This document shows, piece after piece, positions 1 to 64,000 of a DNA stretch of 64,000 nt. The translations under genes and the position numbers were made by a program. The notes below the pieces were generated by a model. It was not told the origin of the DNA. It was given only the letters and a program-made list of their open reading frames with translations, and did no database searches. Origin of the DNA: Planctomycetes bacterium MalM25 (lineage in GTDB: Bacteria; Planctomycetota; Planctomycetia; Pirellulales; Lacipirellulaceae); contig CP036424.1 of assembly GCA_007745835.1 (NCBI GenBank), forward strand, positions 3,273,968 to 3,337,967, read 5' to 3'. Within the stretch, counting starts at the first letter, position 1, and the number at the start of each line of letters is the position of its first letter.

Positions 1-2373
1 ATCGGCAGTGAGGTCGTCGCCGGACTGGCCTAGCTGGTCGCGGAAGACCGAGTAATCGACCGCGTTGACGAAGCCGTCCTGGTTGTAATCACCCGGCAGC
101 GGCGCGCTGGGGGTCGCGACTTGGTAGGCGAAGCGGTCGATCAGGAACGTGCTGTTCGAGCTGTTCGCCAGGCCGCGTACACCCGCGAATAAACCGCTCG
201 CCGCCGCGTAGGTCGCCGACTGGGTGACCGGGATCGTGTTGCGGCCGAGCTCGGCGCCCGTGTCGAGGTTCGTGATCACCATCTCGACGTCCCACACCCC
301 GGCGGTGGCGGTCTTGATCGCTTGCCACGTGATGCGGAGTTCGTCGGTCAGGCGATCGCCGGCGCCGAAGTCGATGCCGATCTGCGCTCCGGTTAGCTCC
401 ACCTGCGAGGCGACCGTGGTCGTGTCGGGCCAGAGCGTCAACGCATTCGAGTCGTTCCCGTTGTAGGCGATGCGGGCGGCGAGGATCGAGCTGCCGTTGT
501 TGCCAAGCGAGGGAACAAAACGGTCCCCCGAGTCGCGCGTGGTCACGCCCAGGTGCAACAGATCGCTGGCGGGCCCGGTCCCAAGATCGAAGCGCATCTC
601 GACTTCAAGCCGCAGCACGTCTTCCACGGCCACGTCGGCGCCGTTGGCGTTCGTCACCCCCTGGTAGGCGGCGGTCGACGAAGTCATCTCGCTGCCGGCG
701 TTCACTCCCCAACCGTCCTGGGCGGTCCAGCCGTTCTGGTTTCGGACGTCGCCAGGATCAAAGCTGGGCGCGTCGAACTCGTGGTCGAACAGCACGGTCT
801 CGGCGCCCACCGCCGCGCGGATATCGACCTCGACCACCAGCACGCCGGTCTTCACGCCGTCGGTCGCTTGGACCGTCAGGTCGTAACTCGATTGGCTCGC
901 CCGGTCGATCGGTCCCGCAACAGTAATCACGCCGGCGTCGCTGATCGCGAAGGCACCGGCGGGGTCGCCCGCCACGAGGTCGAACGTCACCTCGCCGACC
1001 TCCTCCTCCAGGACGCCGACCACCCCGACCGCCGTGCCCGGCTGGGCCAGCTCGGACAGGAAGAACCTGTCGGCGGCGAGTCGGATCGTCGTGTCGGTGT
1101 TGTAGAGCGCGTCGAGCCGGTCGAGCCACTCCTGCGCAGTGATCGTCTCGCCCGGGTCGGCGACGGTCGGCACGCCGGTCCGGAAGTTGATGTCGCGATT
1201 CGGGACGAAAGTCAGCCACTCCGCGTTGGTCAGCGCGCCGTGGTAATTCATGTTGAGGCCCGACCCGTTCGCGTAGCCGCGATTGGCCCAGAACCAGGTG
1301 TCGCCCTTCGGCGGCAGGTCCGCGTAGTACTGACCCCCTTCGCTGAACCCACTCGGGCGGAAGACGACGTTGTCGATGAAGTAGTTGTTCTGCGTCTGGT
1401 TTCCGCCCGCGGCGACGCCCGACGTGGTGCCGTGGTCGACCCAGCCGAGTTGGTAGACGAGGTCGGCGTTGGGATTGCCGTAGTCGACCATGTAGCCGAA
1501 GTTGCGGATGAACGCGCTGTCCTCGGCCGCCTCTTCGACGAACCCGAGCCACCGCCCCGCGCCGACGACGACGTTCTCGTAGCCGACGCTCCGGTCGACG
1601 AACGCGTCCCAGTCCATGCCGTCGTAACCGGCGTTCTCGACGAAGTTATGGACCGAGACCGAGTCCTTGCTGGTGAGGTGCCAGATCGCTCGTTTCAGGG
1701 TGTCGTGAATGTAGTTGTCGCTGAAGGTGACGTTCTTCGGCCCGCCCCGCGCGACGAGGCCCTCCCACACGTAGCCGATCTCGAAGCCCTCGACCGACAC
1801 GTTATTCGTGCTGCTGCCCGTGACGTAGACCGCCGTGGCGTGGCCCTGCTGGTCGTCGAGATTCGCCCGGCTATGAAGCAAAGCGTTGTTCACGCCGATC
1901 AGCTTCACGTTCTGCGCATTACGGACTCGGAAGATGTAGTCGGACTCGTTCTCCGAGGCCTGCCCCGACGTGCGGGTGTGCGAGCCCGCCTTGTAGAGGC
2001 TGCCGTCGACGTAGAGGTGGACGTTGCTCGGCACCTCGATGTTCGAGGTGATGGTGAGGTCGCCCTGGATGAGGTAGACGTTCGGGTTGTTCGACGTTCC
2101 CGCGCTGATCTGCGACAGACCCGCCACGCTGGTGATGAGCGTCGCGCCCGCGGGGGCGACCTCGGTGTCGGCGATCTCCTCCAGCACGTTGGCGAGCGTC
2201 TCGTCCTGGACGATCGCCGCCGCGTACTGGCTCTGCAGCAGCGTGTTGGTCGCGCGGGCGGAGATGCCGGCGTCCTGGAAATCCTGGAGCGTCACCGCTA
2301 GCAGGCGGCGATCCTCCAGCGGTTCGAGCCGGGGCGTGCGTCGGGCGTGACCCGGCCGGACTTGATGAGACAT
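1..2373 (-). CDS. Secreted parallel beta-helix / cadherin-like protein with dockerin-like tail (3'-partial)
   Basis: This reading frame stays open from an ATG at 2373 to the window edge (791 codons), so the C-terminus is missing. The N-terminus has no ordinary signal peptide. It carries a basic stretch and LEPLEDRRLLAV at about residues 16-27, the LEPR-XLL-type motif found at the start of many planctomycete surface proteins. Residues 60-430 contain strings such as NNVSVEGFEIGYVWEGLVA and KNVTFSDNYIHDT, typical of right-handed beta-helix (pectate-lyase-like) repeats. A cadherin-like segment follows (FAISDAGVITVAGPIDRAS), then a jelly-roll-like region. The last visible part, GDYNQDGFVNAVDYSVFRD, is a dockerin-type I-like calcium repeat. 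A GAGG sits just upstream of the chosen ATG and an in-frame TGA lies further upstream. The likely role is an extracellular polysaccharide-binding or -cleaving protein. The substrate is unknown. Confidence 0.8.
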   Translation of the reverse strand, partial: MSHQVRPGHARRTPRLEPLEDRRLLAVTLQDFQDAGISARATNTLLQSQYAAAIVQDETLANVLEEIADTEVAPAGATLITSVAGLSQISAGTSNNPNVYLIQGDLTITSNIEVPSNVHLYVDGSLYKAGSHTRTSGQASENESDYIFRVRNAQNVKLIGVNNALLHSRANLDDQQGHATAVYVTGSSTNNVSVEGFEIGYVWEGLVARGGPKNVTFSDNYIHDTLKRAIWHLTSKDSVSVHNFVENAGYDGMDWDAFVDRSVGYENVVVGAGRWLGFVEEAAEDSAFIRNFGYMVDYGNPNADLVYQLGWVDHGTTSGVAAGGNQTQNNYFIDNVVFRPSGFSEGGQYYADLPPKGDTWFWANRGYANGSGLNMNYHGALTNAEWLTFVPNRDINFRTGVPTVADPGETITAQEWLDRLDALYNTDTTIRLAADRFFLSELAQPGTAVGVVGVLEEEVGEVTFDLVAGDPAGAFAISDAGVITVAGPIDRASQSSYDLTVQATDGVKTGVLVVEVDIRAAVGAETVLFDHEFDAPSFDPGDVRNQNGWTAQDGWGVNAGSEMTSSTAAYQGVTNANGADVAVEDVLRLEVEMRFDLGTGPASDLLHLGVTTRDSGDRFVPSLGNNGSSILAARIAYNGNDSNALTLWPDTTTVASQVELTGAQIGIDFGAGDRLTDELRITWQAIKTATAGVWDVEMVITNLDTGAELGRNTIPVTQSATYAAASGLFAGVRGLANSSNSTFLIDRFAYQVATPSAPLPGDYNQDGFVNAVDYSVFRDQLGQSGDDLTAD

Positions 2374-2567
2374 GAAGAGACCTCGGTTCCTACCTGTTCC
2401 TAGCCGGACGACGCCGAATCGGCACGCCACAGCCGCACCTCACTCGAACTAATGTCCGCCCCCTCCCCGTCGAGCCACGCTCTCGCACCACTTCCGGCTG
2501 CTGCGGGCCGCTGTTACCATCGTTTCCACGCTATTTCCACGCTGAACCCCACACCGGAGCCGCCGCC

Positions 2568-3398
2568 ATGCCCGGCCTCTTCGAAGGTAAAAAAGGCCTG
2601 ATCACAGGCGTCTTCAACAAGCAATCGATCGCCTGGGCGATCGCGGACCGCGTCATGGCCGAGGGGGGCGACTGCGGTTTCACCCACATGCCGGACAAGC
2701 CGGACGACGCGCGGAAGAAGAACGAGGGCCGCGTCCGCAAGCTGATCGACGGAAACGACCACGCCAAGTTCCTCGTGCCGATGGACGTCACGCTCGACGA
2801 GCACGTCGACGCCGTCGTCGCCAAGTGCAACAGCGAGTTCGGCCAACTCGACTTCCTGCTCCACTCGATCGCCTTCGCCCCGCCCGAGGACCTGAAGAAG
2901 GACACGGTCGACACCAGCCGCGAGGGCTTCAAGCACGCGATGGCGATCAGCGTCCACAGCCTCATGGCCCTGGCCAGCGCCACCAAGGACCTGCTCAAGC
3001 CGGGCGCGAGCATCCTGACGCTCACCTACTTCGGCGGCGAAAAAGCGGTGCCGGGGTACAACGTGATGGGCGTCTGCAAGGCGGCTCTCGACGCGACCGT
3101 CCGCTACCTCGCCTTCGACCTGGGCCCGCGCGACGTGCGCGTGAACGCCCTCTCGGCCGGCCCGCTGCAGACGATCAGCGGCCGCGGCGCCGGCGTCGAT
3201 GAGATGCTCGGCCTCTACGAGGCGATGTCGCCCCTCGGCCGCAACATCACCCACGAGGAGGTCGGCAAGAGCGGCGTCTACCTGCTCAGCGACATGTCGA
3301 GCGGCGTGACCGGCGAGATCCTCCACCTCGACGGCGGCTACAACGCGATGGGCTCGCCGGGGCGGCTGCTGGAGAAGATCAAAGAAGCGAAGGGGTGA
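2568..3398 (+). CDS. fabI: Enoyl-[acyl-carrier-protein] reductase (NADH), FabI
   Basis: FabI catalyses the last step of each fatty-acid elongation cycle, the NAD(P)H-dependent reduction of enoyl-ACP. The 276-residue protein has the FabI form of the SDR fold. The cofactor-binding N-terminus is GLITGVFNKQSIAWAIA, with the long gap characteristic of enoyl reductases. The catalytic arrangement Y154...Y164-x6-K171 (TYFGGEKAVPGYNVMGVCK) matches the Tyr-Tyr-Lys set of E. coli FabI. The sequence after it, RVNALSAGPLQTISGRG, is the usual substrate-loop region. The length is normal for the family. The start is preceded by GGAG about 10 nt upstream. It is transcribed away from the beta-helix gene, with about 190 bp of shared upstream sequence. 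Confidence 0.93.
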   Translation: MPGLFEGKKGLITGVFNKQSIAWAIADRVMAEGGDCGFTHMPDKPDDARKKNEGRVRKLIDGNDHAKFLVPMDVTLDEHVDAVVAKCNSEFGQLDFLLHSIAFAPPEDLKKDTVDTSREGFKHAMAISVHSLMALASATKDLLKPGASILTLTYFGGEKAVPGYNVMGVCKAALDATVRYLAFDLGPRDVRVNALSAGPLQTISGRGAGVDEMLGLYEAMSPLGRNITHEEVGKSGVYLLSDMSSGVTGEILHLDGGYNAMGSPGRLLEKIKEAKG

Positions 3399-3452
3399 TT
3401 CGATTCACCGCGGAATTCGCAGAGAGCGCGGAGTTACCACGGAGAATAAATC

Positions 3453-4373
3453 ATGAGCGATAATCTGCTTGGCGTTGCAGTCTGTGACGAATGCGACGCG
3501 CGTATACGCATATTTCGAAAACACGAAGCTCTAGTAGGCAAGAACGTTCGTTGCCCTCGTTGCCACACGCGGTTCGCGCTCACATTGGAGGAAGCAAGCG
3601 AGAAAGACCGCATCGCTATCGAGGCAGATCAAGCCGAAAGATCTGCAAAGCGAAAGAAGCGGAGAACTAAGCATGAGATACGCTACGAGCATGTCGCCAC
3701 TGCTAGAGAAGGCTTTCGGGCTCTCCATGAACGGCTGAGCGCAATCGCGAACGAGAAGCGGAGCTCCGAAGAGCAAGTACGAGTCTGGTGCATAGATGTG
3801 CTGCGTACCGCGCTCGGCTATGAAGATGCCCAACTCGACACCGAATCTAAAGTCATGGGGGGACGTGTCGATATCGCAATTAAAGAGCAGGATGAGGTTC
3901 AGCTGATCATTGAGTGCAAGAATATTCGCTCAAGACTCAGAAACAACGTGCGAGAGCAAGCGGGCGTTTATGCCGCCACCCTTTCGGCACCGTGGGCGGT
4001 AGTCACAAATGGAGACATTTGGAAGCTTTATCGGGTAACGCCTCAAAAAGGAATGTCTCCCCGAATGGACCTTGTCTTCGATGTTGCTCTCCTCGACGAA
4101 GACGGTATCAGCGATGAAGACGCGGAGAAACTCTACCTGCTATCACACAGGGCGTTGAGTTCAGGTGATACGGAATCAGAGTATCACGGAGTCCGATGCA
4201 GCGGCCCTTCGAGGGTTTACGAGGCATTGTTCTCAGAGCGTGTCCTCTCAGCCATGCGAATTGAGCTGGCAAGCTCGTACAAAGAAGAAACTGAGCAGTC
4301 GGTCAAACTTTCTGACGAAGACGCCGAGGATGCTCTCAAGAATCTCCTTACGCCACTTGAGTTTGGAGTTTAA
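3453..4373 (+). CDS. Zinc-ribbon protein with HsdR N-terminal-like PD-(D/E)XK nuclease domain
   Basis: The 306-residue protein has two recognisable parts. Residues 11-37 form a zinc ribbon (CDEC and CPRC pairs). Residues 100-195 resemble the type I restriction HsdR N-terminal nuclease domain: D140 in GGRVDIAI, E154-x-K156 in LIIECKN, then the NxGxxWxLYRV strand (VVTNGDIWKLYRV). These are the expected PD-(D/E)XK metal ligands. A basic linker (residues 63-74, KRKKRRTKH) joins the two. No helicase, specificity or methylase gene is adjacent, so it is an orphan. Codon usage and base composition are visibly more A+T-rich than in fabI and the next gene, which suggests acquisition. The gene ends 3 bp before the convergent dehydratase gene. 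A DNA-targeting role is inferred. Confidence 0.72.
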   Translation: MSDNLLGVAVCDECDARIRIFRKHEALVGKNVRCPRCHTRFALTLEEASEKDRIAIEADQAERSAKRKKRRTKHEIRYEHVATAREGFRALHERLSAIANEKRSSEEQVRVWCIDVLRTALGYEDAQLDTESKVMGGRVDIAIKEQDEVQLIIECKNIRSRLRNNVREQAGVYAATLSAPWAVVTNGDIWKLYRVTPQKGMSPRMDLVFDVALLDEDGISDEDAEKLYLLSHRALSSGDTESEYHGVRCSGPSRVYEALFSERVLSAMRIELASSYKEETEQSVKLSDEDAEDALKNLLTPLEFGV

Positions 4374-4376
4374 GAA

Positions 4377-6215
4377 CTAGGCCGCCGCGCGGATCGCCGG
4401 GGCTTCGCTCGCGACACGCGGCACGATCGTCTCGAGCGTCGCTAGGGCGTCGCTGGGTGGGGCGTCGATGACCTCTTCGAGCCGGCCGATTTCGTGCAGC
4501 ACGCGGATCAGCGGCTGAGCGGTGCAGTCGGCGGTCATGATCTTCTCGTGCGATGTCGGCTTGTGCAATTCGCTGTCGTTGTAGAGCTCCTCGTAGAGCT
4601 TCTCGCCGGGACGCAGGCCGGTGATGCGCAGCTCGATGTCCTCGCCCTCTTTCAGTCCGCTCAGCCGGATCATGTCGCGCGCCAGATCAACGATGCGGAC
4701 CGGCTCGCCCATGTCCAGGACGAAGATCTCGCCGCCGGCGCCCATGCAGCCCGCTTGGATGACCAGCTGGGCCGCCTCGGGGATCATCATGAAGTAGCGG
4801 TTGATCTCCTCGTGGGTCACCGTGACCGGGCCGCCACGGGCGATCTGCTGGCGGAAGATCGGGATGACGCTGCCCGCCGAGTCGAGCACGTTGCCGAAGC
4901 GGACGGTCACGAACCGCGTGTCGGAGCCGACGCTCTTCGCTTGCACGTAGCGCTCGGCCATCTGCTTGCAGGCGCCCATCACGCTGGTCGGATTGACCGC
5001 CTTGTCGGTGCTGACCATGACGAAGCTCTCGCACCCGGCCGTTTCCGCGGCGTCGGCGACGTTGCGTGTCGCGAGCGCGATGTTCTTGATCGCCTCGCCC
5101 GGGTGGCGTTCCATCAGCGGCACGTGCTTGTACGCGGCGGCGTGGAACACGACGCTCGGCCGGTGCTCCGCAAAGACGGCGTCGAGCCGCTCGCGGTCGG
5201 TCGTGTCGGCGAGCACCACTTCGGCCACGCCGGGGGCGAGCGCTTCGAGTTCTCGCTCGAGGAAGAACTGACCCGTTTCGCTGCGGTCGAGAGCGATCAG
5301 CTTTCCCGGGCCGCGACTCAGCAACTGGCGGCAGATCTCCGAGCCGATCGATCCGGAGCTGCCGGTGACCAGCACGGTCTGCCCGGCGAGCCATTCGCCG
5401 ATCGCTTGATCGTCCAGCTGGACCGGATCGCGGCGCAGGAGGTCTTCGATCGAGACGTCGCGCGGCCCGATTGCAACCGATCCTTGCAGCAGCTGTTCGT
5501 AGGTCGGCAGGACGCGCACCGGCACGTCGGCGTTCTGAGCGTCGGCCATGACGGCCCGCACCACCCGCCCCGGCAGCTCGCCGGCGACGAGCACCTCGGC
5601 CGCCGCAAGCGAGGCGATCAGCCGCGGAAGGTCGTCGGGCGTTCCAACGACCGGCACCCCGCCGATGTGCTGGCCCTGGTGGCGAGGATCGGGATCGACG
5701 AAGCCGATCGGCTCCACGGGACGCCGGCGATCGAGCCGCAGCGTGCGGAGCAACGCCTCGCCGTCGTCGTTGGCGCCAACGATCAGCACGCGGCGCCCGG
5801 ACTCACCGGCGAGGCTCATCCGCAGGTCGCGGTAGGCGCGTGGCGCCGATCGCAGCAGGCCGAGCGCCACGAGCGTCGTGCCCCAATCGATCAGCAACAC
5901 CCCCCGCGGAGCCGCGATCTCCGGCAGGATGAAGGCGTCCATAAAGGTCAGGCCAACGGTCGCCCAGGTCGTCGCCTTGGCGATGGTCAGCAGGTCGTGG
6001 AAGCCGATGTAACGATTAACGTTCTGATCGAGCCGGTGCCAGCAGAACGAGAAGAGCTTCACCCCCAGGGCGCACAGCGTCATGATGCCCATCGTGCCCA
6101 GATGGGCCGAGGGAATGGCGCCGCCGAACCGCAGCGCGTACGCGGCGGCGAACGTCCCCGCGGCGAGCATCGCCAGGAGCGTCAGCGTGGTCCAGCGTTT
6201 GAACGTGGCGCTCAT
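4377..6215 (-). CDS. Membrane-anchored nucleotide-sugar 4,6-dehydratase, WbpM/CapD/FlaA1 family
   Basis: This is a 612-residue protein of the WbpM/CapD type, which makes UDP-4-keto-6-deoxy sugars at the cytoplasmic face of the membrane for glycan assembly. About four hydrophobic segments occupy residues 8-130. A CoA-binding-like Rossmann region follows (VLIVGANDDGEALLRTL, around residue 145). The C-terminal SDR domain starts at VLVTGSSGSIGSEICRQL (around residue 283) and includes YKHVPLMERHP and STDKAVNPTSVMGACK. Length and order match long-form WbpM proteins. The start codon overlaps the stop of the upstream Wzy-like gene (ATGA), so it is the last gene of the minus-strand export operon. The sugar made cannot be read from the sequence. 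Confidence 0.88.
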   Translation of the reverse strand: MSATFKRWTTLTLLAMLAAGTFAAAYALRFGGAIPSAHLGTMGIMTLCALGVKLFSFCWHRLDQNVNRYIGFHDLLTIAKATTWATVGLTFMDAFILPEIAAPRGVLLIDWGTTLVALGLLRSAPRAYRDLRMSLAGESGRRVLIVGANDDGEALLRTLRLDRRRPVEPIGFVDPDPRHQGQHIGGVPVVGTPDDLPRLIASLAAAEVLVAGELPGRVVRAVMADAQNADVPVRVLPTYEQLLQGSVAIGPRDVSIEDLLRRDPVQLDDQAIGEWLAGQTVLVTGSSGSIGSEICRQLLSRGPGKLIALDRSETGQFFLERELEALAPGVAEVVLADTTDRERLDAVFAEHRPSVVFHAAAYKHVPLMERHPGEAIKNIALATRNVADAAETAGCESFVMVSTDKAVNPTSVMGACKQMAERYVQAKSVGSDTRFVTVRFGNVLDSAGSVIPIFRQQIARGGPVTVTHEEINRYFMMIPEAAQLVIQAGCMGAGGEIFVLDMGEPVRIVDLARDMIRLSGLKEGEDIELRITGLRPGEKLYEELYNDSELHKPTSHEKIMTADCTAQPLIRVLHEIGRLEEVIDAPPSDALATLETIVPRVASEAPAIRAAA

Positions 6216-8971
6216 TCGACGCTTGTCTTGCCTGAGGGGTCGTTGTTGGGTTCGGTTTGCGTGGCCTGTCGGCGTGCTGCTGCCAAGGAGGCCAACCGGG
6301 CCTCAAGCCGCTGCTTCTCGCGAGCGAGCCGCTCCTCTTCGCCACGGCGTTTGGCTCCGAGCTTCAGCATCTGCTGCAAATAGCGGAGATCGGGCCGCCG
6401 GGCAAGGCACCATCGCAGGTGCGGCTCGGCCTCGTCGAACCGCTCGGCCCGGTTCAGCGCCATCGCCAGCTCGTGGCGGACCCAGAAGTTGTAGGGCAAG
6501 GCCTCCAGAGCACGCTGAGCGCACTCCACAGCGGCTTCGCAGCGGTCGATCGCCCGGTTGATCATCGCGAGCTGCCGCCAGCGGCGAGCCGCGTCCCGTG
6601 GGGCGTCGCCATCGGCTGCTAGCAACGCTTTCTCGGCGTGCTCCGCGATCGCAATAAGGTCCTCCTGGGAACCGGTCTGGTGGTAGGCGGCAAAGACCAG
6701 CTCGGTCGCTGCGCAATCAGGGCGCATTGCTTCTAGAAAGACGGTCGCCGGCATGAACGACGCGAGTGTCGCCACCAACTGGTTGCGATGGCTGCCCGGC
6801 AGGCGGAGGCTCTCGCGGTACTGCGTGAGTGCCTCACCGAGGCTCCCCGATGCGTGGAGCAGCCGGGCGGCCTCGTAGCGGACGCCTCCGTCCTGCGGAC
6901 GCAAGCGGATCGCCTGCTCGATCCAACGATCCAGCGGAACTGACTCGCCCGTAAGGAAAGCGAGGCTCGCGCACTGCAGGTAGGCTTGCGCCTCGAGCGG
7001 GCACATTTTGATCGCCACTCGGGCGTGGCGGTGGGATTCGGCGAGCAGCGGCAACGAGGGTCCGAAGGCGCGGGTAGCCCACTCACGGACCTCGTTGACT
7101 GAAGCGAACCCGCCGTTAATCGCCGCGTCGCGGATTAGGTCAAGCGTCATCGGGTTATCACCCTGAGCGACCTTATCGCCGAACGCGAGGGCGCAGCGTT
7201 GGGCGCAACGAACGCTCGCCCTCGCATTCCCAGGGTCGGCAGCTAAGACTCGCTCAAGCAGACCTTGAGCGCGGGCGTTGTTCTCTTCGATCGTGGCGTG
7301 CAAGTTGACGTCCTCGGCCGTCCCCTCCTCGAGTGCTTGGAGCCTCAGGGCGGTGGTGTTCTTCGCCACGCGGACATAACGATCCCACGAGATGGAACCG
7401 CAAGCCGGCCCGATCAAGCAGGCGACCGCCGCTGGGGCGGCGAGGGCGACCCCGCCTATGCTCCACCAGGAGGATAGGCTCTCATGCCTCTGAGGCCGGC
7501 GTTGCGAGGTCCTTTCAGGGTCTGGCTCTGAATCAGGTAGTTGTGTCAACCGGTAGGCGATAGCGGCAAAGCCGATCGCCAACGCGCCGAGGCTAGGGAC
7601 GTACCAAACGAAGTCGACTACCGAGTGCGTCGCGGTCACCATCAGCCCGCCGAACAGGCACGAACCGATCAGCATCCGCTCAGGAGTCTGCGCACCGCGC
7701 AGCACTCCCAGCACCCACCAGCCGAAGGTCGTCAAGGCGAGTATCAGGACGACCAGGCCGGCCACGCCGCACTCGCTGGCGATTTGCACGTAGCCCGACT
7801 CGGCGTGGGTGTACTCCTTGACGGCGGGCTCATCGAAGTACGCTGGGTAGAAGTAGCGGTGCCCTCCGGCGCCACTACCAAACCAAGGGTTTGCGGCAAA
7901 CGCCTCGGCGTTGGCTTCCCAGATGAGGCGACGGGCACTGTTCGCGTCGAGCTGTTCGATCTCGCCCGACACGAGGTCGTCGAGGCGGTTGGTCACACGA
8001 TCGTAATCGAATGACGAGACGGCGATGAGCACCGTGCAAACGATCGCTGCGAGCCCGATCGCCTCAACCAGCCGGAACCCACTGACACACCAGCGGGCAA
8101 TAATCGCCGCTATGATTCCGGCCACCAAGGCGGCGACACCGCCACGCGACATGGTCGCCAGCAACGTCATCAACATGAAGACGACCGCTGCCAATCCGAG
8201 TAGTAACCGGGGCGAGAGCTTCGGCTTCCGGCGATGCGAGTACTTCGAACTCGGAACTCTAACCTGGCTCAGAACCGCCGGAACAAAAGCCGCCACGCCG
8301 AAGGCGAGGAAATGAGCCAAGTGATTGCGGTTGGTGAAGGCCCCCTGCACCCCATCGTGAAAGCGATCGTAAGGATAGTCATACACCCAAAGGACTTTAC
8401 CATTCGAGCTACTGCTCTGCAGTACAGCGAGCGCCGCCATTCCCAACGCGACGAATCCGATCCCCCCCAGCAGTCGGCGGATGTCGGAGACCTCCTTCAA
8501 TCGATTGATAAGAACGAAGAACAGTAGAACGTGGGTGACGATCAAGGCGATCGCCTCGAACGTCTCTCGCGGTGCCAGAGACACGGTCCGCCACTCACCA
8601 AACGGTGAATCGGCGGTCCACATCGGAAGCAGCTGAGCGTGCCCGGGCGCCAAGAAAGTGAGGACTGACTGAGGCAACGGCAAGATCTGAACCACTGGGA
8701 TGGCGATTGCCAGAGCCGCCACGACACTAGGCCAAGTGGGCATCTGCAGCGTGGTCCTTAGCAACCCCGCACGGGCCGCTAGCGCCAACGCGGACAGAGC
8801 CACCGACGCCGCGTAGATCAGCCGCCCGATGTCGTGCCGGCCGCCGAGCACCAACGCGGTGACCAAGAAGACCCCCACCAAGCCGGCGTCGGTGGCGTGC
8901 AGGAGCCACTCGGCCACCCTCCTGCGTGAAGGGGACTTCGTGAACAGCCAGGCGATACGGAGATCGAACAT
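6212..8971 (-). CDS. O-antigen ligase/polymerase (Wzy-like) with C-terminal TPR region
   Basis: This polytopic membrane protein of about 919 residues has ten or more hydrophobic helices in its first half. A large periplasmic loop contains FAANPWFGSGAGGHRYFYP and HAESGYVQIASECGVAGL, the signature of the Wzy_C/O-antigen ligase family. The second half is soluble and built of TPR-like helices (for example residues with ALEALPYNFWVRHELAMALNRAERFDEAEPHLRW). The C-terminal end is a charged coiled coil (EERLAREKQRLEARLASLAAARR). It probably polymerises or attaches exopolysaccharide repeat units in the periplasm. The reading frame could begin at 9064, which would overlap the kinase gene by 44 bp with no ribosome site. 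I prefer the ATG at 8971. Its stop overlaps the dehydratase start. Confidence 0.82.
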   Translation of the reverse strand: MFDLRIAWLFTKSPSRRRVAEWLLHATDAGLVGVFLVTALVLGGRHDIGRLIYAASVALSALALAARAGLLRTTLQMPTWPSVVAALAIAIPVVQILPLPQSVLTFLAPGHAQLLPMWTADSPFGEWRTVSLAPRETFEAIALIVTHVLLFFVLINRLKEVSDIRRLLGGIGFVALGMAALAVLQSSSSNGKVLWVYDYPYDRFHDGVQGAFTNRNHLAHFLAFGVAAFVPAVLSQVRVPSSKYSHRRKPKLSPRLLLGLAAVVFMLMTLLATMSRGGVAALVAGIIAAIIARWCVSGFRLVEAIGLAAIVCTVLIAVSSFDYDRVTNRLDDLVSGEIEQLDANSARRLIWEANAEAFAANPWFGSGAGGHRYFYPAYFDEPAVKEYTHAESGYVQIASECGVAGLVVLILALTTFGWWVLGVLRGAQTPERMLIGSCLFGGLMVTATHSVVDFVWYVPSLGALAIGFAAIAYRLTQLPDSEPDPERTSQRRPQRHESLSSWWSIGGVALAAPAAVACLIGPACGSISWDRYVRVAKNTTALRLQALEEGTAEDVNLHATIEENNARAQGLLERVLAADPGNARASVRCAQRCALAFGDKVAQGDNPMTLDLIRDAAINGGFASVNEVREWATRAFGPSLPLLAESHRHARVAIKMCPLEAQAYLQCASLAFLTGESVPLDRWIEQAIRLRPQDGGVRYEAARLLHASGSLGEALTQYRESLRLPGSHRNQLVATLASFMPATVFLEAMRPDCAATELVFAAYHQTGSQEDLIAIAEHAEKALLAADGDAPRDAARRWRQLAMINRAIDRCEAAVECAQRALEALPYNFWVRHELAMALNRAERFDEAEPHLRWCLARRPDLRYLQQMLKLGAKRRGEEERLAREKQRLEARLASLAAARRQATQTEPNNDPSGKTSVE

Positions 8972-9020
8972 CCTGTTCTTGATCGCGTGTACCGGAAGGG
9001 CTTCAAAGGGATGAGCGTGG

Positions 9021-11285
9021 TTAGGCGGCGAGCGGTTTCTCTTCGAGCGCTTCGGCCGTGTCATCGTGGCCGTATCCGTATCCGTAACCGTAACCGTAGC
9101 CCTTACCGGCTTGCTCCGTGATGCGGTTCGCGACGACCCCCAGCAGCGGCGTGCCCGATGTGAGGAACGAATCGCACGCCCGCGAGACGAGGCGGCGATG
9201 ATTCTTCTCGGGGGTCACCACAAGCACAACGCCATCAACCAGGCGGGCGGCGATCTGCGCGTCGCTCACGGCGAGGATCGGTGGGCAATCGAGCAGCACT
9301 TGGTCATAGCGCGAATCGGCCCAGGCGAGCAGCTCCGCCAAGTTCGGGCCCAGCAGCAATTCGGCGGGGTCGGGCCGGCGAGGACCAGCGGGTATCACGT
9401 CGAGTGTTTCGAGATCGGTCCGACGCACACACCGCTCGGCGATCGCCGCAATGTCACCACCGGCCGTCAGGATGTCAGTAACACCCGGCATCCGCTTGAG
9501 GTCCATCAGGGCGGTAAGGCCCGGCTTGCGCAGGTCGCAATCGATCAGCAAGGTACGCTTTCCGGTCTGCGCGTAGGAGACCGCCAGGTTTGAGGAGATC
9601 GTCGTCTTGCCGTCACTCGGCTCTGAGCTGGAGATAACCAGACGGTCGGAGACCTCGGCGCCCAGGGTGATCGCGGTCCGCAGCGTGCGGAAAGCCTCCG
9701 ATTCGGTCGCCTGTGGCTTCGCGAACATCTGCACAGCTTGCAGGCCGTGTGAGGCGAGTGGCTGCAGCTCGCGGACCACCGACAGCACCCGGCAACCGAG
9801 CTGGTGCGCCATCTCTTCAGGTGACCCGAAGCGATCGTCAAGGAGATCCTGCGTGTAGACAACACCCACTCCAAGGACAAGGCCGCCAAGCAGGGACGCC
9901 GCGAGAACCATGCGGAGCTGCGGAGAAGCAGGGCGTTCACTCGGCAAGGGCTCTTCGACGATTGTCGTTTGGATCGGGGCGCTGACCTGCTGGAGGTCGA
10001 TGCTCTGCATCTTCTCGTAGGAGAGCTTGTTGTGTTCCTCGATCCGGTTGATCTCACGCTGGAGCATCTCGACCCTGACGAGGTCACCGCTCTGCTTCGA
10101 GGCCTCGGCGCGGGCGGCCGCGAATGACTCCGTGATCTGTTGCTCGCGTTGCACAGCCTGCCGCCAAGCTTGATCGAGCATGCCCATCAGCATCGGGCCG
10201 AGTTCGGCGTCCGCGAGCCCGCCGGGGCGACCGGTGGTGTCACTGCGGTAGGAGGCGAGGTACTGCTCAACGCCGGCGACCTGTTGCTGCAGAGTCGCCA
10301 CCTGCGGATGGGCCGGCCCGTAGAAGGGGGCCACCTTCTGCAGTTCCATACGTAAGTCCAGCAGGCGGCTCTGCTGAACCGCGAGCACCTCCAAGTCGTT
10401 CGGGCCCATCCCCATCGCCGCCAATACCGCTTGCTCGCCGAGGCTCTCCTCAACCAGAGCCAAGTGGCGCGAGAGGTCGGACCCGTTATCGATCGCAGAC
10501 TGGATCGTCGCCTGAGAGGCCTCGATCTCGATCCGCTCGCGCTGAGCTTCCAACAGAGACTCGTTCAAGTGAATCGCACGGGCGACGATCGGATCTACGA
10601 CGTTCTCTCGGTCCGGCAGAGCTAGGTGGCCGATCCGCTCGCGAATCTGCAACAGCTGAACCTGCTTGTTGGCAAGTTCAGTCTCAAACTTCTCTCGCTG
10701 CACGATGAGCTTGTCGAGGAAGTCCGCCGCAGCGCCCCGGTGCGACTCCGACACAAAATCGAGGTAAGAATCGAGTACCGCCCGAACCACTGCGGCGGCG
10801 GTCTCGGGATCGAGCGACTCGTAGCCGAGTCGGATGATGTTTGTCTTGCGGACCGTGGAAGCAGATAGGCGGCTGTTGATCGAGGAGATCCATTTCCGCG
10901 GAGGCGTATCAGCCAGATCGACACGGTGCTCTGGTGACAACCGTTCGATCGCTCGGCGGATGACCTCAGAGCTCCGCACCACTTCCCTCTGAGTCGCCAT
11001 CAGGGAATCCGTCCCCGACTGCTCGCTGATACTAGCCAAGTCTTCGCCGCTCTGGTCAATCACCTGCAAGCGGGCCTCCGACCGATAATACCGGGGCGCC
11101 ATCGCGTAGTAAGTCAACCCCAGCGCCAAGCAACCCGCCACAATCCACAGAACGGCCTGATGGCGGTATCGCACGATGCGAACCAGACGCACAAGCGATT
11201 CGAAAGCATCGCCACCGCCGCCGAGCGCCGGCTCGGCTAGAGCGTCTTGCCGATTTGAGTATTCCTCGATCGCGGTTCCCATCAC
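9021..11285 (-). CDS. Wzc-type polysaccharide co-polymerase / bacterial tyrosine autokinase
   Basis: This 754-residue protein controls polymer length and export and phosphorylates itself on tyrosine. A Wzz-like transmembrane segment lies near residues 44-62, followed by a long coiled-coil periplasmic region with the GNVR-like stretch. A second membrane helix spans 458-477. The cytoplasmic BY-kinase domain has Walker A SSEPSDGKTT (residues 553-562), Walker A' LLIDCDLRKPG (579-589) and Walker B VLLDCPP (663-669). The tail is a regular GY repeat with five tyrosines at 730-738. It lies between wza-like and wzy-like genes on the same strand. The start has two adjacent ATG codons at 11285 and 11282, which cannot be separated by eye. 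Confidence 0.92.
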   Translation of the reverse strand: MMGTAIEEYSNRQDALAEPALGGGGDAFESLVRLVRIVRYRHQAVLWIVAGCLALGLTYYAMAPRYYRSEARLQVIDQSGEDLASISEQSGTDSLMATQREVVRSSEVIRRAIERLSPEHRVDLADTPPRKWISSINSRLSASTVRKTNIIRLGYESLDPETAAAVVRAVLDSYLDFVSESHRGAAADFLDKLIVQREKFETELANKQVQLLQIRERIGHLALPDRENVVDPIVARAIHLNESLLEAQRERIEIEASQATIQSAIDNGSDLSRHLALVEESLGEQAVLAAMGMGPNDLEVLAVQQSRLLDLRMELQKVAPFYGPAHPQVATLQQQVAGVEQYLASYRSDTTGRPGGLADAELGPMLMGMLDQAWRQAVQREQQITESFAAARAEASKQSGDLVRVEMLQREINRIEEHNKLSYEKMQSIDLQQVSAPIQTTIVEEPLPSERPASPQLRMVLAASLLGGLVLGVGVVYTQDLLDDRFGSPEEMAHQLGCRVLSVVRELQPLASHGLQAVQMFAKPQATESEAFRTLRTAITLGAEVSDRLVISSSEPSDGKTTISSNLAVSYAQTGKRTLLIDCDLRKPGLTALMDLKRMPGVTDILTAGGDIAAIAERCVRRTDLETLDVIPAGPRRPDPAELLLGPNLAELLAWADSRYDQVLLDCPPILAVSDAQIAARLVDGVVLVVTPEKNHRRLVSRACDSFLTSGTPLLGVVANRITEQAGKGYGYGYGYGYGHDDTAEALEEKPLAA
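9066..9101 (-). repeat. Hexanucleotide tract (GGNTAC)n encoding the kinase tyrosine tail
   Basis: On the coding strand five in-frame GGNTAC units and a final GGCCAC encode the Gly-Tyr tail of the autokinase. Units differ only at their third base. In-frame gain or loss of one unit would add or remove exactly one tyrosine. Confidence 0.85.
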
Positions 11286-11321
11286 AGATCGATCGTTGAG
11301 TCCTGGGTGAGCTGGGGGAGA

Positions 11322-12425
11322 TCAGAAGAGCGACAAGTTGCCGCCGACGCCCATCGTGATGCGGAACAAGTTCTGGAAGGTGCTTAGCGCCACCGTGGCG
11401 GCGGTCGATTCGACGCTCACGAGATCGCCGGCTTGGAGGATTAGGTTCTCAGAGCCATCCTTCTTGGCACGCGAAACACTGGCCTGGATCACGACCGGCT
11501 CAGGGGCGCCTTCCATCTGTCGGACGATGAGCACCTTGTCGGCGATGGGCGTGGTCACGCCACCCGCCATGGCGATGGCGTCTAGGATACGGAAGTCGTG
11601 GTCTTCGAGAAGCTCGAACTGGTCCGGAGCCTCGACAAGGCCCGTGACATGGATCACCCGCTTCTCTCGTGGCCGGACGACGATCACGTCGCGGTCGTTC
11701 AGAGCAAGCTGACCGGGTGGCAGCTTCGACGGGTCGGAGAGATCGATCGATTCCGCGGCGGCAGTCCCGCCCGGAAGGGCGGGCGCGTCAAACGAAACCT
11801 GCTGGACTTCGCTGCCGTCGCCCCCGGGAGTCGTGGCAGCGATCGGCAAGGAGGAGGACCTCAGCACCTCGACCACCGTGCCCGCTTCGTCCGTGAATCC
11901 ACCTGCCGCGGCGACGGCGGTCAGCACGTCGCATCCAGAGCGAGGAAGGTCCTGAACGCCTGGTTCATCGACGGCCCCTAATACCGTAATCTGATGAGTC
12001 GCCTGTTCAGCGACGACGACACTCACCTGAGGTCGCACGTAGATGCCGCGAGCCACGGCGGCGGAGGCAATCTGATCCGCCGCCTGAGAGGGCTCGATCC
12101 CGGCGACCGCCACGCGGCCGATGAGGGGGGTGTCGATCGATCCATCGGCGGCGACGCGGGTCTGATGCACCATCGGCTCCTCGCCCGCCATGCCGGTCGC
12201 GATCGTGGCTTCGAGCAGATCGCCCGGTCCGACCGCGCTGCTCGGCGCCGTCGCCGCTAGCAGTCCGCCGAGTCGCATGCGTTCCTTGCCGGCCATCGGC
12301 GTGGCGCGCATGCCCAGGGGCAAGGCGTGGGCACGCTGGTAGCCGGACTGGCAACCGGCCATCGTGGTCATCGCTCCCAGAGCGACAAGCAACGTTAAAC
12401 AAAGGGTTTCCGAGCGGGTCCGCAT
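11322..12425 (-). CDS. Wza-type polysaccharide export lipoprotein (SLBB domains)
   Basis: This 367-residue outer-membrane export protein belongs to the Wza/BexD family. The N-terminus is a lipoprotein signal with lipobox MAGC, giving a lipidated Cys25. The poly-export domain follows (VGPGDLLEATI at about residue 66, with DGSIDTPLIGRVAVAGI). Two SLBB-like units come next (ITVLGAVDEPGVQDLPRSG and VIHVTGLVEAPDQFEL, each followed by a D-A-I/V-A-x-AGG element). The protein ends in a hydrophobic, possibly membrane-inserting segment (FRITMGVGGNLSLF). It is the first gene of the minus-strand export operon and lies 36 bp upstream of the autokinase. Together with the kinase and Wzy-like protein it forms a Wza-Wzc-Wzy export system. 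Confidence 0.9.
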   Translation of the reverse strand: MRTRSETLCLTLLVALGAMTTMAGCQSGYQRAHALPLGMRATPMAGKERMRLGGLLAATAPSSAVGPGDLLEATIATGMAGEEPMVHQTRVAADGSIDTPLIGRVAVAGIEPSQAADQIASAAVARGIYVRPQVSVVVAEQATHQITVLGAVDEPGVQDLPRSGCDVLTAVAAAGGFTDEAGTVVEVLRSSSLPIAATTPGGDGSEVQQVSFDAPALPGGTAAAESIDLSDPSKLPPGQLALNDRDVIVVRPREKRVIHVTGLVEAPDQFELLEDHDFRILDAIAMAGGVTTPIADKVLIVRQMEGAPEPVVIQASVSRAKKDGSENLILQAGDLVSVESTAATVALSTFQNLFRITMGVGGNLSLF

Positions 12426-12597
12426 ACGGCGAGTGGCGAACGGTTTGGGTCGACTAGCTAACGACGCCGAGCGACGAGACGCTCAACGCCGAGGCACGGG
12501 GAGGCGGTTAAGTACCGAACGCCCCCCGACACGGCAAGACGACCTTGCCATCTCGTCAGGCCGATCAACGTCGTGAACGTCACCCAGGGGATTGGAC

Positions 12598-12627
12598 TTG
12601 TTGCTCGCTCTGAGCCCGCCATAGACT
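12598..12627 (+). promoter_or_regulatory. Possible sigma-70 promoter of the capE operon
   Basis: TTGTTG (12598-12603) and TAGACT (12622-12627) are separated by 18 bp, 55 bp upstream of the capE start, in the 257-bp divergent region between the two arms of the polysaccharide locus. The match is moderate only. The rest of this divergent region shows no gene. Confidence 0.22.
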
Positions 12628-12682
12628 GCCGGCCCGCTCTGGTTGATGGACCAACCTCCGCGCCCCTGCGCAAGGCCCACGG

Positions 12683-13732
12683 ATGTACAAGAACAAGACG
12701 CTGCTAGTGACCGGAGGGACCGGTTCCTTCGGCAACGATTTCGTGCGTCTCGTATTGCGAGAGGACGACCCCAAGCGGGTAATCGTCTTCAGCCGCGACG
12801 AGAAGAAGCAGCATGACATGCGGCTCTCCCTCGACGACGACCGCGTGTCGTTCGTCATCGGAGACATCCGCGAACCGCGGAGCATCGCCACCGCCATGCG
12901 GGGCGTCGATTGCGTGTTCCACGCCGCGGCGCTCAAGCAGGTCCCCTCGTGCGAGTTCTTCCCGATCGAGGCGGTCCGAACCAACGTGCTGGGCACGCAC
13001 AACGTGCTCGAGGCGGCCGAGGAGAACGGCGTCGAGAAGCTCGTCGTCCTCAGCACCGACAAGGCCGTCCAACCGATCAACGCCATGGGCCAGACCAAGG
13101 CCCTCATGGAGAAGCTCACCTTCGCCAGGTCGCGCTCCGACCAATCGCAGGTCACGTACTGCGGCGTGCGTTACGGCAACGTCATGTACTCACGCGGCTC
13201 GGTGATCCCGCTGTTCATCTCGCAGATCAAGGCGGGCAAGCCGCTCACGATCACCGAACCCCGCATGACCCGGCTGCTGCTGCCCCTCGCCGAGGCGGTG
13301 CGGCTAGTGACCTTCGCCATGGAGCACGGCCGGCAGGGCGACCTGTTCGTCCGCAAGGCGGTCTCCGCCACGGTGCAGACGCTCGCCGACGGGCTGCTGA
13401 AGTTGTTCGAAGCGGACAACCCGATCAAGATCGTCGGTGTCCGCGAGGGCGAGAAGCTCCACGAGGTGCTGGTCACCTCCGAGGAACTGGCTCACGCCGA
13501 AGAGTTCGACTACTACTACCGCGTCCCCTGCGAAGGGGGACGCGACTACGACCGCTACTTCACGCAGGGCGACCTCTCGGCCCGCTTCCGCGAAGAGGGT
13601 TACACCTCGGCGAACGCGCCGCTGCTCTCGGTCGATGAGGTGCAGCAACTGCTGCTTCAACTCCCCGATGTCCGTGACGAGCTCGAATCGTGGCGTGGCG
13701 GCAAGAAAACCAGCCTGCGGGTGGTAGCATGA
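12683..13732 (+). CDS. capE: UDP-N-acetylglucosamine 4,6-dehydratase/5-epimerase, CapE/FnlA/WbjB family
   Basis: This SDR enzyme (349 residues) starts the conversion of UDP-GlcNAc to UDP-N-acetyl-L-fucosamine. The Rossmann motif is LLVTGGTGSFGNDFV (residues 7-21). Family signatures include HAAALKQVPSCEFFP and LSTDKAVQPINAMGQTKALME, the latter supplying the Met-Gly...Lys catalytic region. Later FGNVMYSRGS-like and GEKLHEVLV elements are also present. Unlike the long dehydratase at 4.4-6.2 kb it lacks membrane helices. Its length fits CapE/FnlA. The next two genes are CapF- and CapG-like, which fixes the pathway assignment better than this gene alone. Its stop overlaps the capF start as ATGA. 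Confidence 0.88.
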   Translation: MYKNKTLLVTGGTGSFGNDFVRLVLREDDPKRVIVFSRDEKKQHDMRLSLDDDRVSFVIGDIREPRSIATAMRGVDCVFHAAALKQVPSCEFFPIEAVRTNVLGTHNVLEAAEENGVEKLVVLSTDKAVQPINAMGQTKALMEKLTFARSRSDQSQVTYCGVRYGNVMYSRGSVIPLFISQIKAGKPLTITEPRMTRLLLPLAEAVRLVTFAMEHGRQGDLFVRKAVSATVQTLADGLLKLFEADNPIKIVGVREGEKLHEVLVTSEELAHAEEFDYYYRVPCEGGRDYDRYFTQGDLSARFREEGYTSANAPLLSVDEVQQLLLQLPDVRDELESWRGGKKTSLRVVA

Positions 13733-14853
13733 GCAAGACGATCGGCGTCACCGGCCCCGGCGGCTTTGTCGCCCGTTGGGCGATCGAACGGCTCGGGCGC
13801 GAAGCGGCGTGCGACGTCGTCACGCTCGAGCGCACGAGCTGGGAGAAGCACAGCGAGCTGCGCGATTTCGTCGCCCGCTGCGATGTGATCCTGCACCTGG
13901 CCGGTATTAACCGGGCGGACGACACCTTGCTGGAGAACGGCAACGCCGAGCTCGCCCGCCTGCTCACCGCCGCCTGCCGCGAAGCGGGCGCGACGCCGCA
14001 CATCGTCTATTCCTCGACGACCAAACGAGAAGAAGACTCCCCGTACGGCCGCGGAAAGCGGAAGGCGGAGAGCGAGCTGGAGGCCTGGGCGGCGGAGGCG
14101 GGCGGAGCGGTCACGACGCTCGTCATCCCGAACGTCTACGGCGCCGGCTGCCGGCCGTACTACAACTCGGCGGTCGCCACCTTCTGTCATCAGCTCACGC
14201 ACGAGGAACAACCGCAGGTCCACGAGGACCGGAAAATCGAGCTGCTGTGGGTCAGCGACCTCGCGGACTGCCTGACCGAGATCGCGTTGGACGCGCCGCC
14301 GGCCGAACCGATCGTCGAACGCCTGCGCGGCGATGTCGAACTGAAAGTCACCGAGCTGCTGGCCGTGCTCGAAGAGTTCCGCTCCGCGTACTTCGACCGT
14401 GAAGTCGTGCCCGATCTGACGACCCCCTGGCGGGCGAGCCTGTACGGCACGTTCCTGTCACACCTCGAACTGGACGACCACCGCCACCGCCCGCCGGTCC
14501 ACACGGACGAGCGCGGCGGGCTCTGCGAGGTCATCAAGACCGACGGCGGCGGCCAGGTCTTCTTCTCGACCACCGCCCCCGGCGTGACGCGCGGCAATCA
14601 CTACCACACCCGCAAGATCGAGTGGTTCTGCGTCGTCCGCGGCGAGGCGACCATCCGCTTGCGGCCGATCGGCGGCGACGCCGTCCACGAGTTCCACGTC
14701 TCCGGGGCGAGCCCCGAATTCATCTCGATCCCGGTCATGCACACGCACTCCATCGAGAACACGGGCAGCGATGAGCTGCTGACCATGTTCTGGTGCAACG
14801 AGCTGTTCGACGCCGACGACGCCGACACCCACTACCTGCCCGTGGCCGCCTGA
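13729..14853 (+). CDS. capF: CapF-type reductase (SDR plus C-terminal cupin), UDP-L-FucNAc pathway
   Basis: CapF/FnlB/WbjC acts second in UDP-L-FucNAc synthesis, reducing the 4-keto intermediate after epimerisation. The protein (374 residues) has an N-terminal NAD(P)-binding SDR region (IGVTGPGGFVARW, then ILHLAGINRADDTL and a YGRGKRKAE helix). A C-terminal cupin begins near residue 255, with DERGGLCEVIKT, GNHYHTRKIEWFCVV and MHTHSIENTG supplying the metal-binding histidines. This two-domain order is diagnostic of CapF. I chose the ATG at 13729 because it overlaps the capE stop and begins right at the Rossmann strand. An in-frame upstream start at 13690 would overlap capE needlessly. Confidence 0.9.
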   Translation: MSKTIGVTGPGGFVARWAIERLGREAACDVVTLERTSWEKHSELRDFVARCDVILHLAGINRADDTLLENGNAELARLLTAACREAGATPHIVYSSTTKREEDSPYGRGKRKAESELEAWAAEAGGAVTTLVIPNVYGAGCRPYYNSAVATFCHQLTHEEQPQVHEDRKIELLWVSDLADCLTEIALDAPPAEPIVERLRGDVELKVTELLAVLEEFRSAYFDREVVPDLTTPWRASLYGTFLSHLELDDHRHRPPVHTDERGGLCEVIKTDGGGQVFFSTTAPGVTRGNHYHTRKIEWFCVVRGEATIRLRPIGGDAVHEFHVSGASPEFISIPVMHTHSIENTGSDELLTMFWCNELFDADDADTHYLPVAA

Positions 14854-14878
14854 AGGCCGCGAGCATCCATTTCGGACC

Positions 14879-14886
14879 AAGGAGGG
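14879..14886 (+). promoter_or_regulatory. Strong Shine-Dalgarno site setting the capG start
   Basis: AAGGAGGG ends 5 nt before the ATG at 14892. The longer reading frame beginning at 14793 would overlap capF and lacks such a site. Confidence 0.75.
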
Positions 14887-14891
14887 CCCGG

Positions 14892-16025
14892 ATGGCGACC
14901 AAACTGAAGGTGATGACCGTCCTCGGGACGCGGCCGGAGATCATCCGGCTGTCGCGCGTCCTCGCGCTGCTCGACAAGCACGTCGAGCACGTGCTGGTCC
15001 ACACGGGCCAGAACTCGGACTACGAGCTCAACGAGGTCTTCTTCGAGGACCTCAAGGTCCGGCAACCCGACCACTTCCTCGGCATCCGCCGCGACTCGCT
15101 CGGCGTGATCTTGGGGGACGTCTTGATGAAGTCAGAGGTCGTGCTCCGCGAGGAGAAACCCGACGCCGTCCTCATCCTCGGCGACACGAACAGCGCCTTC
15201 GCGGGCGTGCTGGCGCGGCGGATGAAGATCCCGGTCTACCACATGGAGGCCGGCAACCGTTGCTTCGACTTCAACGTCCCCGAGGAGATCAACCGGCGGA
15301 TCGTCGACCACATCAGCGACTTCAACCTGGTCTACACCGAGCACGCCCGGCGCAACCTGCTGTCCGAGGGCATTCACCCGCGGCGGGTCTACCTGACTGG
15401 CTCGCCGATGCGTGAGGTGCTGGACGACAACCTGCCCGCCATCCGGGCATCCGACGCCGTGGAGCGTCTCGGTCTCACGCCGCAGGGCTATCTGCTGGTC
15501 AGCCTGCACCGGGCGGAGAACGTCGACATCCAGGACCACCTGAAGCAGCTCCTGAGCGTGCTCAACACGCTAAGCGAGCGTTTCGATATGCCGGTTATCG
15601 TCAGCACCCACCCGCGCACTCGGGCGCGGCTCGACGACATCGATGTGCCGGTCGATCCCCGCGTGCAATTCCTTAAACCGTTCGGCTATCACGATTATGT
15701 GAAGCTGCAGCTCGATTCGTTCTGCACCGTGTCGGACAGCGGCACGATCAGCGAGGAGAGCTCGATCCTCGGCTTCCCCGCCGTGACGACCCGCACCGCG
15801 ATGGAGCGTCCCGAGGCGATGGAATCGGGGCACATCGTGCTGACCGGTTTGGACACGGACACGATCGTGGAGTCGGTCGAGTTCGTAACGAGCAATCGCG
15901 ACCACGCCAGCAGCCACCCGATCGCCGCGGAGTACCAAGTGGCGAACGTCTCCCACCGCGTCGTGAAGCTGATCCTGGGGACGGCCAAGCTGGGCCACCT
16001 GTGGGACGGCATCCGCGCGGCTTGA
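14892..16025 (+). CDS. capG: UDP-N-acetylglucosamine 2-epimerase family, CapG/FnlC/WbjD
   Basis: This non-hydrolysing 2-epimerase-fold enzyme (377 residues) should carry out the final C2 epimerisation that yields UDP-N-acetyl-L-fucosamine. Visible family motifs are MTVLGTRPEIIRLSRV at the N-terminus, LVHTGQNSDYELNEVFF, DAVLILGDTNSAFAG, HMEAGNRCFDFNVPEEINR, TGSPMREVL, LVSLHRAENVD and SDSGTISEESSILGFP. The last holds the Ser-Gly pair and Glu that contact UDP. The GDTNS and HxEAGNR variants are typical of the WbjD/CapG branch rather than WecB. It lies 38 bp after capF and 18 bp before the glycosyltransferase gene, in one operon. Confidence 0.9.
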   Translation: MATKLKVMTVLGTRPEIIRLSRVLALLDKHVEHVLVHTGQNSDYELNEVFFEDLKVRQPDHFLGIRRDSLGVILGDVLMKSEVVLREEKPDAVLILGDTNSAFAGVLARRMKIPVYHMEAGNRCFDFNVPEEINRRIVDHISDFNLVYTEHARRNLLSEGIHPRRVYLTGSPMREVLDDNLPAIRASDAVERLGLTPQGYLLVSLHRAENVDIQDHLKQLLSVLNTLSERFDMPVIVSTHPRTRARLDDIDVPVDPRVQFLKPFGYHDYVKLQLDSFCTVSDSGTISEESSILGFPAVTTRTAMERPEAMESGHIVLTGLDTDTIVESVEFVTSNRDHASSHPIAAEYQVANVSHRVVKLILGTAKLGHLWDGIRAA

Positions 16026-16043
16026 GTGGGGTTTCTGAATACC

Positions 16044-17279
16044 ATGAAGATCCTAGCCGTCTATCGCCACTACTGGCCCGACACCACACCGTACGCAACG
16101 CTCCTCAGGATGATTTTGGAGCGGCTCGTGGAAGATGGCCACTCCGTCACGGCGTTCGCCGGACAGCCGAGCTACAACGGATCGACCGCGGCGAAGAGGC
16201 CTTGGCATGAAACCCTGTCTGGGATCGACATCAGGCGGGTAGCGCTCCTTCCCGAGCGAAAGAAGCAGCGTCTTGCACGTGGGATCAACGTTCTGATTTT
16301 CCTAGCGCGTGCCGTTGTCCATTCGGTGCTTGTGCGACGGTACGACTTGATTGTCGCAAACGCCCACCCGCCAATCGCGATTGGCGTCGCATTGAGGATC
16401 ATTCGATGGCTCACAGGGGCGAAGTACATCCTTCACCTCCAGGACATCCACCCCGAATCACTCGCAGAGATCAGCGCATCAAAGAAGGGGAGTTTGTACC
16501 GCTTGCTGCGACGGATCGATTCCGGATCATGCGGCAACGCCGACCGTCTCGTTACTCTTTCAAGCGACATGAAGGAGTCGCTGAGAGAACGTCAAACCGA
16601 CCTCCCACCGGTCTCTCTAATCAACAACTGTCCCCAGAGAACCTATGCAGACGAGGCCCACCCACAGGCTATTCATTTGGGCTCAGCGGATAAAACCAAG
16701 CTGCTGTTCGCTGGGAACCTGGGGCGATTCCAAAGGCTCGGCTCCTTGGTTGATGCAGTCAAATATGTGAACCATCATGACAAGCTCTGCATGACCATGA
16801 TGGGGACGGGGTTTCTCGCTGAGCAGCTGAAACAGAGGGCCGATCCGAACTGCGTACAGCTTGTAGACAGGCAGTCTCTAGCCGTGGCCCACGCGGCGAT
16901 GCGTCAGGCCGACTATGGCATCGTGTCGCTCGAACCAGGCGTCATCAAGTACGCCTATCCCAGCAAGACGATGGCGTATCTATCAGAAGGCTTGCCGCTG
17001 CTCCTCATCGTCGAAGACGATTCCGAACTAGCCCGCTTAGTGCGGAAGGAAGGCCTCGGCGTAGTGGCTGAATCTTCTGAACCGAGTGGCATAGGCCGCG
17101 CGATCGATGAGGCGATCGAACGTCGCGACGAATGGACTATAGAGCGACGCCGTCAGATCGCCCGATTCTGCGAACACCGCTTTGGTGCTGAGCGGATGCT
17201 GCAGGCTTGGTCTGACCTGATCTCTGACCTCGACGCGAGCGCGGCCACACAGGCCCACTCAACAAAGGCAGCCGCATGA
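16044..17279 (+). CDS. Glycosyltransferase, WbuB-like (probable L-FucNAc transferase)
   Basis: This GT-B glycosyltransferase (411 residues) is of the WbuB/CapM kind. It starts MKILAVYRHYWPDTTPYA and has the N-lobe segment FAGQPSYNG and the acceptor-side motif KYILHLQDIHPESL. The C-lobe GT4-like nucleotide-sugar site is LLFAGNLGRFQRL followed by the E-x7-E-like region around YGIVSLEPGVIKYAYPSKTMAYL. In known O-antigen loci, wbuB-type genes follow the fnlABC/capEFG genes and transfer L-FucNAc. Its position directly after capG supports that role here. The ATG at 16044 is preferred to an upstream GTG at 16026. Base composition starts to drop in this gene. Confidence 0.83.
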   Translation: MKILAVYRHYWPDTTPYATLLRMILERLVEDGHSVTAFAGQPSYNGSTAAKRPWHETLSGIDIRRVALLPERKKQRLARGINVLIFLARAVVHSVLVRRYDLIVANAHPPIAIGVALRIIRWLTGAKYILHLQDIHPESLAEISASKKGSLYRLLRRIDSGSCGNADRLVTLSSDMKESLRERQTDLPPVSLINNCPQRTYADEAHPQAIHLGSADKTKLLFAGNLGRFQRLGSLVDAVKYVNHHDKLCMTMMGTGFLAEQLKQRADPNCVQLVDRQSLAVAHAAMRQADYGIVSLEPGVIKYAYPSKTMAYLSEGLPLLLIVEDDSELARLVRKEGLGVVAESSEPSGIGRAIDEAIERRDEWTIERRRQIARFCEHRFGAERMLQAWSDLISDLDASAATQAHSTKAAA

Positions 17280-18169
17280 CACCTACTACAGAAGACCACT
17301 GCCTTAGAAGCAACTTTCGGCCGGTTATCATACTGGGGGCGGGACGCTCGGGAACCAACTTGCTGCGCAATGGGATGACGAGCTTCGCGGGGGTCGGAAC
17401 TTGGCCCTGCGATGAAGTCAACTACCTATGGCGCACAGGCAACGCAAGGCACCCGACCGACGAACTGACAGCCAGCCTCGCTTCGCCCAAGATCCGCAAG
17501 CGTATCCGCGATGGTTTCGAATGGGTTACCCGCCACACGCGTTCGCAGTGGGTAGTCGAGAAGACTTGCGCGAACACGCTGCGAGTAGGCTTCGTGGATA
17601 AGGTGATTCCCGACGCTCGGTACCTCCACATAACTCGTGATGGTTACGATGTCACCGCATCAGCCATGAAACGGTGGGGCGCTTCGATCGAATTCAGCTA
17701 TCTCTTGAAAAAAACCCGGTTTGTCCCCTTAGGCGACCTGCCTCACTATGGCTGGCGATTCCTACGGAACCAGTTTCGACGACACCTATCTGAGGACCGA
17801 GCGCTATCAACCTGGGGACCACGCTTCGAAGGGCTCGACGAGCTTCGCGTCCGTGAACCATTGGCTGTTGTCTGCGCCACCCAGTGGAGGCGTTGCGTTG
17901 ACTCCGCTTCGGAGGCACTCCGAAGCATTCCAGATGATCGGATTCACAGCATCCAGTATGAGCAACTCGTAAGCTCCCCCGAGAGCACCCTATCGGGAGC
18001 AGCTGAGTTCCTGGGGATAGAGCCTAGCCCAAATGCGATCAAGGCCTTCGCCCACTCCATCAGCAAGAAGAGCATCGGAGCAGGCAGACGATCTCTGAAT
18101 CTCGAAGAAATCGCTTCGATCGAACCGATCATTGAGCGGCCCCACATCATACCGGAGGCCGCAGCATAA
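17276..18169 (+). CDS. Sulfotransferase family protein (first of two in the locus)
   Basis: This 297-residue PAPS-dependent sulfotransferase-like protein has the 5'-phosphosulfate loop near its N-terminus (IILGAGRSGTNLLRN, residues 19-33). The 3'-phosphate region is VVEKTCANTLRVGFVDKVIP with YLHITRDGYDVTASAMKRW. The C-terminal part has the usual IHSIQYEQLVSSPESTL stretch. It probably sulfates a sugar hydroxyl of the polysaccharide repeat unit. The start codon overlaps the glycosyltransferase stop (ATGA) and its stop overlaps the next start by one base (TAATG), so it is embedded in the operon. The acceptor sugar is unknown. Confidence 0.85.
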   Translation: MTPTTEDHCLRSNFRPVIILGAGRSGTNLLRNGMTSFAGVGTWPCDEVNYLWRTGNARHPTDELTASLASPKIRKRIRDGFEWVTRHTRSQWVVEKTCANTLRVGFVDKVIPDARYLHITRDGYDVTASAMKRWGASIEFSYLLKKTRFVPLGDLPHYGWRFLRNQFRRHLSEDRALSTWGPRFEGLDELRVREPLAVVCATQWRRCVDSASEALRSIPDDRIHSIQYEQLVSSPESTLSGAAEFLGIEPSPNAIKAFAHSISKKSIGAGRRSLNLEEIASIEPIIERPHIIPEAAA

Positions 18170-18873
18170 TGCCTCGTACGGCCACACAAGAACGGCACGG
18201 AGCTCGAGTAAATCGAGATCGCTTCAAGCGTTTCATCGACATAGCGGCGGCGTTGGTCGGCTTGGCTATCACCGGATGGCTTATCGGGGCAGCGGTGCTC
18301 GCCGCACGGGTAGACACCGGCTCAAGCGGCCTATTCCGCCAGAGAAGGATTGGGCGTGGAGGCCGACTCTTCTGGGTCAATAAGATCCGCACGATGCGGT
18401 CCAATCTTGGTGGTTGCACATCGACCGCCTCGAATGACCCACGGATCACAAGGCTAGGCAGAGTGCTGCGAAGGACCAGGATCGACGAACTGCCGCAGTT
18501 CTGGAATGTGTTGATCGGTGAGATGTCGCTTGTAGGACCGCGACCAGAGGTTCCGAAGCACCTCCCGATGTACCGACTGCTGGCGCCGGAGGTCTTGAGC
18601 GTCCGCCCCGGCATAACTTGCCCCGCCACCCTGCTCTACCGAGATGAAGAGCTGCTACTAGCTGTGTCCGACGATGCTGAACAACTAGACCGTGAGGTGC
18701 TGCTGCCGGACAAACTGCGATTGAATCAAAACTACGTTGAAAGCTATACCATTGCGGGCGATCTCGTTTGCCTGTTTCACACGCTCACGGGGTCCGGCCC
18801 TCGTATTAAAAGACATGAAGACCTGCCAGCCCGAAGAACACCCGACAATGAGTGCAGGCAAGCCGCGGCATAG
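18169..18873 (+). CDS. Undecaprenyl-phosphate phosphoglycosyl transferase (initiating sugar transferase)
   Basis: This 234-residue monotopic phosphoglycosyl transferase of the bacterial sugar transferase family is expected to start repeat-unit assembly by linking a sugar-1-phosphate to undecaprenyl phosphate. The N-terminal re-entrant hydrophobic helix follows the basic RFKRFIDIAAALVG. The catalytic core shows SSGLFRQRRIGRGG, VNKIRTMR, TRLGRVLRRTRIDELPQFW and GEMSLVGPRPEVP. The aspartate-glutamate dyad falls in the RIDELPQ element. It is short, without the extra membrane helices of WbaP, and so is the PglC/WcaJ-core type. It overlaps the neighbouring genes at both ends. Confidence 0.9.
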   Translation: MPRTATQERHGARVNRDRFKRFIDIAAALVGLAITGWLIGAAVLAARVDTGSSGLFRQRRIGRGGRLFWVNKIRTMRSNLGGCTSTASNDPRITRLGRVLRRTRIDELPQFWNVLIGEMSLVGPRPEVPKHLPMYRLLAPEVLSVRPGITCPATLLYRDEELLLAVSDDAEQLDREVLLPDKLRLNQNYVESYTIAGDLVCLFHTLTGSGPRIKRHEDLPARRTPDNECRQAAA

Positions 18874-20056
18874 CGCCGTGTCAGCCGCTTGGCCCCGGCT
18901 GGACGATCAGCAGATCGAGGCCGCTACGCGAGTGCTTCGCTCGGGCCGACTCAACTATTGGACCGGGGAAGAAGGCCGCCGGTTTGAACAAGAGTTCGCA
19001 GACTACCATAATCGTCGCCACGCGGTCGCACTGTCCAATGGAACCGTCGCGTTAGAACTCGCGCTGATCGCCTTCGGGATTGGCCCCGGCGACGAAGTGA
19101 TTGTTCCATCACGCACCTTCATCGCCACAGCTAGCGCCGTAGCAATTCGGGGCGCGAAGCCCGTCTTCGCGGACATCGATCACGAATCTCAGAACCTCAC
19201 GGCGTGCACGGCGAGTCCGCTGATCACCCCAAGGACCAAGGCGATCATATGCGTTCACCTTGCCGGCTGGCCCTGTGAGCTAGACGCCCTGCAAGACCTT
19301 GCTAAGGAGCAGGGGTTAATCCTGATCGAAGACTGCGCGCAGGCGCACGGTGCAAGATATCGCGGTGAGCCGGTAGGTTCTTTCGGTCACGCCGCGGCAT
19401 TCTCCTTCTGTCAGGACAAGATCATGACGACCGCCGGCGAAGGAGGCATGCTTCTGCTCAACGACACGGACGCATGGCAGAAAGCCTGGAGCTACAAGGA
19501 TCACGGGAAGAGCTGGGAGGCGGTCCACGAGCGTCAGCACCCGCCGGGATTCCGTTGGTTGCATGACAGCTTTGGCACCAATTGGAGAATGACGGAAGTG
19601 CAATCTGCAATCGGCCGATTGCAGCTGAGGAAACTCGACCAATGGGTCTCTATACGCCGCAGCAATGCCATGGAGATTGTCCATGGAATAGCACCGTGCA
19701 GTGCACTGAGAACACCAACCCCCCCCCGCCATATCGATCACGCGTACTACAAACTGTACTCGTTCGTTGACCAGAAGCAACTTCGCGCGGGGTGGGACCG
19801 CGACCGCATCCTGCACACGCTGGCAGAACATGGGCAACGTGGCTTAAGCGGTTCATGCAGCGAAATCTATCGTGAGCATGCCGTCCCGGCCGACTGGCGT
19901 CCGGTCAGCGCGAGGCCTGTCGCCAAGCAACTTGGGGATGCGAGCTTGATGTTCCTTTGCGATCCAACTATCTCGCCGAACGAGATGCAGGCAACATGCC
20001 GAACCGTCCGGAATGTGATGGAACTGGCCTCTAAGCCGTCCCGGTATGCCGCATAA
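18848..20056 (+). CDS. DegT/DnrJ/EryC1/StrS family sugar aminotransferase
   Basis: This PLP-dependent enzyme (402 residues) transaminates keto-sugar nucleotides. Typical motifs are LRSGRLNYWTGEEGRRFE, HAVALSNGTVALELALIA, GDEVIVPSRTFIATASAV, PVFADID, ICVHLAGWPCELDAL, IEDCAQAHGARYRG and FSFCQDKIMTTAGEGGML. The lysine in QDKIMT is the expected PLP Schiff-base residue. A likely substrate is the 4-keto-6-deoxy sugar made by the long dehydratase at the other end of the locus, but this is inferred. I use the ATG at 18848, which overlaps the previous gene by 26 bp. The frame is open back to 18737, but the added residues look unlike the family. Confidence 0.87.
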   Translation: MSAGKPRHSAVSAAWPRLDDQQIEAATRVLRSGRLNYWTGEEGRRFEQEFADYHNRRHAVALSNGTVALELALIAFGIGPGDEVIVPSRTFIATASAVAIRGAKPVFADIDHESQNLTACTASPLITPRTKAIICVHLAGWPCELDALQDLAKEQGLILIEDCAQAHGARYRGEPVGSFGHAAAFSFCQDKIMTTAGEGGMLLLNDTDAWQKAWSYKDHGKSWEAVHERQHPPGFRWLHDSFGTNWRMTEVQSAIGRLQLRKLDQWVSIRRSNAMEIVHGIAPCSALRTPTPPRHIDHAYYKLYSFVDQKQLRAGWDRDRILHTLAEHGQRGLSGSCSEIYREHAVPADWRPVSARPVAKQLGDASLMFLCDPTISPNEMQATCRTVRNVMELASKPSRYAA

Positions 20057-20124
20057 CGCTTCCGCTGCCGTGCAGTAATACTGCCCCTCACCAGCGATGG
20101 TGTATCGGCCGCAACTACCTTGAG

Positions 20125-21624
20125 ATGACCAACAAGCAACAGCAATTCTCCGGCCAGCTCCTCAAGCTTGTATCGGCGTCAGTAGCGTCACGCGGCCTTC
20201 AACTACTCGCAACGCCGCTCTTGTTGCAGTGGTTCGAGCCACGTGATGTTGGTGCGTGGCAACTATTCATCGGGGCCACCTTGCTGGCTGAGGCTGTGGC
20301 CACACTTCGATACGAAGTGGCCATCGTCCTGCCGAGATCTCATCGACGTGCCGCATGCCTGTTCTGGACCAGTCAGATTGCTGCGTTCTCTGTCGCGATC
20401 TCAGTCACAGTCCTTGTATGCACCTCATCGCATCGTTTGGCCGCGATGATTGGGGCACCGTTGCTGGAGCCACTGCTGTGGCTCCTGCCTCCGATGACGG
20501 TGGCGATAGGATTCGAGCAGGCATGCGCCTACTGGATGACAAGACAACAGGAGTTCGGCCGCCTTGCGCTAGTCAGACTCAGCAAGTCGATAACCATTGC
20601 CGTCCTGCCGCTAGCACTGGCTGCATGCGGGCATCGTAGTGAGACAACCCTGATCTGCGGCACGGCTGCGGGCCAGGCGGTAGCATTGCTGCTGTCGGCA
20701 TGCTTTACGCTGTGGCCCACCCTACTGAGGAAATCATCGCAGGCCCCTCTGCGGGCTATCGCGAGTGCTGCCGCCGAATACCGCCAGTACCCTCTGTATA
20801 TCGCCTCGTACAGCTTCGCTTCGCAGTTCAGCCGGCGGGTGATCTTTTCTCTTTTCGCCATCTACGCGACCACACACGTGGTCGGTTTGTTTGCGTTTGC
20901 TGTGCAGTTGACCATGCTTCCCACCGCCTTAGTAACAACCGCCATGAGTCAGGTGTTCTATCCGAAAATCCAAACGCTGCTGAGGGACGGGCGTTTCCAG
21001 CCCTTTGTCCTGAAAGCCCTGTGGCGACTAGCTATCGTGACCGCCCCGTGGTTTATGCTAGCCGGCCACTTTGCCCCGCTGGTCGCTGAGCGACTTCTCC
21101 CCGAGAAATGGGCGGATTCCGGACTATACATTGCAGCGGCAACGGCGCCTTGCTTTGCAATGCTGTTGACTTCATGGTTACCCAGAGTCTACGACGTGAT
21201 GCAACGGCAACGGCTCGCAGTTGTGATGCAGGTGTTGTCAGACTTGGCCGCAATCGGCTTGGTGTTTGCCGTGCTAGCTAGCGGCTGTTCTGCAGCCACA
21301 GCAGCCACTAGTTACTTCAGTTTAATCGCGATCTACAACGTTGTGTGGCTGCTAGTAACTTTCCGCATCGTTGGGATTAGCATCCGAAAGCTCGCCCCCC
21401 TCGCCGCCTGCACCACGGTTCTTCTGGTCACGACTGCTGGTGCGTGCACCCTATCAACTGCCAACGCCTCCCTCACTCCCACTCGAATCATTGTACTGAT
21501 CTCGGCCATCCTCGCCTTGCAGGCAGCCGTCATCTGGACATGGAAAGCTGGAAACTTCAATGCTTGGATACTCACGAGATTGGAAAGATTTCTGGGGCCA
21601 ACAAGAATTGCCCCTGCACGCTGA
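20125..21624 (+). CDS. Wzx-type oligosaccharide flippase (MOP superfamily)
   Basis: This 499-residue integral membrane protein has about 12-14 hydrophobic helices. The N-terminal half resembles polysaccharide biosynthesis/flippase proteins of the MOP superfamily (KLVSASVASRGLQLLATPLLL, FEPRDVGAWQLFIG, LRYEVAIVLPRS). It should flip undecaprenyl-linked repeat units to the periplasm for the Wzy proteins of this locus. It is the only flippase-like gene in the window. Its last 65 bp overlap the methyltransferase gene in another frame. Codon usage is less G+C-rich than in the flanking housekeeping genes. Confidence 0.85.
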   Translation: MTNKQQQFSGQLLKLVSASVASRGLQLLATPLLLQWFEPRDVGAWQLFIGATLLAEAVATLRYEVAIVLPRSHRRAACLFWTSQIAAFSVAISVTVLVCTSSHRLAAMIGAPLLEPLLWLLPPMTVAIGFEQACAYWMTRQQEFGRLALVRLSKSITIAVLPLALAACGHRSETTLICGTAAGQAVALLLSACFTLWPTLLRKSSQAPLRAIASAAAEYRQYPLYIASYSFASQFSRRVIFSLFAIYATTHVVGLFAFAVQLTMLPTALVTTAMSQVFYPKIQTLLRDGRFQPFVLKALWRLAIVTAPWFMLAGHFAPLVAERLLPEKWADSGLYIAAATAPCFAMLLTSWLPRVYDVMQRQRLAVVMQVLSDLAAIGLVFAVLASGCSAATAATSYFSLIAIYNVVWLLVTFRIVGISIRKLAPLAACTTVLLVTTAGACTLSTANASLTPTRIIVLISAILALQAAVIWTWKAGNFNAWILTRLERFLGPTRIAPAR

Positions 21625-22264
21625 AGACACCGAAGAATTCTACTCCTCGTACGGCAGGGAACTGAGGGTTCTTCTAGAAGAATTGCCCGGCGACAGAGTA
21701 CTGGAGATCGGGTGTGGCAACGGCGCCCTATACAAGCACCTGCATTTCAACAAGGCATCGCAATACCGCGGCATCGACATCTCGGAATCGATGTTGGCTC
21801 AGTTCCAAGCATCCTCTCCGAGCGCAGACCTCAGAACGGGGGATGGAGCCGAGTATCGTGACAGCCAGCGGTATGAGTTAATCTTCTCGAATGGGGTAAT
21901 CCAATGCTTCTCTAACTCACAGTTGGATCAGCATTTGGTGAACGCCACGAGAATGCTGGCAGAGGATGGCAGCATCGTCATGGCAATGATCCCTTGGAAA
22001 AACGCCAGGTACTCTTTCAGGTCAGGCAGGCTCTCAGGCCATCCTAAGGCCGGCGCTCTCCAATACCTCAAATCATTCGCACGCCGAATGGCGGACGACC
22101 GCATGGGGCGATGGTTTGATCACCATGAATTGACGACGCAGGCCCGCAAGCACGGGCTTACTATTAAGTTTCACGGGTCCTTGCATTACCCATACCGCCT
22201 CCACGCCGTGATGCGCAGGCCCTCAGATAATGAAGAAAGGCAAAGCCTGCTGAAAGCTGCCTAG
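21560..22264 (+). CDS. Class I SAM-dependent methyltransferase
   Basis: This 234-residue Rossmann-fold methyltransferase has the SAM-binding glycine motif VLEIGCGNGALYKHL (about residues 46-60), motif II YRGIDISESMLAQF and post-motif YELIFSNGVIQCF. The C-terminal part is basic and aromatic and probably contributes to the acceptor site. Within the polysaccharide operon it most likely methylates a sugar or an acyl/amide group on the glycan, but the substrate is not visible. The start overlaps the end of the flippase gene. No later in-frame Met would retain the N-terminal helix, so the overlap is kept. Confidence 0.8.
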   Translation: MLGYSRDWKDFWGQQELPLHAEDTEEFYSSYGRELRVLLEELPGDRVLEIGCGNGALYKHLHFNKASQYRGIDISESMLAQFQASSPSADLRTGDGAEYRDSQRYELIFSNGVIQCFSNSQLDQHLVNATRMLAEDGSIVMAMIPWKNARYSFRSGRLSGHPKAGALQYLKSFARRMADDRMGRWFDHHELTTQARKHGLTIKFHGSLHYPYRLHAVMRRPSDNEERQSLLKAA

Positions 22265-22322
22265 CAACTAACACTCTGCCGCCTGGCGAAGGGCAAGAGC
22301 GCCCCTCAGTTCACTCAATCAC

Positions 22323-23315
22323 ATGAAAGATTCTAAAGGAAAAGGGCGTCAGAACGCCACGACCGCAAAGCCATTGATCCCTAGGCAAGGCGCCAACGAA
22401 CCCTACAACAGCATTTTCCAGAGAGACTGGTGGCTAGATACGGTTGCGCCAGGTCAATGGCAATCGTTCGAAGTGACACAAGGGGGAAAGATCGTTGCTC
22501 GCATGCCCATCGTTCAGCGTCGGCGTGCGGGGGTTCGCCTGTTGAAGATGCCGCGTCTCACTCAAACGTTGGGGCCATGGGTCGCAACCCCAGAAGGAAG
22601 CCTGCCTACGCGGCTGGCGAAAGAGGAGGAATGGCTGTCGGAACTCGCCAGCAAAATCCCGCAATTCGACTACTTCTGTCAGAACTGGCATTACTCGGTT
22701 CAGAACTGGTTACCCTTCTTGTGGCGAGGTTTTCAATCAAGCCTGTCCACTACGTATATTCTCCCTGATCTCACTGACCTCGAAGCCGTCTGGAGAAACT
22801 ACCGCGGCGCAACGCGCACTGCCGTAAGAAAAGCCCAACAGGCCATCGTGGTCGATTCAGGAAATGATGCCGATTCACTTTATGAAATGACTTCCATGAG
22901 CTTCGGGCAATGGGGACGAACACCGCCCTACAGTCGAGAGTACCTTACTAGGCTGGTGGACGCCTGCTACGAACGCGATGCTGGCAAAGTGTTTACCGCG
23001 AAGGACGAACAAGGGAACCTACACGCCGCCTTGCTCTTGGTATGGGATAGGAATACCGCCTACTACCTTGTTTCAGGCAGCGCCCCTGCCCTGAGGGCTA
23101 GTTGCGCAATGAGTCTACTGATGCACGAGGCGATCTGTTTTGCGTCGGGGGTATCTAGAACATTTGATTTCGAAGGATCGGTCGTCAAACCTATCGAACG
23201 ATTCGTTCGCAGTTTTGGCGCCGAGCCACGTCCGTTCATCACCCTGAGAGGCTACAGCAGAAAACTACAGATAGCCCAAGGGTTCCGGGATATGTTCCGC
23301 CAAACCGCGGCCTGA
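22323..23315 (+). CDS. FemAB/GNAT-like acyltransferase (BioF2-like domain)
   Basis: This 330-residue protein has the tandem GNAT architecture seen in FemAB-like and PEP-CTERM/EPS-associated acyltransferases. The N-lobe includes NSIFQRDWWLDTVAPG and GKIVARMPIVQRRRAG. The C-lobe includes WRNYRGATRTAVRKAQQ, typical of the K/R-rich helix in this family, followed by LHAALLLVWDRNTAYYLVSG and TFDFEGSV. It probably adds an acyl or aminoacyl group to a sugar amine. It is inferred to act on the product of the nearby aminotransferase. It lies 58 bp after the methyltransferase and is relatively A+T-rich. Confidence 0.75.
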   Translation: MKDSKGKGRQNATTAKPLIPRQGANEPYNSIFQRDWWLDTVAPGQWQSFEVTQGGKIVARMPIVQRRRAGVRLLKMPRLTQTLGPWVATPEGSLPTRLAKEEEWLSELASKIPQFDYFCQNWHYSVQNWLPFLWRGFQSSLSTTYILPDLTDLEAVWRNYRGATRTAVRKAQQAIVVDSGNDADSLYEMTSMSFGQWGRTPPYSREYLTRLVDACYERDAGKVFTAKDEQGNLHAALLLVWDRNTAYYLVSGSAPALRASCAMSLLMHEAICFASGVSRTFDFEGSVVKPIERFVRSFGAEPRPFITLRGYSRKLQIAQGFRDMFRQTAA

Positions 23316-23382
23316 TCCCCTCCATCGCTCATGCCTAGCGTGTGCACCTCTCTTCCGTGTGAATACGAACAAGAACGCAACT

Positions 23383-24249
23383 ATGGCGACCGCGTCATCC
23401 TCAAGTTGGTCATCAGAGACGCATCGCAGAAGGCGAAGGCTGCGAATTCCCATCGCGGCATCTCACCACGTGACCAGATGGCTCGCGGTGAGATTCCCAG
23501 GAACCTTTCCGCTGCTGTTCGTTTACGGGTACCCAAAGAGCGGGACCTCCTGGGCCTCACAACTCATCGCGGACGCTCTACGGCTACCGTACCCGCAGCA
23601 TTCGGTTCTCCCAATCGGGTTTGAGGCGGTTCAACAAACCCATGCCAGCTACTCTCCTGCTAATCAACGCGCAGCGTACGTAATGCGAGACGGGCGTGAT
23701 GTCATGGTGTCTCTCTACTTCCACCTCATCGCCAATCGTGAGCGGAGCGGCAACGCGGCTCGTTACAGGAGCATAGCGGGACTCGGATCACCCGATCAGA
23801 TCCACGAGCTCATGCCCGAATTCATTCAAGGGCAGGCTAGCAAGCCTTTCTCATCATCTGTCAACTGGGCAGAACACGTCTCGTCTCGTCTCGACGCCAA
23901 CGCGAACTGCCCGGTCCTGAGGTATGAAGACCTGCTTTCCGATGGTGTTCGTGCGTTGCAGCTGACCCTTGAAGCATTCAGCTCCAGGGAAGCTCTCGGA
24001 GGGGCAGCTGCGGCTGCGATTAATCGCTTCGATTTCGGTAAGACTACAGGGCGAGAACGCGGCCAGAGCGACCCCAGCTCATTTTTAAGGAGCGGGCGTC
24101 AAGGGGAATGGATAAAGTACTTCTCAAGGGAGGCCGCCGAGGTATTTGATCGGCACTTCGGCGAGGTCTTGGTCGAGAGTGGGTACGCTGCAGGGCGTGA
24201 TTGGGTTAGTGAACACTCCGAGTCGATCGTGAATACGAGATCTGCTTGA
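23383..24249 (+). CDS. Sulfotransferase domain protein (second of two in the locus)
   Basis: This second PAPS-dependent sulfotransferase is about 288 residues long. The 5'-PSB loop is VYGYPKSGTSWASQLIADAL, preceded by a basic N-terminus. The 3'-phosphate contacts lie in YVMRDGRDVMVSLYFH, followed by CPVLRYEDLLSDG. The GYPKSGTSW form is closer to cytosolic/estrogen-type sulfotransferases than the GAGRSGTNL form of the first copy, so the two probably act on different positions. A GTG at 23359 is an alternative start. I prefer the ATG at 23383. A 119-bp non-coding gap follows before the polymerase gene. Confidence 0.83.
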   Translation: MATASSSSWSSETHRRRRRLRIPIAASHHVTRWLAVRFPGTFPLLFVYGYPKSGTSWASQLIADALRLPYPQHSVLPIGFEAVQQTHASYSPANQRAAYVMRDGRDVMVSLYFHLIANRERSGNAARYRSIAGLGSPDQIHELMPEFIQGQASKPFSSSVNWAEHVSSRLDANANCPVLRYEDLLSDGVRALQLTLEAFSSREALGGAAAAAINRFDFGKTTGRERGQSDPSSFLRSGRQGEWIKYFSREAAEVFDRHFGEVLVESGYAAGRDWVSEHSESIVNTRSA

Positions 24250-24368
24250 CTGTTCTATCGAGATGTGTCCTAACCATCCATATAGAACCGATTTGGCAGG
24301 CCCCTCCCGCGGGAGGCTAACGCCTAACGTTCTCTGCCATCAACGACTTACAGCTTACCCCTCACAAG

Positions 24369-25736
24369 ATGCCTGCCACCGCCAGGACCCCGCCGATAAC
24401 TCATAGGTTGCCTAGTCGCACAGCAACTTGGACTGCCGGACTACCCCACAGAGCAATCGAGCTTGGGCTGTTCTTTGTTCTCTGCGAAGCGTTCCTGAGA
24501 CGTGTCTTCCCCTTATACAGCGTCCATATACTCGCAGCGAAGTTCGCGTTCTTCCCTGCGTTGTACTGCCTGTTCTTCTCGAATCTTGAACGTGGCGTGG
24601 CTCGTGGCGGCCTCCCCCTTACCGCATTGGCATGGCTTGCCTGGGGCATCGTACTGTCTGCAATCGGGGCACTGACCTCACCCGCTACCCACGCGATTGG
24701 CGTGCTCGTTAATTGCGCCTTTGCACCTCTGGCTTTCTTAGGGGCTGCATACTACCGCGATGCTGATTCCGTACGCTCCCTATTGAGCAAGCTAACGATC
24801 TTTGGCGCTTGCGCTGGTCTGTTTGCCTTGTTTCAATCTCAACTGCCTGCCTCGCACTGGCTTAATGCCTCGATGGACCTCGAGTCGGGCACTGTGGGCC
24901 GGGGCGGGTTCACGCGGGTGGCTTCTTTCTTCCAGCACTGCAATGTTTTCGCTAGCTTTGTTTCACTGGGATTGATAGCCGGTCTGGGATGGTCGAGCAT
25001 GGCCAAGTCGAAATCGGAACAGACGTACGCCACTTTCTGCATGGTAGTTCTGTACGCGGGCGGCATCGTTAGCGGAAGCCGAATGGCAACCTTAGGAGGA
25101 ATTGCCATCCTGGTTGCCTCCCTACTACTCTTGCGACAACATACTAGCCGAACCGTTCAGATGGCACTTCGTGGGCTGTTGCTAGTTTGCCTTGCGGCTG
25201 CTCTTTCGCCGGCCGCTTTCGACGTCATAGCACAGGCCTCTGGATCACGGTCGTTCCAAACGAACTCCACCGACGATTCGCTTATCGATCGAGTCCGCGA
25301 TATGTATCTCGGTTCCAACTTCTCTGAAGCGTGGCGGGAATCGGGCCTGTTTGGTTGTGGTTGGGGGCCCTACACGATGGGGGCGAGCCGATACGCCGAG
25401 ACCCTGACTCAGGAATCAATCAGCCGTATCGCAGAGGTTGAAAGTGGCTATTCCATCATCCAAGTTCAGACGGGATTGATCGGTCTGCTGATCTTCCTGC
25501 TACTGAACGGCGTTCTAGTACTCCGCGGCGTGCTACGCAAGCAAGCACATGCGTGGCTGATGGGGGCCCTAGCGGTTTGGTCCCTGATCGGCAGTCTACC
25601 CTTATCCTTGCTAGAAATCCCGGTTCTTGCGATTCCGTGGTGGTTGCTACTCGGCATTGCCGCGAGCTCGCCCCGAACCGTTCCTTCTCAGATATCATCC
25701 GCCCGCCACCGTCAAACAGAAAGTGAGCGACCATGA
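24369..25736 (+). CDS. O-antigen polymerase/ligase-like membrane protein (Wzy)
   Basis: This 455-residue polytopic membrane protein has about ten hydrophobic helices. The periplasmic loop around residues 295-360 contains SLIDRVRDMYLGSNFSEAW, SGLFGCGWGPYTMG and VESGYSIIQVQTGLIGLL. These are the spaced G-x-G and E-S elements of the O-antigen ligase/Wzy_C fold. It probably polymerises the repeat unit made by the plus-strand genes. It differs from the larger Wzy-like protein at 6.2-9.0 kb by lacking a TPR region. Its stop overlaps the next gene's start (ATGA). Confidence 0.78.
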   Translation: MPATARTPPITHRLPSRTATWTAGLPHRAIELGLFFVLCEAFLRRVFPLYSVHILAAKFAFFPALYCLFFSNLERGVARGGLPLTALAWLAWGIVLSAIGALTSPATHAIGVLVNCAFAPLAFLGAAYYRDADSVRSLLSKLTIFGACAGLFALFQSQLPASHWLNASMDLESGTVGRGGFTRVASFFQHCNVFASFVSLGLIAGLGWSSMAKSKSEQTYATFCMVVLYAGGIVSGSRMATLGGIAILVASLLLLRQHTSRTVQMALRGLLLVCLAAALSPAAFDVIAQASGSRSFQTNSTDDSLIDRVRDMYLGSNFSEAWRESGLFGCGWGPYTMGASRYAETLTQESISRIAEVESGYSIIQVQTGLIGLLIFLLLNGVLVLRGVLRKQAHAWLMGALAVWSLIGSLPLSLLEIPVLAIPWWLLLGIAASSPRTVPSQISSARHRQTESERP

Positions 25737-26863
25737 ACGTTGCAATCAACGCCGTGGCAGTACACCGAGGCGGTGGGCTTACGGTCATGCACGGCTTGAT
25801 GGAGGGCCTACAAAGATCCGCTGCGTCGGTCAAAGTCCATGCTGTGGTAAGCGATCGGCACGCTTATGAGTCTCTTTCGAGAAGCTTTGGCTGTGAATTC
25901 GTGCATCGCGTTCTGCCAGGTGCTGGGGCGGCTAGACGCTTGCTATGGCAAAACGTGCGTTTAGGAAAATGGCTCGAACGGCTGTCCCCTGACGTGATCC
26001 TCAGCATCAATCACTATGCTCACCGTGTACCATTCCCTCAGGTCGTGTACCACTTGAACCTGCTTAGGTTTATTCAGGACGACCGGCCAGCCTCATTCTT
26101 CGCGATGGCGACCGATCGGCTGCGCGACGCACTCGCGCACAAGGCCCTCAAGGCAGCTGAGGCGAATGTCTTCGAGTCCGACTACTTGCGGCAGGCGGCC
26201 CACGCTTCCGTCCCTAGCGAGATACGCAAGAGCCGAGTCATCTACATCGGCCTGCCTGATCACCTAGTCACCGAAGCCAATCAATCCCATGACTACAACT
26301 CTGCGCAGCTTACGGCGATCACCAGCCCGGCTCTTCACAAGGACAACGCGACATTAGTCCGGGCCTTGGCTGACCTGGTATCGAACGAGCCCACGCATGA
26401 TTGGCGGCTCGAAGTAGCAGGGGGAGCGAACCCCGGGGTCTGGAGTGCGGAACAGGAACTTGCCAAGAACCTTGGAGTTGCGGATCGAATCCAGTGGCAT
26501 GGATTCTGCGACCCAGACAAGCTCACTCGGCTGCTCAACCGATCGGTCTGCCTTGTTTCCGCCAGCCGAGTTGAGTCGTTCGCGATGGTCGCCCTAGAGG
26601 CGATGGCTCGGGGCTGCCCGCCGGTCGTCTGCGACCGCACCGCCATGCCAGAAAGCGTGGGTGAAGCCGGCCTAGTTGTGCCCGCTGGTGATGCATCCGC
26701 TATGAGCCAGGCCGTTCTCCGGCTAGCAAACAACCGTAAAGAACGCCATCGCTACTCGATGCTTGGCCAACAGCACGCTGAGCGCAGCCGTTGGTCGAAT
26801 GCAGGAGCCCAGTTCTATGAGCTGTTTAATGAAATACCTCCTGCCCGCGCAGCCGTCGCCTAA
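25733..26863 (+). CDS. Glycosyltransferase family 4
   Basis: This 376-residue GT-B enzyme starts MNVAINAVAVHRGGGLTV. The C-lobe motifs are IQWHGFCDPDKLTRLLNRS, CLVSASRVESFAMVALEAMARGCPPVVCDRTAMPES (split here: the E-S-F-A-x3-L-E-A element binds the nucleotide sugar) and GEAGLVVPAGDASAM. It is the last gene of the plus-strand polysaccharide operon, overlapping the polymerase stop and ending 11 bp before the convergent protease gene. It presumably adds an internal sugar of the repeat unit. Donor and linkage are unknown. Confidence 0.85.
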   Translation: MNVAINAVAVHRGGGLTVMHGLMEGLQRSAASVKVHAVVSDRHAYESLSRSFGCEFVHRVLPGAGAARRLLWQNVRLGKWLERLSPDVILSINHYAHRVPFPQVVYHLNLLRFIQDDRPASFFAMATDRLRDALAHKALKAAEANVFESDYLRQAAHASVPSEIRKSRVIYIGLPDHLVTEANQSHDYNSAQLTAITSPALHKDNATLVRALADLVSNEPTHDWRLEVAGGANPGVWSAEQELAKNLGVADRIQWHGFCDPDKLTRLLNRSVCLVSASRVESFAMVALEAMARGCPPVVCDRTAMPESVGEAGLVVPAGDASAMSQAVLRLANNRKERHRYSMLGQQHAERSRWSNAGAQFYELFNEIPPARAAVA

Positions 26864-26874
26864 TTCGGCAACGA

Positions 26875-29598
26875 TCAGAACTCGATGAACGTCTTTGCGT
26901 CCACGCTTGCTAAGACTTCGTCAACGGCTTGTTTGTCCCCGATGCGATCCTTGACGACCGCCTCGTCACTCGACTCTTCATGGTCCTCCGTGGCTACGGA
27001 GCCCTCAAGTCTCTTGAACAGCATGCTGTCCCTCCCCGGCTGAACCGCTGACGCCTTGGCGCCATACGACATGCTCTCAATGGCGGTCTGTGTGCGACCT
27101 GCAGAGCCGTTCATGAGTCCGAGGGCAAGCTCTTCTCGCATGGCCCCAACACCTTCTGTGGCCTGCGAGCCGTGGTTCCATGCGCCAGTTCCCGTCCCAG
27201 CGACACCGAAGGCCTCATCAAAAGCGACCTGCAAGGTTGATGGTGCAGCAGCCGCGTAGAGGAGTGAAGGATCTGTGAAGTAATCGCCGGTGAGCGTGGC
27301 CACCAACGGGTTCTCTGCCAGGCTTGCGATGTTGGTGAACTGATACAGATTTCCGTCAGACGTAATGAAGTACCACTGAGCATTCGCGTTGGATCGCAGC
27401 CACTTCTCTCCCCAACCGGCAAAACTCTCGTAATAACTGCCGACAAAGTTCAGGTCGAGTTGCTGGTTTACGTCGTACGCAATCTGCTCAACAGAGGCAT
27501 TGGCTGCCGAAGCTTCTGTGAGTAGCTCCGGGCTGCTATGCACAGAGGAGTCAAGCTCTACGAGCAAGACGCACTCATCCAAGTTCTTCCCCGCTTGCCA
27601 TTCATACAGGCCCCCCTCGGCGTCCACGAAGTACCAATACCCGGAATCGGCCCCAAGCCACTGAACCCCACCGCTTGCTGAGTTGCCCTCGGGCAAGGTC
27701 AAGCCAAGCACCGAATCGATTGTGGCGAAGAGCCCCGAATCAACCACCCCGGTATCTGGGGCGTCGTACACCAGTTCGAGGTTCTCATGATGTGTGGCAG
27801 AGAGCGAAGCGGTCAGAGAGCCGTTCGCGCCGATGCCGCCATCCCAGGCGTGGACAGCTCCATCCGGGGTAATGAAGTGCCAAGATTTATCCGCGGCCTG
27901 AAACCATTTCTCCCCACGACCGCCATAGTTCTCGAACTCATTCCCGTTGGAGTAGTAGCCGTTTTGCTGATCCAGGTCACGCGCAGTTGCGAACACCGAG
28001 GCGGCCTGCTCATCGGGTGACTGCGTTAGTGACATGTCGAGGTCGTAGTAGCCGAGCCCATCGGACGACGAGAGGGCGACCGTGTAGGTCTGGCCGGCGA
28101 CGACATCCAGCACGCAGGAGCCGCCCCCCTGGTCGTTCCAAGAGCCGCCCCACGCGTCCCACTCGGCCACCATGCCGTGGGTCATGCCGTTGGCGGTCAC
28201 CGTCACGGTGCCTGTAGCGCCCGCCGTAAAAGTGAAGTAGTCGGCGTCGTCGAGCGTGGTGATCGCGCCGCTGACGAGGCTCAACGGGTTGCTGCCAGAA
28301 CTGTCGTTCAGCGTGCCGAGGTTGTGCGCCGTCGCGACGCTCGAGCCGAAATCGTCCTCGGGCATGAGGGCGTCGATCGCCGCCTCGAGGTTCAGCCGTT
28401 GGTAGTTCGTGTCGGTCGCCGAGTCGTAGAATGTGTCGGCGGTGGCCATCATGTGGTCGTAGATATCCCACTGATCGACGCCCGTCTGGCCGACGAAGTC
28501 CATCGCTTCGCGGATGAGCATGCTCGCGCCCGCCACGTACGGCGCCGCCATGCTGGTGCCGCTCATGCTGAGCCAGTCGTCGTCGATCGTGTCGCCGTCG
28601 TTGGCGGCGTAGTCGGGCACGGTGCTGGTGATCCAGCGCCCCGGGGCGGCGATCGCGTACTCGGCCCGCTGGCTGAAAGGGGCGAGCTGGCCGTCATTGC
28701 CGGTGGCCATGACCGGGATCACGTGGTCGCTCGCCGCCGGGTAGCTCACCCCCTTCGTGTTGTAATCGGCGTAGCTGTTGCCGGCCGAAACCGACACGAA
28801 GATGCCGTCCGCCTCGAGCTGCGCGAACTCGTTCTCCAGCATCGCCCAGCTGGGGACGCTGTCCGAGTTCCACTCGGTGCCGAGCGATAGGTTGACCGAG
28901 GTGATCGGGTTGTCGAACGCGTTGCGGTTGGTGTGGACCCACTGGAGAGCCTGCTCGACCCAGCTGAAGTAGCCGTTGCCCGCGTCGTCGAAGACGCGCA
29001 GGCCGACCATGTCGACACCGGTCGCCACGCCCGAGTGGGCGCCGTCGCCCACGGCGCCGACGATCCCCGCGACGTGCGTCCCGTGGCTCCCCTCGGGGCC
29101 GTCGTCGTAGAAGTCGGCGTCGTTCTCGGTGAAGTCCCAACCGCCGACGACTCGGTAGCCCTCGCCCACGCCCCCGCCGAGGGCGTAGTGGTTGTAGGCG
29201 ATGCCGCTGTCGATGACGGCGACCGTCTGGCCCGTCCCGTCGAAGCCGTACCGGTTGACGACCTCGTCCTGGCCGGTCAGGTCGTGGGCCTCGTTGAGCA
29301 GCTGCTCGATGCGATCGAACTGCTCATCGACCTCCTCCCAACCGATGTCCTCGACGCGCTCGATCCAGAAGTCGGCGTCGGGATCGACCGCGGGCGCCGA
29401 CTCAACGATCGCGTGACCCATTGACGGTCCGCTGCCGTGCTGCGAGAGCATCGGCTCCTCGTCCACGATCGAGTGATGCCCCATCATCGGACCACCAAGC
29501 GGGTTGGCGGACATCACGACGCGGGCTTCGAGCGTCTCGTGCTTGCGGGGCTTGGGCGTCTGCGGCCGGGTCTGCCGGCGTCGGGATCGACGAGCCAT
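26875..29598 (-). CDS. Secreted S8 family subtilisin-like serine protease with C-terminal repeats
   Basis: The protein has 907 residues. The catalytic triad is D130 (VAVIDSG), H175 (GSHGTHVAG) and S349 (SGTSMAAPYVAG), with oxyanion N274 (SAGNSY). The N-terminus (basic, then ETLEARVVMSAN) is a divergent LEPR-XLL-like tag instead of a normal signal peptide. A pre-peptidase C-terminal-like domain lies at about 415-520 (DDADYFTFTAG). Three related units of about 100 residues follow (EKWFQAADKSWHFITPDG, QWLGADSGYWYFVDAEG, EKWLRSNANAQWYFITSDG). The C-terminus is charged and has no PEP-CTERM tail. It faces the end of the polysaccharide operon but is more G+C-rich in its protease part. Surface protein processing is inferred. 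Confidence 0.88.
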   Translation of the reverse strand: MARRSRRRQTRPQTPKPRKHETLEARVVMSANPLGGPMMGHHSIVDEEPMLSQHGSGPSMGHAIVESAPAVDPDADFWIERVEDIGWEEVDEQFDRIEQLLNEAHDLTGQDEVVNRYGFDGTGQTVAVIDSGIAYNHYALGGGVGEGYRVVGGWDFTENDADFYDDGPEGSHGTHVAGIVGAVGDGAHSGVATGVDMVGLRVFDDAGNGYFSWVEQALQWVHTNRNAFDNPITSVNLSLGTEWNSDSVPSWAMLENEFAQLEADGIFVSVSAGNSYADYNTKGVSYPAASDHVIPVMATGNDGQLAPFSQRAEYAIAAPGRWITSTVPDYAANDGDTIDDDWLSMSGTSMAAPYVAGASMLIREAMDFVGQTGVDQWDIYDHMMATADTFYDSATDTNYQRLNLEAAIDALMPEDDFGSSVATAHNLGTLNDSSGSNPLSLVSGAITTLDDADYFTFTAGATGTVTVTANGMTHGMVAEWDAWGGSWNDQGGGSCVLDVVAGQTYTVALSSSDGLGYYDLDMSLTQSPDEQAASVFATARDLDQQNGYYSNGNEFENYGGRGEKWFQAADKSWHFITPDGAVHAWDGGIGANGSLTASLSATHHENLELVYDAPDTGVVDSGLFATIDSVLGLTLPEGNSASGGVQWLGADSGYWYFVDAEGGLYEWQAGKNLDECVLLVELDSSVHSSPELLTEASAANASVEQIAYDVNQQLDLNFVGSYYESFAGWGEKWLRSNANAQWYFITSDGNLYQFTNIASLAENPLVATLTGDYFTDPSLLYAAAAPSTLQVAFDEAFGVAGTGTGAWNHGSQATEGVGAMREELALGLMNGSAGRTQTAIESMSYGAKASAVQPGRDSMLFKRLEGSVATEDHEESSDEAVVKDRIGDKQAVDEVLASVDAKTFIEF

Positions 29599-29854
29599 GG
29601 CGGTAGCGATAGCGAGAGGAGAAAAGGAGCCGGACGGGGCGGCCAGCGAGCCGGTGCGCCGCGTCGGTGAGGAGGAGGGGGGCCGTGCACTTGGCGCGGC
29701 CGAAGAAGCCTAGGTCACCCAGGCTCGCCGGGCGTCGGCTTACCGAAGAATGCCGCGCGGGGGTGTGGCGGCGACGCGGCGTGTTGCCCAAGGGCCACCG
29801 GGCGGGCCACAATGCGTCCTCCAAACACGACACGGACGCGCCAACAACTGTTGA

Positions 29855-29861
29855 AAGAAGG
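29855..29861 (+). promoter_or_regulatory. Ribosome binding site deciding the dihydroorotase start
   Basis: AAGAAGG lies 6 nt before the ATG at 29868. The reading frame is open to 29667, but the extra residues are Arg-rich and unlike the family. Confidence 0.65.
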
Positions 29862-29867
29862 CAACCG

Positions 29868-31211
29868 ATGCGAACCAGGATCGCCAACGCCACCACGATG
29901 CTGCCGAGCGGCCCCGAGCGGATCGACGTCATCCTCGAGGGGGGCAAGATCGCCGACCTCGATCCGGGCGTGGGAGTCGCCGCCGATGAGACCATCGACG
30001 CGACCGGCCTGCACCTCCTGCCAGGCGTAGTCGATGACCAGGTCCATTTCCGCGAACCAGGGCTCACCCATAAAGAGGACCTCGAGCACGCGACGCGCGC
30101 CTGCGCGAAGGGGGGCGTCACCACCTTCTTCGAGATGCCCAACACCTCGCCGACGACGACCACCTGCCAGCGACTCGACGAGAAGCTCGCGATCGCGGCG
30201 AAGTCCTGCCGGGTCAACTACGCCTTCTACCTCGGCGCCACCCCCGACAACGTCGAAGAGTTGAAGGCGGCCCAGCGCACGCCCGGCATCAAGATCTTCA
30301 TCGGCAGCAGCACGGGCAACCTGCTCGTCGACCAGCAGGAGGCCCTCGAGCGGATCTTCGCCGAGACCACGCTCCCCCTCACCGCGCATTGCGAGGACGA
30401 GGCGACCGTCCGCGCCAACGCCGAGCGGCTCGCCGGCACGACCGACGTCGCCGACCACTCCCGGATCCGCGACCACGCCGCCGCCCGGATCGCCACCGCC
30501 CGCGCGATCGACCTGGCGGAGCGGCACGACCATCGGTTCCACGTGCTGCACGTCTCCACGGGCGACGAGACCGACCTCATCGCCGCCGCGATCGCCAGCG
30601 GCCGTGGCCTCATCACGGGCGAGGCCTGCCCGCACCACCTGCTGTTCTCGATCGACGACTACGAGCGGCTCGGCACGCTCATCCAGATGAACCCGTCGCT
30701 GAAGACCAAGGAGGACGCGGCCCGGCTGTGGGACGCCCTGCGGGCGGACACGCTCCAGGTGATCGCGACCGACCACGCGCCGCATACGCTTGAGGAGAAG
30801 AAGAAGCCCTACCCGCAGTCCCCCTCGGGCCTGCCCGCGGTTGAGAACTCCTTGGCGTTGATGCTGAACGAGGCGAGCCGAGGCCGCTGCACACTTGAGC
30901 AGATCGTCCACTGGATGTGCGACGCCCCTGCGCGAACCTGGGACCTTCTTAACAAAGGCCGCATCGCCACGGGCTACGACGCCGACCTCGTGCTGGTCGA
31001 TCTAGAAAAACGGCATACGATCCGTTCTGTGGACCAGCTCACAAAAAGTGGCTGGAGCCCCTGGGATGGGGTCGAACTGACCGGCCAGCCGGTGCGCACG
31101 TGGGTGAACGGGCTCACGGTTTACAGCGACGGCCGCGTCAACGACGCTATCCGTGGGGCCGAAGCCAAGTTCGATCACACCCGCGGCGGCTACTGGGCCA
31201 CGGCGGATTGA
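29868..31211 (+). CDS. pyrC: Dihydroorotase
   Basis: This 447-residue amidohydrolase makes dihydroorotate in pyrimidine synthesis. The metal-site strand reads [20 protein letters not shown] (D56-D57-Q58-V59-H60). This has Gln at the first His position, which is common in the Bacteroidetes/Planctomycetes dihydroorotase branch, and keeps the substrate-binding Arg62. Further motifs are MPNTSPTT (Asn contact), [29 protein letters not shown] and [12 protein letters not shown] with the catalytic Asp. The DHAPH and [17 protein letters not shown] blocks separate it from hydantoinase and allantoinase. No other pyrimidine gene is nearby. Confidence 0.92.
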
Positions 31212-31300
31212 GTTGAACCGGGCGTCAAGACAGCAGCCAATCCAGCGGAAGGCCTACGGGACGGGCAGCCCCCGCTCTTCGGACCGACACCGAGTGCAGC

Positions 31301-32023
31301 ATGACCGAAGAGCTTTGGTACCTAAAACAATGCGACCTGTTCCGCCGGCTGAGCCCGGAACAGATCGCGCGGCTGGAGCCGCTCTGCCGCTCCCGCACCT
31401 TCCGCCGCGGCGAGCCGGTCTACCTGCCGTCGGACGCCGCCGAGGCGGCCATGGTCCTTGCTGAGGGGCGGGTGAAGATTGGCTCGCTCACGAGCGACGG
31501 TAAGCAGACGATCCTCGCCTTTATCGAGCCGGGCGAGCTGTTCGGCGAGCTGGAGGCCCTCGACGGGGGGGCCCGCGAGGAGTTCGCCGAGGCGGCCGAG
31601 AAGTCGACCGTTGTGCTGCTCCCTGCCGACGCGTTGCGCGGCCTGATTGAACAAGACCCGACGCTGGCGATGGGCGTCACCAAGCTGATCGGCCTCCGTC
31701 GACGGCGGATCGAACGGCGGCTCAAGTCGCTCCTGTTCCGCTCCAACCGCCAACGCCTAGTGAGCCTGCTGACCGAACTCGCCGAGCAATACGGCCAACC
31801 GAGCACCGACCCGCCCGGCGTGCGCCTCGGGATCAAGCTTTCGCACCAGGACATGGCCAGCGTGATCGGCAGCACCCGCGAAACGGTCACCGTCGTGCTG
31901 GGCGAGCTACAGTCCGAGGGGCTGCTCACGGTGGGGCGACGTAAGCTGGTGCTATCGGACCTCGACACCCTCGTCCGAGCAGCCGACGGTCCCCTGAAAC
32001 CGGCGGAGGCGGTTTCAAGCTGA
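31301..32023 (+). CDS. Crp/Fnr family transcriptional regulator
   Basis: This 240-residue regulator has a cyclic-nucleotide-binding-like beta-roll at residues 15-120 (RRGEPVYLPSD, VLAEGRVKIGSLTSDGKQTIL, FIEPGELFGELEAL). A long dimerisation helix and a C-terminal winged helix-turn-helix follow (KLSHQDMASVIGSTRETVTVVLGELQSEGLL, the recognition helix lying in GSTRETVTVVL). The N-terminal cysteine set of an Fnr iron-sulfur sensor is not complete, with only scattered Cys near residues 11 and 29. The ligand is therefore unknown. It stands between dihydroorotase and a small zinc-finger membrane protein transcribed the same way, which is a candidate target. Confidence 0.88.
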   Translation: MTEELWYLKQCDLFRRLSPEQIARLEPLCRSRTFRRGEPVYLPSDAAEAAMVLAEGRVKIGSLTSDGKQTILAFIEPGELFGELEALDGGAREEFAEAAEKSTVVLLPADALRGLIEQDPTLAMGVTKLIGLRRRRIERRLKSLLFRSNRQRLVSLLTELAEQYGQPSTDPPGVRLGIKLSHQDMASVIGSTRETVTVVLGELQSEGLLTVGRRKLVLSDLDTLVRAADGPLKPAEAVSS

Positions 32024-32161
32024 TGTGCGCCACCGTGGGCTGCAATACGGTCCTCAACCCCCAATCCCGACGATAATTCACCAAGCCCCGGCGTCACGCC
32101 TCGCCCTGTTCGCTCTGGCGTGTCAGAATCCGGGAAGATGACGCGAAACGGCGAGCACGAT

Positions 32162-32596
32162 ATGAGCACTCCCGAACCCAGCAAAAACCAGGACGACTGG
32201 TCCCCCTGCCCCGCCGGCATGCTCTGCCAGCTGGGCGGCCGGATGCGCGATAACCAGACCCGCCGCACGGTGCTGAAGACCGCCGGCGGGGTGGCCACGC
32301 TGGCCCTCGCCGCGGTGCTGGCGGTGAACCTCATGCCCTGCCCCACGCCGGGCGGAATCAGCTGCGATCAGTGCGTCGCCCAGATGCCCGCCTACAACCT
32401 CTACCTGACCGCCGACAGCGACCTGGCCGCCGACGACCTAGCCGCCGACGACGCCGAAGCGATGGCCACCCACCTCAAGACCTGCCCCAAGTGCCGCAAC
32501 TACTTCGAACGCAAGTACCCCGGCGTGCTTGCGGCGACCGTCTCGGCGGGCCTCGGCTGGTTGTCCTTGGCGGTGCTCGGCGCGCGACGTGTCTGA
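32162..32596 (+). CDS. Small Cys-rich membrane protein with zf-HC2-like motif and Tat-like signal
   Basis: I do not recognise a named family. The 144-residue protein has a TRRTVLKTAGG segment followed by a hydrophobic helix (VATLALAAVLAVNLM), which resembles a twin-arginine signal or a signal anchor. Two cysteine pairs follow: CDQC near residue 60 and H-x3-C-x2-C (HLKTCPKCRNYF), the latter like the zf-HC2 zinc finger of anti-sigma factors. A duplicated acidic element (LAADDLAADDAEA) lies between them. The C-terminus has a second hydrophobic stretch. Starts at 32138 and 32120 (GTG) are also possible. It overlaps the next gene by 8 bp. Confidence 0.6.
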   Translation: MSTPEPSKNQDDWSPCPAGMLCQLGGRMRDNQTRRTVLKTAGGVATLALAAVLAVNLMPCPTPGGISCDQCVAQMPAYNLYLTADSDLAADDLAADDAEAMATHLKTCPKCRNYFERKYPGVLAATVSAGLGWLSLAVLGARRV

Positions 32597-33461
32597 ATCA
32601 CCCGCTCCCGCACGGGCAACGCACGTCGCGATCGTGACCGGCGCCGCGGGCGGGATCGGCCGCGCGATCAGCCTCCGTCTGGGCCGACTCGGTTATCGAC
32701 TCGTCTTGCTCGACCGAGACGACTCGGGCCTGCGTTCCCTTCAGGCCGATCTCTCGACAGCCTGCCCCGGCGATCATGAAACGGTCGCGGCCGACGTGTC
32801 CGACGCCGACGCGTGGCGGGGCCTCGCCGACACGCTGCGGCACGACGGCGCACGCGTCGAGTTGCTGGTCCAAACCGCCGGTCGACTGCTCAGCGGCAAG
32901 CTCATCGACTGCGATCCCAACGACCTGCGGTCGATCGTCGACACGAACCTCACCGGCATGCTGCTCGGCGCGCGCGAGATCGGCCCGCTGCTGGCGGCCG
33001 ACTCCGGCGGCGCCTCCCCCCTGCCCCGCGGCATGCTGCCCCCGCTGCCCCGCGGTATGCTGGGAATCGCTTCGATCTTCGCGGCGGTCTCCCCACCGCA
33101 ATTCGCCGCCTACAACGCGACGAAGGCGGGCGTCGTCGCCCTGGGCGAGACGCTCCACGGCGAGTGGGCGCCCCTCGGGCTGACCGTGACCACGGTCCTG
33201 CCCGGCGTCACGCCGACCGGGCTGTTCGACGCGGCCGTGTACAGCGCCCCAAAACTCCGCGAGCAAGTCGCCCGCCGAGTCGAGCAAGCGGAACTGACCG
33301 CCGAGGCGGTCGCCGACGCGGCCCTCGAAGCGTACCGCCGCCGCCGGATCGTCGCCCCAATCGGCCGCCGCGCGGGGCGATACCATTGGCTCAAGCGCTG
33401 GCTCCCCACGATGCTGCTCAAGCGGGTCGCCCGCGCAGCGGAGCGGGAACTGGACGGCTAA
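32589..33461 (+). CDS. Short-chain dehydrogenase/reductase with a tandem insertion
   Basis: This classical SDR of 290 residues has the cofactor motif VAIVTGAAGGIGRAI, acidic D in LLDRDDSGL (suggesting NAD rather than NADP), a QTAGRLL variant of NNAG, and catalytic S (GIASIFAA) and Y-x3-K (YNATK). Between the NNAG region and the catalytic Ser lies SPLPRGMLPPLPRGML, an 8-residue unit present twice where other SDRs have a short turn. The start is a GTG at 32589 overlapping the previous stop, because residues further upstream have no family resemblance. The C-terminal tail (YRRRRIVAPIGRRAGRYHWLKRWLP) resembles membrane-associated SDRs. The substrate is unknown. Confidence 0.8.
   Translation: MSESPAPARATHVAIVTGAAGGIGRAISLRLGRLGYRLVLLDRDDSGLRSLQADLSTACPGDHETVAADVSDADAWRGLADTLRHDGARVELLVQTAGRLLSGKLIDCDPNDLRSIVDTNLTGMLLGAREIGPLLAADSGGASPLPRGMLPPLPRGMLGIASIFAAVSPPQFAAYNATKAGVVALGETLHGEWAPLGLTVTTVLPGVTPTGLFDAAVYSAPKLREQVARRVEQAELTAEAVADAALEAYRRRRIVAPIGRRAGRYHWLKRWLPTMLLKRVARAAERELDG
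33015..33062 (+). repeat. 24-bp tandem duplication inside the SDR gene
   Basis: Two adjacent 24-bp units, identical over CTGCCCCGCGG(C/T)ATGCTG and similar upstream of it, encode the repeated LPRGML peptide. The reading frame is kept. Confidence 0.8.
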
Positions 33462-33518
33462 GCCGCGCCCTTCCCGCCGCGCGAGCTTGCGACGCAAGCC
33501 TCGAAGGAGGGTCACACC

Positions 33519-34598
33519 TTACGCACTTGGCGGCATCCACCATGAAGCCGACGCGGATCCGCGTCGGCCGGAGCGGCCATGGGCTCCAAAGAGACGCTGA
33601 TACCATTTAGGCACCTCCATCCGCCAAGGAGTGCCGTTCTCGTACAACTGCAGGCGGCCGAGCATCCCCTCCTTGTCGTCATCTTCACTGGCGACAGCCA
33701 AGGCCTTATTTTGAAACGAGATGGCCGACTCGAAGTCGTCTAACTCTGCGTAGGCAGCGGCCAGCGACGTAAGGCAATCGGCATCGCAGTAGTCCGTGAG
33801 TTCGCAGGCTTCCGTGCAAAGTTCCATCGCGCGACTTCCATCGCGATAGCGCCACTTCGGGCAACCCGCTAGCACACCGCCAAGAACGATGCGCCGTAAC
33901 GATGATCTCGGGTCGCGTTCTAGGGCTCGTTCGTAATCGGCGATCGCTTTGTCATAGTTCCCCATGCGACACCATGCGAAACCACGGCTGTTGTAAGAGC
34001 GGGGGTCGTCGGGGTCCAAGCGAATGGACTGCGTAAAGTCAGCGATCGCTTTGCGATACTTGCCGAGGTGGGTCCACGAGTTACCACGGTTGTGGTAAGC
34101 GTCGGCATACTCAGGATCATTCTTGATGGCCTGATCGTAGTACTCAATTGCTTCCCGGTGTCTACCAAGACGTTGCCAGACGAAGCACCGCATGTCGTAT
34201 GCATAAGCGTGCCGGGGGTCGAGACGTATCGCTTCGCTGAGATCTGCGAGCGCGTTATGCTGCTCGCCGTTGAAGAATCGGCTGCGGCCTCGGTTGTAGT
34301 AGCACCATGCCAAGCTCTTATGCCCGGGTCCGAGGCGAATCGCTTCGGTGAAATCCGCTATCGCGAGGTCGTGTTTGCCAAGCTGGCTGAAGGCCACACC
34401 GCGGTCGTAGCGAACGTCGGTGCGATCTGGGGCCCAGCTAACCGCCTTGTCAAAGTCAGCGATAGCTTGGTCAAAGTCCTTCTTGCAGTACCACGCTCTA
34501 CCCCGTTGGATCAGAGACAACACATCGTCTGGGGAAAGATCTAGTGCATCGGTGCAATCAGCAATGATCTGATCGAGTTCGCCCTCCTCCTCCGTCAT
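33519..34598 (-). CDS. Tetratricopeptide repeat protein
   Basis: This cytoplasmic-looking protein of 359 residues consists almost entirely of TPR units with the A-x3-G and A-L/I-x-L-x-P pattern. Examples are LIQRGRAWYCKKDFDQAIADF, VRYDRGVAFSQLGKHDLAIA and YHNRGNSWTHLGKYRKAIADF (each unit is 34 residues). At least six units run from residue 8 to about 240, and a less regular pair follows near 285. No signal peptide or other catalytic domain is visible. An ATG at 34637 in the same frame is possible, but the intervening residues are unlike TPR. It is more A+T-rich than its neighbours. Its partner is unknown. Confidence 0.8.
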   Translation of the reverse strand: MTEEEGELDQIIADCTDALDLSPDDVLSLIQRGRAWYCKKDFDQAIADFDKAVSWAPDRTDVRYDRGVAFSQLGKHDLAIADFTEAIRLGPGHKSLAWCYYNRGRSRFFNGEQHNALADLSEAIRLDPRHAYAYDMRCFVWQRLGRHREAIEYYDQAIKNDPEYADAYHNRGNSWTHLGKYRKAIADFTQSIRLDPDDPRSYNSRGFAWCRMGNYDKAIADYERALERDPRSSLRRIVLGGVLAGCPKWRYRDGSRAMELCTEACELTDYCDADCLTSLAAAYAELDDFESAISFQNKALAVASEDDDKEGMLGRLQLYENGTPWRMEVPKWYQRLFGAHGRSGRRGSASASWWMPPSA

Positions 34599-35048
34599 AG
34601 TGCATGCATCTCGCGTCTTTTGAATTCTAGTCCGCAATAGATCGAGAATTGTCTAGTTCAGCTAGACCTCGATCATAATCGAGCTTCAGCACGGCGGCAC
34701 AATCTGTGGGGGATTTGGCGTTCTGCTAACTAACACAGGTGGCGTCGACCTGGGTCGCCAGGCGTGCTTCGCCAACCGTGGGGCGATGAACCCTAGCGGG
34801 GGATCGAGTCAAGCGCCGTTTTTGGCCACGGTTTTGGCCACGTGCGCGGAACCGAATTGTTTGAGAACGTCGAGCGCGAACCTCGGCCTAGACGGCTAAA
34901 AACGGGGGGTTCGCTTCCAACTATTCGGCCCCGTGACGCCTCGTTGGGGGCGACGGGAGCATGAATCGACTGGCGGAGGGCGTGTTCCCAGACGGGGCCC
35001 GATCCATCATCTTGGTGGGCCGTCCGTTCCCCGCTCCCCGGCGAAGCC
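34599..35048. other. Intergenic region with direct and inverted repeats, no gene seen
   Basis: This 450-bp divergent region has no convincing gene. It holds a 12-bp direct repeat, (G/T)TTTTGGCCACG, at 34819-34842 and an inverted-repeat element at 34852-34928 that reappears near 36.8 kb. The region must also contain the promoters of the TPR gene and miaE, which I cannot place. Confidence 0.6.
34852..34928. repeat. Inverted-repeat intergenic element, copy 1
   Basis: The left end CCGAATTGTTTGAGAAC (34852-34868) and right end GTTCGCTTCCAACTATTCGG (34909-34928) are imperfect reverse complements. The right end matches the complement of the left arm of copy 2 at 20 of 21 positions (34908-34928 against 36797-36817). 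Confidence 0.6.
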
Positions 35049-35627
35049 ATGCTCCACTTGAAGTCCGAAACCGACGCCCGCTGGTTCGAGCAGGTCGACG
35101 CCGACCTCGACGCGATCCTGATCGACCACGCCCACTGCGAGAAGAAGGCGGCCGGCACGGCGCTCAACCTGATGTTCGCCTACGTGGAGGACCTGGAGGT
35201 CTGCCGCGAGATGACGGAGATCGTCAACGAGGAGTTGGAGCACTTCCACATGGTGGTCGAGCTGCTCCAGGCCCGCGACATCCCGTTCCGACGCCTCACC
35301 CCGAGCCAATACGGACGCAAGCTGAACGACCTGGTTAGCAAGCAGGAGCCCCAGCGGGCCGTCGATCGGCTGCTGGTCGCGGGGCTGATCGAGGCCCGCA
35401 GCTGCGAGCGGTTCAGCAAGCTGGCCGAGCACGTCAGCCAAGACAAAGAGTTGTCGGAGTTCTACCACAGCCTGTTCGAGTCGGAGGCCCGCCACCACAC
35501 GACCTACACGAAGCTCGCCAAGCGGTTCGCCCCCGAGGAGGAGGTCATGCGGCGGCTGGACGAGCTGGCGGAGCAGGAGGCCCAAATCCTCGCCGACAGC
35601 GACGACCCGCCGCGGATGCACAGCTAG
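35049..35627 (+). CDS. miaE: tRNA-(ms2io6A)-hydroxylase MiaE-like
   Basis: This 192-residue protein resembles MiaE, the diiron enzyme that hydroxylates the isopentenyl side chain of 2-methylthio-N6-isopentenyladenosine at position 37 of tRNAs reading U-starting codons. Ferritin-like ligand spacing is visible: D27/H30-C-E-K-K in LIDHAHCEKKAAGTA, E60-E-L-E-H-F-H in NEELEHFHMV, E115-A-R-S-C-E in AGLIEARSCERF, and E143-x2-H-H in FESEARHHTTY. Its length fits the family. It is on the same strand as the lipid cassette downstream but separated by 200 bp, so a functional link is not implied. Confidence 0.85.
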   Translation: MLHLKSETDARWFEQVDADLDAILIDHAHCEKKAAGTALNLMFAYVEDLEVCREMTEIVNEELEHFHMVVELLQARDIPFRRLTPSQYGRKLNDLVSKQEPQRAVDRLLVAGLIEARSCERFSKLAEHVSQDKELSEFYHSLFESEARHHTTYTKLAKRFAPEEEVMRRLDELAEQEAQILADSDDPPRMHS

Positions 35628-35827
35628 AATCGGGCCTTCACCAGGACCGGCGGCGCCAGCACTTCACCGAATCTGAACGGAAGTTTAACCCCCTTCCAGC
35701 GCTATCCACTCGACGACGTAACCTCTGCGGCAGATATAGGTAACGGACAGATCGGACCGGCTCGGGGAGCCCCGCGAGGCGACGCCTCCCTCCCCAAGCC
35801 GCCTTGCCGTCAACCGCCAGGCGCCGC

Positions 35828-36784
35828 ATGTTCATTGAAACCGGATCGGACTCGCCCCGCCTCGCCCGCCTCGACTCACCCGCCCCCCGACCCTCCGGTC
35901 CCACCGGCCGCCAGCCGCAGCGCAACCCGCTGCTGCTAACGCCTCCGCCCGAGCCCTCCCCCCAGCCCGAAAAGCGTGGCGTGGTCCGCACCCTGTTCAT
36001 CAGCGACATCCACCTCGGCTGCCGGCATTCGCAAGCCGGCCCGCTGCTGGAGCTGCTCGAGCAGTACGAGCCGGAACAGATCTACATCGTCGGCGACTTC
36101 ATCGACGGCTGGAAACTGCGCAACCGCTGGCGCTGGCTGCCGGTCTACGACCAGGTGCTCCGCCGACTGATGGAGCTCAAACGCCAGGGGACCCAGCTCT
36201 TCTACACGCCGGGCAACCACGACAACTTCCTCCGCGGCTTCCTGGCCAACTTCGGCGTGATCGATATCCAGGACCGTTTCGTCCACACGGCGGCGGACGG
36301 CCGGCGGTACGTCGTCATGCACGGCGACCAGTTCGACAAGGTCGAGCAAGAGAAACAGTGGCTCTCGCTCGTCGGCTCCTACGCGTACGACGTGCTGCTG
36401 ACCGCCAACTGGATGGGCAATCGCCTCCGCGGCAAGAAGCACAACCCGTACGCCTTCTGCGCCGGGGTGAAGGCGCGCGTCAAGAAGCTCGTGACCCACG
36501 TCAGCGACTTCCAACAGCAGCTCCTCCAGAGCGCTCACGACTCCGACTGCGACGGGGTCATCTGCGGCCACATCCACGTGCCACGGATCGAAGAGCTCGG
36601 CGAGGTCGTCTACCTGAACACGGGCGACTGGGTCGAAAACTGCTCGGCGCTTGTCGAATTCTCCGACGGCAGCTTTGAGCTGATCCGCGGGGATGGCGAG
36701 CTGATCGATCGCCTCGCCGCCCGTCCCGAGCAGCAGCAATCCGAGCCGACCAGCGCCGACGAGCAGGCCTCGATCGCCGTCTGA
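35828..36784 (+). CDS. plcP: Calcineurin-like metallophosphoesterase, probable PlcP-type phospholipase C
   Basis: This protein of about 318 residues has the full two-metal phosphoesterase set: D60-x-H62 (FISDIHLGCRHSQA), G-D90-x2-D93 (YIVGDFIDGWKLR), GN130-H131-D-N, H165-G-D (VVMHGDQFD) and GH248-x-H250 (VICGHIHVPRI). LpxH (UDP-diacylglucosamine pyrophosphatase) and PlcP share these motifs. The DGWKLRxxWRW stretch after the second motif and the position upstream of btaAB fit PlcP, which releases diacylglycerol from phospholipids under phosphate limitation. A proline-rich leader of about 50 residues is unusual. I use the ATG at 35828 rather than a TTG at 35804. LpxH-like activity remains the main alternative. 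Confidence 0.75.
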   Translation: MFIETGSDSPRLARLDSPAPRPSGPTGRQPQRNPLLLTPPPEPSPQPEKRGVVRTLFISDIHLGCRHSQAGPLLELLEQYEPEQIYIVGDFIDGWKLRNRWRWLPVYDQVLRRLMELKRQGTQLFYTPGNHDNFLRGFLANFGVIDIQDRFVHTAADGRRYVVMHGDQFDKVEQEKQWLSLVGSYAYDVLLTANWMGNRLRGKKHNPYAFCAGVKARVKKLVTHVSDFQQQLLQSAHDSDCDGVICGHIHVPRIEELGEVVYLNTGDWVENCSALVEFSDGSFELIRGDGELIDRLAARPEQQQSEPTSADEQASIAV

Positions 36785-36796
36785 GCGGACCACGAG

Positions 36797-36921
36797 CCGA
36801 ATTGTTGGAAGCGAACCACCCAACTCGCAATCGGGAGGTCGACCTAAACCGTTCAGTCAGCTGGTCTTGACCGTCAGCGTGCGGCACACCGCAGGTGGGG
36901 TTCTTTCCAATTATTGCTCGG
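36797..36921. repeat. Inverted-repeat intergenic element, copy 2
   Basis: The left arm CCGAATTGTTGGAAGCGAACC (36797-36817; its complement matches the right end of copy 1 at 20 of 21 bases) and the looser right arm (36899-36921, beginning GGTTCTTTCCAA) could pair across about 80 bp. The element fills most of the gap before btaA, so it may carry promoter or regulatory function. Confidence 0.55.
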
Positions 36922-36995
36922 CCCCTTAGGCTTGTGGCTTGCGCGAGGACGGATGCTAGCCTCGCGGCGCCCAAGAAGGGTCCCGAGGACTCCCC

Positions 36996-38369
36996 ATGCT
37001 GGCTCGACAACTCAGTCAAGCGGTCTTTAAGTTCTGCCACGGCAACCAGTTGGTCTACAACACCTGCTGGGAAGACCCGCGCCTCGACCGCGAGGCGCTC
37101 GAACTCGGCGCTGGTGATCGGGTGCTGGTCATCACCTCGGCCGGCTGCAACGCGCTGGACTACGCGCTGGACGAACCGGCGCGGATCGACACGGTCGATG
37201 TGAACCCGCGCCAGAACGCGCTGCTCGACCTGAAGCTCGCCGCGATCAAGCAGCTGGATTACGACCAGTTCTTCGAGCTGTTCGGCCGCGGACGCGTCGA
37301 CGATTGGGACGCGATCTACACCGATGCGTTGCGGGCCGAGCTCCCCGAGGCGAGCCGGAAGTTCTGGGACAAGAACGGCAAGTTCTTCATCGGCTCGAAG
37401 AAGCGTCCCAGCTTCTACTTCCGCGGCTCCTCGGGCATGTTCGCCTCGTGGGTCAACTGGTACATCAACCGCTACGCGAAGGTCCGCGAGGACATCGACA
37501 AGCTGCTCGCCGCCGAGACGATCGAGGAGCAGCGCGAGGTCTACCAGCGCGTGAAGCCCGCCTTCTGGGGCCCCTACATCAAGTGGGCCCTGCGGCGCGA
37601 CGCCACGCTCTCGCTCCTCGGCGTGCCGCGGGCGCAGCGGCAGCAGCTGGAGAAGTACTACCCGGGCGGCATCGCCACCTTCATCGAGCACAGCCTCGAC
37701 GCCGTGTTCACCGAGCTGCCACTCAAGGACAACTACTTCTGGCGCGTCTACTTGACGGGCGAGTACACGCCCGAGTGCTGCCCGGGGTACCTTAAGAAAG
37801 AGAACTTCGCACGCCTGAAGGGGACCGACGGCCAGCCCGGCCTCGCCTCGCGGATTCACACGCACACCACGACCATCCTCGACCACCTGAAGGGCGCGGA
37901 CGGCAACTACTCGCACTTCATCCTGCTCGATCACATGGACTGGATGGCCGAGCACATGAAGGACGTGCTCGCCCTGCAGTGGCAGGAGATCGTCGACCGC
38001 GCGGACGACGGAGCGAAGCTCCTGTGGCGCAGCGCCGCGGTGATCTGCGAATTCGTCGATCCGATCCCGGTGACCGTCAACGGCCAACGCCGCACGCTCG
38101 GCGAGGTGTTGGAGTACAACCGAGAGCTGGCGGACAAGCTGCACCAGCAGGACCGCGTTCACACCTACGGCGGTTTCTCGATCGCCACGCTACGCCGCGA
38201 CGGCGTCACGGCCACCGCGGCCGAGGCCAACCGCGCCGACGGCAAGCTCGGCTACGCCGCCGGCGGCCGGGTCACTCAGAGCAATCATCAAACGGAGCAA
38301 GCGGCCGATGGGGGCGATCAGTCAGCTAAAAACGCTGTATCACCTGACGCTCTCGCCAATCCGCGGTGA
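36996..38369 (+). CDS. btaA: S-adenosylmethionine:diacylglycerol 3-amino-3-carboxypropyltransferase BtaA
   Basis: This 457-residue BtaA (DUF3419) protein transfers the aminocarboxypropyl group of SAM to diacylglycerol, giving diacylglyceryl homoserine, the first step of betaine-lipid (DGTS) synthesis at the membrane. Family features are GNQLVYNTCWEDPRLDREAL at the N-terminus, the SAM-binding VLVITSAGCNALDYAL, IDTVDVNPRQNALLDLK, a long mid-section with FWGPYIKWALRRD, and the C-terminal FILLDHMDWMAEH. Length is typical, with a short polar tail added. It is followed directly by the methyltransferase BtaB, whose start lies 62 bp inside this gene. The pair is the known bacterial DGTS pathway. Confidence 0.92.
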   Translation: MLARQLSQAVFKFCHGNQLVYNTCWEDPRLDREALELGAGDRVLVITSAGCNALDYALDEPARIDTVDVNPRQNALLDLKLAAIKQLDYDQFFELFGRGRVDDWDAIYTDALRAELPEASRKFWDKNGKFFIGSKKRPSFYFRGSSGMFASWVNWYINRYAKVREDIDKLLAAETIEEQREVYQRVKPAFWGPYIKWALRRDATLSLLGVPRAQRQQLEKYYPGGIATFIEHSLDAVFTELPLKDNYFWRVYLTGEYTPECCPGYLKKENFARLKGTDGQPGLASRIHTHTTTILDHLKGADGNYSHFILLDHMDWMAEHMKDVLALQWQEIVDRADDGAKLLWRSAAVICEFVDPIPVTVNGQRRTLGEVLEYNRELADKLHQQDRVHTYGGFSIATLRRDGVTATAAEANRADGKLGYAAGGRVTQSNHQTEQAADGGDQSAKNAVSPDALANPR

Positions 38370-39039
38370 GACGCACCAAGAGCGACTCGACAGCTTCTAC
38401 GGCGGTCAGGCGGACGACTACGACGCGTTCCGCAAGAAGATGCTGCACGGGCGCGAGGCCCTCTTCGAGGCCCTCCCGATCACGCCCGGCGGCGCCTGGC
38501 TCGACGTCGGCGCGGGGACCGCGCGCAACGGCGAGCTGTTCGGCGATCGCCTGAACGAGTTCGGCTCGGCGACGTTCCTCGATCTCTCCGAGTCGCTGCT
38601 GGAGGTGGCCGGCCGTCGCATCGCTAACGAGGGCTGGTCGAACGCCCAAACGTTGCACGCCGACGCGACCGCGATCGACCTGCCGGACGAATCGCTCGAC
38701 CTGGTGACCTTCACCTACTCGCTGACAATGATCCCCGACTGGTTCGCCGCCATCGAGCAGGCGAAGCGGCTGCTCAAGCCGGGCGGCACGATCGGCGTGG
38801 TCGATTTCTACGTCTCGCGACGCTATCCAGATGACGGCCGCACGAAGCACTCCTACTTCGCCCGGAACTTCTGGCCCTTCTGGTTCGGCAACGACAACGT
38901 CCACCCGAGCGCCGACCACCTGCCGATGCTCAACCGTCACTTCGATCCTGTGCAAATCGACGAGCAGCACGGCAAGCTGCCCTGGGTCCCCGTGATCCGG
39001 GCGCCGTATTACCGATTCATCGGAACCAAGAAGGGTTAA
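38308..39039 (+). CDS. btaB: S-adenosylmethionine-dependent N-methyltransferase BtaB
   Basis: This 243-residue class I methyltransferase should methylate diacylglyceryl homoserine three times to give the betaine lipid DGTS. The N-terminal LKTLYHLTLSPIRG and ERLDSFYGGQADDYDAFR are typical of BtaB. The SAM motif is WLDVGAGTARNGELF (residues 64-78) and the acidic loop is SATFLDLSE. Later segments LVTFTYSLTMIPDWFAAI and GTIGVVDFYVSRRYP are also family-like, as is the HSYFARNFWPFWF stretch. The ORF overlaps btaA by 62 bp, suggesting translational coupling, with GGAG about 12 nt before its ATG. The next gene begins 14 bp after its stop. Confidence 0.9.
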   Translation: MGAISQLKTLYHLTLSPIRGETHQERLDSFYGGQADDYDAFRKKMLHGREALFEALPITPGGAWLDVGAGTARNGELFGDRLNEFGSATFLDLSESLLEVAGRRIANEGWSNAQTLHADATAIDLPDESLDLVTFTYSLTMIPDWFAAIEQAKRLLKPGGTIGVVDFYVSRRYPDDGRTKHSYFARNFWPFWFGNDNVHPSADHLPMLNRHFDPVQIDEQHGKLPWVPVIRAPYYRFIGTKKG

Positions 39040-39053
39040 GCACTCCCCCTCCC

Positions 39054-40160
39054 ATGGCCACCCTGTTCTACAGCGTGATGGGCGAAGGACGCGGCCACGC
39101 GGCCCGCGCCCGAGCGGTGGTAGAGCGTCTGCGTGATCGCCACCGGGTGGTGTTGTTCACGTCGCACGACGCCCTCGAATTCCTCCGCAAGGAGTATACG
39201 GACGACCCCGAGATCGAGGTCCGGGAAGTCCCCGGCCTCAAGTTCCACTACTCCGAAGGGAAGATCGACAACCTCAAGACGATCCGCTTCGGCGGGGCGT
39301 TCTGGGCTTCGCTCGGGAAGTACGTGCGCGACCTGGCGGCGACGATCCGGGTCGAACGCCCCGACCTGGTGATCACCGATTTCGAGCCGCTGCTGCCGCG
39401 GGCCGCCGCGCAGGTGGGCGTGCCGGTGCTGAGCCTCGATCACCAGCACTTCCTCTCGACGTACGATCTCACTTCCCTACCGAATGAGCTGCGTGCCTGG
39501 GCGTGGCGGATGAGCTGGTCGATCTGGGCCTTCGGCATCCGCCAGCAGCGGACGGTCGTCTCCGCGTTCTACAAGCCGCCGCTGCGGCGTGGTTGCGAGC
39601 AGGTGACGCAGGTCGGCCCGCTGATCCGCGACTCAATCGCCGAGCGGACGCCAACGCGAGGCGAGCACCTCCTGTCTTACGTCCGGCGTGCGACAACCCA
39701 GGGCGTGCTCGACAAACTGGCCGATCTCCCCCTGCCCGTGCGGCTGTACGGACTCGGCGAGCGCCCCCCGCAGGGAGCGATCACCTTCTGCCCGATCGAC
39801 GAGCAGACCTTCGTCGACGACCTGGCGAGCTGCGACGCGGTCGTCTCCGCGGCGGGCAACCAGCTGATCGGCGAGGCGCTCTACTTCGGCAAGCCGATGT
39901 TCGTGATGCCCGAACGCCACCATTACGAGCAACGCATCAACGCCGAGTTCGTTCAGCAGATGGGCGCCGGCGAGAAACGGATCCTGGAGAAGCTGGCGGC
40001 CGAAGACCTCAGTGGCTTCCTCGACCGCCGAGATTCCTACCGTGAAGCGATCGCCGCGATCGGCGACGGGTTCGACGGCGGGCCCGAGGTGGAACGGGTC
40101 ATTGAGGAGATGCTCACTCCCTACCTCAAAGCGGCGCCCTCGGCGCGGGAGTCGGCGTGA
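39054..40160 (+). CDS. MJ1255/GT28-like glycosyltransferase in the betaine-lipid operon
   Basis: This 368-residue GT-B enzyme starts LFYSVMGEGRGHAARARAV, the G-x-G-H loop seen in the MJ1255-type and MurG/MGDG-synthase-like glycosyltransferases. A DLVITDFEPLLPRAAAQVG strand and a C-terminal nucleotide-sugar site follow (SCDAVVSAAGNQLIGEALYFGKPMFVMP, in which the G-x2-E-A-x6-P element is visible). Sitting 14 bp after btaB and 3 bp overlapping the next gene, it is part of the lipid operon. I infer that it glycosylates diacylglycerol, giving a phosphorus-free glycolipid, by analogy with plcP-linked glycosyltransferases. No lipid-specific motif proves this. Confidence 0.75.
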   Translation: MATLFYSVMGEGRGHAARARAVVERLRDRHRVVLFTSHDALEFLRKEYTDDPEIEVREVPGLKFHYSEGKIDNLKTIRFGGAFWASLGKYVRDLAATIRVERPDLVITDFEPLLPRAAAQVGVPVLSLDHQHFLSTYDLTSLPNELRAWAWRMSWSIWAFGIRQQRTVVSAFYKPPLRRGCEQVTQVGPLIRDSIAERTPTRGEHLLSYVRRATTQGVLDKLADLPLPVRLYGLGERPPQGAITFCPIDEQTFVDDLASCDAVVSAAGNQLIGEALYFGKPMFVMPERHHYEQRINAEFVQQMGAGEKRILEKLAAEDLSGFLDRRDSYREAIAAIGDGFDGGPEVERVIEEMLTPYLKAAPSARESA

Positions 40161-40606
40161 TGGCGGGTTGGTTGCTGATTGCGCAGGCGCTGGCCTCGCT
40201 CTACATGACGGGCCTCATCTGGTTCGTGCAGTTGGTCCACTACCCGATGTTCGCCGACGTCCCCGAGGAGGCGTTCGTCCGCTACGAGCAGATCCACCAG
40301 GCCCGCACCGTGTGGGCCGTCGGCCCGATGATGCTGCTCGAGCTGGGCACGGCGCTCGCGATGTTCGCTTGGCGGCCCGAGGGCGTGCCCGCTTGGGTCG
40401 CCTGGGCGGGGCTCGCTCTCCTGCTGCTGGTCGATGGCTCGACGGCCCTCTTCTTCGGGCCACAGCACGGCCGTCTGTCCGCCGGCTTCGACGCCGAATT
40501 GCACCGGCGGCTCGTGCAATGGAACTGGGTCCGCACTTTCGGTTGGACCGCGCGGGGACTGCTGCTGCTCTACGCGCTGCGGCTCGGGTCGGCGCCGCCG
40601 GCCTGA
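40160..40606 (+). CDS. Small four-helix membrane protein of the lipid operon
   Basis: I do not recognise a named family. The 148-residue protein has four hydrophobic helices (about residues 2-27, 50-75, 80-98 and 125-142). A conserved-looking loop, VQLVHYPMFADVPEEAFVRY followed by EQIHQARTVWAVGPMM, has His, Arg and acidic residues facing one side, as in small membrane enzymes or quinone-binding proteins. The start ATG overlaps the glycosyltransferase stop (TGATG), so it is cotranslated with it. It may help transport or modify lipids. It ends 8 bp before the convergent GNAT gene. Confidence 0.68.
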   Translation: MAGWLLIAQALASLYMTGLIWFVQLVHYPMFADVPEEAFVRYEQIHQARTVWAVGPMMLLELGTALAMFAWRPEGVPAWVAWAGLALLLLVDGSTALFFGPQHGRLSAGFDAELHRRLVQWNWVRTFGWTARGLLLLYALRLGSAPPA

Positions 40607-40613
40607 ACCCTCT

Positions 40614-41195
40614 TCAATAGCCGCGTCCGCGGAGGTCGATGTCGCCCTCCGGCCACTCGCCCCCGCCGGGGTAACGCATCACGATGTCGTCCCAGAACGG
40701 ATTCGCCGCGGGATCACTCTCGCTGAGCGAATTGACGATCCGGTTCTCGACCAGCCGACAGCCGAGCCGCTCGTAGAACGGCTGCACAGCGTGACTGGTT
40801 TGGAAAAGAGCGAACGGGAAGTCGCCCGCATCGACGCGCTCGAAGGCGGCCTGCGCCACGGCGGCGCCGTAGCCCTTGCCACGGCAAGCCGGGTCGGCGG
40901 CGACCATGGCGAGGGCCATGACGGGGATCTCGCCCGTCGGCGTGGCCACGGTGCGTTCGAACGTGAGCGCGTGGGCGGCCGCCTCTTCGCCCTCCCAAAC
41001 GACGTAGGAGATTGGGGCTAGGTCGATTGGCCCGGAGTACTCGACTCCGTAGCGTTTGATCTGCTCGGCCCGTTCAACGGCGCCCCGGTCGGGCTTCGGC
41101 CACACCATGGCGAGCATCCGCCCGATTGCGAGCGCCTCGTCCTCGCGGATCTCGGTCAATCGATGGGGGCGTACCGGCAGGGGCATCGTCAGCAT
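40614..41195 (-). CDS. GNAT family N-acetyltransferase
   Basis: This single-domain GNAT enzyme has about 193 residues. The acetyl-CoA site is visible in motif A (VMALAMVAADPACRGKGYGAAVAQAAFE, with the R-G-K-G-Y-G loop). Motif B is ALFQTSHAVQPFYERLGCRLVEN. The C-terminal GGGEWPEGDIDLRGRGY looks like a short substrate cap. An N-terminal dimer-like segment, REDEALAIGRMLAMVWPK, precedes a tryptophan-rich strand (YVVWEGEEAAAHAL). The start is set at the ATG at 41195; 41228 is also in frame. The acceptor is unknown and no operon partner exists. Confidence 0.8.
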   Translation of the reverse strand: MLTMPLPVRPHRLTEIREDEALAIGRMLAMVWPKPDRGAVERAEQIKRYGVEYSGPIDLAPISYVVWEGEEAAAHALTFERTVATPTGEIPVMALAMVAADPACRGKGYGAAVAQAAFERVDAGDFPFALFQTSHAVQPFYERLGCRLVENRIVNSLSESDPAANPFWDDIVMRYPGGGEWPEGDIDLRGRGY

Positions 41196-41310
41196 GGGGG
41201 TCTCGTGCGAGGGGAGCGGCCGTCCCAAGACTAGCTCACCCCTCGCGACCGGGCGTCATCAACCTAACGGTTGCGCGGGCGGCGACAAGCGGGGCCGCCC
41301 CTCGGAAGGG

Positions 41311-42267
41311 TCAGTCGAGTCGGCCCGCGGTGAAGCTGGCCCCAACCTCCTCGGGCTCCCAGGTCCAGGCGTCGCCCCGCTGGGACTCGTAATCCCGCCA
41401 AAGGTCGTACCAATACGCGAGGAACCGGTGGGGACGGTACGGCTCGTAGTGCGCAGTGATCGCCGCCTCGAGCCGCTTCGGGTCGCGTGGCGTTCGGGAG
41501 CCGGTTCGCTTCTCGTGGAGGCGGTAGCCCTCCGTGTCGATGGGCAGCACATCGTCGCGACCGAGCAGCTGCATCACGTTCGCCGCAGCGTACGGCCCGA
41601 ACCCCTCGAGTGTCAGGAGCTTCTCGTACACTTCCTCGTCAGAGCGCTCGGTCGATTCAAACCAACTCGGATCGATCGCTCCCGATTCAAAGCCTCTGGC
41701 GAGCCGGACGATCCGCTTCGCCCGATACCCGACTTTGCAACTCCGCTGCAGCCGCGAGGGAGCCAGGCGGGCGAGCCTCGCCGGCGTGGGGAAAGCCCCT
41801 TCGCCGACACGCTCGACTAGCAGCCGGTTCATGCGCACCGTGCTGGGCCAGCCGACATTGCAGTTGGTGATCGTCTTCACCATATCTTCAAACAAGGTCG
41901 GCGAGCGATACAGCCGCCCAAAACCCCGTCGCCGAGCGGCCGGGTGCAGTCGGCGCCAGCGGCTTAGATCGAGGTCAGGCCGCCCAATACGCACGACCGC
42001 CCTTCTTAGGGCGGATCGGACCTCCGGGTCGAGCGGGCGATCACAGCGGACCCGGAGGGGCGTTCCGCGACCCCCGGGTTGATCGATCTCCGTGGCGAAG
42101 ACGCCCGCTGGGAGACCAAATTCGGCGGCATCGAACCCCCTCTGCAGGGCCATACGTTCGGGACGCCAGCGGTTCGGTGCTAGCAGGAAGTAGCCGTATG
42201 AGCAAATGGCTGCCGGAAACCAGTAGTCCGCGGGCGTGGCGATCCGGAGCTGTGTGGGGCGTGCCAT
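41311..42267 (-). CDS. HhH-GPD superfamily DNA glycosylase
   Basis: This 318-residue base-excision repair protein is related to AlkA/OGG1-like glycosylases. The helix-hairpin-helix with its GPD-type motif is [20 protein letters not shown], followed by [11 protein letters not shown], where D (in PIDT) is the expected catalytic aspartate. [20 protein letters not shown] corresponds to the helix that normally reads F-x2-L-V/I-x2-I. The N-terminal domain ([20 protein letters not shown]) fits the OGG/AlkA N-domain. No iron-sulfur cluster cysteines of MutY/Nth are seen. The damaged base recognised cannot be determined by eye. An ATG at 42267 starts the frame. Confidence 0.82.
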
Positions 42268-42411
42268 CGGCGGAGTCGCGGCCTGGGCTGGGTTTCGGCG
42301 GCCCCGCCGGCATGGTCGCCAGGCGGTTCGATTGGTAAGATGCGTGATCGAGGCCGGCGACGCCAGGGATCGTCCGACTCGGTTTTTTCAGCCGCTTTAC
42401 GCCGTATACGC

Positions 42412-43293
42412 ATGTCGATGGGCCAAACGCCAGCCGCCTCCGCCGCGGCCCCAGACGCTTCGACCCCGGACGCTCAGAGCGGCGGCCCCCGTCCCAAGCG
42501 GGGGGTCCCCAGCGGCCTCTGGTTGCGTTGCGATGATTGCGGCGAGACGATCTTCCGCAAGGAAGTCGAGCGTCTGATGAGCGTGTGCCCGGTCTGTGGA
42601 CGGCACATGTATCTCAGTGCCCCCGACCGGGTCCGCTTCGTCCTCGATGAGGGGACCTTCGAGGAGTGGGACGCCGATCTGCGACCGGCCGACCCACTCA
42701 GTTTCTCCGACAAGAAACCGTACGCCGAACGGGTTATCACCGAACAGAAACGGACCGGGCTCCGCGACGCGGCCCTGACAGGCGCCGGGATGATCCGCGG
42801 CCGACGGGTCGCCTTTGGTGTGACCGATTCCGCCTTTATCATGGGCAGCATGGGCTCGGTGGTAGGCGAGAGGCTCACTCGGCTGATCGAGCGGGCCACC
42901 GAGCAGAACCTGCCCTTAGCGATCGTCAGCGGCTCGGGCGGCGGTGCCCGTATGCACGAGGGGATTCTCTCGCTCATGCAGATGGCCAAGGTCTCCGCCG
43001 CTCTCGCCAAGTACGATCAGTCGGGAGGGCTCTTCATCTCGGTCCTCACCAACCCGACGATGGGTGGTGTCGCGGCGAGCTTCGCCTCGCTGGGCGACCT
43101 CGTCTTCGCCGAACCGAAAGCCCTGATCGGATTCGCCGGCCCCCGCACGATCAAAGCGACCCTCCGCACCGAGCTACCCGAAGGCTTCCAAACTAGCGAG
43201 TTCCTCCTCGAGCACGGCTATATCGACCGCATCGTCACTCGGGCGGACCTCAAGAGCGAGATCGCCCGAGCGATCGACTACTGCGGAAAGTAG
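42412..43293 (+). CDS. accD: Acetyl-CoA carboxylase carboxyltransferase subunit beta
   Basis: This protein of about 293 residues forms the beta half of the carboxyltransferase that moves CO2 from biotin-BCCP to acetyl-CoA for malonyl-CoA synthesis. The N-terminal four-cysteine zinc ribbon (CDDC and CPVC) is intact, followed by [21 protein letters not shown]. Core signatures are [37 protein letters not shown] and [14 protein letters not shown] flexible Ala/Pro-rich leader precedes the ribbon. The start may be 42412 or 42418. The frame is open to 42340, but that extension looks non-native. accA is not in the window. Confidence 0.92.
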
Positions 43294-43679
43294 CCCCTCC
43301 TGCTAGCATGGATCTTCTCGACGAGGAGTAGCTGATTTTTATGAGCATCGCCAAGAGCGATTCTCACTCGAAGACGCTTCTCCAAGGCCACGCCGCAGCC
43401 CTTGCCGCGCATCGGCATCGGTCTAGATTGTCGCCTAAGCTGACTTGATCGCGAACTGGCGCCCTCGCCATCGGCGAACGCCAGCTGCCGCCCCTTGCCC
43501 TGCTCGAAGATTCCGCTAGTGTGGCCTGCTTCACGCTTCGCTAAACGAACGCGTGGTTCGCTGATGCCATTCCCCGGCAGGAACCGATATTCTATATCCA
43601 GAAACCGCCTGCAGAGCGCTCTAGCTCTAGGAAGACAGAATGCGCCGGAGGGGTTAGTTCCGCTGTCGTGCCTGCCCCT

Positions 43680-43707
43680 GGCCTGATGGCCGCATCGCCA
43701 TCAGGCC
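43680..43707. repeat. Perfect inverted repeat (11-bp stem, 6-nt loop)
   Basis: GGCCTGATGGC and GCCATCAGGCC flank the loop CGCATC. No T-run follows on the plus strand (ACGTGCG) and no clear one on the minus strand, so a standard intrinsic terminator is unlikely. Confidence 0.7.
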
Positions 43708-43753
43708 ACGTGCGACTCGGGCTAGCCCCTTCCGGCCTTAATTGATGTGTTTT

Positions 43754-43783
43754 GTGTTAAGTGGTGTTTAATACATCTAACAC
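43754..43783. promoter_or_regulatory. Possible operator: GTGTTA/TAACAC inverted repeat upstream of the LuxR-type gene
   Basis: GTGTTA (43754-43759) and TAACAC (43778-43783) are perfect complements separated by 18 bp, 31 bp before the gene start, in an A+T-rich segment that also repeats GTGTT three times. It could be bound by the regulator itself. Confidence 0.3.
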
Positions 43784-43813
43784 TGATGAAAAATTGTCGC
43801 TAACCTCGGAACG

Positions 43814-44509
43814 ATGGAAAGGATTTTCTCGTTTCGGACCACGTTTCAGCAGGCCATCCAAGAGATCTCCGAAGCCGTGTTTGTGGGGCTTCAAGGGGAC
43901 CGGACTAGCTTGGAACGCATCAATGACTTCGAGGACTGCGTCTACCTCAAGAACGAGGAAGGGACGCTAACCCTGGTCAACGAATCTTATCTGAAGTTCT
44001 TCACCGGCTCCGAGTCACCAATCGGTAGGCACGCGAAGGCTTTCCTTGACCCGACGATTGTCGATGTGTCAAAGCACACGGACGCTTTGATCCTCTCCGG
44101 ATCGGATCATCTGGAGTGCGATCACACCGGCGCCGGCGCCGATCATCAGATGTACCTCTTGCGCACCTACAAGTGCGGTCTCCGGCAGCTCAAGCAGCCC
44201 GGCTTCGCCATCCTAGGCATCACCCGTCCGCTCGAAGTCATCGGCGACGAGAAGGCGAATCCCCGTGCCGTCATGGGGCAGCTCGCCCAGGCGTTCCGCG
44301 AACTGGACGATCGCGACCGCGAGATTTGCCGCCTCATCGCCTTGGGAAAGAGCAGCGTCGAGATCGGCGAACAACTCAACATGACCAGCCGCAACGTTGA
44401 TATCCGTCGCAAGAAGGGTTTCGCCGCCCTGAAGGTCGAGAAGCCCATCGAGCTCGTCCGCGTGCTCGTCCGCTTGCAAGAGCGTGGTTACCTCGACCTA
44501 GGGCTCTAA
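43814..44509 (+). CDS. PAS-LuxR type response regulator
   Basis: This 231-residue regulator has a PAS-like sensor fold at about residues 35-90 (FEDCVYLKNEEGTLTLVNESYLKFFTG) and a GerE/LuxR helix-turn-helix at 165-230 (DDRDREICRLIALGKSSVEIGEQLNMTSRNVDIRR; the recognition helix lies in SRNVDIRRKKGF). There is no phospho-receiver Asp region. The input is therefore a small ligand or redox signal through the PAS pocket rather than a kinase. It stands alone downstream of a long structured intergenic region and 68 bp before the ion-channel gene on the same strand. Its targets are unknown. Confidence 0.83.
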   Translation: MERIFSFRTTFQQAIQEISEAVFVGLQGDRTSLERINDFEDCVYLKNEEGTLTLVNESYLKFFTGSESPIGRHAKAFLDPTIVDVSKHTDALILSGSDHLECDHTGAGADHQMYLLRTYKCGLRQLKQPGFAILGITRPLEVIGDEKANPRAVMGQLAQAFRELDDRDREICRLIALGKSSVEIGEQLNMTSRNVDIRRKKGFAALKVEKPIELVRVLVRLQERGYLDLGL

Positions 44510-44577
44510 TCGCCCCCGGCGCACGATTGCAGCAGCCGGCGTAGGCCCCTCGCGACGGGGGCGTTAGAATCCCCGGC

Positions 44578-45474
44578 ATGACGGAGCGAGCAGCCGACAA
44601 GACCCTCGAACGCCCCCTCGCCGCCGGGCCGGCCGACTGGCAGAAGGCATGGCACGAGGTGATCTTCGAAGCGGACACCCCCGCCGGCAAGTGGTTCGAT
44701 GTCATCCTGCTGGTAGCGATCGTCGTGAGCATCGCGGCGGTGATGCTGGAGAGCGTCAACGAGATTCAGCCCCGCTGGGGCGCCACCCTCGACGCGATCG
44801 AGTGGGTCATCACGTTGCTGTTCAGCTTCGAGTTCCTCGCCCGACTGGCGTGCGTCAAGAAGCCCAGCCGCTACGCCTTCAGCTTCTTCGGCATCGTCGA
44901 CATCGTCTCGATCTTGCCGAGCTACCTCGCCTTGATGTTCACGGGCGTGGACACGCTCGCCACGGTGCGGACGTTGCGACTGCTGCGGGTCTTCCGCGTG
45001 CTGAAGATGGGCCGCCACCTGAAGGAGGCCAACACGCTGCTCGCGGCGTTGCGGCACACGTGGCCGAAGATCACGGTCTTCCTGACGGTGATCTTCTGCT
45101 CGATCGTGATCCTCGGCACGCTGATGTACCTGATCGAAGCGAACCAGGAGAGCGGCTTCGACGACATCCCCACGAGCGTCTACTGGGCGATCGTCACGAT
45201 GACGACCGTCGGCTACGGCGACATCGCCCCGGTCACACCGCTCGGCAAGTTCTTTGCCGCGCTGATCATGCTGTTCGGCTACGCGATCATCATCGTGCCG
45301 ACCGGCATCTTCTCGGCGGAGGTGATCAGCGGCGCGCGGCCCTTCACGCCCCCCTGCCCCGCCTGCGGCGACACGAACCACCCCGACGGGGCGAACTTCT
45401 GCAGTGCGTGCGGCGAGCGGCTCCCGCAAAGGAGCCATACAACTTCATCAGCCGCGAACACGACTGACACTTAG
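44578..45474 (+). CDS. Voltage-gated potassium channel-type ion transporter with C-terminal zinc ribbon
   Basis: This 298-residue membrane protein has the six-helix voltage-gated channel plan. S1 starts near residue 38. S4 carries regularly spaced arginines (VRTLRLLRVFRVLKMGR, 130-146). S5 and S6 flank the pore loop with selectivity filter TVGYGD at 210-215, which indicates K+. After S6 the protein ends in a four-cysteine ribbon (C260-x2-C263 and C275-x2-C278), an unusual tail for this family that may act as a metal or redox sensor or a docking site. Its 3' end overlaps the convergent PEP-CTERM gene by 27 bp. Confidence 0.88.
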   Translation: MTERAADKTLERPLAAGPADWQKAWHEVIFEADTPAGKWFDVILLVAIVVSIAAVMLESVNEIQPRWGATLDAIEWVITLLFSFEFLARLACVKKPSRYAFSFFGIVDIVSILPSYLALMFTGVDTLATVRTLRLLRVFRVLKMGRHLKEANTLLAALRHTWPKITVFLTVIFCSIVILGTLMYLIEANQESGFDDIPTSVYWAIVTMTTVGYGDIAPVTPLGKFFAALIMLFGYAIIIVPTGIFSAEVISGARPFTPPCPACGDTNHPDGANFCSACGERLPQRSHTTSSAANTTDT

Positions 45475-47634
45475 TCCCAAGAACGCCATCAGCAAGAGCG
45501 TCGAGGGCTCTGGAACGCTGACTGCCGGGCTGGTGAGCGTGGCTCCGTAGTTCGACTTCCAAAGAACGTAGTCGGTGTCGTCGAAAGTGACTCCGAGTCC
45601 GTCTCGCCAGACCGTGTAGTCCGCCGCATCGACGGCCCCGTCGTTATTGAAATCGCCGGTGAGCCCGAGCCCCATGACCTCAAGGACCACCGCTTCGGAG
45701 TTGTAGTCTAAGTCCCACACGTACCCGGTCGGCAGGTTGATGGTGGTGAACTCGCCGCCCCGGTTCTCGTGCGTGATCAATTCAAAAGTGTCCCCAACCG
45801 TGGGCTCGTACACCCCGACCAGGGAGACCTCGATTTCGCCCGATAGAGCCGTGGGGCCCATCACGACAATCTGATCGTGCTCCGACCCGGCCTGTGTGCC
45901 GGCGAGTTCGATCTCGACGATCGCTTCTTCGCCCAGCGACAGGCGTCCTTCGATCGAAAGCGTGCCGACGCCCAGACCCGGTGCGATGGTGCCGGCCAGC
46001 GTTTCGACCTGGCCACCGATCGGCCCGCTGCCTGTCTTGATGGCTCCCTCACCGGTGAGACGGCCACCTCGGACATCGACGTATTGGGCATCCACGACGC
46101 CGTTGTCCAGTTGCAGAACGCCCCCTTCGTTGACCGTTAGGCCAGAGAATGTGGTGAGCTTCGATCCGCTTGTCAGATGGACCGTCATCGTCTGGCCGGC
46201 GTTCCCCCCTTCGATAAACGTTTCCCAGGCCTGCTGGTCGCCGGCAACGACCGCCACCTGCGAGCCGGCGCCCGTCGGCTCCAACATCGTCTTACTCAGG
46301 TAGGTCGGGGTCGATGGCTTGGCCCACGACGAGCCATCCGACCAGGGCGCCGAGGCCGAAGCAGTCGACCACTCGTAGAGAGTGGTCACCGGATCGCTGA
46401 TATAGACGCCCGCGCTCTCCCCTCCCGCCCCGATCGAAGGGTTGGGATCAATCACCACGTTGCGGCCAGCCAGGAGGTTGGTGCCCAAGATCCCCGGCAC
46501 GATATTACCAGGGTCCGACACGTCGGTTACGTCGAGGACGACGACCGGAACGTTATTAGCAACAATCGCTCCGCCCAAAGCGGGGAGCGTGATCTGGTCG
46601 AGATAGAAGCCAGGCACGTCGCCGATTTCCCCGCCCGACCCGATGATCGAGATCGTGAACTCGGGCGTGTCGGTAACGACATCGAAACCGATCGCCGCGG
46701 CGGAGGCCTCCGAGAGGACCGTAACGCTGGCCCCGGTATCGAAGAAGAACCCGATCGGATCGCTCTGGCTACCAAGGGTGAGACCGTCGTTGCTCGCGAA
46801 CATGTCGAGGAAAAGCCCTCCCGACGCGATGCCGCCCGCCATGCCCGTCGGGAGCTGAGGGTTCTCGTGTACCGGGATCCCGTCAACGATGTTGAGGATG
46901 TTTTGGAAGTAGCCGGGGGGAGTCGTGAACGCTGCCCCGGGATTCAGACTCAAGGGAGCTTTCCGGATGATGTCTCCCCCGCCACTGCCCAGCGGCAGGA
47001 AGTCGATTGCCGGCGTGCGGATCGTTTTGCCTTCCAGTTGAAAGACCTGGGGCTGATCGTTCCGGATGCGGGTTGCATACTGGCTAGCAAACGGAAGCCC
47101 AACCACGTTCGGCAGTTCAGAATCGGGCGGGAAGGTCAGGGTCGAGGTGTTCGTTTGTCCTTGCAGCGCAGCGTTGTTCATAGCGAGCGCCGCCCCCGCC
47201 CCGGTGCGGTCTTGCAGGCCCGAAGCGTAAAGCCCGAGCGGATCGTTAATGTCGGCGGTCAAGGTTCCGGTCGCACCGCCGATCGGGACGGTTTCCGTGC
47301 CGCGGTAGCCGTCGGACCCGCCCCCCTGCCCCGGCTCGCCAAGCCCGAAGCGGTCGAATGCGGCGTCGGTCACCAGGGAGAGCCCGGCCCCCGTATCCAG
47401 CAGGGCGAGGTCGTAGAAGGGAGTCCCGCCGGCTCCCAACAGATTGCCCGACACGCCAGTGGCCGGCACGGGGTTCTGGCCCAACAGATCATCGAAGATG
47501 AACTCGTCCGTAAGGCCGATGCCGACTAACGGGAAAAACCCATCGAGTGGCACTTGCGCCGCCGCCGCGCAACACGCCGCGACCATCGCAAGCGCGCCAA
47601 AGGCGCGCAGGCTCTTCGTCAACCAATCCGTCAT
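45448..47634 (-). CDS. Secreted PEP-CTERM protein with two aspartic-protease-like DTG motifs and dockerin-like repeat
   Basis: This protein of 728 residues has a Sec signal (LRAFGALAMVAACCAAAA then QVP) and a C-terminal sorting tag (VPEPSTLLLMAFLGL then SRVRG). Two hydrophobic-hydrophobic-DTGA motifs occur, LLDTGAGLSLV (D80) and FFDTGASVTVLS (D299), each followed by a strand ending in a hydrophobic-G turn, as in pepsin/retropepsin lobes. A passenger-like beta region follows (VDVRGGRLTGEGAIKTGSG). Then comes a dockerin-like calcium repeat, GDFNNDGAVDAADYTVWRD. A secreted aspartic protease made of two lobes in one chain is a reasonable guess, without proof. The ATG at 47634 has GAGG eight bases upstream; 47649 is the alternative. 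Confidence 0.78.
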   Translation of the reverse strand: MTDWLTKSLRAFGALAMVAACCAAAAQVPLDGFFPLVGIGLTDEFIFDDLLGQNPVPATGVSGNLLGAGGTPFYDLALLDTGAGLSLVTDAAFDRFGLGEPGQGGGSDGYRGTETVPIGGATGTLTADINDPLGLYASGLQDRTGAGAALAMNNAALQGQTNTSTLTFPPDSELPNVVGLPFASQYATRIRNDQPQVFQLEGKTIRTPAIDFLPLGSGGGDIIRKAPLSLNPGAAFTTPPGYFQNILNIVDGIPVHENPQLPTGMAGGIASGGLFLDMFASNDGLTLGSQSDPIGFFFDTGASVTVLSEASAAAIGFDVVTDTPEFTISIIGSGGEIGDVPGFYLDQITLPALGGAIVANNVPVVVLDVTDVSDPGNIVPGILGTNLLAGRNVVIDPNPSIGAGGESAGVYISDPVTTLYEWSTASASAPWSDGSSWAKPSTPTYLSKTMLEPTGAGSQVAVVAGDQQAWETFIEGGNAGQTMTVHLTSGSKLTTFSGLTVNEGGVLQLDNGVVDAQYVDVRGGRLTGEGAIKTGSGPIGGQVETLAGTIAPGLGVGTLSIEGRLSLGEEAIVEIELAGTQAGSEHDQIVVMGPTALSGEIEVSLVGVYEPTVGDTFELITHENRGGEFTTINLPTGYVWDLDYNSEAVVLEVMGLGLTGDFNNDGAVDAADYTVWRDGLGVTFDDTDYVLWKSNYGATLTSPAVSVPEPSTLLLMAFLGLSVSRVRG

Positions 47635-47688
47635 CGGGGGCCTCATCACTGCAGATAAGCGTCGCTCAGGGGGGCGTCTACACGCCGC

Positions 47689-47718
47689 AAGTCACTATTA
47701 CCAAAGTAGATGTGACTT
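47689..47718 (-). promoter_or_regulatory. Palindromic site upstream of the DTG-motif PEP-CTERM gene
   Basis: AAGTCAC (47689-47695) and GTGACTT (47712-47718) are perfect complements around a 16-bp partly symmetric core. The site lies about 55-85 bp upstream of the gene start and is suited to a dimeric regulator. Confidence 0.3.
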
Positions 47719-48085
47719 CAAAAACGGTCAACAAAATGGCCCGAACGGCGTGAAAACACGCTTACCAGCAGCGAGACCTGGAGAATCCGCCCTTAGACGG
47801 CCGGTTCGGAGACCTGCCGAGCCCGCCTGCACCGGAGGTACGATGCGCTGGTGTGAGCACTCGGCGTGATCCAACAAGCAAAAATCGCCACGATCCTACG
47901 AGTGCAACTGGCCAGAGTGAGCCGACTCGGTGTGCTGCCGGGATTGAGATCATCGCCCACTAGAAACCAAGGCGAGGCAGAGCCATTCAGGCCTAACCAA
48001 TCGTCCCAGACAGGTAGCCTCAACGCGGGCAATCAGCTCGGGACATAACAGGCGGTTTCCACCAGAAATACGGGCCCGATGCCCC

Positions 48086-48114
48086 TTTCCACACCGCCCC
48101 GATCTCGCTATCCT
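48086..48114 (+). promoter_or_regulatory. Probable tRNA-Lys promoter
   Basis: TTTCCA (48086-48091) and TATCCT (48109-48114) are separated by 17 bp, 30 bp upstream of the tRNA 5' end. Each hexamer matches the sigma-70 consensus at four of six bases. Confidence 0.42.
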
Positions 48115-48144
48115 GCGGGGCTTCGGTGCAAACGCCGAAGGCAA

Positions 48145-48217
<73 letters not shown>

Positions 48218-48473
48218 CTTCTCTCCTCTCGCCCCCCTCTTGGGCGATGTGCAGCGCAGCATCTGAGGTTTGATGCGTTGGGCCGCGGCGACGGCGATCC
48301 CGCTTAAAACAGGTCGCCTACGCGGCGGCAAGCCTTCCGCATAAACCAGGGAAAGAAGCGGGGTGGCCGACCCATACGCCTTCTTGACGCGGGTATGGTG
48401 AGGAAGCCAGGAGCTTCCTCCGCGGCGCCTCGACGTTCAAGGCGACCGGCTACGACCGCACACGAATTTCACT

Positions 48474-49862
48474 ATGAACTTGCTCGATCAACTCGTGATG
48501 GCGCCCCGCCTCGCCTTGGCGCTCACGCTTTGGACGCCCCTGGCCTGCGGGGGGCTCTCTTCTATCGCCCACGGAGCGGACCGGCCCAACGTCATCCTCT
48601 GCATGGCGGACGACCTCGGTTGGGGCGACACGGGCTACAACGGCCACCCCGTTCTGAGGACCCCCCACCTGGACCGAATGGCGGAGGAAGGGATCCGCTT
48701 CGATCGGTTCTACGCGGGCGCTCCGGTCTGCTCTCCGACGCGGGGGAGTTGCCTGACCGGCAGGCACCCATCGCGTTACGGCATCCCGTCCGCCAACTCG
48801 GGTCGTTTGAAATCCGAAGAGGTGACGCTCGCCGAGGTGATGAAGCAGCATGGCTACGCGACGGGGCACTTCGGCAAGTGGCACCTCGGGACGCTGACGG
48901 CCGAAATCAAGGAATCGAACCGCGCACGGCCCGGGAACGCGAAGGACTACGCCCCGCCCTGGGATCACGGCTTCGACGTCTGTTTCTCCACCGAAGCGAA
49001 GACCCCTACCTACTGGCGCGCAGGCTCCTATGAGGATTACGGCACGCACTACTGGACGGGCCCCGGCGAGATGGTTCCCGCCGACGCGATCCAAGGCGAT
49101 GACTCGAAGCTCATCATGGACCGGGCGGTCACCTTCCTGCGCGACGTGGCTTCGCGTGACGAGCCGTTCTTTCTCGTGATCTGGTTCCACGCGCCGCACC
49201 TGCCGGTGGTATCCGCCCCACCGTACACCGACGGTTACACCGACCACCAAGATTACTACGGGTGCATCACGGCGCTCGATGAGCAGATGGGAAGACTGCG
49301 CGGCGAGTTGAAGAAGCTCGGTGTCGCCGAGCACACGATGCTCGCTTTCACTTCCGACAACGGCCCCGAGGGCAAACCGTCCGCGCCGGGCCGGACCGCC
49401 GGTTTGCGTGGCAGGAAGCGGAGCCTCTACGAAGGGGGCGTGCGTGTTCCGGGGCTGTTCGTATGGCCCGAGATGGCGCCCGGGCCCCAGACTCTCGAGA
49501 CGCCGTGCAGCACGAGCGATTACTTCCCGACCGTGCTCGACGCGATCGGGTACCAACTCCCCGAGGCGCAAGCCCGACCCTACGACGGCGTCAGCCTGCT
49601 GCCGCTGCTCCGTGGTGAAACGGAGACACGGCCTCGGCCGATCGGCTTCGCACACAAGCAACAAGTCGCCCTGATCGATAACCGCTACAAGCTGTACCGA
49701 GGAACTCCCGCTTCGGCGTATCAACTCTTCGATCTGACCGAAGACCCTTCCGAAGCCAACGATCTATCGACCGAGCACCCCGAGGTCATCAAGAGTATGG
49801 GAACCACGTTGGAAGCGTGGCGTGCTTCCTGCAAGCGGAGCAACCGGGGAGAGGATTACTGA
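48474..49862 (+). CDS. Secreted sulfatase (S1 family, formylglycine type)
   Basis: This 462-residue arylsulfatase-like enzyme hydrolyses sulfate esters, probably of polysaccharides. An N-terminal signal-like hydrophobic segment (ALALTLWTPLACGG) precedes ADRPNVILCMADDLGWGDTG, whose Asp pair binds calcium. The formylglycine site is C86-S-P-T-R with GSCLTGRHPS. Further motifs are GHFGKWHLG, FHAPHLPV and FTSDNGPEGK with the metal-binding Asp-Asn. Cys at the modification site means an FGE- or anSME-type maturase is needed; none is in the window. The same strand carries a second, different sulfatase 92 bp downstream, so the two are probably co-expressed. Confidence 0.9.
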   Translation: MNLLDQLVMAPRLALALTLWTPLACGGLSSIAHGADRPNVILCMADDLGWGDTGYNGHPVLRTPHLDRMAEEGIRFDRFYAGAPVCSPTRGSCLTGRHPSRYGIPSANSGRLKSEEVTLAEVMKQHGYATGHFGKWHLGTLTAEIKESNRARPGNAKDYAPPWDHGFDVCFSTEAKTPTYWRAGSYEDYGTHYWTGPGEMVPADAIQGDDSKLIMDRAVTFLRDVASRDEPFFLVIWFHAPHLPVVSAPPYTDGYTDHQDYYGCITALDEQMGRLRGELKKLGVAEHTMLAFTSDNGPEGKPSAPGRTAGLRGRKRSLYEGGVRVPGLFVWPEMAPGPQTLETPCSTSDYFPTVLDAIGYQLPEAQARPYDGVSLLPLLRGETETRPRPIGFAHKQQVALIDNRYKLYRGTPASAYQLFDLTEDPSEANDLSTEHPEVIKSMGTTLEAWRASCKRSNRGEDY

Positions 49863-49954
49863 CCCGACGGCTTAGGGGGCTTGCCATCGGGTGAATCGAC
49901 ATTAGCCTTTCGCTGCTGATCTTGTCTGGACAACTCACCTGGGTGCCGATCGCC

Positions 49955-51370
49955 ATGCGTTTCATCCGCTTGATCTTTCTCAGTCTTTTTCTGACGAACC
50001 TGCATTTAAACAGCGCGGCTCTCGCCGAGAAGCCGAATCTGCTATTCTTGTTCGCCGACGACATGTGCTACGAGGCGCTCGGCGCCGTTGGCGGCGAGGT
50101 GGAGACGCCCCATCTCGACCGGCTGGTCGAGCGGGGCGTGACGTTCTCCAACGCGTACAACCAGGGCGCTTGGAACGGCGCCGTCTGCATGGCGAGCCGG
50201 GCGATGTTCGCCACTGGGCAGTTCCTCTGGCGGACCCATCGGCTCGACGAGACGATGGACCAAGAGGCGGCCGCGGGGCGGCTCTGGTCGCAACGCCTCG
50301 CCGCCGCCGGCTACGACACCTACATGGCTGGCAAGTGGCACATCCACACCGACCCCGCCGGCGTGTTCCACACCGTCGGCACGATCCGCGCCGGCATGCC
50401 CGAGGACGTGAAGGCCGGCTACAACCGCCCCAAGAGCCCCGAGGACTATGCCACGGGTTGGAAGCCTTGGGACCGCGCCCACGGCGGCTACTGGGAGGGG
50501 GGGAAACACTGGAGCGAAGTGCTCGGCGACGAGGGGACCGGGTTCCTCCAGCAGGCGGCTGAGAGCGACGCGCCGTTCTTCATGTACCTCGCCTTCAACG
50601 CGCCGCACGACCCGCGGCAATCGCCGAAGGAGTACGTCGACAAGTACCCGCTGGACCGAATCCGCGTTCCCGAGAACTTCCTGCCGGAGTACCCCTACAA
50701 GGATGAAATCGGCTGCTCGGCCAGGCTGCGCGACGCGCGACTTGCGCCGTTCCCACGCACCGAGTACTCGGTCAAGGTGAACCGCCAGGAGTACTACGCC
50801 CTCATCACGCACATGGACGACCAGATCGGTCGTCTGCTCGCTGCGTTGGAGGCGACCGGCAAGGCGGACAGCACGTACATCCTGTTCACCGCCGACCACG
50901 GGCTCGCCGTCGGCCACCACGGGCTGATCGGGAAGCAGAACATGTACGAGCACAGCGTGCGGGCGCCGCTGATCCTCACCGGACCGGGCATCCCGGCGGG
51001 CGAGAAGCGGGACGCGCCGGTCTACATCCAGGACCTCGTGCCGACCACCCTCGACCTGGCCGGCGCCGAGACGCCCGCGTCGATGCAGTTCAAGAGCCTC
51101 CTCCCGCTCATCCGCAACGAGGTGACACAGACCCACGAAGCGATCTACGGCGGCTATCTCAAACTACAACGCATGGTCCGCAAGGGAGACTACAAGGCGA
51201 TCCACTACCCGACCATCGCCAAGACGCGGCTCTACAACCTGAACGAAGACCCGCAGGAGATGCACGACCTCGCCGAGGACCCCGCCAACAAGCCGATCCT
51301 CAGCGAGCTGGCCGAAGCCTTTCGCGACCTGCAAGAACAGACGGGCGACTCGCTCGAGGTTCAGTTCTGA
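49955..51370 (+). CDS. Secreted sulfatase (S1 family), second copy
   Basis: This 471-residue sulfatase has a clear Sec signal peptide (MRFIRLIFLSLFLTNLHL, cleavage after ALA). The calcium site is LLFLFADDMCYEALG. The formylglycine position is C78-M-A-S-R (AVCMASRAMFATGQ), the C-x-A-x-R variant rather than C-x-P-x-R. Later motifs are MAGKWHIH, FNAPHDPRQSP and FTADHGLAVGHHGLIGK, the last typical of the choline-sulfatase/iduronate-2-sulfatase-like branch. It is clearly diverged from the first sulfatase, so different substrate linkages are likely. The ATG at 49955 is chosen over 49922 because it begins the signal peptide. It ends with a 10-bp convergent overlap. Confidence 0.9.
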   Translation: MRFIRLIFLSLFLTNLHLNSAALAEKPNLLFLFADDMCYEALGAVGGEVETPHLDRLVERGVTFSNAYNQGAWNGAVCMASRAMFATGQFLWRTHRLDETMDQEAAAGRLWSQRLAAAGYDTYMAGKWHIHTDPAGVFHTVGTIRAGMPEDVKAGYNRPKSPEDYATGWKPWDRAHGGYWEGGKHWSEVLGDEGTGFLQQAAESDAPFFMYLAFNAPHDPRQSPKEYVDKYPLDRIRVPENFLPEYPYKDEIGCSARLRDARLAPFPRTEYSVKVNRQEYYALITHMDDQIGRLLAALEATGKADSTYILFTADHGLAVGHHGLIGKQNMYEHSVRAPLILTGPGIPAGEKRDAPVYIQDLVPTTLDLAGAETPASMQFKSLLPLIRNEVTQTHEAIYGGYLKLQRMVRKGDYKAIHYPTIAKTRLYNLNEDPQEMHDLAEDPANKPILSELAEAFRDLQEQTGDSLEVQF

Positions 51371-53700
51371 CCGCCGCCCGAGAGCTCCTGCGCCCGTCGC
51401 ACCAGATCGATCATCTGGGTGCGGTAACCGTGCGGGTCTTCGCCGATCGCGGAGCGGGCCGACTCGAGCACGTGCTCGTAGGTCGCCTCGCCCCGGTGGC
51501 GTGAGTTCCGCAGCAGCATGCCGAACTCGGCGACCGAGGCGGCCCAGCGGAAGTCGATCGACTCTTGCAGGCGGGCGTCGGCGCCCGGGTCTTTCAGCGT
51601 GAACTCGAGCTTCTTGCTCGCGCCCCCTTCGGGCTGCTTGTAGCGGACCTTCAGGGTGAGCATCTCACCGCTGAACTCGGTCGGTGCGTCGATCGCTCCG
51701 GGCGCTGACGCTTCCGGCTCGCCTTCTTCAGTTGATTGGTATTTGAGGCCATCGACGGGGGGCGCCGGCGTCTCGACGCCGACGGGGACCACCTCGTACA
51801 GCGCGGTCACCGTGTGCCCGGCGCCGATCTCACCGGCGTCCTTCGTGTCGTCATTAAAATCCTTGGCGGCCATCACGCGGTTCTCGTAGCCGATCAGCCG
51901 GTAGCTGGCGACCTTCGCCGGGTTGAACTCGACCTGGATCTTTACGTCCTTCGCGATCGTCACCAGCGTGCCGGCGAGGTCGCGTGACAGGACGCGACGG
52001 GCCTCGCTTTCGGAGTCGATGTAGGCGTAGTGGCCGTCGCCGCGGCCGGAGATCTCTTCGAGCATCGCGTCGTTCAGGTTGCCGCTGCCGAAGCCGAGCA
52101 CCGTGAGGAAGACGCCCGTCTCCTTCGCGCGGGTCTCGACCAAGGTGGCTAACTCCTCGGTCCCGGTGAGACCGACGTTGAAGTCGCCGTCCGTGCACAG
52201 CACGACACGGTTCACCCCGCCGGCGATCTGGTTCCGTTCGGCGATCTCGTAGGCGAGCTTCAGCCCCGCCCCGCCGGCGGTCGAGCCGCCCGCGGTCAGC
52301 CTGCCGAGCGCCGAGCGGATCTCGTCCTTCTTCACGCCCGACGTGCTGGGCAGTACGAGCCCCTGGCTGCCGGCGTAGACGACGATCGCCACGCGGTCGT
52401 TCTCGCCGAGCTTGTCGGTGAGCGCCTTGAGGCCCTCGATCACCAGCGGCAGCTTGTTCGCGTCCTGCATCGAGCCCGAAACATCGACCAGGAAGACCAG
52501 ATTCGACAGCGGCCGCTTGTCGGCGTCGATCTCGCGGCCCTGCAGGCCGATCCGCACCAGCCGGTGCTCCGGCTTCCAAGGGCAGTAACCGACCTCCATC
52601 GACGCGGCGAACGGGTCTTCGCTCTCCGTGTCGGGCGCTTGGTAGTCATACTCGAAGTAGTTGACCAACTCCTCGATCCGCACCGCGTTCGGATCGGGCA
52701 GCCGCCGGCTCTCCATCAAGAACCGCCGCACGTTGGAGTAGCTCGCCGTATCAACGTCGATGCTGAACGTGCTCAGCGCGTCCTCGCCACGGGGCGTGAT
52801 GAAGTCGTTCTCGTGGATGGGGGCGTAGCGATCTCCGGAGGCGGGCTCGGGCCAGCGTCTACCATCCTGGCTGTAGAAACCAAAGAACTGCCTCTGTGGT
52901 TGCTCGCTTCGCTGCTGGCCTCCTCGCCTCAACTGCATCTCAGCGCCTGCTCGATAGCGTTTAATCCCGGGCAGCTTGCCTAGCATGGCCGGCCTCCCCC
53001 CGCCCCCTGCATCGACGCCGTAGCGATCTCTAGCGGCCTCCGGCACGCGTCCGTCCTCGGCCTCCATGAGCCATTTCCTCTTCGTTCCCTCCACTTCACC
53101 ACCGCGGCCCCCGCCAGCAACACTGAGTGGCGAAGAACCTTTGCTGAGGCCGCGTCCCGCCTGCCTTCCGAGACCCGACTGGCTGTTCTGCGAATCGCTC
53201 TGGCTGAAATCGACCTCCAGGTCGGAAGTGATCGCAGCCAAGTCGTCGACAGGGGGTTCCGACGTCACAACCAAACCTTCAGCCACCGGGGTTTTGGGCG
53301 CCTCCTCAGCAACCCTGGCGAACTCGTCGCCAAGCTGCCCGCCGCGGCCTTGGTCAGGGGGGGATTGCCCGGCACGGCCCGCCGCCATCTCTGGGGCCGC
53401 CGTCTCCGGGGCCTCCATCGCTACCCGACCTTCCTCGACGGTCAGCACTTCACCACGTATCAGGAACGCCGCCAGCATCAGCGAGGCGGCGGTCGTCAGC
53501 AGGACCATCCACGCACGTCGAGATTGCCTCATCTTCTCCTCCGCAGCTTGGGGAACGGACTGAAAGTCGGCGTGCCGCGACGCGATCGCCTCCGACAGGT
53601 CGGGCGGGCTCTCGGCGCCGAGCGCCTCGGCGAGCACGCGGTCGGTGAGCCGATCGCGGGCTTCGGCGTGCGGGCCGGGTTGTTCGATGGGTTCGCTCAT
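51361..53700 (-). CDS. Membrane von Willebrand factor A domain protein (YfbK-like)
   Basis: This protein of about 779 residues has a single membrane helix near 63-81 (AWMVLLTTAASLMLAAFLI), then a long low-complexity linker. A VWF-N-like region follows (DALSTFSIDVDTASYSNVRRF). The VWA domain has an intact MIDAS (D406-V-S-G-S in VFLVDVSGSMQ, with T and D at the later positions in VVLCTDGDFNVG). The C-terminal DUF3520-like region ends in ALYEVVPVG and beyond. The N-terminal cytoplasmic part is short. It overlaps the stop of the ECF sigma gene (ATGA), so the two are an operon, and it may control the sigma factor. The frame continues upstream to 53952, but those residues are the shadow of the sigma gene. 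Confidence 0.85.
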   Translation of the reverse strand: MSEPIEQPGPHAEARDRLTDRVLAEALGAESPPDLSEAIASRHADFQSVPQAAEEKMRQSRRAWMVLLTTAASLMLAAFLIRGEVLTVEEGRVAMEAPETAAPEMAAGRAGQSPPDQGRGGQLGDEFARVAEEAPKTPVAEGLVVTSEPPVDDLAAITSDLEVDFSQSDSQNSQSGLGRQAGRGLSKGSSPLSVAGGGRGGEVEGTKRKWLMEAEDGRVPEAARDRYGVDAGGGGRPAMLGKLPGIKRYRAGAEMQLRRGGQQRSEQPQRQFFGFYSQDGRRWPEPASGDRYAPIHENDFITPRGEDALSTFSIDVDTASYSNVRRFLMESRRLPDPNAVRIEELVNYFEYDYQAPDTESEDPFAASMEVGYCPWKPEHRLVRIGLQGREIDADKRPLSNLVFLVDVSGSMQDANKLPLVIEGLKALTDKLGENDRVAIVVYAGSQGLVLPSTSGVKKDEIRSALGRLTAGGSTAGGAGLKLAYEIAERNQIAGGVNRVVLCTDGDFNVGLTGTEELATLVETRAKETGVFLTVLGFGSGNLNDAMLEEISGRGDGHYAYIDSESEARRVLSRDLAGTLVTIAKDVKIQVEFNPAKVASYRLIGYENRVMAAKDFNDDTKDAGEIGAGHTVTALYEVVPVGVETPAPPVDGLKYQSTEEGEPEASAPGAIDAPTEFSGEMLTLKVRYKQPEGGASKKLEFTLKDPGADARLQESIDFRWAASVAEFGMLLRNSRHRGEATYEHVLESARSAIGEDPHGYRTQMIDLVRRAQELSGGGQN

Positions 53701-54308
53701 TTGGGATCGCTGGTCGTTCGGGCGAGCGTCTTCTCGATGCACTCGCGTAGTTTGGCGCGGGTGCGACGCAGCAAGGTCTTCACGCCGTCGGGCTTCATGT
53801 TGAGTTGTTCGGCGATCGCCTCGCGGCCGACGCTGTCGCGGTACGCCAGGTCGATCGCCCGCTTCGCCCGGCCGTCGAGCTTCTCGACGCAGCCGCGGGC
53901 CGCCTCGACGTGGTCGTCCCACGGGTTGGCGCCGTCGAAGGCCTGGCCCCACACCGCGTCGGCCGCGTCGAGATCGACCGTGTTGATCCGTCGCTTCTGC
54001 GTGCGACGCAGCATCAGCAGTTGCCGCCGCGCGACGGTCCGCAGGTAGCCGGACGTCTGCGCGTCGGATTGTTCGACAAAGTTCGACCTCGCCAGGGCGA
54101 GGAAGGTCTCTTGGGTGAGGTCGTCCGCCTCGGGCGGATCAGCGCCCAGGTACCGCAGGTACCGCCACACCTCCGCCTGGCGTTCGCGGACCAATCGGAC
54201 GAGATCGACCGGGGGCGGCAGCCCCAAGGCGAGCTCGGCCGGGCTCTCACGAGCCGGTTCGCTGGCGTCGGCGGCGGGTGGTTTTCTCGGCTCGCTCACA
54301 ACCGTCAT
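53697..54308 (-). CDS. ECF RNA polymerase sigma factor
   Basis: This 203-residue sigma-70 family protein of the ECF type has region 2 in EVWRYLRYLGADPPEADDLTQETFLALA (the acidic DDLTQETF element binds core polymerase). A short linker follows. Region 4 is a helix-turn-helix (SVGREAIAEQLNMKPDGVKTLLRRTRAKLRE). No region 1.1 or 3 is seen. The N-terminal 35 residues are polar and may be an extension. It is first in a two-gene operon with the VWA membrane protein. An anti-sigma role for that partner is inferred only. Confidence 0.88.
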   Translation of the reverse strand: MTVVSEPRKPPAADASEPARESPAELALGLPPPVDLVRLVRERQAEVWRYLRYLGADPPEADDLTQETFLALARSNFVEQSDAQTSGYLRTVARRQLLMLRRTQKRRINTVDLDAADAVWGQAFDGANPWDDHVEAARGCVEKLDGRAKRAIDLAYRDSVGREAIAEQLNMKPDGVKTLLRRTRAKLRECIEKTLARTTSDPK

Positions 54309-54540
54309 GCCCCCCTAGTGCCGCTGTTCGGTGAGGGGGTTCCAAAAAAATCGGCGTCTCCGAGCGTGCTGCTCTTTCGTGACGCCAGAAGCTTTATGCG
54401 AATAAACGGGAACTCGATGCGCGAATCAGGGTTCAGAGTGTAAGCCGCCCCACACACGACGCCACCGGGAAGAGGCCCCGGCAGTAGGGACGAGCTTACG
54501 CCTTTCTTTCACTCGCAACCGGAACAGGTCGAGGCCCAAG

Positions 54541-56706
54541 ATGCAACGCCGCGCTGAAGGTGCGCGCCCACCACGAGGGCGCAACGAGAAACTCGAGGAC
54601 CGCCAGCTGCTCGCCGCCGACTTGGGCGCCGAGCTGGAGTCGCTCGATCCCTTGCTCGAATCGAGCGTGCTCGAAGTCGCTTCGATCGACGGATCGAACA
54701 ACAACCTCGACAACCCGGACTGGGGCGCCGCCGGCACGGCACTGCAGCGCCTTACGACCGTGGAATATGCAGACAGTCTGTCCGACCCAGCGGGCGACGA
54801 TCTTCCTAGCGCCCGCGAAGTATCGAACGCCGTTGCGGACCAAGATTCGCTGGTCGACAACGACCGTTACCTGACCGACTTTGTCTGGTTGTGGGGGCAG
54901 TTTATCGACCACGACCTCGACCTCTCGGTCCACGCCGACCCGGCCGAGGCGTTCGACATCGAGGTTCCGCTCGGCGACGCCGAGTTCGATCCCTTCGCGA
55001 CGGGCGAGGTGACGATCGGTCTCGAACGCTCCGACTACGTAGTCGATGACGAGGGCGTCCGACAGCAAGTGAACAGCATCACCGCCTACCTCGACGGGTC
55101 GGTCGTCTACGGGCCAGACGAAGAGACGGCCGCCTCGCTGCGGTGCTTCGAGGGGGGCCGCATGCTGACCAGCGAAGGCGACCTGCTGCCGATCGGCGAG
55201 GACGGCTTCTTCCTCGCCGGCGACGTCCGGGCAAACGAGAACGTCGCCCTCACGTCGATGCACACGCTCTGGGTGCGCGAACACAATCGCCTGGCGGACG
55301 AGATCGCTTCGGTTGATCCTTCACTCTCTGACGAGGAGATCTACCAGCAGGCCCGTGCGCTGGTGACCGCCCAGATCCAGGCGATCACCTACAACCAGTG
55401 GCTGCCCGCGCTGTTGGGCGTCGATGCGATCGACAGCTACTCGGGCTACGACCCGGACGTGAACGCCGGGATCGCGAACGTCTTCTCTACCGCCGCTTAC
55501 CGCTTCGGGCACAGCATGCTCTCGACCGAGCTGCTGCGTCTCAACGCCGACGGCACGGTCGCCGACGAGGGGAACCTGTCGCTCTCGGACGCCTTCTTCT
55601 CGCCGGGCGAAGTGCTCGATCATGGCATCGAGTCGCTGCTGCTCGGCGCCTCCGAGCAGGTAGCGCAAGAGATCGACACGATGATCGTCGACGACGTGCG
55701 AAACTTCCTGTTCGGCCCCCCCGGCGCCGGCGGGCTCGATCTGGCTTCCCTGAATATCCAGCGCGGCCGCGACCACGGCCTCGCCGACTACAACCAGGTG
55801 CGTGAAGACTACGGCTTGCTGCGTGTCCAAAGCTTCTCTGAGATCACCTCCGACGAGGAGCTCGCCGCGAAGCTCGAAGCGCTCTACGGATCGGTCGACG
55901 ACATCGACCTGTGGGTTGGTGTCTTGGCAGAAGACCACGTCGCCGGCGCCAGTCTCGGCGAGCTGGGACGGACGATCCTAGTCGATCAGTTCACGCGTCT
56001 CCGCGACGGCGACCGCTACTGGTACGAGAATCGCTACGAGGGCGAGACCCTCAGCGCGCTGCGGTCAACGACTCTCGCCGACGTTATCGAGCGGAACACC
56101 GATATCGAAGGCCTCCGCGACAACGTCTTCCTCGACGATTCGGTCCTCTACTACGCCGCCGATCCCGACGCGCCCCGGATGGACGTGATGCTGCACGTGC
56201 AGCAAGGCGAGCTGAGGCTCATCGACAACGGCTCTGGCAAGATGCTCGCCGCGGTGCCGGCCGATGAGGCAACGGGCGTGTCCCTCGTCGGCACGGCCGG
56301 CGACGATCGGGTGCTTATCCATCCGAGCGCGATGCGACTCGGCCTGGCGGCCGGCGTCGTGGTCGATGGTCAAACGGGACGCCATGACACGGTCGTCCTG
56401 AGGGGCGACCCACGAATCGACACGGCCTCAATCGACGGCGCCTTCGCTCAGCTTGGCGAGACGGCGGTGCAGGTCGAAGGGGTCGATCGATTGGTCATTG
56501 ACGCGAGCCTTGGACCCGATCAGATCGAGGTTATTGAGGAGGGCGAGTACGACCTCGTGGTGGACAACGACCAAGGCCAGCGACAACGCGAACGTCGGGA
56601 TCGCCTCGATCGCGGGCCACAGGCTCCTCTCGCGCCCCGTCCCCTTACCGACATGCAGGCGGAGGTGCGGCTCGATCGTGACCGCCCACGGGGAAGCCGG
56701 CGTTGA
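54541..56706 (+). CDS. Animal-type heme peroxidase with LEPR-XLL-like N-terminus
   Basis: The protein has 721 residues. The heme peroxidase fold shows the distal His124 in WGQFIDHDLDL (with the calcium-binding Asp125), catalytic Arg246 in HTLWVREHNRLADE and proximal His324 in AYRFGHSML. These are the animal peroxidase/peroxinectin signatures. The N-terminus is NEKLEDRQLLAAD, a LEPR-XLL-like tag used by planctomycete surface proteins. The last 45 residues become Arg-rich (RQRERRDRLDRG) with codon third positions unlike the rest, so a sequencing error or natural frame change near 56570 is possible. Oxidation of halides or phenolics at the cell surface is inferred. Confidence 0.82.
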   Translation: MQRRAEGARPPRGRNEKLEDRQLLAADLGAELESLDPLLESSVLEVASIDGSNNNLDNPDWGAAGTALQRLTTVEYADSLSDPAGDDLPSAREVSNAVADQDSLVDNDRYLTDFVWLWGQFIDHDLDLSVHADPAEAFDIEVPLGDAEFDPFATGEVTIGLERSDYVVDDEGVRQQVNSITAYLDGSVVYGPDEETAASLRCFEGGRMLTSEGDLLPIGEDGFFLAGDVRANENVALTSMHTLWVREHNRLADEIASVDPSLSDEEIYQQARALVTAQIQAITYNQWLPALLGVDAIDSYSGYDPDVNAGIANVFSTAAYRFGHSMLSTELLRLNADGTVADEGNLSLSDAFFSPGEVLDHGIESLLLGASEQVAQEIDTMIVDDVRNFLFGPPGAGGLDLASLNIQRGRDHGLADYNQVREDYGLLRVQSFSEITSDEELAAKLEALYGSVDDIDLWVGVLAEDHVAGASLGELGRTILVDQFTRLRDGDRYWYENRYEGETLSALRSTTLADVIERNTDIEGLRDNVFLDDSVLYYAADPDAPRMDVMLHVQQGELRLIDNGSGKMLAAVPADEATGVSLVGTAGDDRVLIHPSAMRLGLAAGVVVDGQTGRHDTVVLRGDPRIDTASIDGAFAQLGETAVQVEGVDRLVIDASLGPDQIEVIEEGEYDLVVDNDQGQRQRERRDRLDRGPQAPLAPRPLTDMQAEVRLDRDRPRGSRR

Positions 56707-56727
56707 TCGTGCGGGCGAGGCGGCGGG

Positions 56728-57678
56728 TCAGCGGGGGGCCCGCCGCCTTTTGCACAGCGTGAGCAATGAGCCGAGCAAGCACGCCGTCACCGCTCCCGGC
56801 TCAGGGACCGCCAAGGGTTGGTTGGCGGCGAGCGCGTCACGCCACACGACGTAGTCGGCGGCGTCGACTTGTCCGTCGTCGTTGCCGTCGGCGGGGCTGT
56901 CGTCTCCCGCCCCGTACGCCTCCCGCCACGCCTGGTAATCAGCCTGGGTGACCTCACCGTCCGCGTTGTAATCTCCGGGCAGGCCAATGAGGCTCTCACG
57001 CGTAAACGTCAGGCGTGCGATCGGAGCAAGACTCGCAGAACCACCCCCATGGAACGGCGCGGCGGCGGCGTTCCCGGTCACAAGGGTGATCACCTCATTC
57101 GGGAAGGTGGGCGGGTTGCTCAGGCTGAACCCGGATCCCTCCTCGGTGCCCGCGTCGTAGAAATGGGCGAACTCGATCGTGTGGCTCGCCAAGTAACCGG
57201 CGCCCTCGCGCAAGTCGAAGTCGTGGACGCCGATGAACCAGTCGCTGCTCGGCGCCACCATCGTTGCGAGCGTCACCAGCGGGTTGTCCCCGTTCACGGT
57301 GAACTCGTTGCTGACACCCGATTCGCCCGAGAACAGATTGCGAGCGACCTCGATCCGCTCAAGCGCGTCGCCCGCCGAGATGGCCGCGTTGATCTCGTTG
57401 CGGAAGGAGCTCGTCGAGCCGAGTTCGGCGACACGCTCGATCCCGGTGGTCGCCAACTCTCCCGGCGCCCAGAACTGCACCCCCGTGGAGTGCGACGCGC
57501 CGATCAGCGGCGAGAAGTGGGCCGAGGAGGGGTAGTTGTTGGGGTGGGTCGAGCCGTTCCAGAGCGTCTCAAGACGAACCGTATAGGTCGCTTCCACCGC
57601 GAGACTCTCGGCGACGCCGAGAAGCGTGCAGCAAACCAACGCGGTGCGGGCCAGTGCGGTCATGCCGAGAGCCTTCAT
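56728..57678 (-). CDS. Spondin-domain PEP-CTERM protein with dockerin-like repeats
   Basis: The protein has about 316 residues. After a signal peptide (ALARTALVCCTLLGVAESLAV) comes a spondin N-terminal-like domain: YTVRLETLWNGSTHP, FSPLIGASHSTGVQFW, then SSDWFIGVHDFDL, the segment that binds calcium and lipid/GAG in F-spondin. Two dockerin-like units follow (GDYNADGEVTQADYQAWRE and GNDDGQVDAADYVVWRD), then the sorting tail VPEPGAVTACLLGSL with RRR. It is secreted and cell-surface sorted. Starts at 57678, 57663 or 57729 are possible; the first gives the most compact signal. The gene converges on the peroxidase with 21 bp between. Confidence 0.83.
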   Translation of the reverse strand: MKALGMTALARTALVCCTLLGVAESLAVEATYTVRLETLWNGSTHPNNYPSSAHFSPLIGASHSTGVQFWAPGELATTGIERVAELGSTSSFRNEINAAISAGDALERIEVARNLFSGESGVSNEFTVNGDNPLVTLATMVAPSSDWFIGVHDFDLREGAGYLASHTIEFAHFYDAGTEEGSGFSLSNPPTFPNEVITLVTGNAAAAPFHGGGSASLAPIARLTFTRESLIGLPGDYNADGEVTQADYQAWREAYGAGDDSPADGNDDGQVDAADYVVWRDALAANQPLAVPEPGAVTACLLGSLLTLCKRRRAPR

Positions 57679-57758
57679 CCAATAGGGATCGAAAGCGTCC
57701 AGACTAGGCCGCATCTCGGAGCGCAGCAACGAACCGGATCGGCCCAGCGTAGGCTAGC

Positions 57759-58424
57759 TCACGCTGCGGCACGGGGCTTGGCGATCGCACGGGCCTCGCT
57801 GGGGTCGTGCTCGGCCTCCAAGCCGTTGAGCGACGCCTCGACACGCCGGCGGAGCGACTCGACGCCCTCGTTCGGGTTCGGCCTGATCGGCTCGGCGAAG
57901 TAGGCGTCGAGACGGCTGAAGGGCAACGGCACCTGGAAGCGGTCCCACGCGCCCTTAAATGTCAGCCGCCAACGTGGCACGACGATCACGTTGAGCACCG
58001 AGGCGCCCGTCCGCTTGGACAGCGAAGCGATCCCCTTGCGGACCTGACCCCGTGGGCCGCGCGGACCGTCCACAGCGATCAACGCCGGCCCCTCGCCGCG
58101 ATCGACGTGATCGACCATCGCGTCGAGCGCATCGGTCCCACCACGGCGGTTCGAGCCCCGTTGCGGGACGACCTTCAGCATCTTGAACGTCGGCTGGAGC
58201 AGCTCGCCATCGCCCGAGCGGGAGACCATCGCGGCGGTGTTCGGCTCGGCGAAGGCGACGATCGCGATCTGGTGCGCGTGCAGAATGGAGAAGACGTACC
58301 TCTCGCCCCGCTCGCGCAACGCGGGCCGCGGATCGACGCCGTGTATGCGGACGCGGCAGGTCCAGCGGAAGGCCATCACGGCCATCGCGATCGGCCAGCC
58401 GATCAACTTCGGAGGGATCTTCAT
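57759..58424 (-). CDS. DUF374 lysophospholipid acyltransferase-like protein
   Basis: This 221-residue membrane-associated acyltransferase-fold protein belongs to the DUF374 branch, often linked to lipid A or lipid acyl transfer. The catalytic-type motif is H-A-H-Q (FSILHAHQIAIVAF), preceded by a hydrophobic helix (IGWPIAMAVMAFRWT). The substrate-loop motif AVDGPRGPRGQVRKGI is the most diagnostic element. It also has SRSGDGELLQPTFKMLK and LNVIVVPRWRLTFKGAWDRF. It lies after the fliA terminator on the same strand and is probably separately expressed. Its acceptor is unknown. Confidence 0.83.
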   Translation of the reverse strand: MKIPPKLIGWPIAMAVMAFRWTCRVRIHGVDPRPALRERGERYVFSILHAHQIAIVAFAEPNTAAMVSRSGDGELLQPTFKMLKVVPQRGSNRRGGTDALDAMVDHVDRGEGPALIAVDGPRGPRGQVRKGIASLSKRTGASVLNVIVVPRWRLTFKGAWDRFQVPLPFSRLDAYFAEPIRPNPNEGVESLRRRVEASLNGLEAEHDPSEARAIAKPRAAA

Positions 58425-58518
58425 CGAGAGGCAGATCTATCTAGCAAGGCGTACGCCCGGCCAGCCCGTGCGAATCAGGGGTCAGCGTAACGAGCGAGCG
58501 CTCAGGCTCCTACAGCAG

Positions 58519-58545
58519 AAAAGCCGCCGGCTTGCGCCGGCGGCT
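58519..58545 (-). terminator. Intrinsic terminator downstream of fliA
   Basis: On the minus strand a 9-bp perfect stem (AGCCGCCGG/CCGGCGGCT) with a 6-nt loop is followed by TTTT. It sits 30 bp after the fliA stop, marking the end of the flagellar transcript. Confidence 0.82.
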
Positions 58546-58574
58546 CGGTGGTTCGATGCTTGCCGCCAACTCGC

Positions 58575-59426
58575 TCACGCAACGCCGAACTCGGGGCGTC
58601 GGCGGCCGAGTTGGCCCTGCAGACGCGAGACGATCGCCGAGTGCATCTGGCTCACGCGGCTCTCGGAGAGGTCGAGCGTGGCGCCGATCTCCTTCATCGT
58701 CAGTTCCTCGTAGTAGTAGAGGATGATGATGAGGCGCTCGTTCCGGTTCAGGCCCTTCGTGACCAACCGCATGAGGTCCGACTTCTGGACGCGGCGGGTC
58801 GGGTCGTCCGACTTCTTGTCCTCAAGGATGTCGATCTCGCGGACATCCTTGTAGCTGTCGGTCTCGTACCACTTCTTGTTGAGCGAGATCAGGCCAACGG
58901 CGTTCGCCTCCTGGATCATCTTCTCCAGCTCTTTGACGCTCATCTCCATCCTGGCGGCGAGCTCGATCTCGGTGGGCGAGCGCCCGAGCTCGGTCTCCAT
59001 CTGCTTGACGGCCGCGGAGAGTTTGGAGGCCTTCGACCGCACGAGGCGAGGAACCCAGTCCATGCTGCGGAGTTCGTCGAGCATGGCGCCACGGATTCGG
59101 GGCACGCAGTAGGTCTCGAACTTCACGCCCCGTTCCATGTCGAACGCGTTGATCGCGTCCATCAGGCCGAACACGCCGGCCGAGATCAGGTCGTCGAGCT
59201 CAACGCCATCGGGGAGGCGGCTCCAGATCCGCTCGCCGTTGTACTTGACCAGCGGCAGGTACTCCTCAACCAACTGGTTGCGGAGCGGCTTGCTATCCGG
59301 GTTCGCTTTGTACTGGCGCCAGATGACAGCCATCTCGGCGGCGCGGGCCGCCTTGGCGGCTTCTTTCTTGGGGTCTTTCGGAGCCTGGGGACGTAGCACC
59401 CGTGTCGCGATCGTGGTCGCTGCCAT
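58575..59426 (-). CDS. fliA: FliA/WhiG family flagellar RNA polymerase sigma factor
   Basis: This 283-residue sigma-28-type factor transcribes late flagellar genes. Region 2 is DDLISAGVFGLMDAINAFD with YCVPRIRGAMLDELRSMDWVPR, the typical FliA block. Region 3 is LGRSPTEIELAARMEMSV. Region 4 is LIIILYYYEELTMKEIGATLDLSESRVSQMHSAI, with its helix-turn-helix. A 30-residue Ala/Lys-rich leader precedes region 2. Its start has a perfect GGAGGA five bases upstream. It ends the flhA-flhF-flhG-small protein-fliA series and is followed by the terminator. FlgM, the usual anti-sigma, is not in the window. Confidence 0.92.
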   Translation of the reverse strand: MAATTIATRVLRPQAPKDPKKEAAKAARAAEMAVIWRQYKANPDSKPLRNQLVEEYLPLVKYNGERIWSRLPDGVELDDLISAGVFGLMDAINAFDMERGVKFETYCVPRIRGAMLDELRSMDWVPRLVRSKASKLSAAVKQMETELGRSPTEIELAARMEMSVKELEKMIQEANAVGLISLNKKWYETDSYKDVREIDILEDKKSDDPTRRVQKSDLMRLVTKGLNRNERLIIILYYYEELTMKEIGATLDLSESRVSQMHSAIVSRLQGQLGRRRPEFGVA

Positions 59427-59430
59427 GCAT

Positions 59431-59436
59431 TCCTCC
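59431..59436 (-). promoter_or_regulatory. Shine-Dalgarno site of fliA
   Basis: GGAGGA on the minus strand ends 4 nt before the ATG at 59426. It is one of the strongest ribosome sites in the window and fixes the start. Confidence 0.75.
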
Positions 59437-59535
59437 GTGAGTCGCTATGGCCCGCCCCCGCGAGGGGATGGGCTGTCGGGAATCCTTCCCGATCGATGGT
59501 CGTAATCGCTGGAAGCTTCTTCTGTGAGCTGTGCC

Positions 59536-59775
59536 TCAGTTGCCTGCCCGGCGTGCTTCGTAATGTTCGATCTGCGTCTGGAGCTTCTGTCGGACCGATT
59601 CGTCGATCGTCGCCTCGGCGAGCTGCCCTACGATGAGTCCGACTCCAGCCAGAGCCAGCATCGCGACGACGGCCGTCTGGGCCGTCCCCTCGAAGCCGGC
59701 GCCCAGCAGGGCGCCCCGCGCGAACGTGACCGCCACGGCGAGCGAGCCGAGCATTCCGGCGTAGGCCCTTGCCAT
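59536..59775 (-). CDS. Small membrane protein of the flagellar group
   Basis: This 79-residue protein has two hydrophobic helices (AYAGMLGSLAVAVTFARG and AVVAMLALAGVGLIVGQL) and a charged C-terminal coiled segment (DESVRQKLQTQIEHYEARR). It lies between flhG and fliA on the same strand, 109 bp before fliA. I recognise no family. It could be a motor- or export-associated protein, or unrelated. The start is set at 59775 rather than 59850 because the upstream residues look non-native. Confidence 0.65.
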   Translation of the reverse strand: MARAYAGMLGSLAVAVTFARGALLGAGFEGTAQTAVVAMLALAGVGLIVGQLAEATIDESVRQKLQTQIEHYEARRAGN

Positions 59776-59931
59776 GTTCGATCCGTCCCCGTGGCCGCAA
59801 ACCTTCGGTAAGCTTCCCATCTTGCCCGATGCGGGCGCAACGAGTCGCACTCAGTCGTCATCGACAATCGGAGGCTTGCGGGTTGAGACGAATCGAACAT
59901 TCTTGCGGATTAGTCCGTGGCGCCGCGGACG

Positions 59932-60630
59932 TTAAGCGGCCGAGGCGGTGACTTGGGCTTGAGTCGGGTCGGAATCGGTGAGCGTGGGGAGCCATCCCGC
60001 GAGGGTCGGCGTCGCCGACAGGAACTGCTGGCACGAGTTGGCGATCGCCGCGTGGGTGCGTTGTGCGGCGCGTTCGTCTTCGCTGTGATTGATGACCAGG
60101 CCGACGCGTGGCGCCACCGCGCCGAGTCGTTTGAGTGTCAGGTAGCCGTTGGCTAGCGAGAGGGGGTCGGTGGTGGTCACCAGCAGCGGACGGGCGGCGC
60201 GCGAGGCGAGCTCGCGGGCCCAGAGCGTGTCGCCCACGCCCGCGTCGACCACGATCCAACCACCCGTGTCATCGGTCCACAACCGCGCGGCGCGGAGCAG
60301 ACGCTTGGTTTGCTCGGCGACCGAGGGCCCCTGCCCCGCCGCCGGCTCGACCCCGAGCTTCACCGCGGTGGTGAGCGCCAAGCCGGCGGTCTCCTTCTCG
60401 CCGACAAGGAGCCTGAGGTCGTCGCGTCCCGCGTGGGCGTCGACCACCAGCACGCCGACCCCAGCGCCTTTGACCGTTCCCGCCAAATCACGCGCCAGCG
60501 AGAGCGCAACCGCGGACGTCCCGACGCCCCCCTTCGCCCCAAACACCACGGCAACACGGTCTGCCGGCGGCGGGGCTTGCTGCCGATCGGCGTGGCGTTG
60601 GAGGTGATCCGCTTGCTGAGCACGACTCAT
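59932..60630 (-). CDS. flhG: FlhG-like MinD/ParA-family ATPase (altered Walker A)
   Basis: This MinD-type protein (232 residues) next to flhF is expected to control flagellar number and placement. The deviant Walker A reads AKGGVGTSAVAL. The signature lysine (K33) is kept, but the P-loop lysine position is T38, as in some CpaE/TadZ-like proteins, which may weaken ATP hydrolysis. Later landmarks are VLVVDAHAGRDDL (Walker A'-like), GGWIVVDAGVGDTLW (Walker B region) and VTTTDPLSLANGY. There is no obvious C-terminal amphipathic MinD helix. Its start overlaps the flhF stop (ATGA). Confidence 0.8.
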   Translation of the reverse strand: MSRAQQADHLQRHADRQQAPPPADRVAVVFGAKGGVGTSAVALSLARDLAGTVKGAGVGVLVVDAHAGRDDLRLLVGEKETAGLALTTAVKLGVEPAAGQGPSVAEQTKRLLRAARLWTDDTGGWIVVDAGVGDTLWARELASRAARPLLVTTTDPLSLANGYLTLKRLGAVAPRVGLVINHSEDERAAQRTHAAIANSCQQFLSATPTLAGWLPTLTDSDPTQAQVTASAA

Positions 60631-61766
60631 CGGGAGGCCCTCCCGAGGAGATGCTTGGCGAGCGATTCAACGCTCGCAACACGGATGTCTTCGGGCACAT
60701 TCTGGCCGTCGGTCAGGCAGCTGACGGGCAGCCGCGTCGAGGCGATCGTCTCCGCCACGTGCCCGAGGGTCGGGGACTCGTCGAGCTTTGTGAGCAACAG
60801 GGCACTGGGCGACACGGTGTCAAAGCGCTCGACCGTATCCGCTAACGACGAGGCGGTCGCCGTCACGCTGAGGACCAAATGCGTCTCGCTCGGTGCGGCC
60901 GCCTCGAGCAACGATCGCAGCTCGTCGATCTTCTGAGAGTCGCGCGGACTCCGCCCCGCGGTGTCGATCAGCACGAGGTCGAGGTCGGACAACGCGGCGA
61001 TCGCCTCGCGCATCTCGGTCGGGTTCGCGACAACCTTCATCGGCAGATCGATGATCTCGGCGTAGGTCTTGAGCTGATCGACCGCCGCCACGCGGTAGGT
61101 ATCGACCGTCACCAAGCCGACGCGGGCGCCGTCGTGCAGCCTGGCGTTAGCGGCGAGCTTTGCCAGCGTGGTCGTCTTGCCGACGCCGGTCGGCCCGACG
61201 AGCGCCACCACATGGCAGCCGGCCCGATCGGTGCGGATCGGCCCCGTGACCGAGAGCCTCGCTTGGAACTGAGCGACAACCGCTTGATCGATCCGCCCCG
61301 GCAGGGCGATGTCCTCGGTGGGGAGAGAATCTTCTGCCGCCCGGATGAGCTCCCGCGCCAAGGCGGGTGAGAGGTCAGCCTCGATCAAGCGTCCGTAGGC
61401 GGCGACCAAGGGATCGACACCCGACCGCTTTGGCTCCACCTCAGCGGATCGGTGTGGAAAACCTTCCAGCAGCTCGTCAAGCTCATCGAGCCGCTCAGCG
61501 ATACGGTTGACCCGTGTGGGTGGGGCGGGCGGGGGCGAGGTAGGCGACGCAGAAGTCATCACAGCGCCGCTGCCGGCCGCTTGCTCGGCGAGCGGGGCGC
61601 GGTCGGGCGTGGCGGCGACTTCGACCCCCCTGCCCCGCAGCACGCGGGCGATCGGCCCGGCGTTCACCTCGCGGGTGTGCAGCACGGCCGCCCCGTCGCC
61701 GAACTCGGCGCGCACCTTCGCCAGCGCTTCACGCAGGGTTCGGGCTCGGAACGTCTTGATGTGCAT
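60627..61766 (-). CDS. flhF: Flagellar biosynthesis SRP-type GTPase FlhF
   Basis: This 379-residue GTPase of the SRP/FtsY family helps set where flagella form. The N-terminal basic region begins MHIKTFRARTLREALAKVRAEFG, then a proline-rich linker. The NG domain has the P-loop LVGPTGVGKTTTLAKLAANA (191-198 core), VGLVTVDTYRVAAVDQLKTYA, DLVLIDTAGRSPRD and LLTKLDESPTLGHVAETI. Length and spacing are normal. It lies 19 bp after flhA and overlaps flhG, forming the conserved flhA-flhF-flhG order. Confidence 0.93.
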   Translation of the reverse strand: MHIKTFRARTLREALAKVRAEFGDGAAVLHTREVNAGPIARVLRGRGVEVAATPDRAPLAEQAAGSGAVMTSASPTSPPPAPPTRVNRIAERLDELDELLEGFPHRSAEVEPKRSGVDPLVAAYGRLIEADLSPALARELIRAAEDSLPTEDIALPGRIDQAVVAQFQARLSVTGPIRTDRAGCHVVALVGPTGVGKTTTLAKLAANARLHDGARVGLVTVDTYRVAAVDQLKTYAEIIDLPMKVVANPTEMREAIAALSDLDLVLIDTAGRSPRDSQKIDELRSLLEAAAPSETHLVLSVTATASSLADTVERFDTVSPSALLLTKLDESPTLGHVAETIASTRLPVSCLTDGQNVPEDIRVASVESLAKHLLGRASR

Positions 61767-61785
61767 GGCTGGATGGGGCGCGTCG

Positions 61786-63864
61786 TCAGGCGTCGTTCAC
61801 CACGCCGTGAGTGATGAGCGTTGTGTCGCGTGTCACTTCGTTGAAGCTCAGGACCACCAGTTGCGGCAGCGAGGTCTCGGTCATCTGCTTCACCGCGGCG
61901 CGGACCTGTGGGCTGACCAACAAGACGGGCGAATGGCCCTGCTGGACGAGCTTCTCGATCTCGCCACCGATCGCTTTGCTGATCGACTCGATCGTCGCCG
62001 GCGGGAGGCGGACGAACAGACCGCGTTCGGTGTGCTCGAAGCCGTTGCGGATGCGGTCCTCCAGCGACGGGTCGAGCGCGGCGACGTGGAGCTTGCTCTC
62101 CTTGTCGCGGTAGCGGGTGCAGAGCTGGCGGGCCAGGCGGTGACGCACGTACTCGACCAGCAGGACCGGGTCCTTCGACTTCGGCGCGTTGTCGCCGAGC
62201 GTCTCCAGGATGGTCGCCAACTGACGGACCGACACCTGCTCGCGGAGCAGCATCTGAAGGACGTTCTGCACTTCGGCAAGCGACATCACGTCCGGGATCA
62301 ACTCATTAACCACCGCCGGTGAAGTTTGTTTCAGCTCGTCGATCAGCGCCTTGGCGGCGTCGCGGGTGAGGATCTCGTCGGCGTGGCGGCGGCAGACCTC
62401 GGTGAGGTGCGTCGCGAGCACGGCGCCCGGTTCGACGACCGTGAAGCCGGCCATCTCCGCCTCGTCCTGGCGGCCCGCTTGGATCCAGAGGGCGTCGGTG
62501 CCGAAGGCGGGGTCCTTGGTCGGGATGCCTTCGACCTGGGCTGTGGTCACGCCCGAATCGATCGCCAGCAGCTGGCCGGGCTCGACCTGATCCTCGGCGA
62601 CCGGCATGTCGGCGATCTTGATCCGGTAAGCGTTCTGCTCCAGCCGCATGTTGTCGCGGATGCGGACCTTCGGCATCACCAAGCCGACCTCGCCGGCGAT
62701 GTTGTGACGCACCTTCTGCACGCGGTCGAGCAGGTCGCCGCCCCGGTTCGGGTCGGCCAGGCGGATCAGTCCGACGCCGAGCTCGATCTCCATCGGGTCA
62801 ACGGCCAGGAAGTCCTCGACCCGTTTCTCGGGCGCGGGCTCGTCGGGGATCTCTTCCTCGGCCACGGCGTCGGAGTTCTGTTTGTTGTGCATCACGCGGG
62901 CGAGGCCTATGCAGGCGCCACCCAGCACCAGCAGCGGAAGCCGCGGCAGGCTGGTGAAGATCAGCACACCGAGGAAGCCACCGGCGACGGCCAACGCCTG
63001 GGGGCGGCTGAAGATCTGGTCGATGAACTGCGCGGGCATGTTCGTCTTGCGCGTGCTGCGCGTGACGAGCAAACCGGCCGCGAGCGAGATCAGGAACGCC
63101 GGCACCTGGCTGACGAGGCCGTCGCCGATCGTGAGCCGCGTGAACAGCGCGCCGGCCTCGGTGAACTGCATGTTCTCTTGGCCGACGCCGATCACCAGTC
63201 CGCCGATGATGTTGATCACCGTGATGATGATACCGGCGACGGCGTCGCCGCGGACGAACTTGCTGGCGCCGTCCATGGCGCCGAAGAAGTCGGCCTGCTG
63301 GGTGATCTCCTCGCGGCGTGACTGCGCCTCGCGTTCGTCGATGATGCCAGCGTTCAGGTCGGCGTCGATCGCCATCTGCTTGCCGGGCATTCCGTCCAAC
63401 GCGAACCGCGCTGCGACTTCGGAGATGCGTGTGGCGCCCTTCGTGATCACCATGAACTGGATCACGATGATGATGACAAAGATGATCAGCCCGACCACGA
63501 TCCGATCGCCAGCGACGAACTCGCTGAACGCGGTGATGACGCCACCGGCGGCGTTCATCTTCTCGGAGCCGGCCTGGGTCAGGATGAGCCGCGTCGTCGC
63601 GACGTTGAGCACCAACCTCGCGAGCGTGGTCGCCAGCAGCAGCGACGGGAAGACGCTGAACTCGAGCGGCGTCCTCACGTAGATCGTCGTCAGCAGCACG
63701 ATCACCGAGACGGTGATGTTGGCCGCCAGCAGCACGTCCATCAGCGCGGCGGGCAGCGGGACCATCACCACCAGCACGCTGGCGATCATGGCCACCGGCA
63801 GGATCAGGTCGCCGAGGCGTCCCCACGATCCGGCGGTGTTCGCGTTGTCTGACGCTTGTGGCAT
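61786..63864 (-). CDS. flhA: Flagellar export gate protein FlhA
   Basis: This 692-residue export-gate component of the flagellar type III system has about eight membrane helices in residues 18-320 (VAMIASVLVVMVPLPAALMD, VFPSLLLATTLARLVLNVA). The conserved FHIPEP-type loop carries ARFALDGMPGKQMAIDADLNAGII. The soluble C-domain begins near 330 with VDPMEIELGVGLIRLADP and includes VDPLVLLVEY-like and ATLVVLSFNEV elements (VVLSFNEVTRD). Length is typical. GAGG seven bases upstream supports the ATG at 63864. It is the first flagellar gene visible; any upstream flhB would lie beyond the window. Confidence 0.95.
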   Translation of the reverse strand: MPQASDNANTAGSWGRLGDLILPVAMIASVLVVMVPLPAALMDVLLAANITVSVIVLLTTIYVRTPLEFSVFPSLLLATTLARLVLNVATTRLILTQAGSEKMNAAGGVITAFSEFVAGDRIVVGLIIFVIIIVIQFMVITKGATRISEVAARFALDGMPGKQMAIDADLNAGIIDEREAQSRREEITQQADFFGAMDGASKFVRGDAVAGIIITVINIIGGLVIGVGQENMQFTEAGALFTRLTIGDGLVSQVPAFLISLAAGLLVTRSTRKTNMPAQFIDQIFSRPQALAVAGGFLGVLIFTSLPRLPLLVLGGACIGLARVMHNKQNSDAVAEEEIPDEPAPEKRVEDFLAVDPMEIELGVGLIRLADPNRGGDLLDRVQKVRHNIAGEVGLVMPKVRIRDNMRLEQNAYRIKIADMPVAEDQVEPGQLLAIDSGVTTAQVEGIPTKDPAFGTDALWIQAGRQDEAEMAGFTVVEPGAVLATHLTEVCRRHADEILTRDAAKALIDELKQTSPAVVNELIPDVMSLAEVQNVLQMLLREQVSVRQLATILETLGDNAPKSKDPVLLVEYVRHRLARQLCTRYRDKESKLHVAALDPSLEDRIRNGFEHTERGLFVRLPPATIESISKAIGGEIEKLVQQGHSPVLLVSPQVRAAVKQMTETSLPQLVVLSFNEVTRDTTLITHGVVNDA

Positions 63865-64000
63865 GCGTTTCCTCGGCGCGGCGGCGCGATCCCTTCCCTG
63901 GGCTTCGCTCGCCGTGCGTCATCTCGCTCTGCGTTGGAGAGCGGGCGGGAAGTTAGGGAACCCCCGGGGGGGTGTCCAGAGCACGGGACGCCCTCGCGGC

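Follow-up and report, generated by a model that had tools for sequence, protein, structure and literature searches.

A 64,000-nucleotide stretch of DNA from Planctomycetes bacterium MalM25 (hereafter, the window) probably carries an operon that remodels membrane lipids under phosphate starvation, with the order plcP-btaA-btaB-glycosyltransferase. The evidence comprises homology identities, co-occurrence, conserved gene order and a box that is common to the pst promoter. In the proposed mechanism, low phosphate would cause a PhoB-type regulator to bind a repeat of 11-bp period and switch on the four genes. PlcP would split phospholipids into a phosphorylated head group and diacylglycerol, onto which BtaA would transfer the 3-amino-3-carboxypropyl group of S-adenosylmethionine; BtaB would methylate the product to the betaine lipid DGTS, with the glycosyltransferase drawing on the same diacylglycerol pool to form a glycolipid. 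A membrane protein encoded at the end of the cluster is excluded from this mechanism. The catalytic activities, the binding of the regulator, a single transcript, and the acceptor and sugar of the glycosyltransferase are what we infer.

Organization of the locus

Start and stop codons and open reading frames confirmed the exact span that the original prediction had given for five genes (35828-40606), all on the + strand. The first, a plcP-like metallophosphoesterase gene (35828..36784), is predicted to encode a phospholipase C that converts phospholipids to diacylglycerol; its ATG start at 35828 is backed by similar N-termini in two genomes of the same genus, MFLE (G392) and MFIE (G393). A gap of 211 bases, leaving room for a second promoter, separates it from btaA (DUF3419; 36996..38369), the predicted S-adenosylmethionine:diacylglycerol 3-amino-3-carboxypropyltransferase gene. 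This gene overlaps by 62 bases with btaB (38308..39039), whose product is a predicted N-methyltransferase acting from diacylglyceryl-homoserine to DGTS. After a further 14 bases comes the gene of a GT-B glycosyltransferase of PF13528 (39054..40160), a predicted glycolipid synthase, which shares 4 bases with the gene of a four-helix membrane protein (40157..40606), probably a hitch-hiker. The overlapping genes may be translationally coupled. Upstream on the same strand lies a miaE-like gene (35049..35627; PF06175, 223 bits), which is outside the pathway and is also found 5' of plcP in eight of the nine family plcP loci examined besides the window. Within the window, promoter scans found no sigma-70-like promoter and no sigma-54-type pattern, and a terminator scan gave two matches, both on the - strand and below the shuffle mean. 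The available text of a sigma-54 paper (PMC12316311) mentions btaA once and contains nothing useful for the cassette.

BtaA and BtaB

The identities of btaA and btaB, which had been proposed from motifs together with their overlap, were borne out by domain models. BtaA matches DUF3419/BtaA (PF11899) with 389 bits over 390 residues, covering positions 4-384 of the 385 in the profile and hence its full length; it is the only match in the genome. It shows 30-32% identity to DUF3419 proteins of eight rhizobial plasmid records, and its sequence has no match in the PDB. BtaB matches several methyltransferase Pfam models (best 62 bits), as a class I methyltransferase adjoining btaA, and is 36% identical over 151 residues to the methyltransferase 3' of S. 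meliloti btaA. By homology, BtaA is predicted to transfer 3-amino-3-carboxypropyl to diacylglycerol, and BtaB is predicted to methylate diacylglyceryl-homoserine.

The esterase

The window esterase contains a calcineurin-like metallophosphoesterase domain (Metallophos PF00149, 57 bits) and is, by score, PlcP-like and not LpxH, as first proposed. That it could instead be an LpxH-type lipid A enzyme, placed beside the betaine-lipid pair by chance, we consider very improbable. LpxH models are among its best NCBIfam matches, but the scores of 62 and 46 bits lie well below the respective cut-offs of 134 and 190. All eight of its PDB matches are LpxH, and relatives on public plasmid records are labelled UDP-2,3-diacylglucosamine diphosphatase; against this, the protein is only 25% identical to E. 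coli LpxH (43 bits), compared with 43% (211 bits) to an S. meliloti homologue, which may be a gene other than the characterised S. meliloti plcP, presumably SMc00171. At the position of the E. coli LpxH motif GNRD it has GNHD. Of 39 relatives, counting the genome of the window, 38 have a separate LpxI gene, regardless of whether the esterase is present, and the esterase was not found in 14 of the 24 family genomes. In a metallophosphoesterase tree (54 of 56 rows kept, those of 180 residues or fewer being dropped), the window PlcP groups with the PlcPs of its family. The sole LpxH row falls within a planctomycete group, on a branch whose length is 10, a position that we take as a meaningless artefact because it depends on one row and so long a branch. 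The PlcP-like esterase is predicted to act as a phospholipase C on phospholipids.

Distribution and gene order

The four genes behave as one unit. Of the 24 genomes of the window's family (f1), 11 have BtaA, and these same 11 also have the glycosyltransferase; PlcP is present in 10 of them, the exception being G402, whose contig begins inside btaA. The other 13 genomes, some of them incomplete (down to 66%), lack all three, except that G407 has one weak, partial match to the glycosyltransferase. The co-occurrence of BtaA and the glycosyltransferase has a Fisher p of 4e-7, a value that ignores relatedness and scores the G407 match as absent. The original prediction of a conserved five-gene order holds in part: plcP, btaA, btaB and the glycosyltransferase gene are contiguous in 6 of the 11 cassette genomes (G000, G392, G393, G394, G396 and G409), but all five genes keep their order in only 3. 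Elsewhere, the cassette is broken by contig ends (G398), reads btaA-btaB-glycosyltransferase (G402), does so with plcP about 300 kb away (G404), or keeps its order with 1.7 and 4.8 kb ahead of the glycosyltransferase gene (G406 and G414, respectively). Planctomycetes bacterium Pan216 (L263) and a Planctomyces MAG (L327) have the same gene set with extra spacing.

Across the phylum, a BtaA search gave 71 matches, one of them the window's own, spread over 66 genomes, and neighbours were examined for 60 of the other 70; plcP lies directly 5' of btaA in 15 of these 60 loci. Separate plcP-glycosyltransferase pairs also exist, and L060 has one plcP copy with btaA and another with the glycosyltransferase.

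A Pho-type box upstream of plcP

Alignment of family plcP upstream regions revealed a Pho-box-like operator, CTTCAC-N5-CTGAAC-N5-TTTAAC, in the window (35662..35689, + strand, 138 bases before the plcP ATG) and in eight of the nine relatives aligned. Its three direct repeats have the 11-bp period of a Pho box. From nine plcP promoters we built a matrix (training scores 18.5-28.5), for which 1 Mb of Markov sequence, read on one strand, gave a maximum of 17.1. The plcP box is the only match of at least 15 in the 64-kb window. In eight of eight genomes the best match of the matrix in the pst region was at the start of the pst operon, 3.05-3.35 kb 5' of pstB and pointing towards it, with scores of 18.2-23.3 at 11-bp spacing, compared with at most 14.1 at spacings of 8-10 and 12-14. 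The gene between box and pstB has a PstS-type domain (PF12849) in the five loci scanned and a PstS-like start in L248 and L251; none was seen in the frames shown for L250. Held-out cassette plcP promoters scored 24.7 (L256), 23.8 (Pan216) and 21.3 (the Planctomyces MAG).

Since the box is common to plcP and pst promoters and strong in held-out cassettes, phosphate control of the plcP cassette via a Pho-type box is supported at the level of sequence, and a PhoB-type regulator would bind this putative box. The box is evidence of an independent kind for phosphate control, and the proposal of PlcP and BtaA/BtaB in one phosphorus-sparing cluster is likewise supported.

Beyond the cassette, a pattern search of eight genomes returned 15 matches; six were plcP promoters used to draw the pattern, and the remaining nine compare with three for the reversed pattern. 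One match each lies upstream of phoU in G000 and G392, both oriented away from that gene. Matches that look like chance were L226 (G394), inside a longer frame, and L223, L227, L228 and L229. No box was found before btaA in G404, where btaA-btaB-glycosyltransferase lies apart from plcP (score 1.4), or at btaA in G419, and where btaAB and plcP are separated in f2 (six loci) the btaA box never exceeded 9.5. Four of six f2 plcP-glycosyltransferase pairs carry a box scoring 13.1-13.9. Among 41 plcP-like promoters not used for training, 28 fall below 10.8, the 99% background. At plcP there is no Pho box of the E. coli type; the window has one match to it at another place, with three mismatches, against a mean of 2.6 expected by chance.

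The glycosyltransferase

The enzyme belongs to Glyco_trans_1_3 (PF13528, 195 bits). Of its earlier description as GT28/MJ1255-like, the MJ1255 part survives as a relationship, with 161.8 bits to TIGR00661 (MJ1255/VC2487), but not as membership, for which the threshold is 195.9; the GT28 C-terminal model PF04101 matches at 24.8 bits (cut-off 22), over the C-terminal part only. The GT4 models PF13579 (27.1 bits) and PF13439 (23.4 bits) were both under cut-off and no other GT4 model matched, so that by this test no GT4 domain was found. The predicted structure (pLDDT 92) retrieved, as the best folds listed by Foldseek, proteins that by their titles are GT1-type UDP-glycosyltransferases (best E 5.8e-14).

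Of 255 relatives found, 80 named ones were kept, and 65 of these have no plcP, btaA or btaB match within the fetched locus. We rejected the idea that this is always a lipid gene, given these stand-alone relatives. A tree made by a quick method (112 matches kept; those under 700 bases and duplicates dropped) places the plcP-glycosyltransferase pairs, 17 rows, in several scattered positions, with at least three changes forced by well-supported branches.

The product may be hexosyl-diacylglycerol. A broader reading, which we advance tentatively and judge slightly short of an even chance, is that the genes form a single Pho-controlled operon in which PlcP supplies both DGTS and glycolipid, the glycosyltransferase being a diacylglycerol glycosyltransferase of a new class (belonging to PF13528 and distinct from Agt) recruited several times to the planctomycete phosphate regulon. 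A somewhat less probable account is that PlcP and BtaA/B make DGTS while the glycosyltransferase merely shares the operon and uses another acceptor, such as an envelope glycan or another lipid. The stand-alone relatives, often next to other genes, favour such an acceptor, as does the promoter set (79 of 80 kept, 64 stand-alone and 15 linked, those under 150 bases being dropped), in which none of the 64 stand-alone copies has a Pho box reaching the 99% background. The closest solved folds among those listed point the same way, most of them presumably acting on small molecules. Against such an acceptor stand the presence of the enzyme in exactly those 11 of the 24 family genomes that have BtaA, and the plcP pairs at several tree positions, a Pho-like box preceding several of these pairs.

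The membrane protein

The original prediction counted the membrane protein as a part of the system, which the survey does not bear out; the protein probably lies outside it. It has no Pfam or NCBIfam match, and its model (four helices, pLDDT 95) has no PDB counterpart at E ≤0.001. Weak Anthrone_oxy and UPF0093 matches, in three of 15 members each, were not relied on. A working fifth component, for example a lipid transporter or flippase, would fit the 4-base overlap with the glycosyltransferase gene and the same placement in Botrimarina colliarenosi (Pla108) and B. hoheduenensis (Pla111), but we find this improbable: the gene directly follows the glycosyltransferase gene in 3 of the 11 cassette genomes and is away from it in 8, it is unlinked to the cassette in G396 and G409, other copies lie near photolyase or epimerase-like genes, and 7 of the 16 genomes that carry it have no BtaA.

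Comparison with known systems

Published passages report experimental proof of PlcP-driven lipid remodelling in Proteobacteria and a flavobacterium. The available parts of PMC4796936 describe proteobacterial PlcP-BtaAB and PlcP-glycosyltransferase clusters, with putative Pho boxes at plcP clusters. In the first type, exemplified by Phaeobacter sp. MED193, plcP likewise precedes btaA and btaB, and a plcP deletion mutant had no detectable DGTS (PMC4796936); the window cassette differs by a glycosyltransferase gene after btaB. The BtaA identity of 30-32% refers to rhizobial DUF3419 proteins and not to the MED193 protein. The second type, plcP-agt, as described in portions of PMC4796936 (SAR11, Erythrobacter) and PMC9239053 (Methylosinus), shares the pairing of plcP with a glycosyltransferase and the link to phosphate limitation. 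Agt, however, is grouped with GT4, whereas the window enzyme is of PF13528 with no GT4 match over cut-off, and the window cluster also holds bta genes. The 11-bp direct repeats and very similar half-sites are common to the SphR Pho box of cyanobacteria, in which 3-bp linkers separate three CTTAACCT repeats (PMC1906773), and the Streptomyces PHO box GTTCACC (PMC4415409); the window half-sites differ from these in reading CTTCAC, CTGAAC and TTTAAC.

In the open-licence literature, so far as its accessible text goes, we found no description of a planctomycete Pho box or of the cassette; in PMC11828411 and PMC3972451 the terms 'Pho box' and 'Planctomycet' both occur. Most of the parts are known, but the way they are combined, and the switch, look new to the planctomycete phylum. 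The findings place a complete version of PlcP lipid remodelling, apparently wired to phosphate, in the Planctomycetota, and provide a usable Pho-box matrix for the phylum.

Gene cluster and identity of the esterase

By ORF, codon and Pfam reading, positions 35828-40606 hold the five genes of the original prediction, all on the + strand: plcP (35828-36784), btaA (36996-38369), btaB (38308-39039), a PF13528 glycosyltransferase gene (GT, 39054-40160) and a membrane protein gene (40157-40606). Overlaps of 62 bases join btaA to btaB and of 4 bases join GT to the membrane protein gene, with gaps of 211 bases after plcP and 14 bases between btaB and GT. The genome, one contig of 4.72 Mb with a single BtaA match, belongs to a Botrimarina relative (Lacipirellulaceae, Pirellulales). 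Elsewhere in the window, at 54541-56706, this planctomycete encodes a haem peroxidase of animal type (PF03098, 530 bits).

The PlcP-like call for the esterase holds against its reading as LpxH. NCBIfam LpxH models score it at 62 and 46 bits, both below their cut-offs of 134 and 190, and it shares 43% identity over 244 residues with an S. meliloti homologue versus 25% over 221 residues with E. coli LpxH. Its motif is GNHD, with GNRD as the E. coli LpxH counterpart. LpxI, which offers an alternative to LpxH at the same step, was found in 38 of 39 relatives, the window's genome counted; thus, lipid A synthesis probably proceeds without need of the esterase. We rejected LpxH on these scores, the motif and LpxI; the label LpxH-like on comparable proteins in public plasmid records reads as over-annotation.

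Conservation of the cassette

We sampled 24 family genomes: the window's own, three of the same genus and 20 of the same family. BtaA and GT occur in an identical set of 11 (GT E at most 1e-100), ten of which also have PlcP; in the remaining 13, some of them incomplete, none of the three was found except for a weak partial GT match in one (G407). One family-sample genome, G406, has three BtaA matches, which are 65%, 50% and 27% identical to the BtaA of the window. The order plcP-btaA-btaB-GT is contiguous in 6 of the 11; among the other five, it is split by contig ends in one and truncated by a contig start in another, plcP lies elsewhere beside miaE in one, and an insertion precedes GT in two. 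Conservation of order in the family is partly supported; the fifth gene directly follows GT in just three Botrimarina genomes, the window's included.

That fifth gene had been counted as part of the system. The membrane protein occurs in 16 of 39 relatives (partial in G414), seven of which lack BtaA, and elsewhere relatives of it lie near genes such as DNA photolyase (loci L164, L172) or NAD-epimerase-like ones (L169, L170). Structure prediction gives it, with confidence, a four-helix bundle; a PDB search with the model found no solved structural relative at E 0.001 or better, and the window's protein has no Pfam match. We treat it as a recent neighbour of the cassette.

Across the phylum, BtaA is found in 66 and GT in 45 of 392 genomes. 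The contiguous four-gene set recurs in a metagenome-assembled genome (MAG; L256), and Pan216 (L263) and a Planctomyces MAG (L327) keep the order with larger spacing. At 15 of the 60 btaA loci read, plcP lies directly upstream on the same strand. Several lineages, including Blastopirellula marina (L272), have plcP-GT pairs without bta genes. In L060 (G291), two plcP copies lie on opposite strands some 6 kb from each other; the first accompanies btaA-btaB and the second GT. Directly upstream of btaA-btaB in L194 (G417) is a very divergent metallophosphoesterase (6953-7714; E 7e-11 to the window's esterase); another phosphatase may have taken the place of PlcP there. In L262, L264, L265, L287 and L291 (Schlesneria-like genomes and one other planctomycete), a BtaB-like methyltransferase precedes GT; btaA was not found in four of these fetched loci and lies on the opposite strand only in L265. 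Of 255 GT loci found, 80 named ones were kept, and in 65 of these no plcP, btaA or btaB match was seen, which counts against the cassette as a fixed unit. Stand-alone GTs fall mostly in one part of the GT tree (46 rows, quick tree method), and many adjoin a gene judged RdgB-like on visual inspection.

A candidate Pho box upstream of plcP

Aligned plcP upstream regions contain CTTCAC-N5-CTGAAC-N5-TTTAAC in the window (35662-35689, 138 bases before the plcP ATG) and variants of it in eight of nine relatives; the best match in G398 (L181) scores just 12.1, at 410 bases. The layout matches that of Pho boxes, built of 11-nucleotide direct repeat units according to an excerpt of PMC4415409; the cyanobacterial box is given in part of PMC1906773 as CTTAACCT x3 with 3-bp linkers.

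A half-site matrix built from nine family plcP promoters was then tested at other sites. In eight pst regions of 13-14 kb each, from the window's genome and seven relatives, the best match always lies 3.05-3.35 kb upstream of pstB and is directed at it (scores 18.2-23.3). Other repeat spacings reach 14.1 at most, and runner-up positions score 4.1 to 15.6, several overlapping the best site itself. Of the genes that directly follow the box, all five scanned carry a PstS-type domain and those of L248 and L251 look similar by eye; no such gene was seen in the frames inspected in L250. Over 227 kb of background, scores of at least 15 occur at the window's own site only; a Markov sequence of 1 Mb, scored on one strand, peaks at 17.1.

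Pattern searching of eight genomes returned 15 matches, six being the plcP promoters that supplied the pattern, so the fair comparison is nine versus three for the reversed pattern. The window's genome has three: at plcP, upstream of phoU (directed away from that gene, which is also the orientation in G392) and upstream of a gene for a dockerin-like secreted protein. The last, at G000:C1:503524-503551 (L221 5525-5552), is a perfect Pho-type box; the gene behind it matches dockerin marginally. In G393 (L224), a gene of similar appearance, taken as its orthologue on visual inspection and lacking Pfam matches, has a two-mismatch box. The product is possibly a secreted phosphate-scavenging protein.

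Held-out plcP promoters score 24.7 (L256), 23.8 (L263) and 21.3 (L327), and lower in L330 (16.8), L317 (14.1) and L272 (13.1, a box identical to that of L144). Among 41 non-training plcP-like promoters, 13 (many near-copies) score above 10.8, the 99% background level, and 28 fall short of it. In another family, f15, matches of 13-18 occur at 5 of 13 btaA loci, one on the opposite strand. Where btaAB forms an operon of its own (G404, G419 and six f2 loci), no box was found, nor was one found at any of 64 stand-alone GT genes; the candidate box therefore accompanies mainly plcP, covering GT only when linked.

Proposed pathway

PlcP would release diacylglycerol, which BtaA and BtaB would convert to the betaine lipid DGTS, a putative route based on homology and on direct precedent in Phaeobacter MED193, where plcP deletion removed DGTS (PMC4796936). 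GT would synthesize a glycolipid, a product that we infer from gene order and co-occurrence. Portions of PMC4796936 and PMC9239053 describe plcP-agt, a precedent for plcP with a glycosyltransferase; however, Agt is grouped with GT4, whereas the window's GT belongs to PF13528 and its predicted model shows a GT-B fold resembling GT1, so any equivalence would be convergent. Ornithine lipids are other known phosphorus-free lipids of planctomycetes, according to an excerpt of PMC12493201. PlcP-driven lipid remodelling is of an already known kind; as far as our searches of the open-licence literature show, what is new is the combination in one cluster, the class of glycosyltransferase and a candidate Pho box in planctomycetes.
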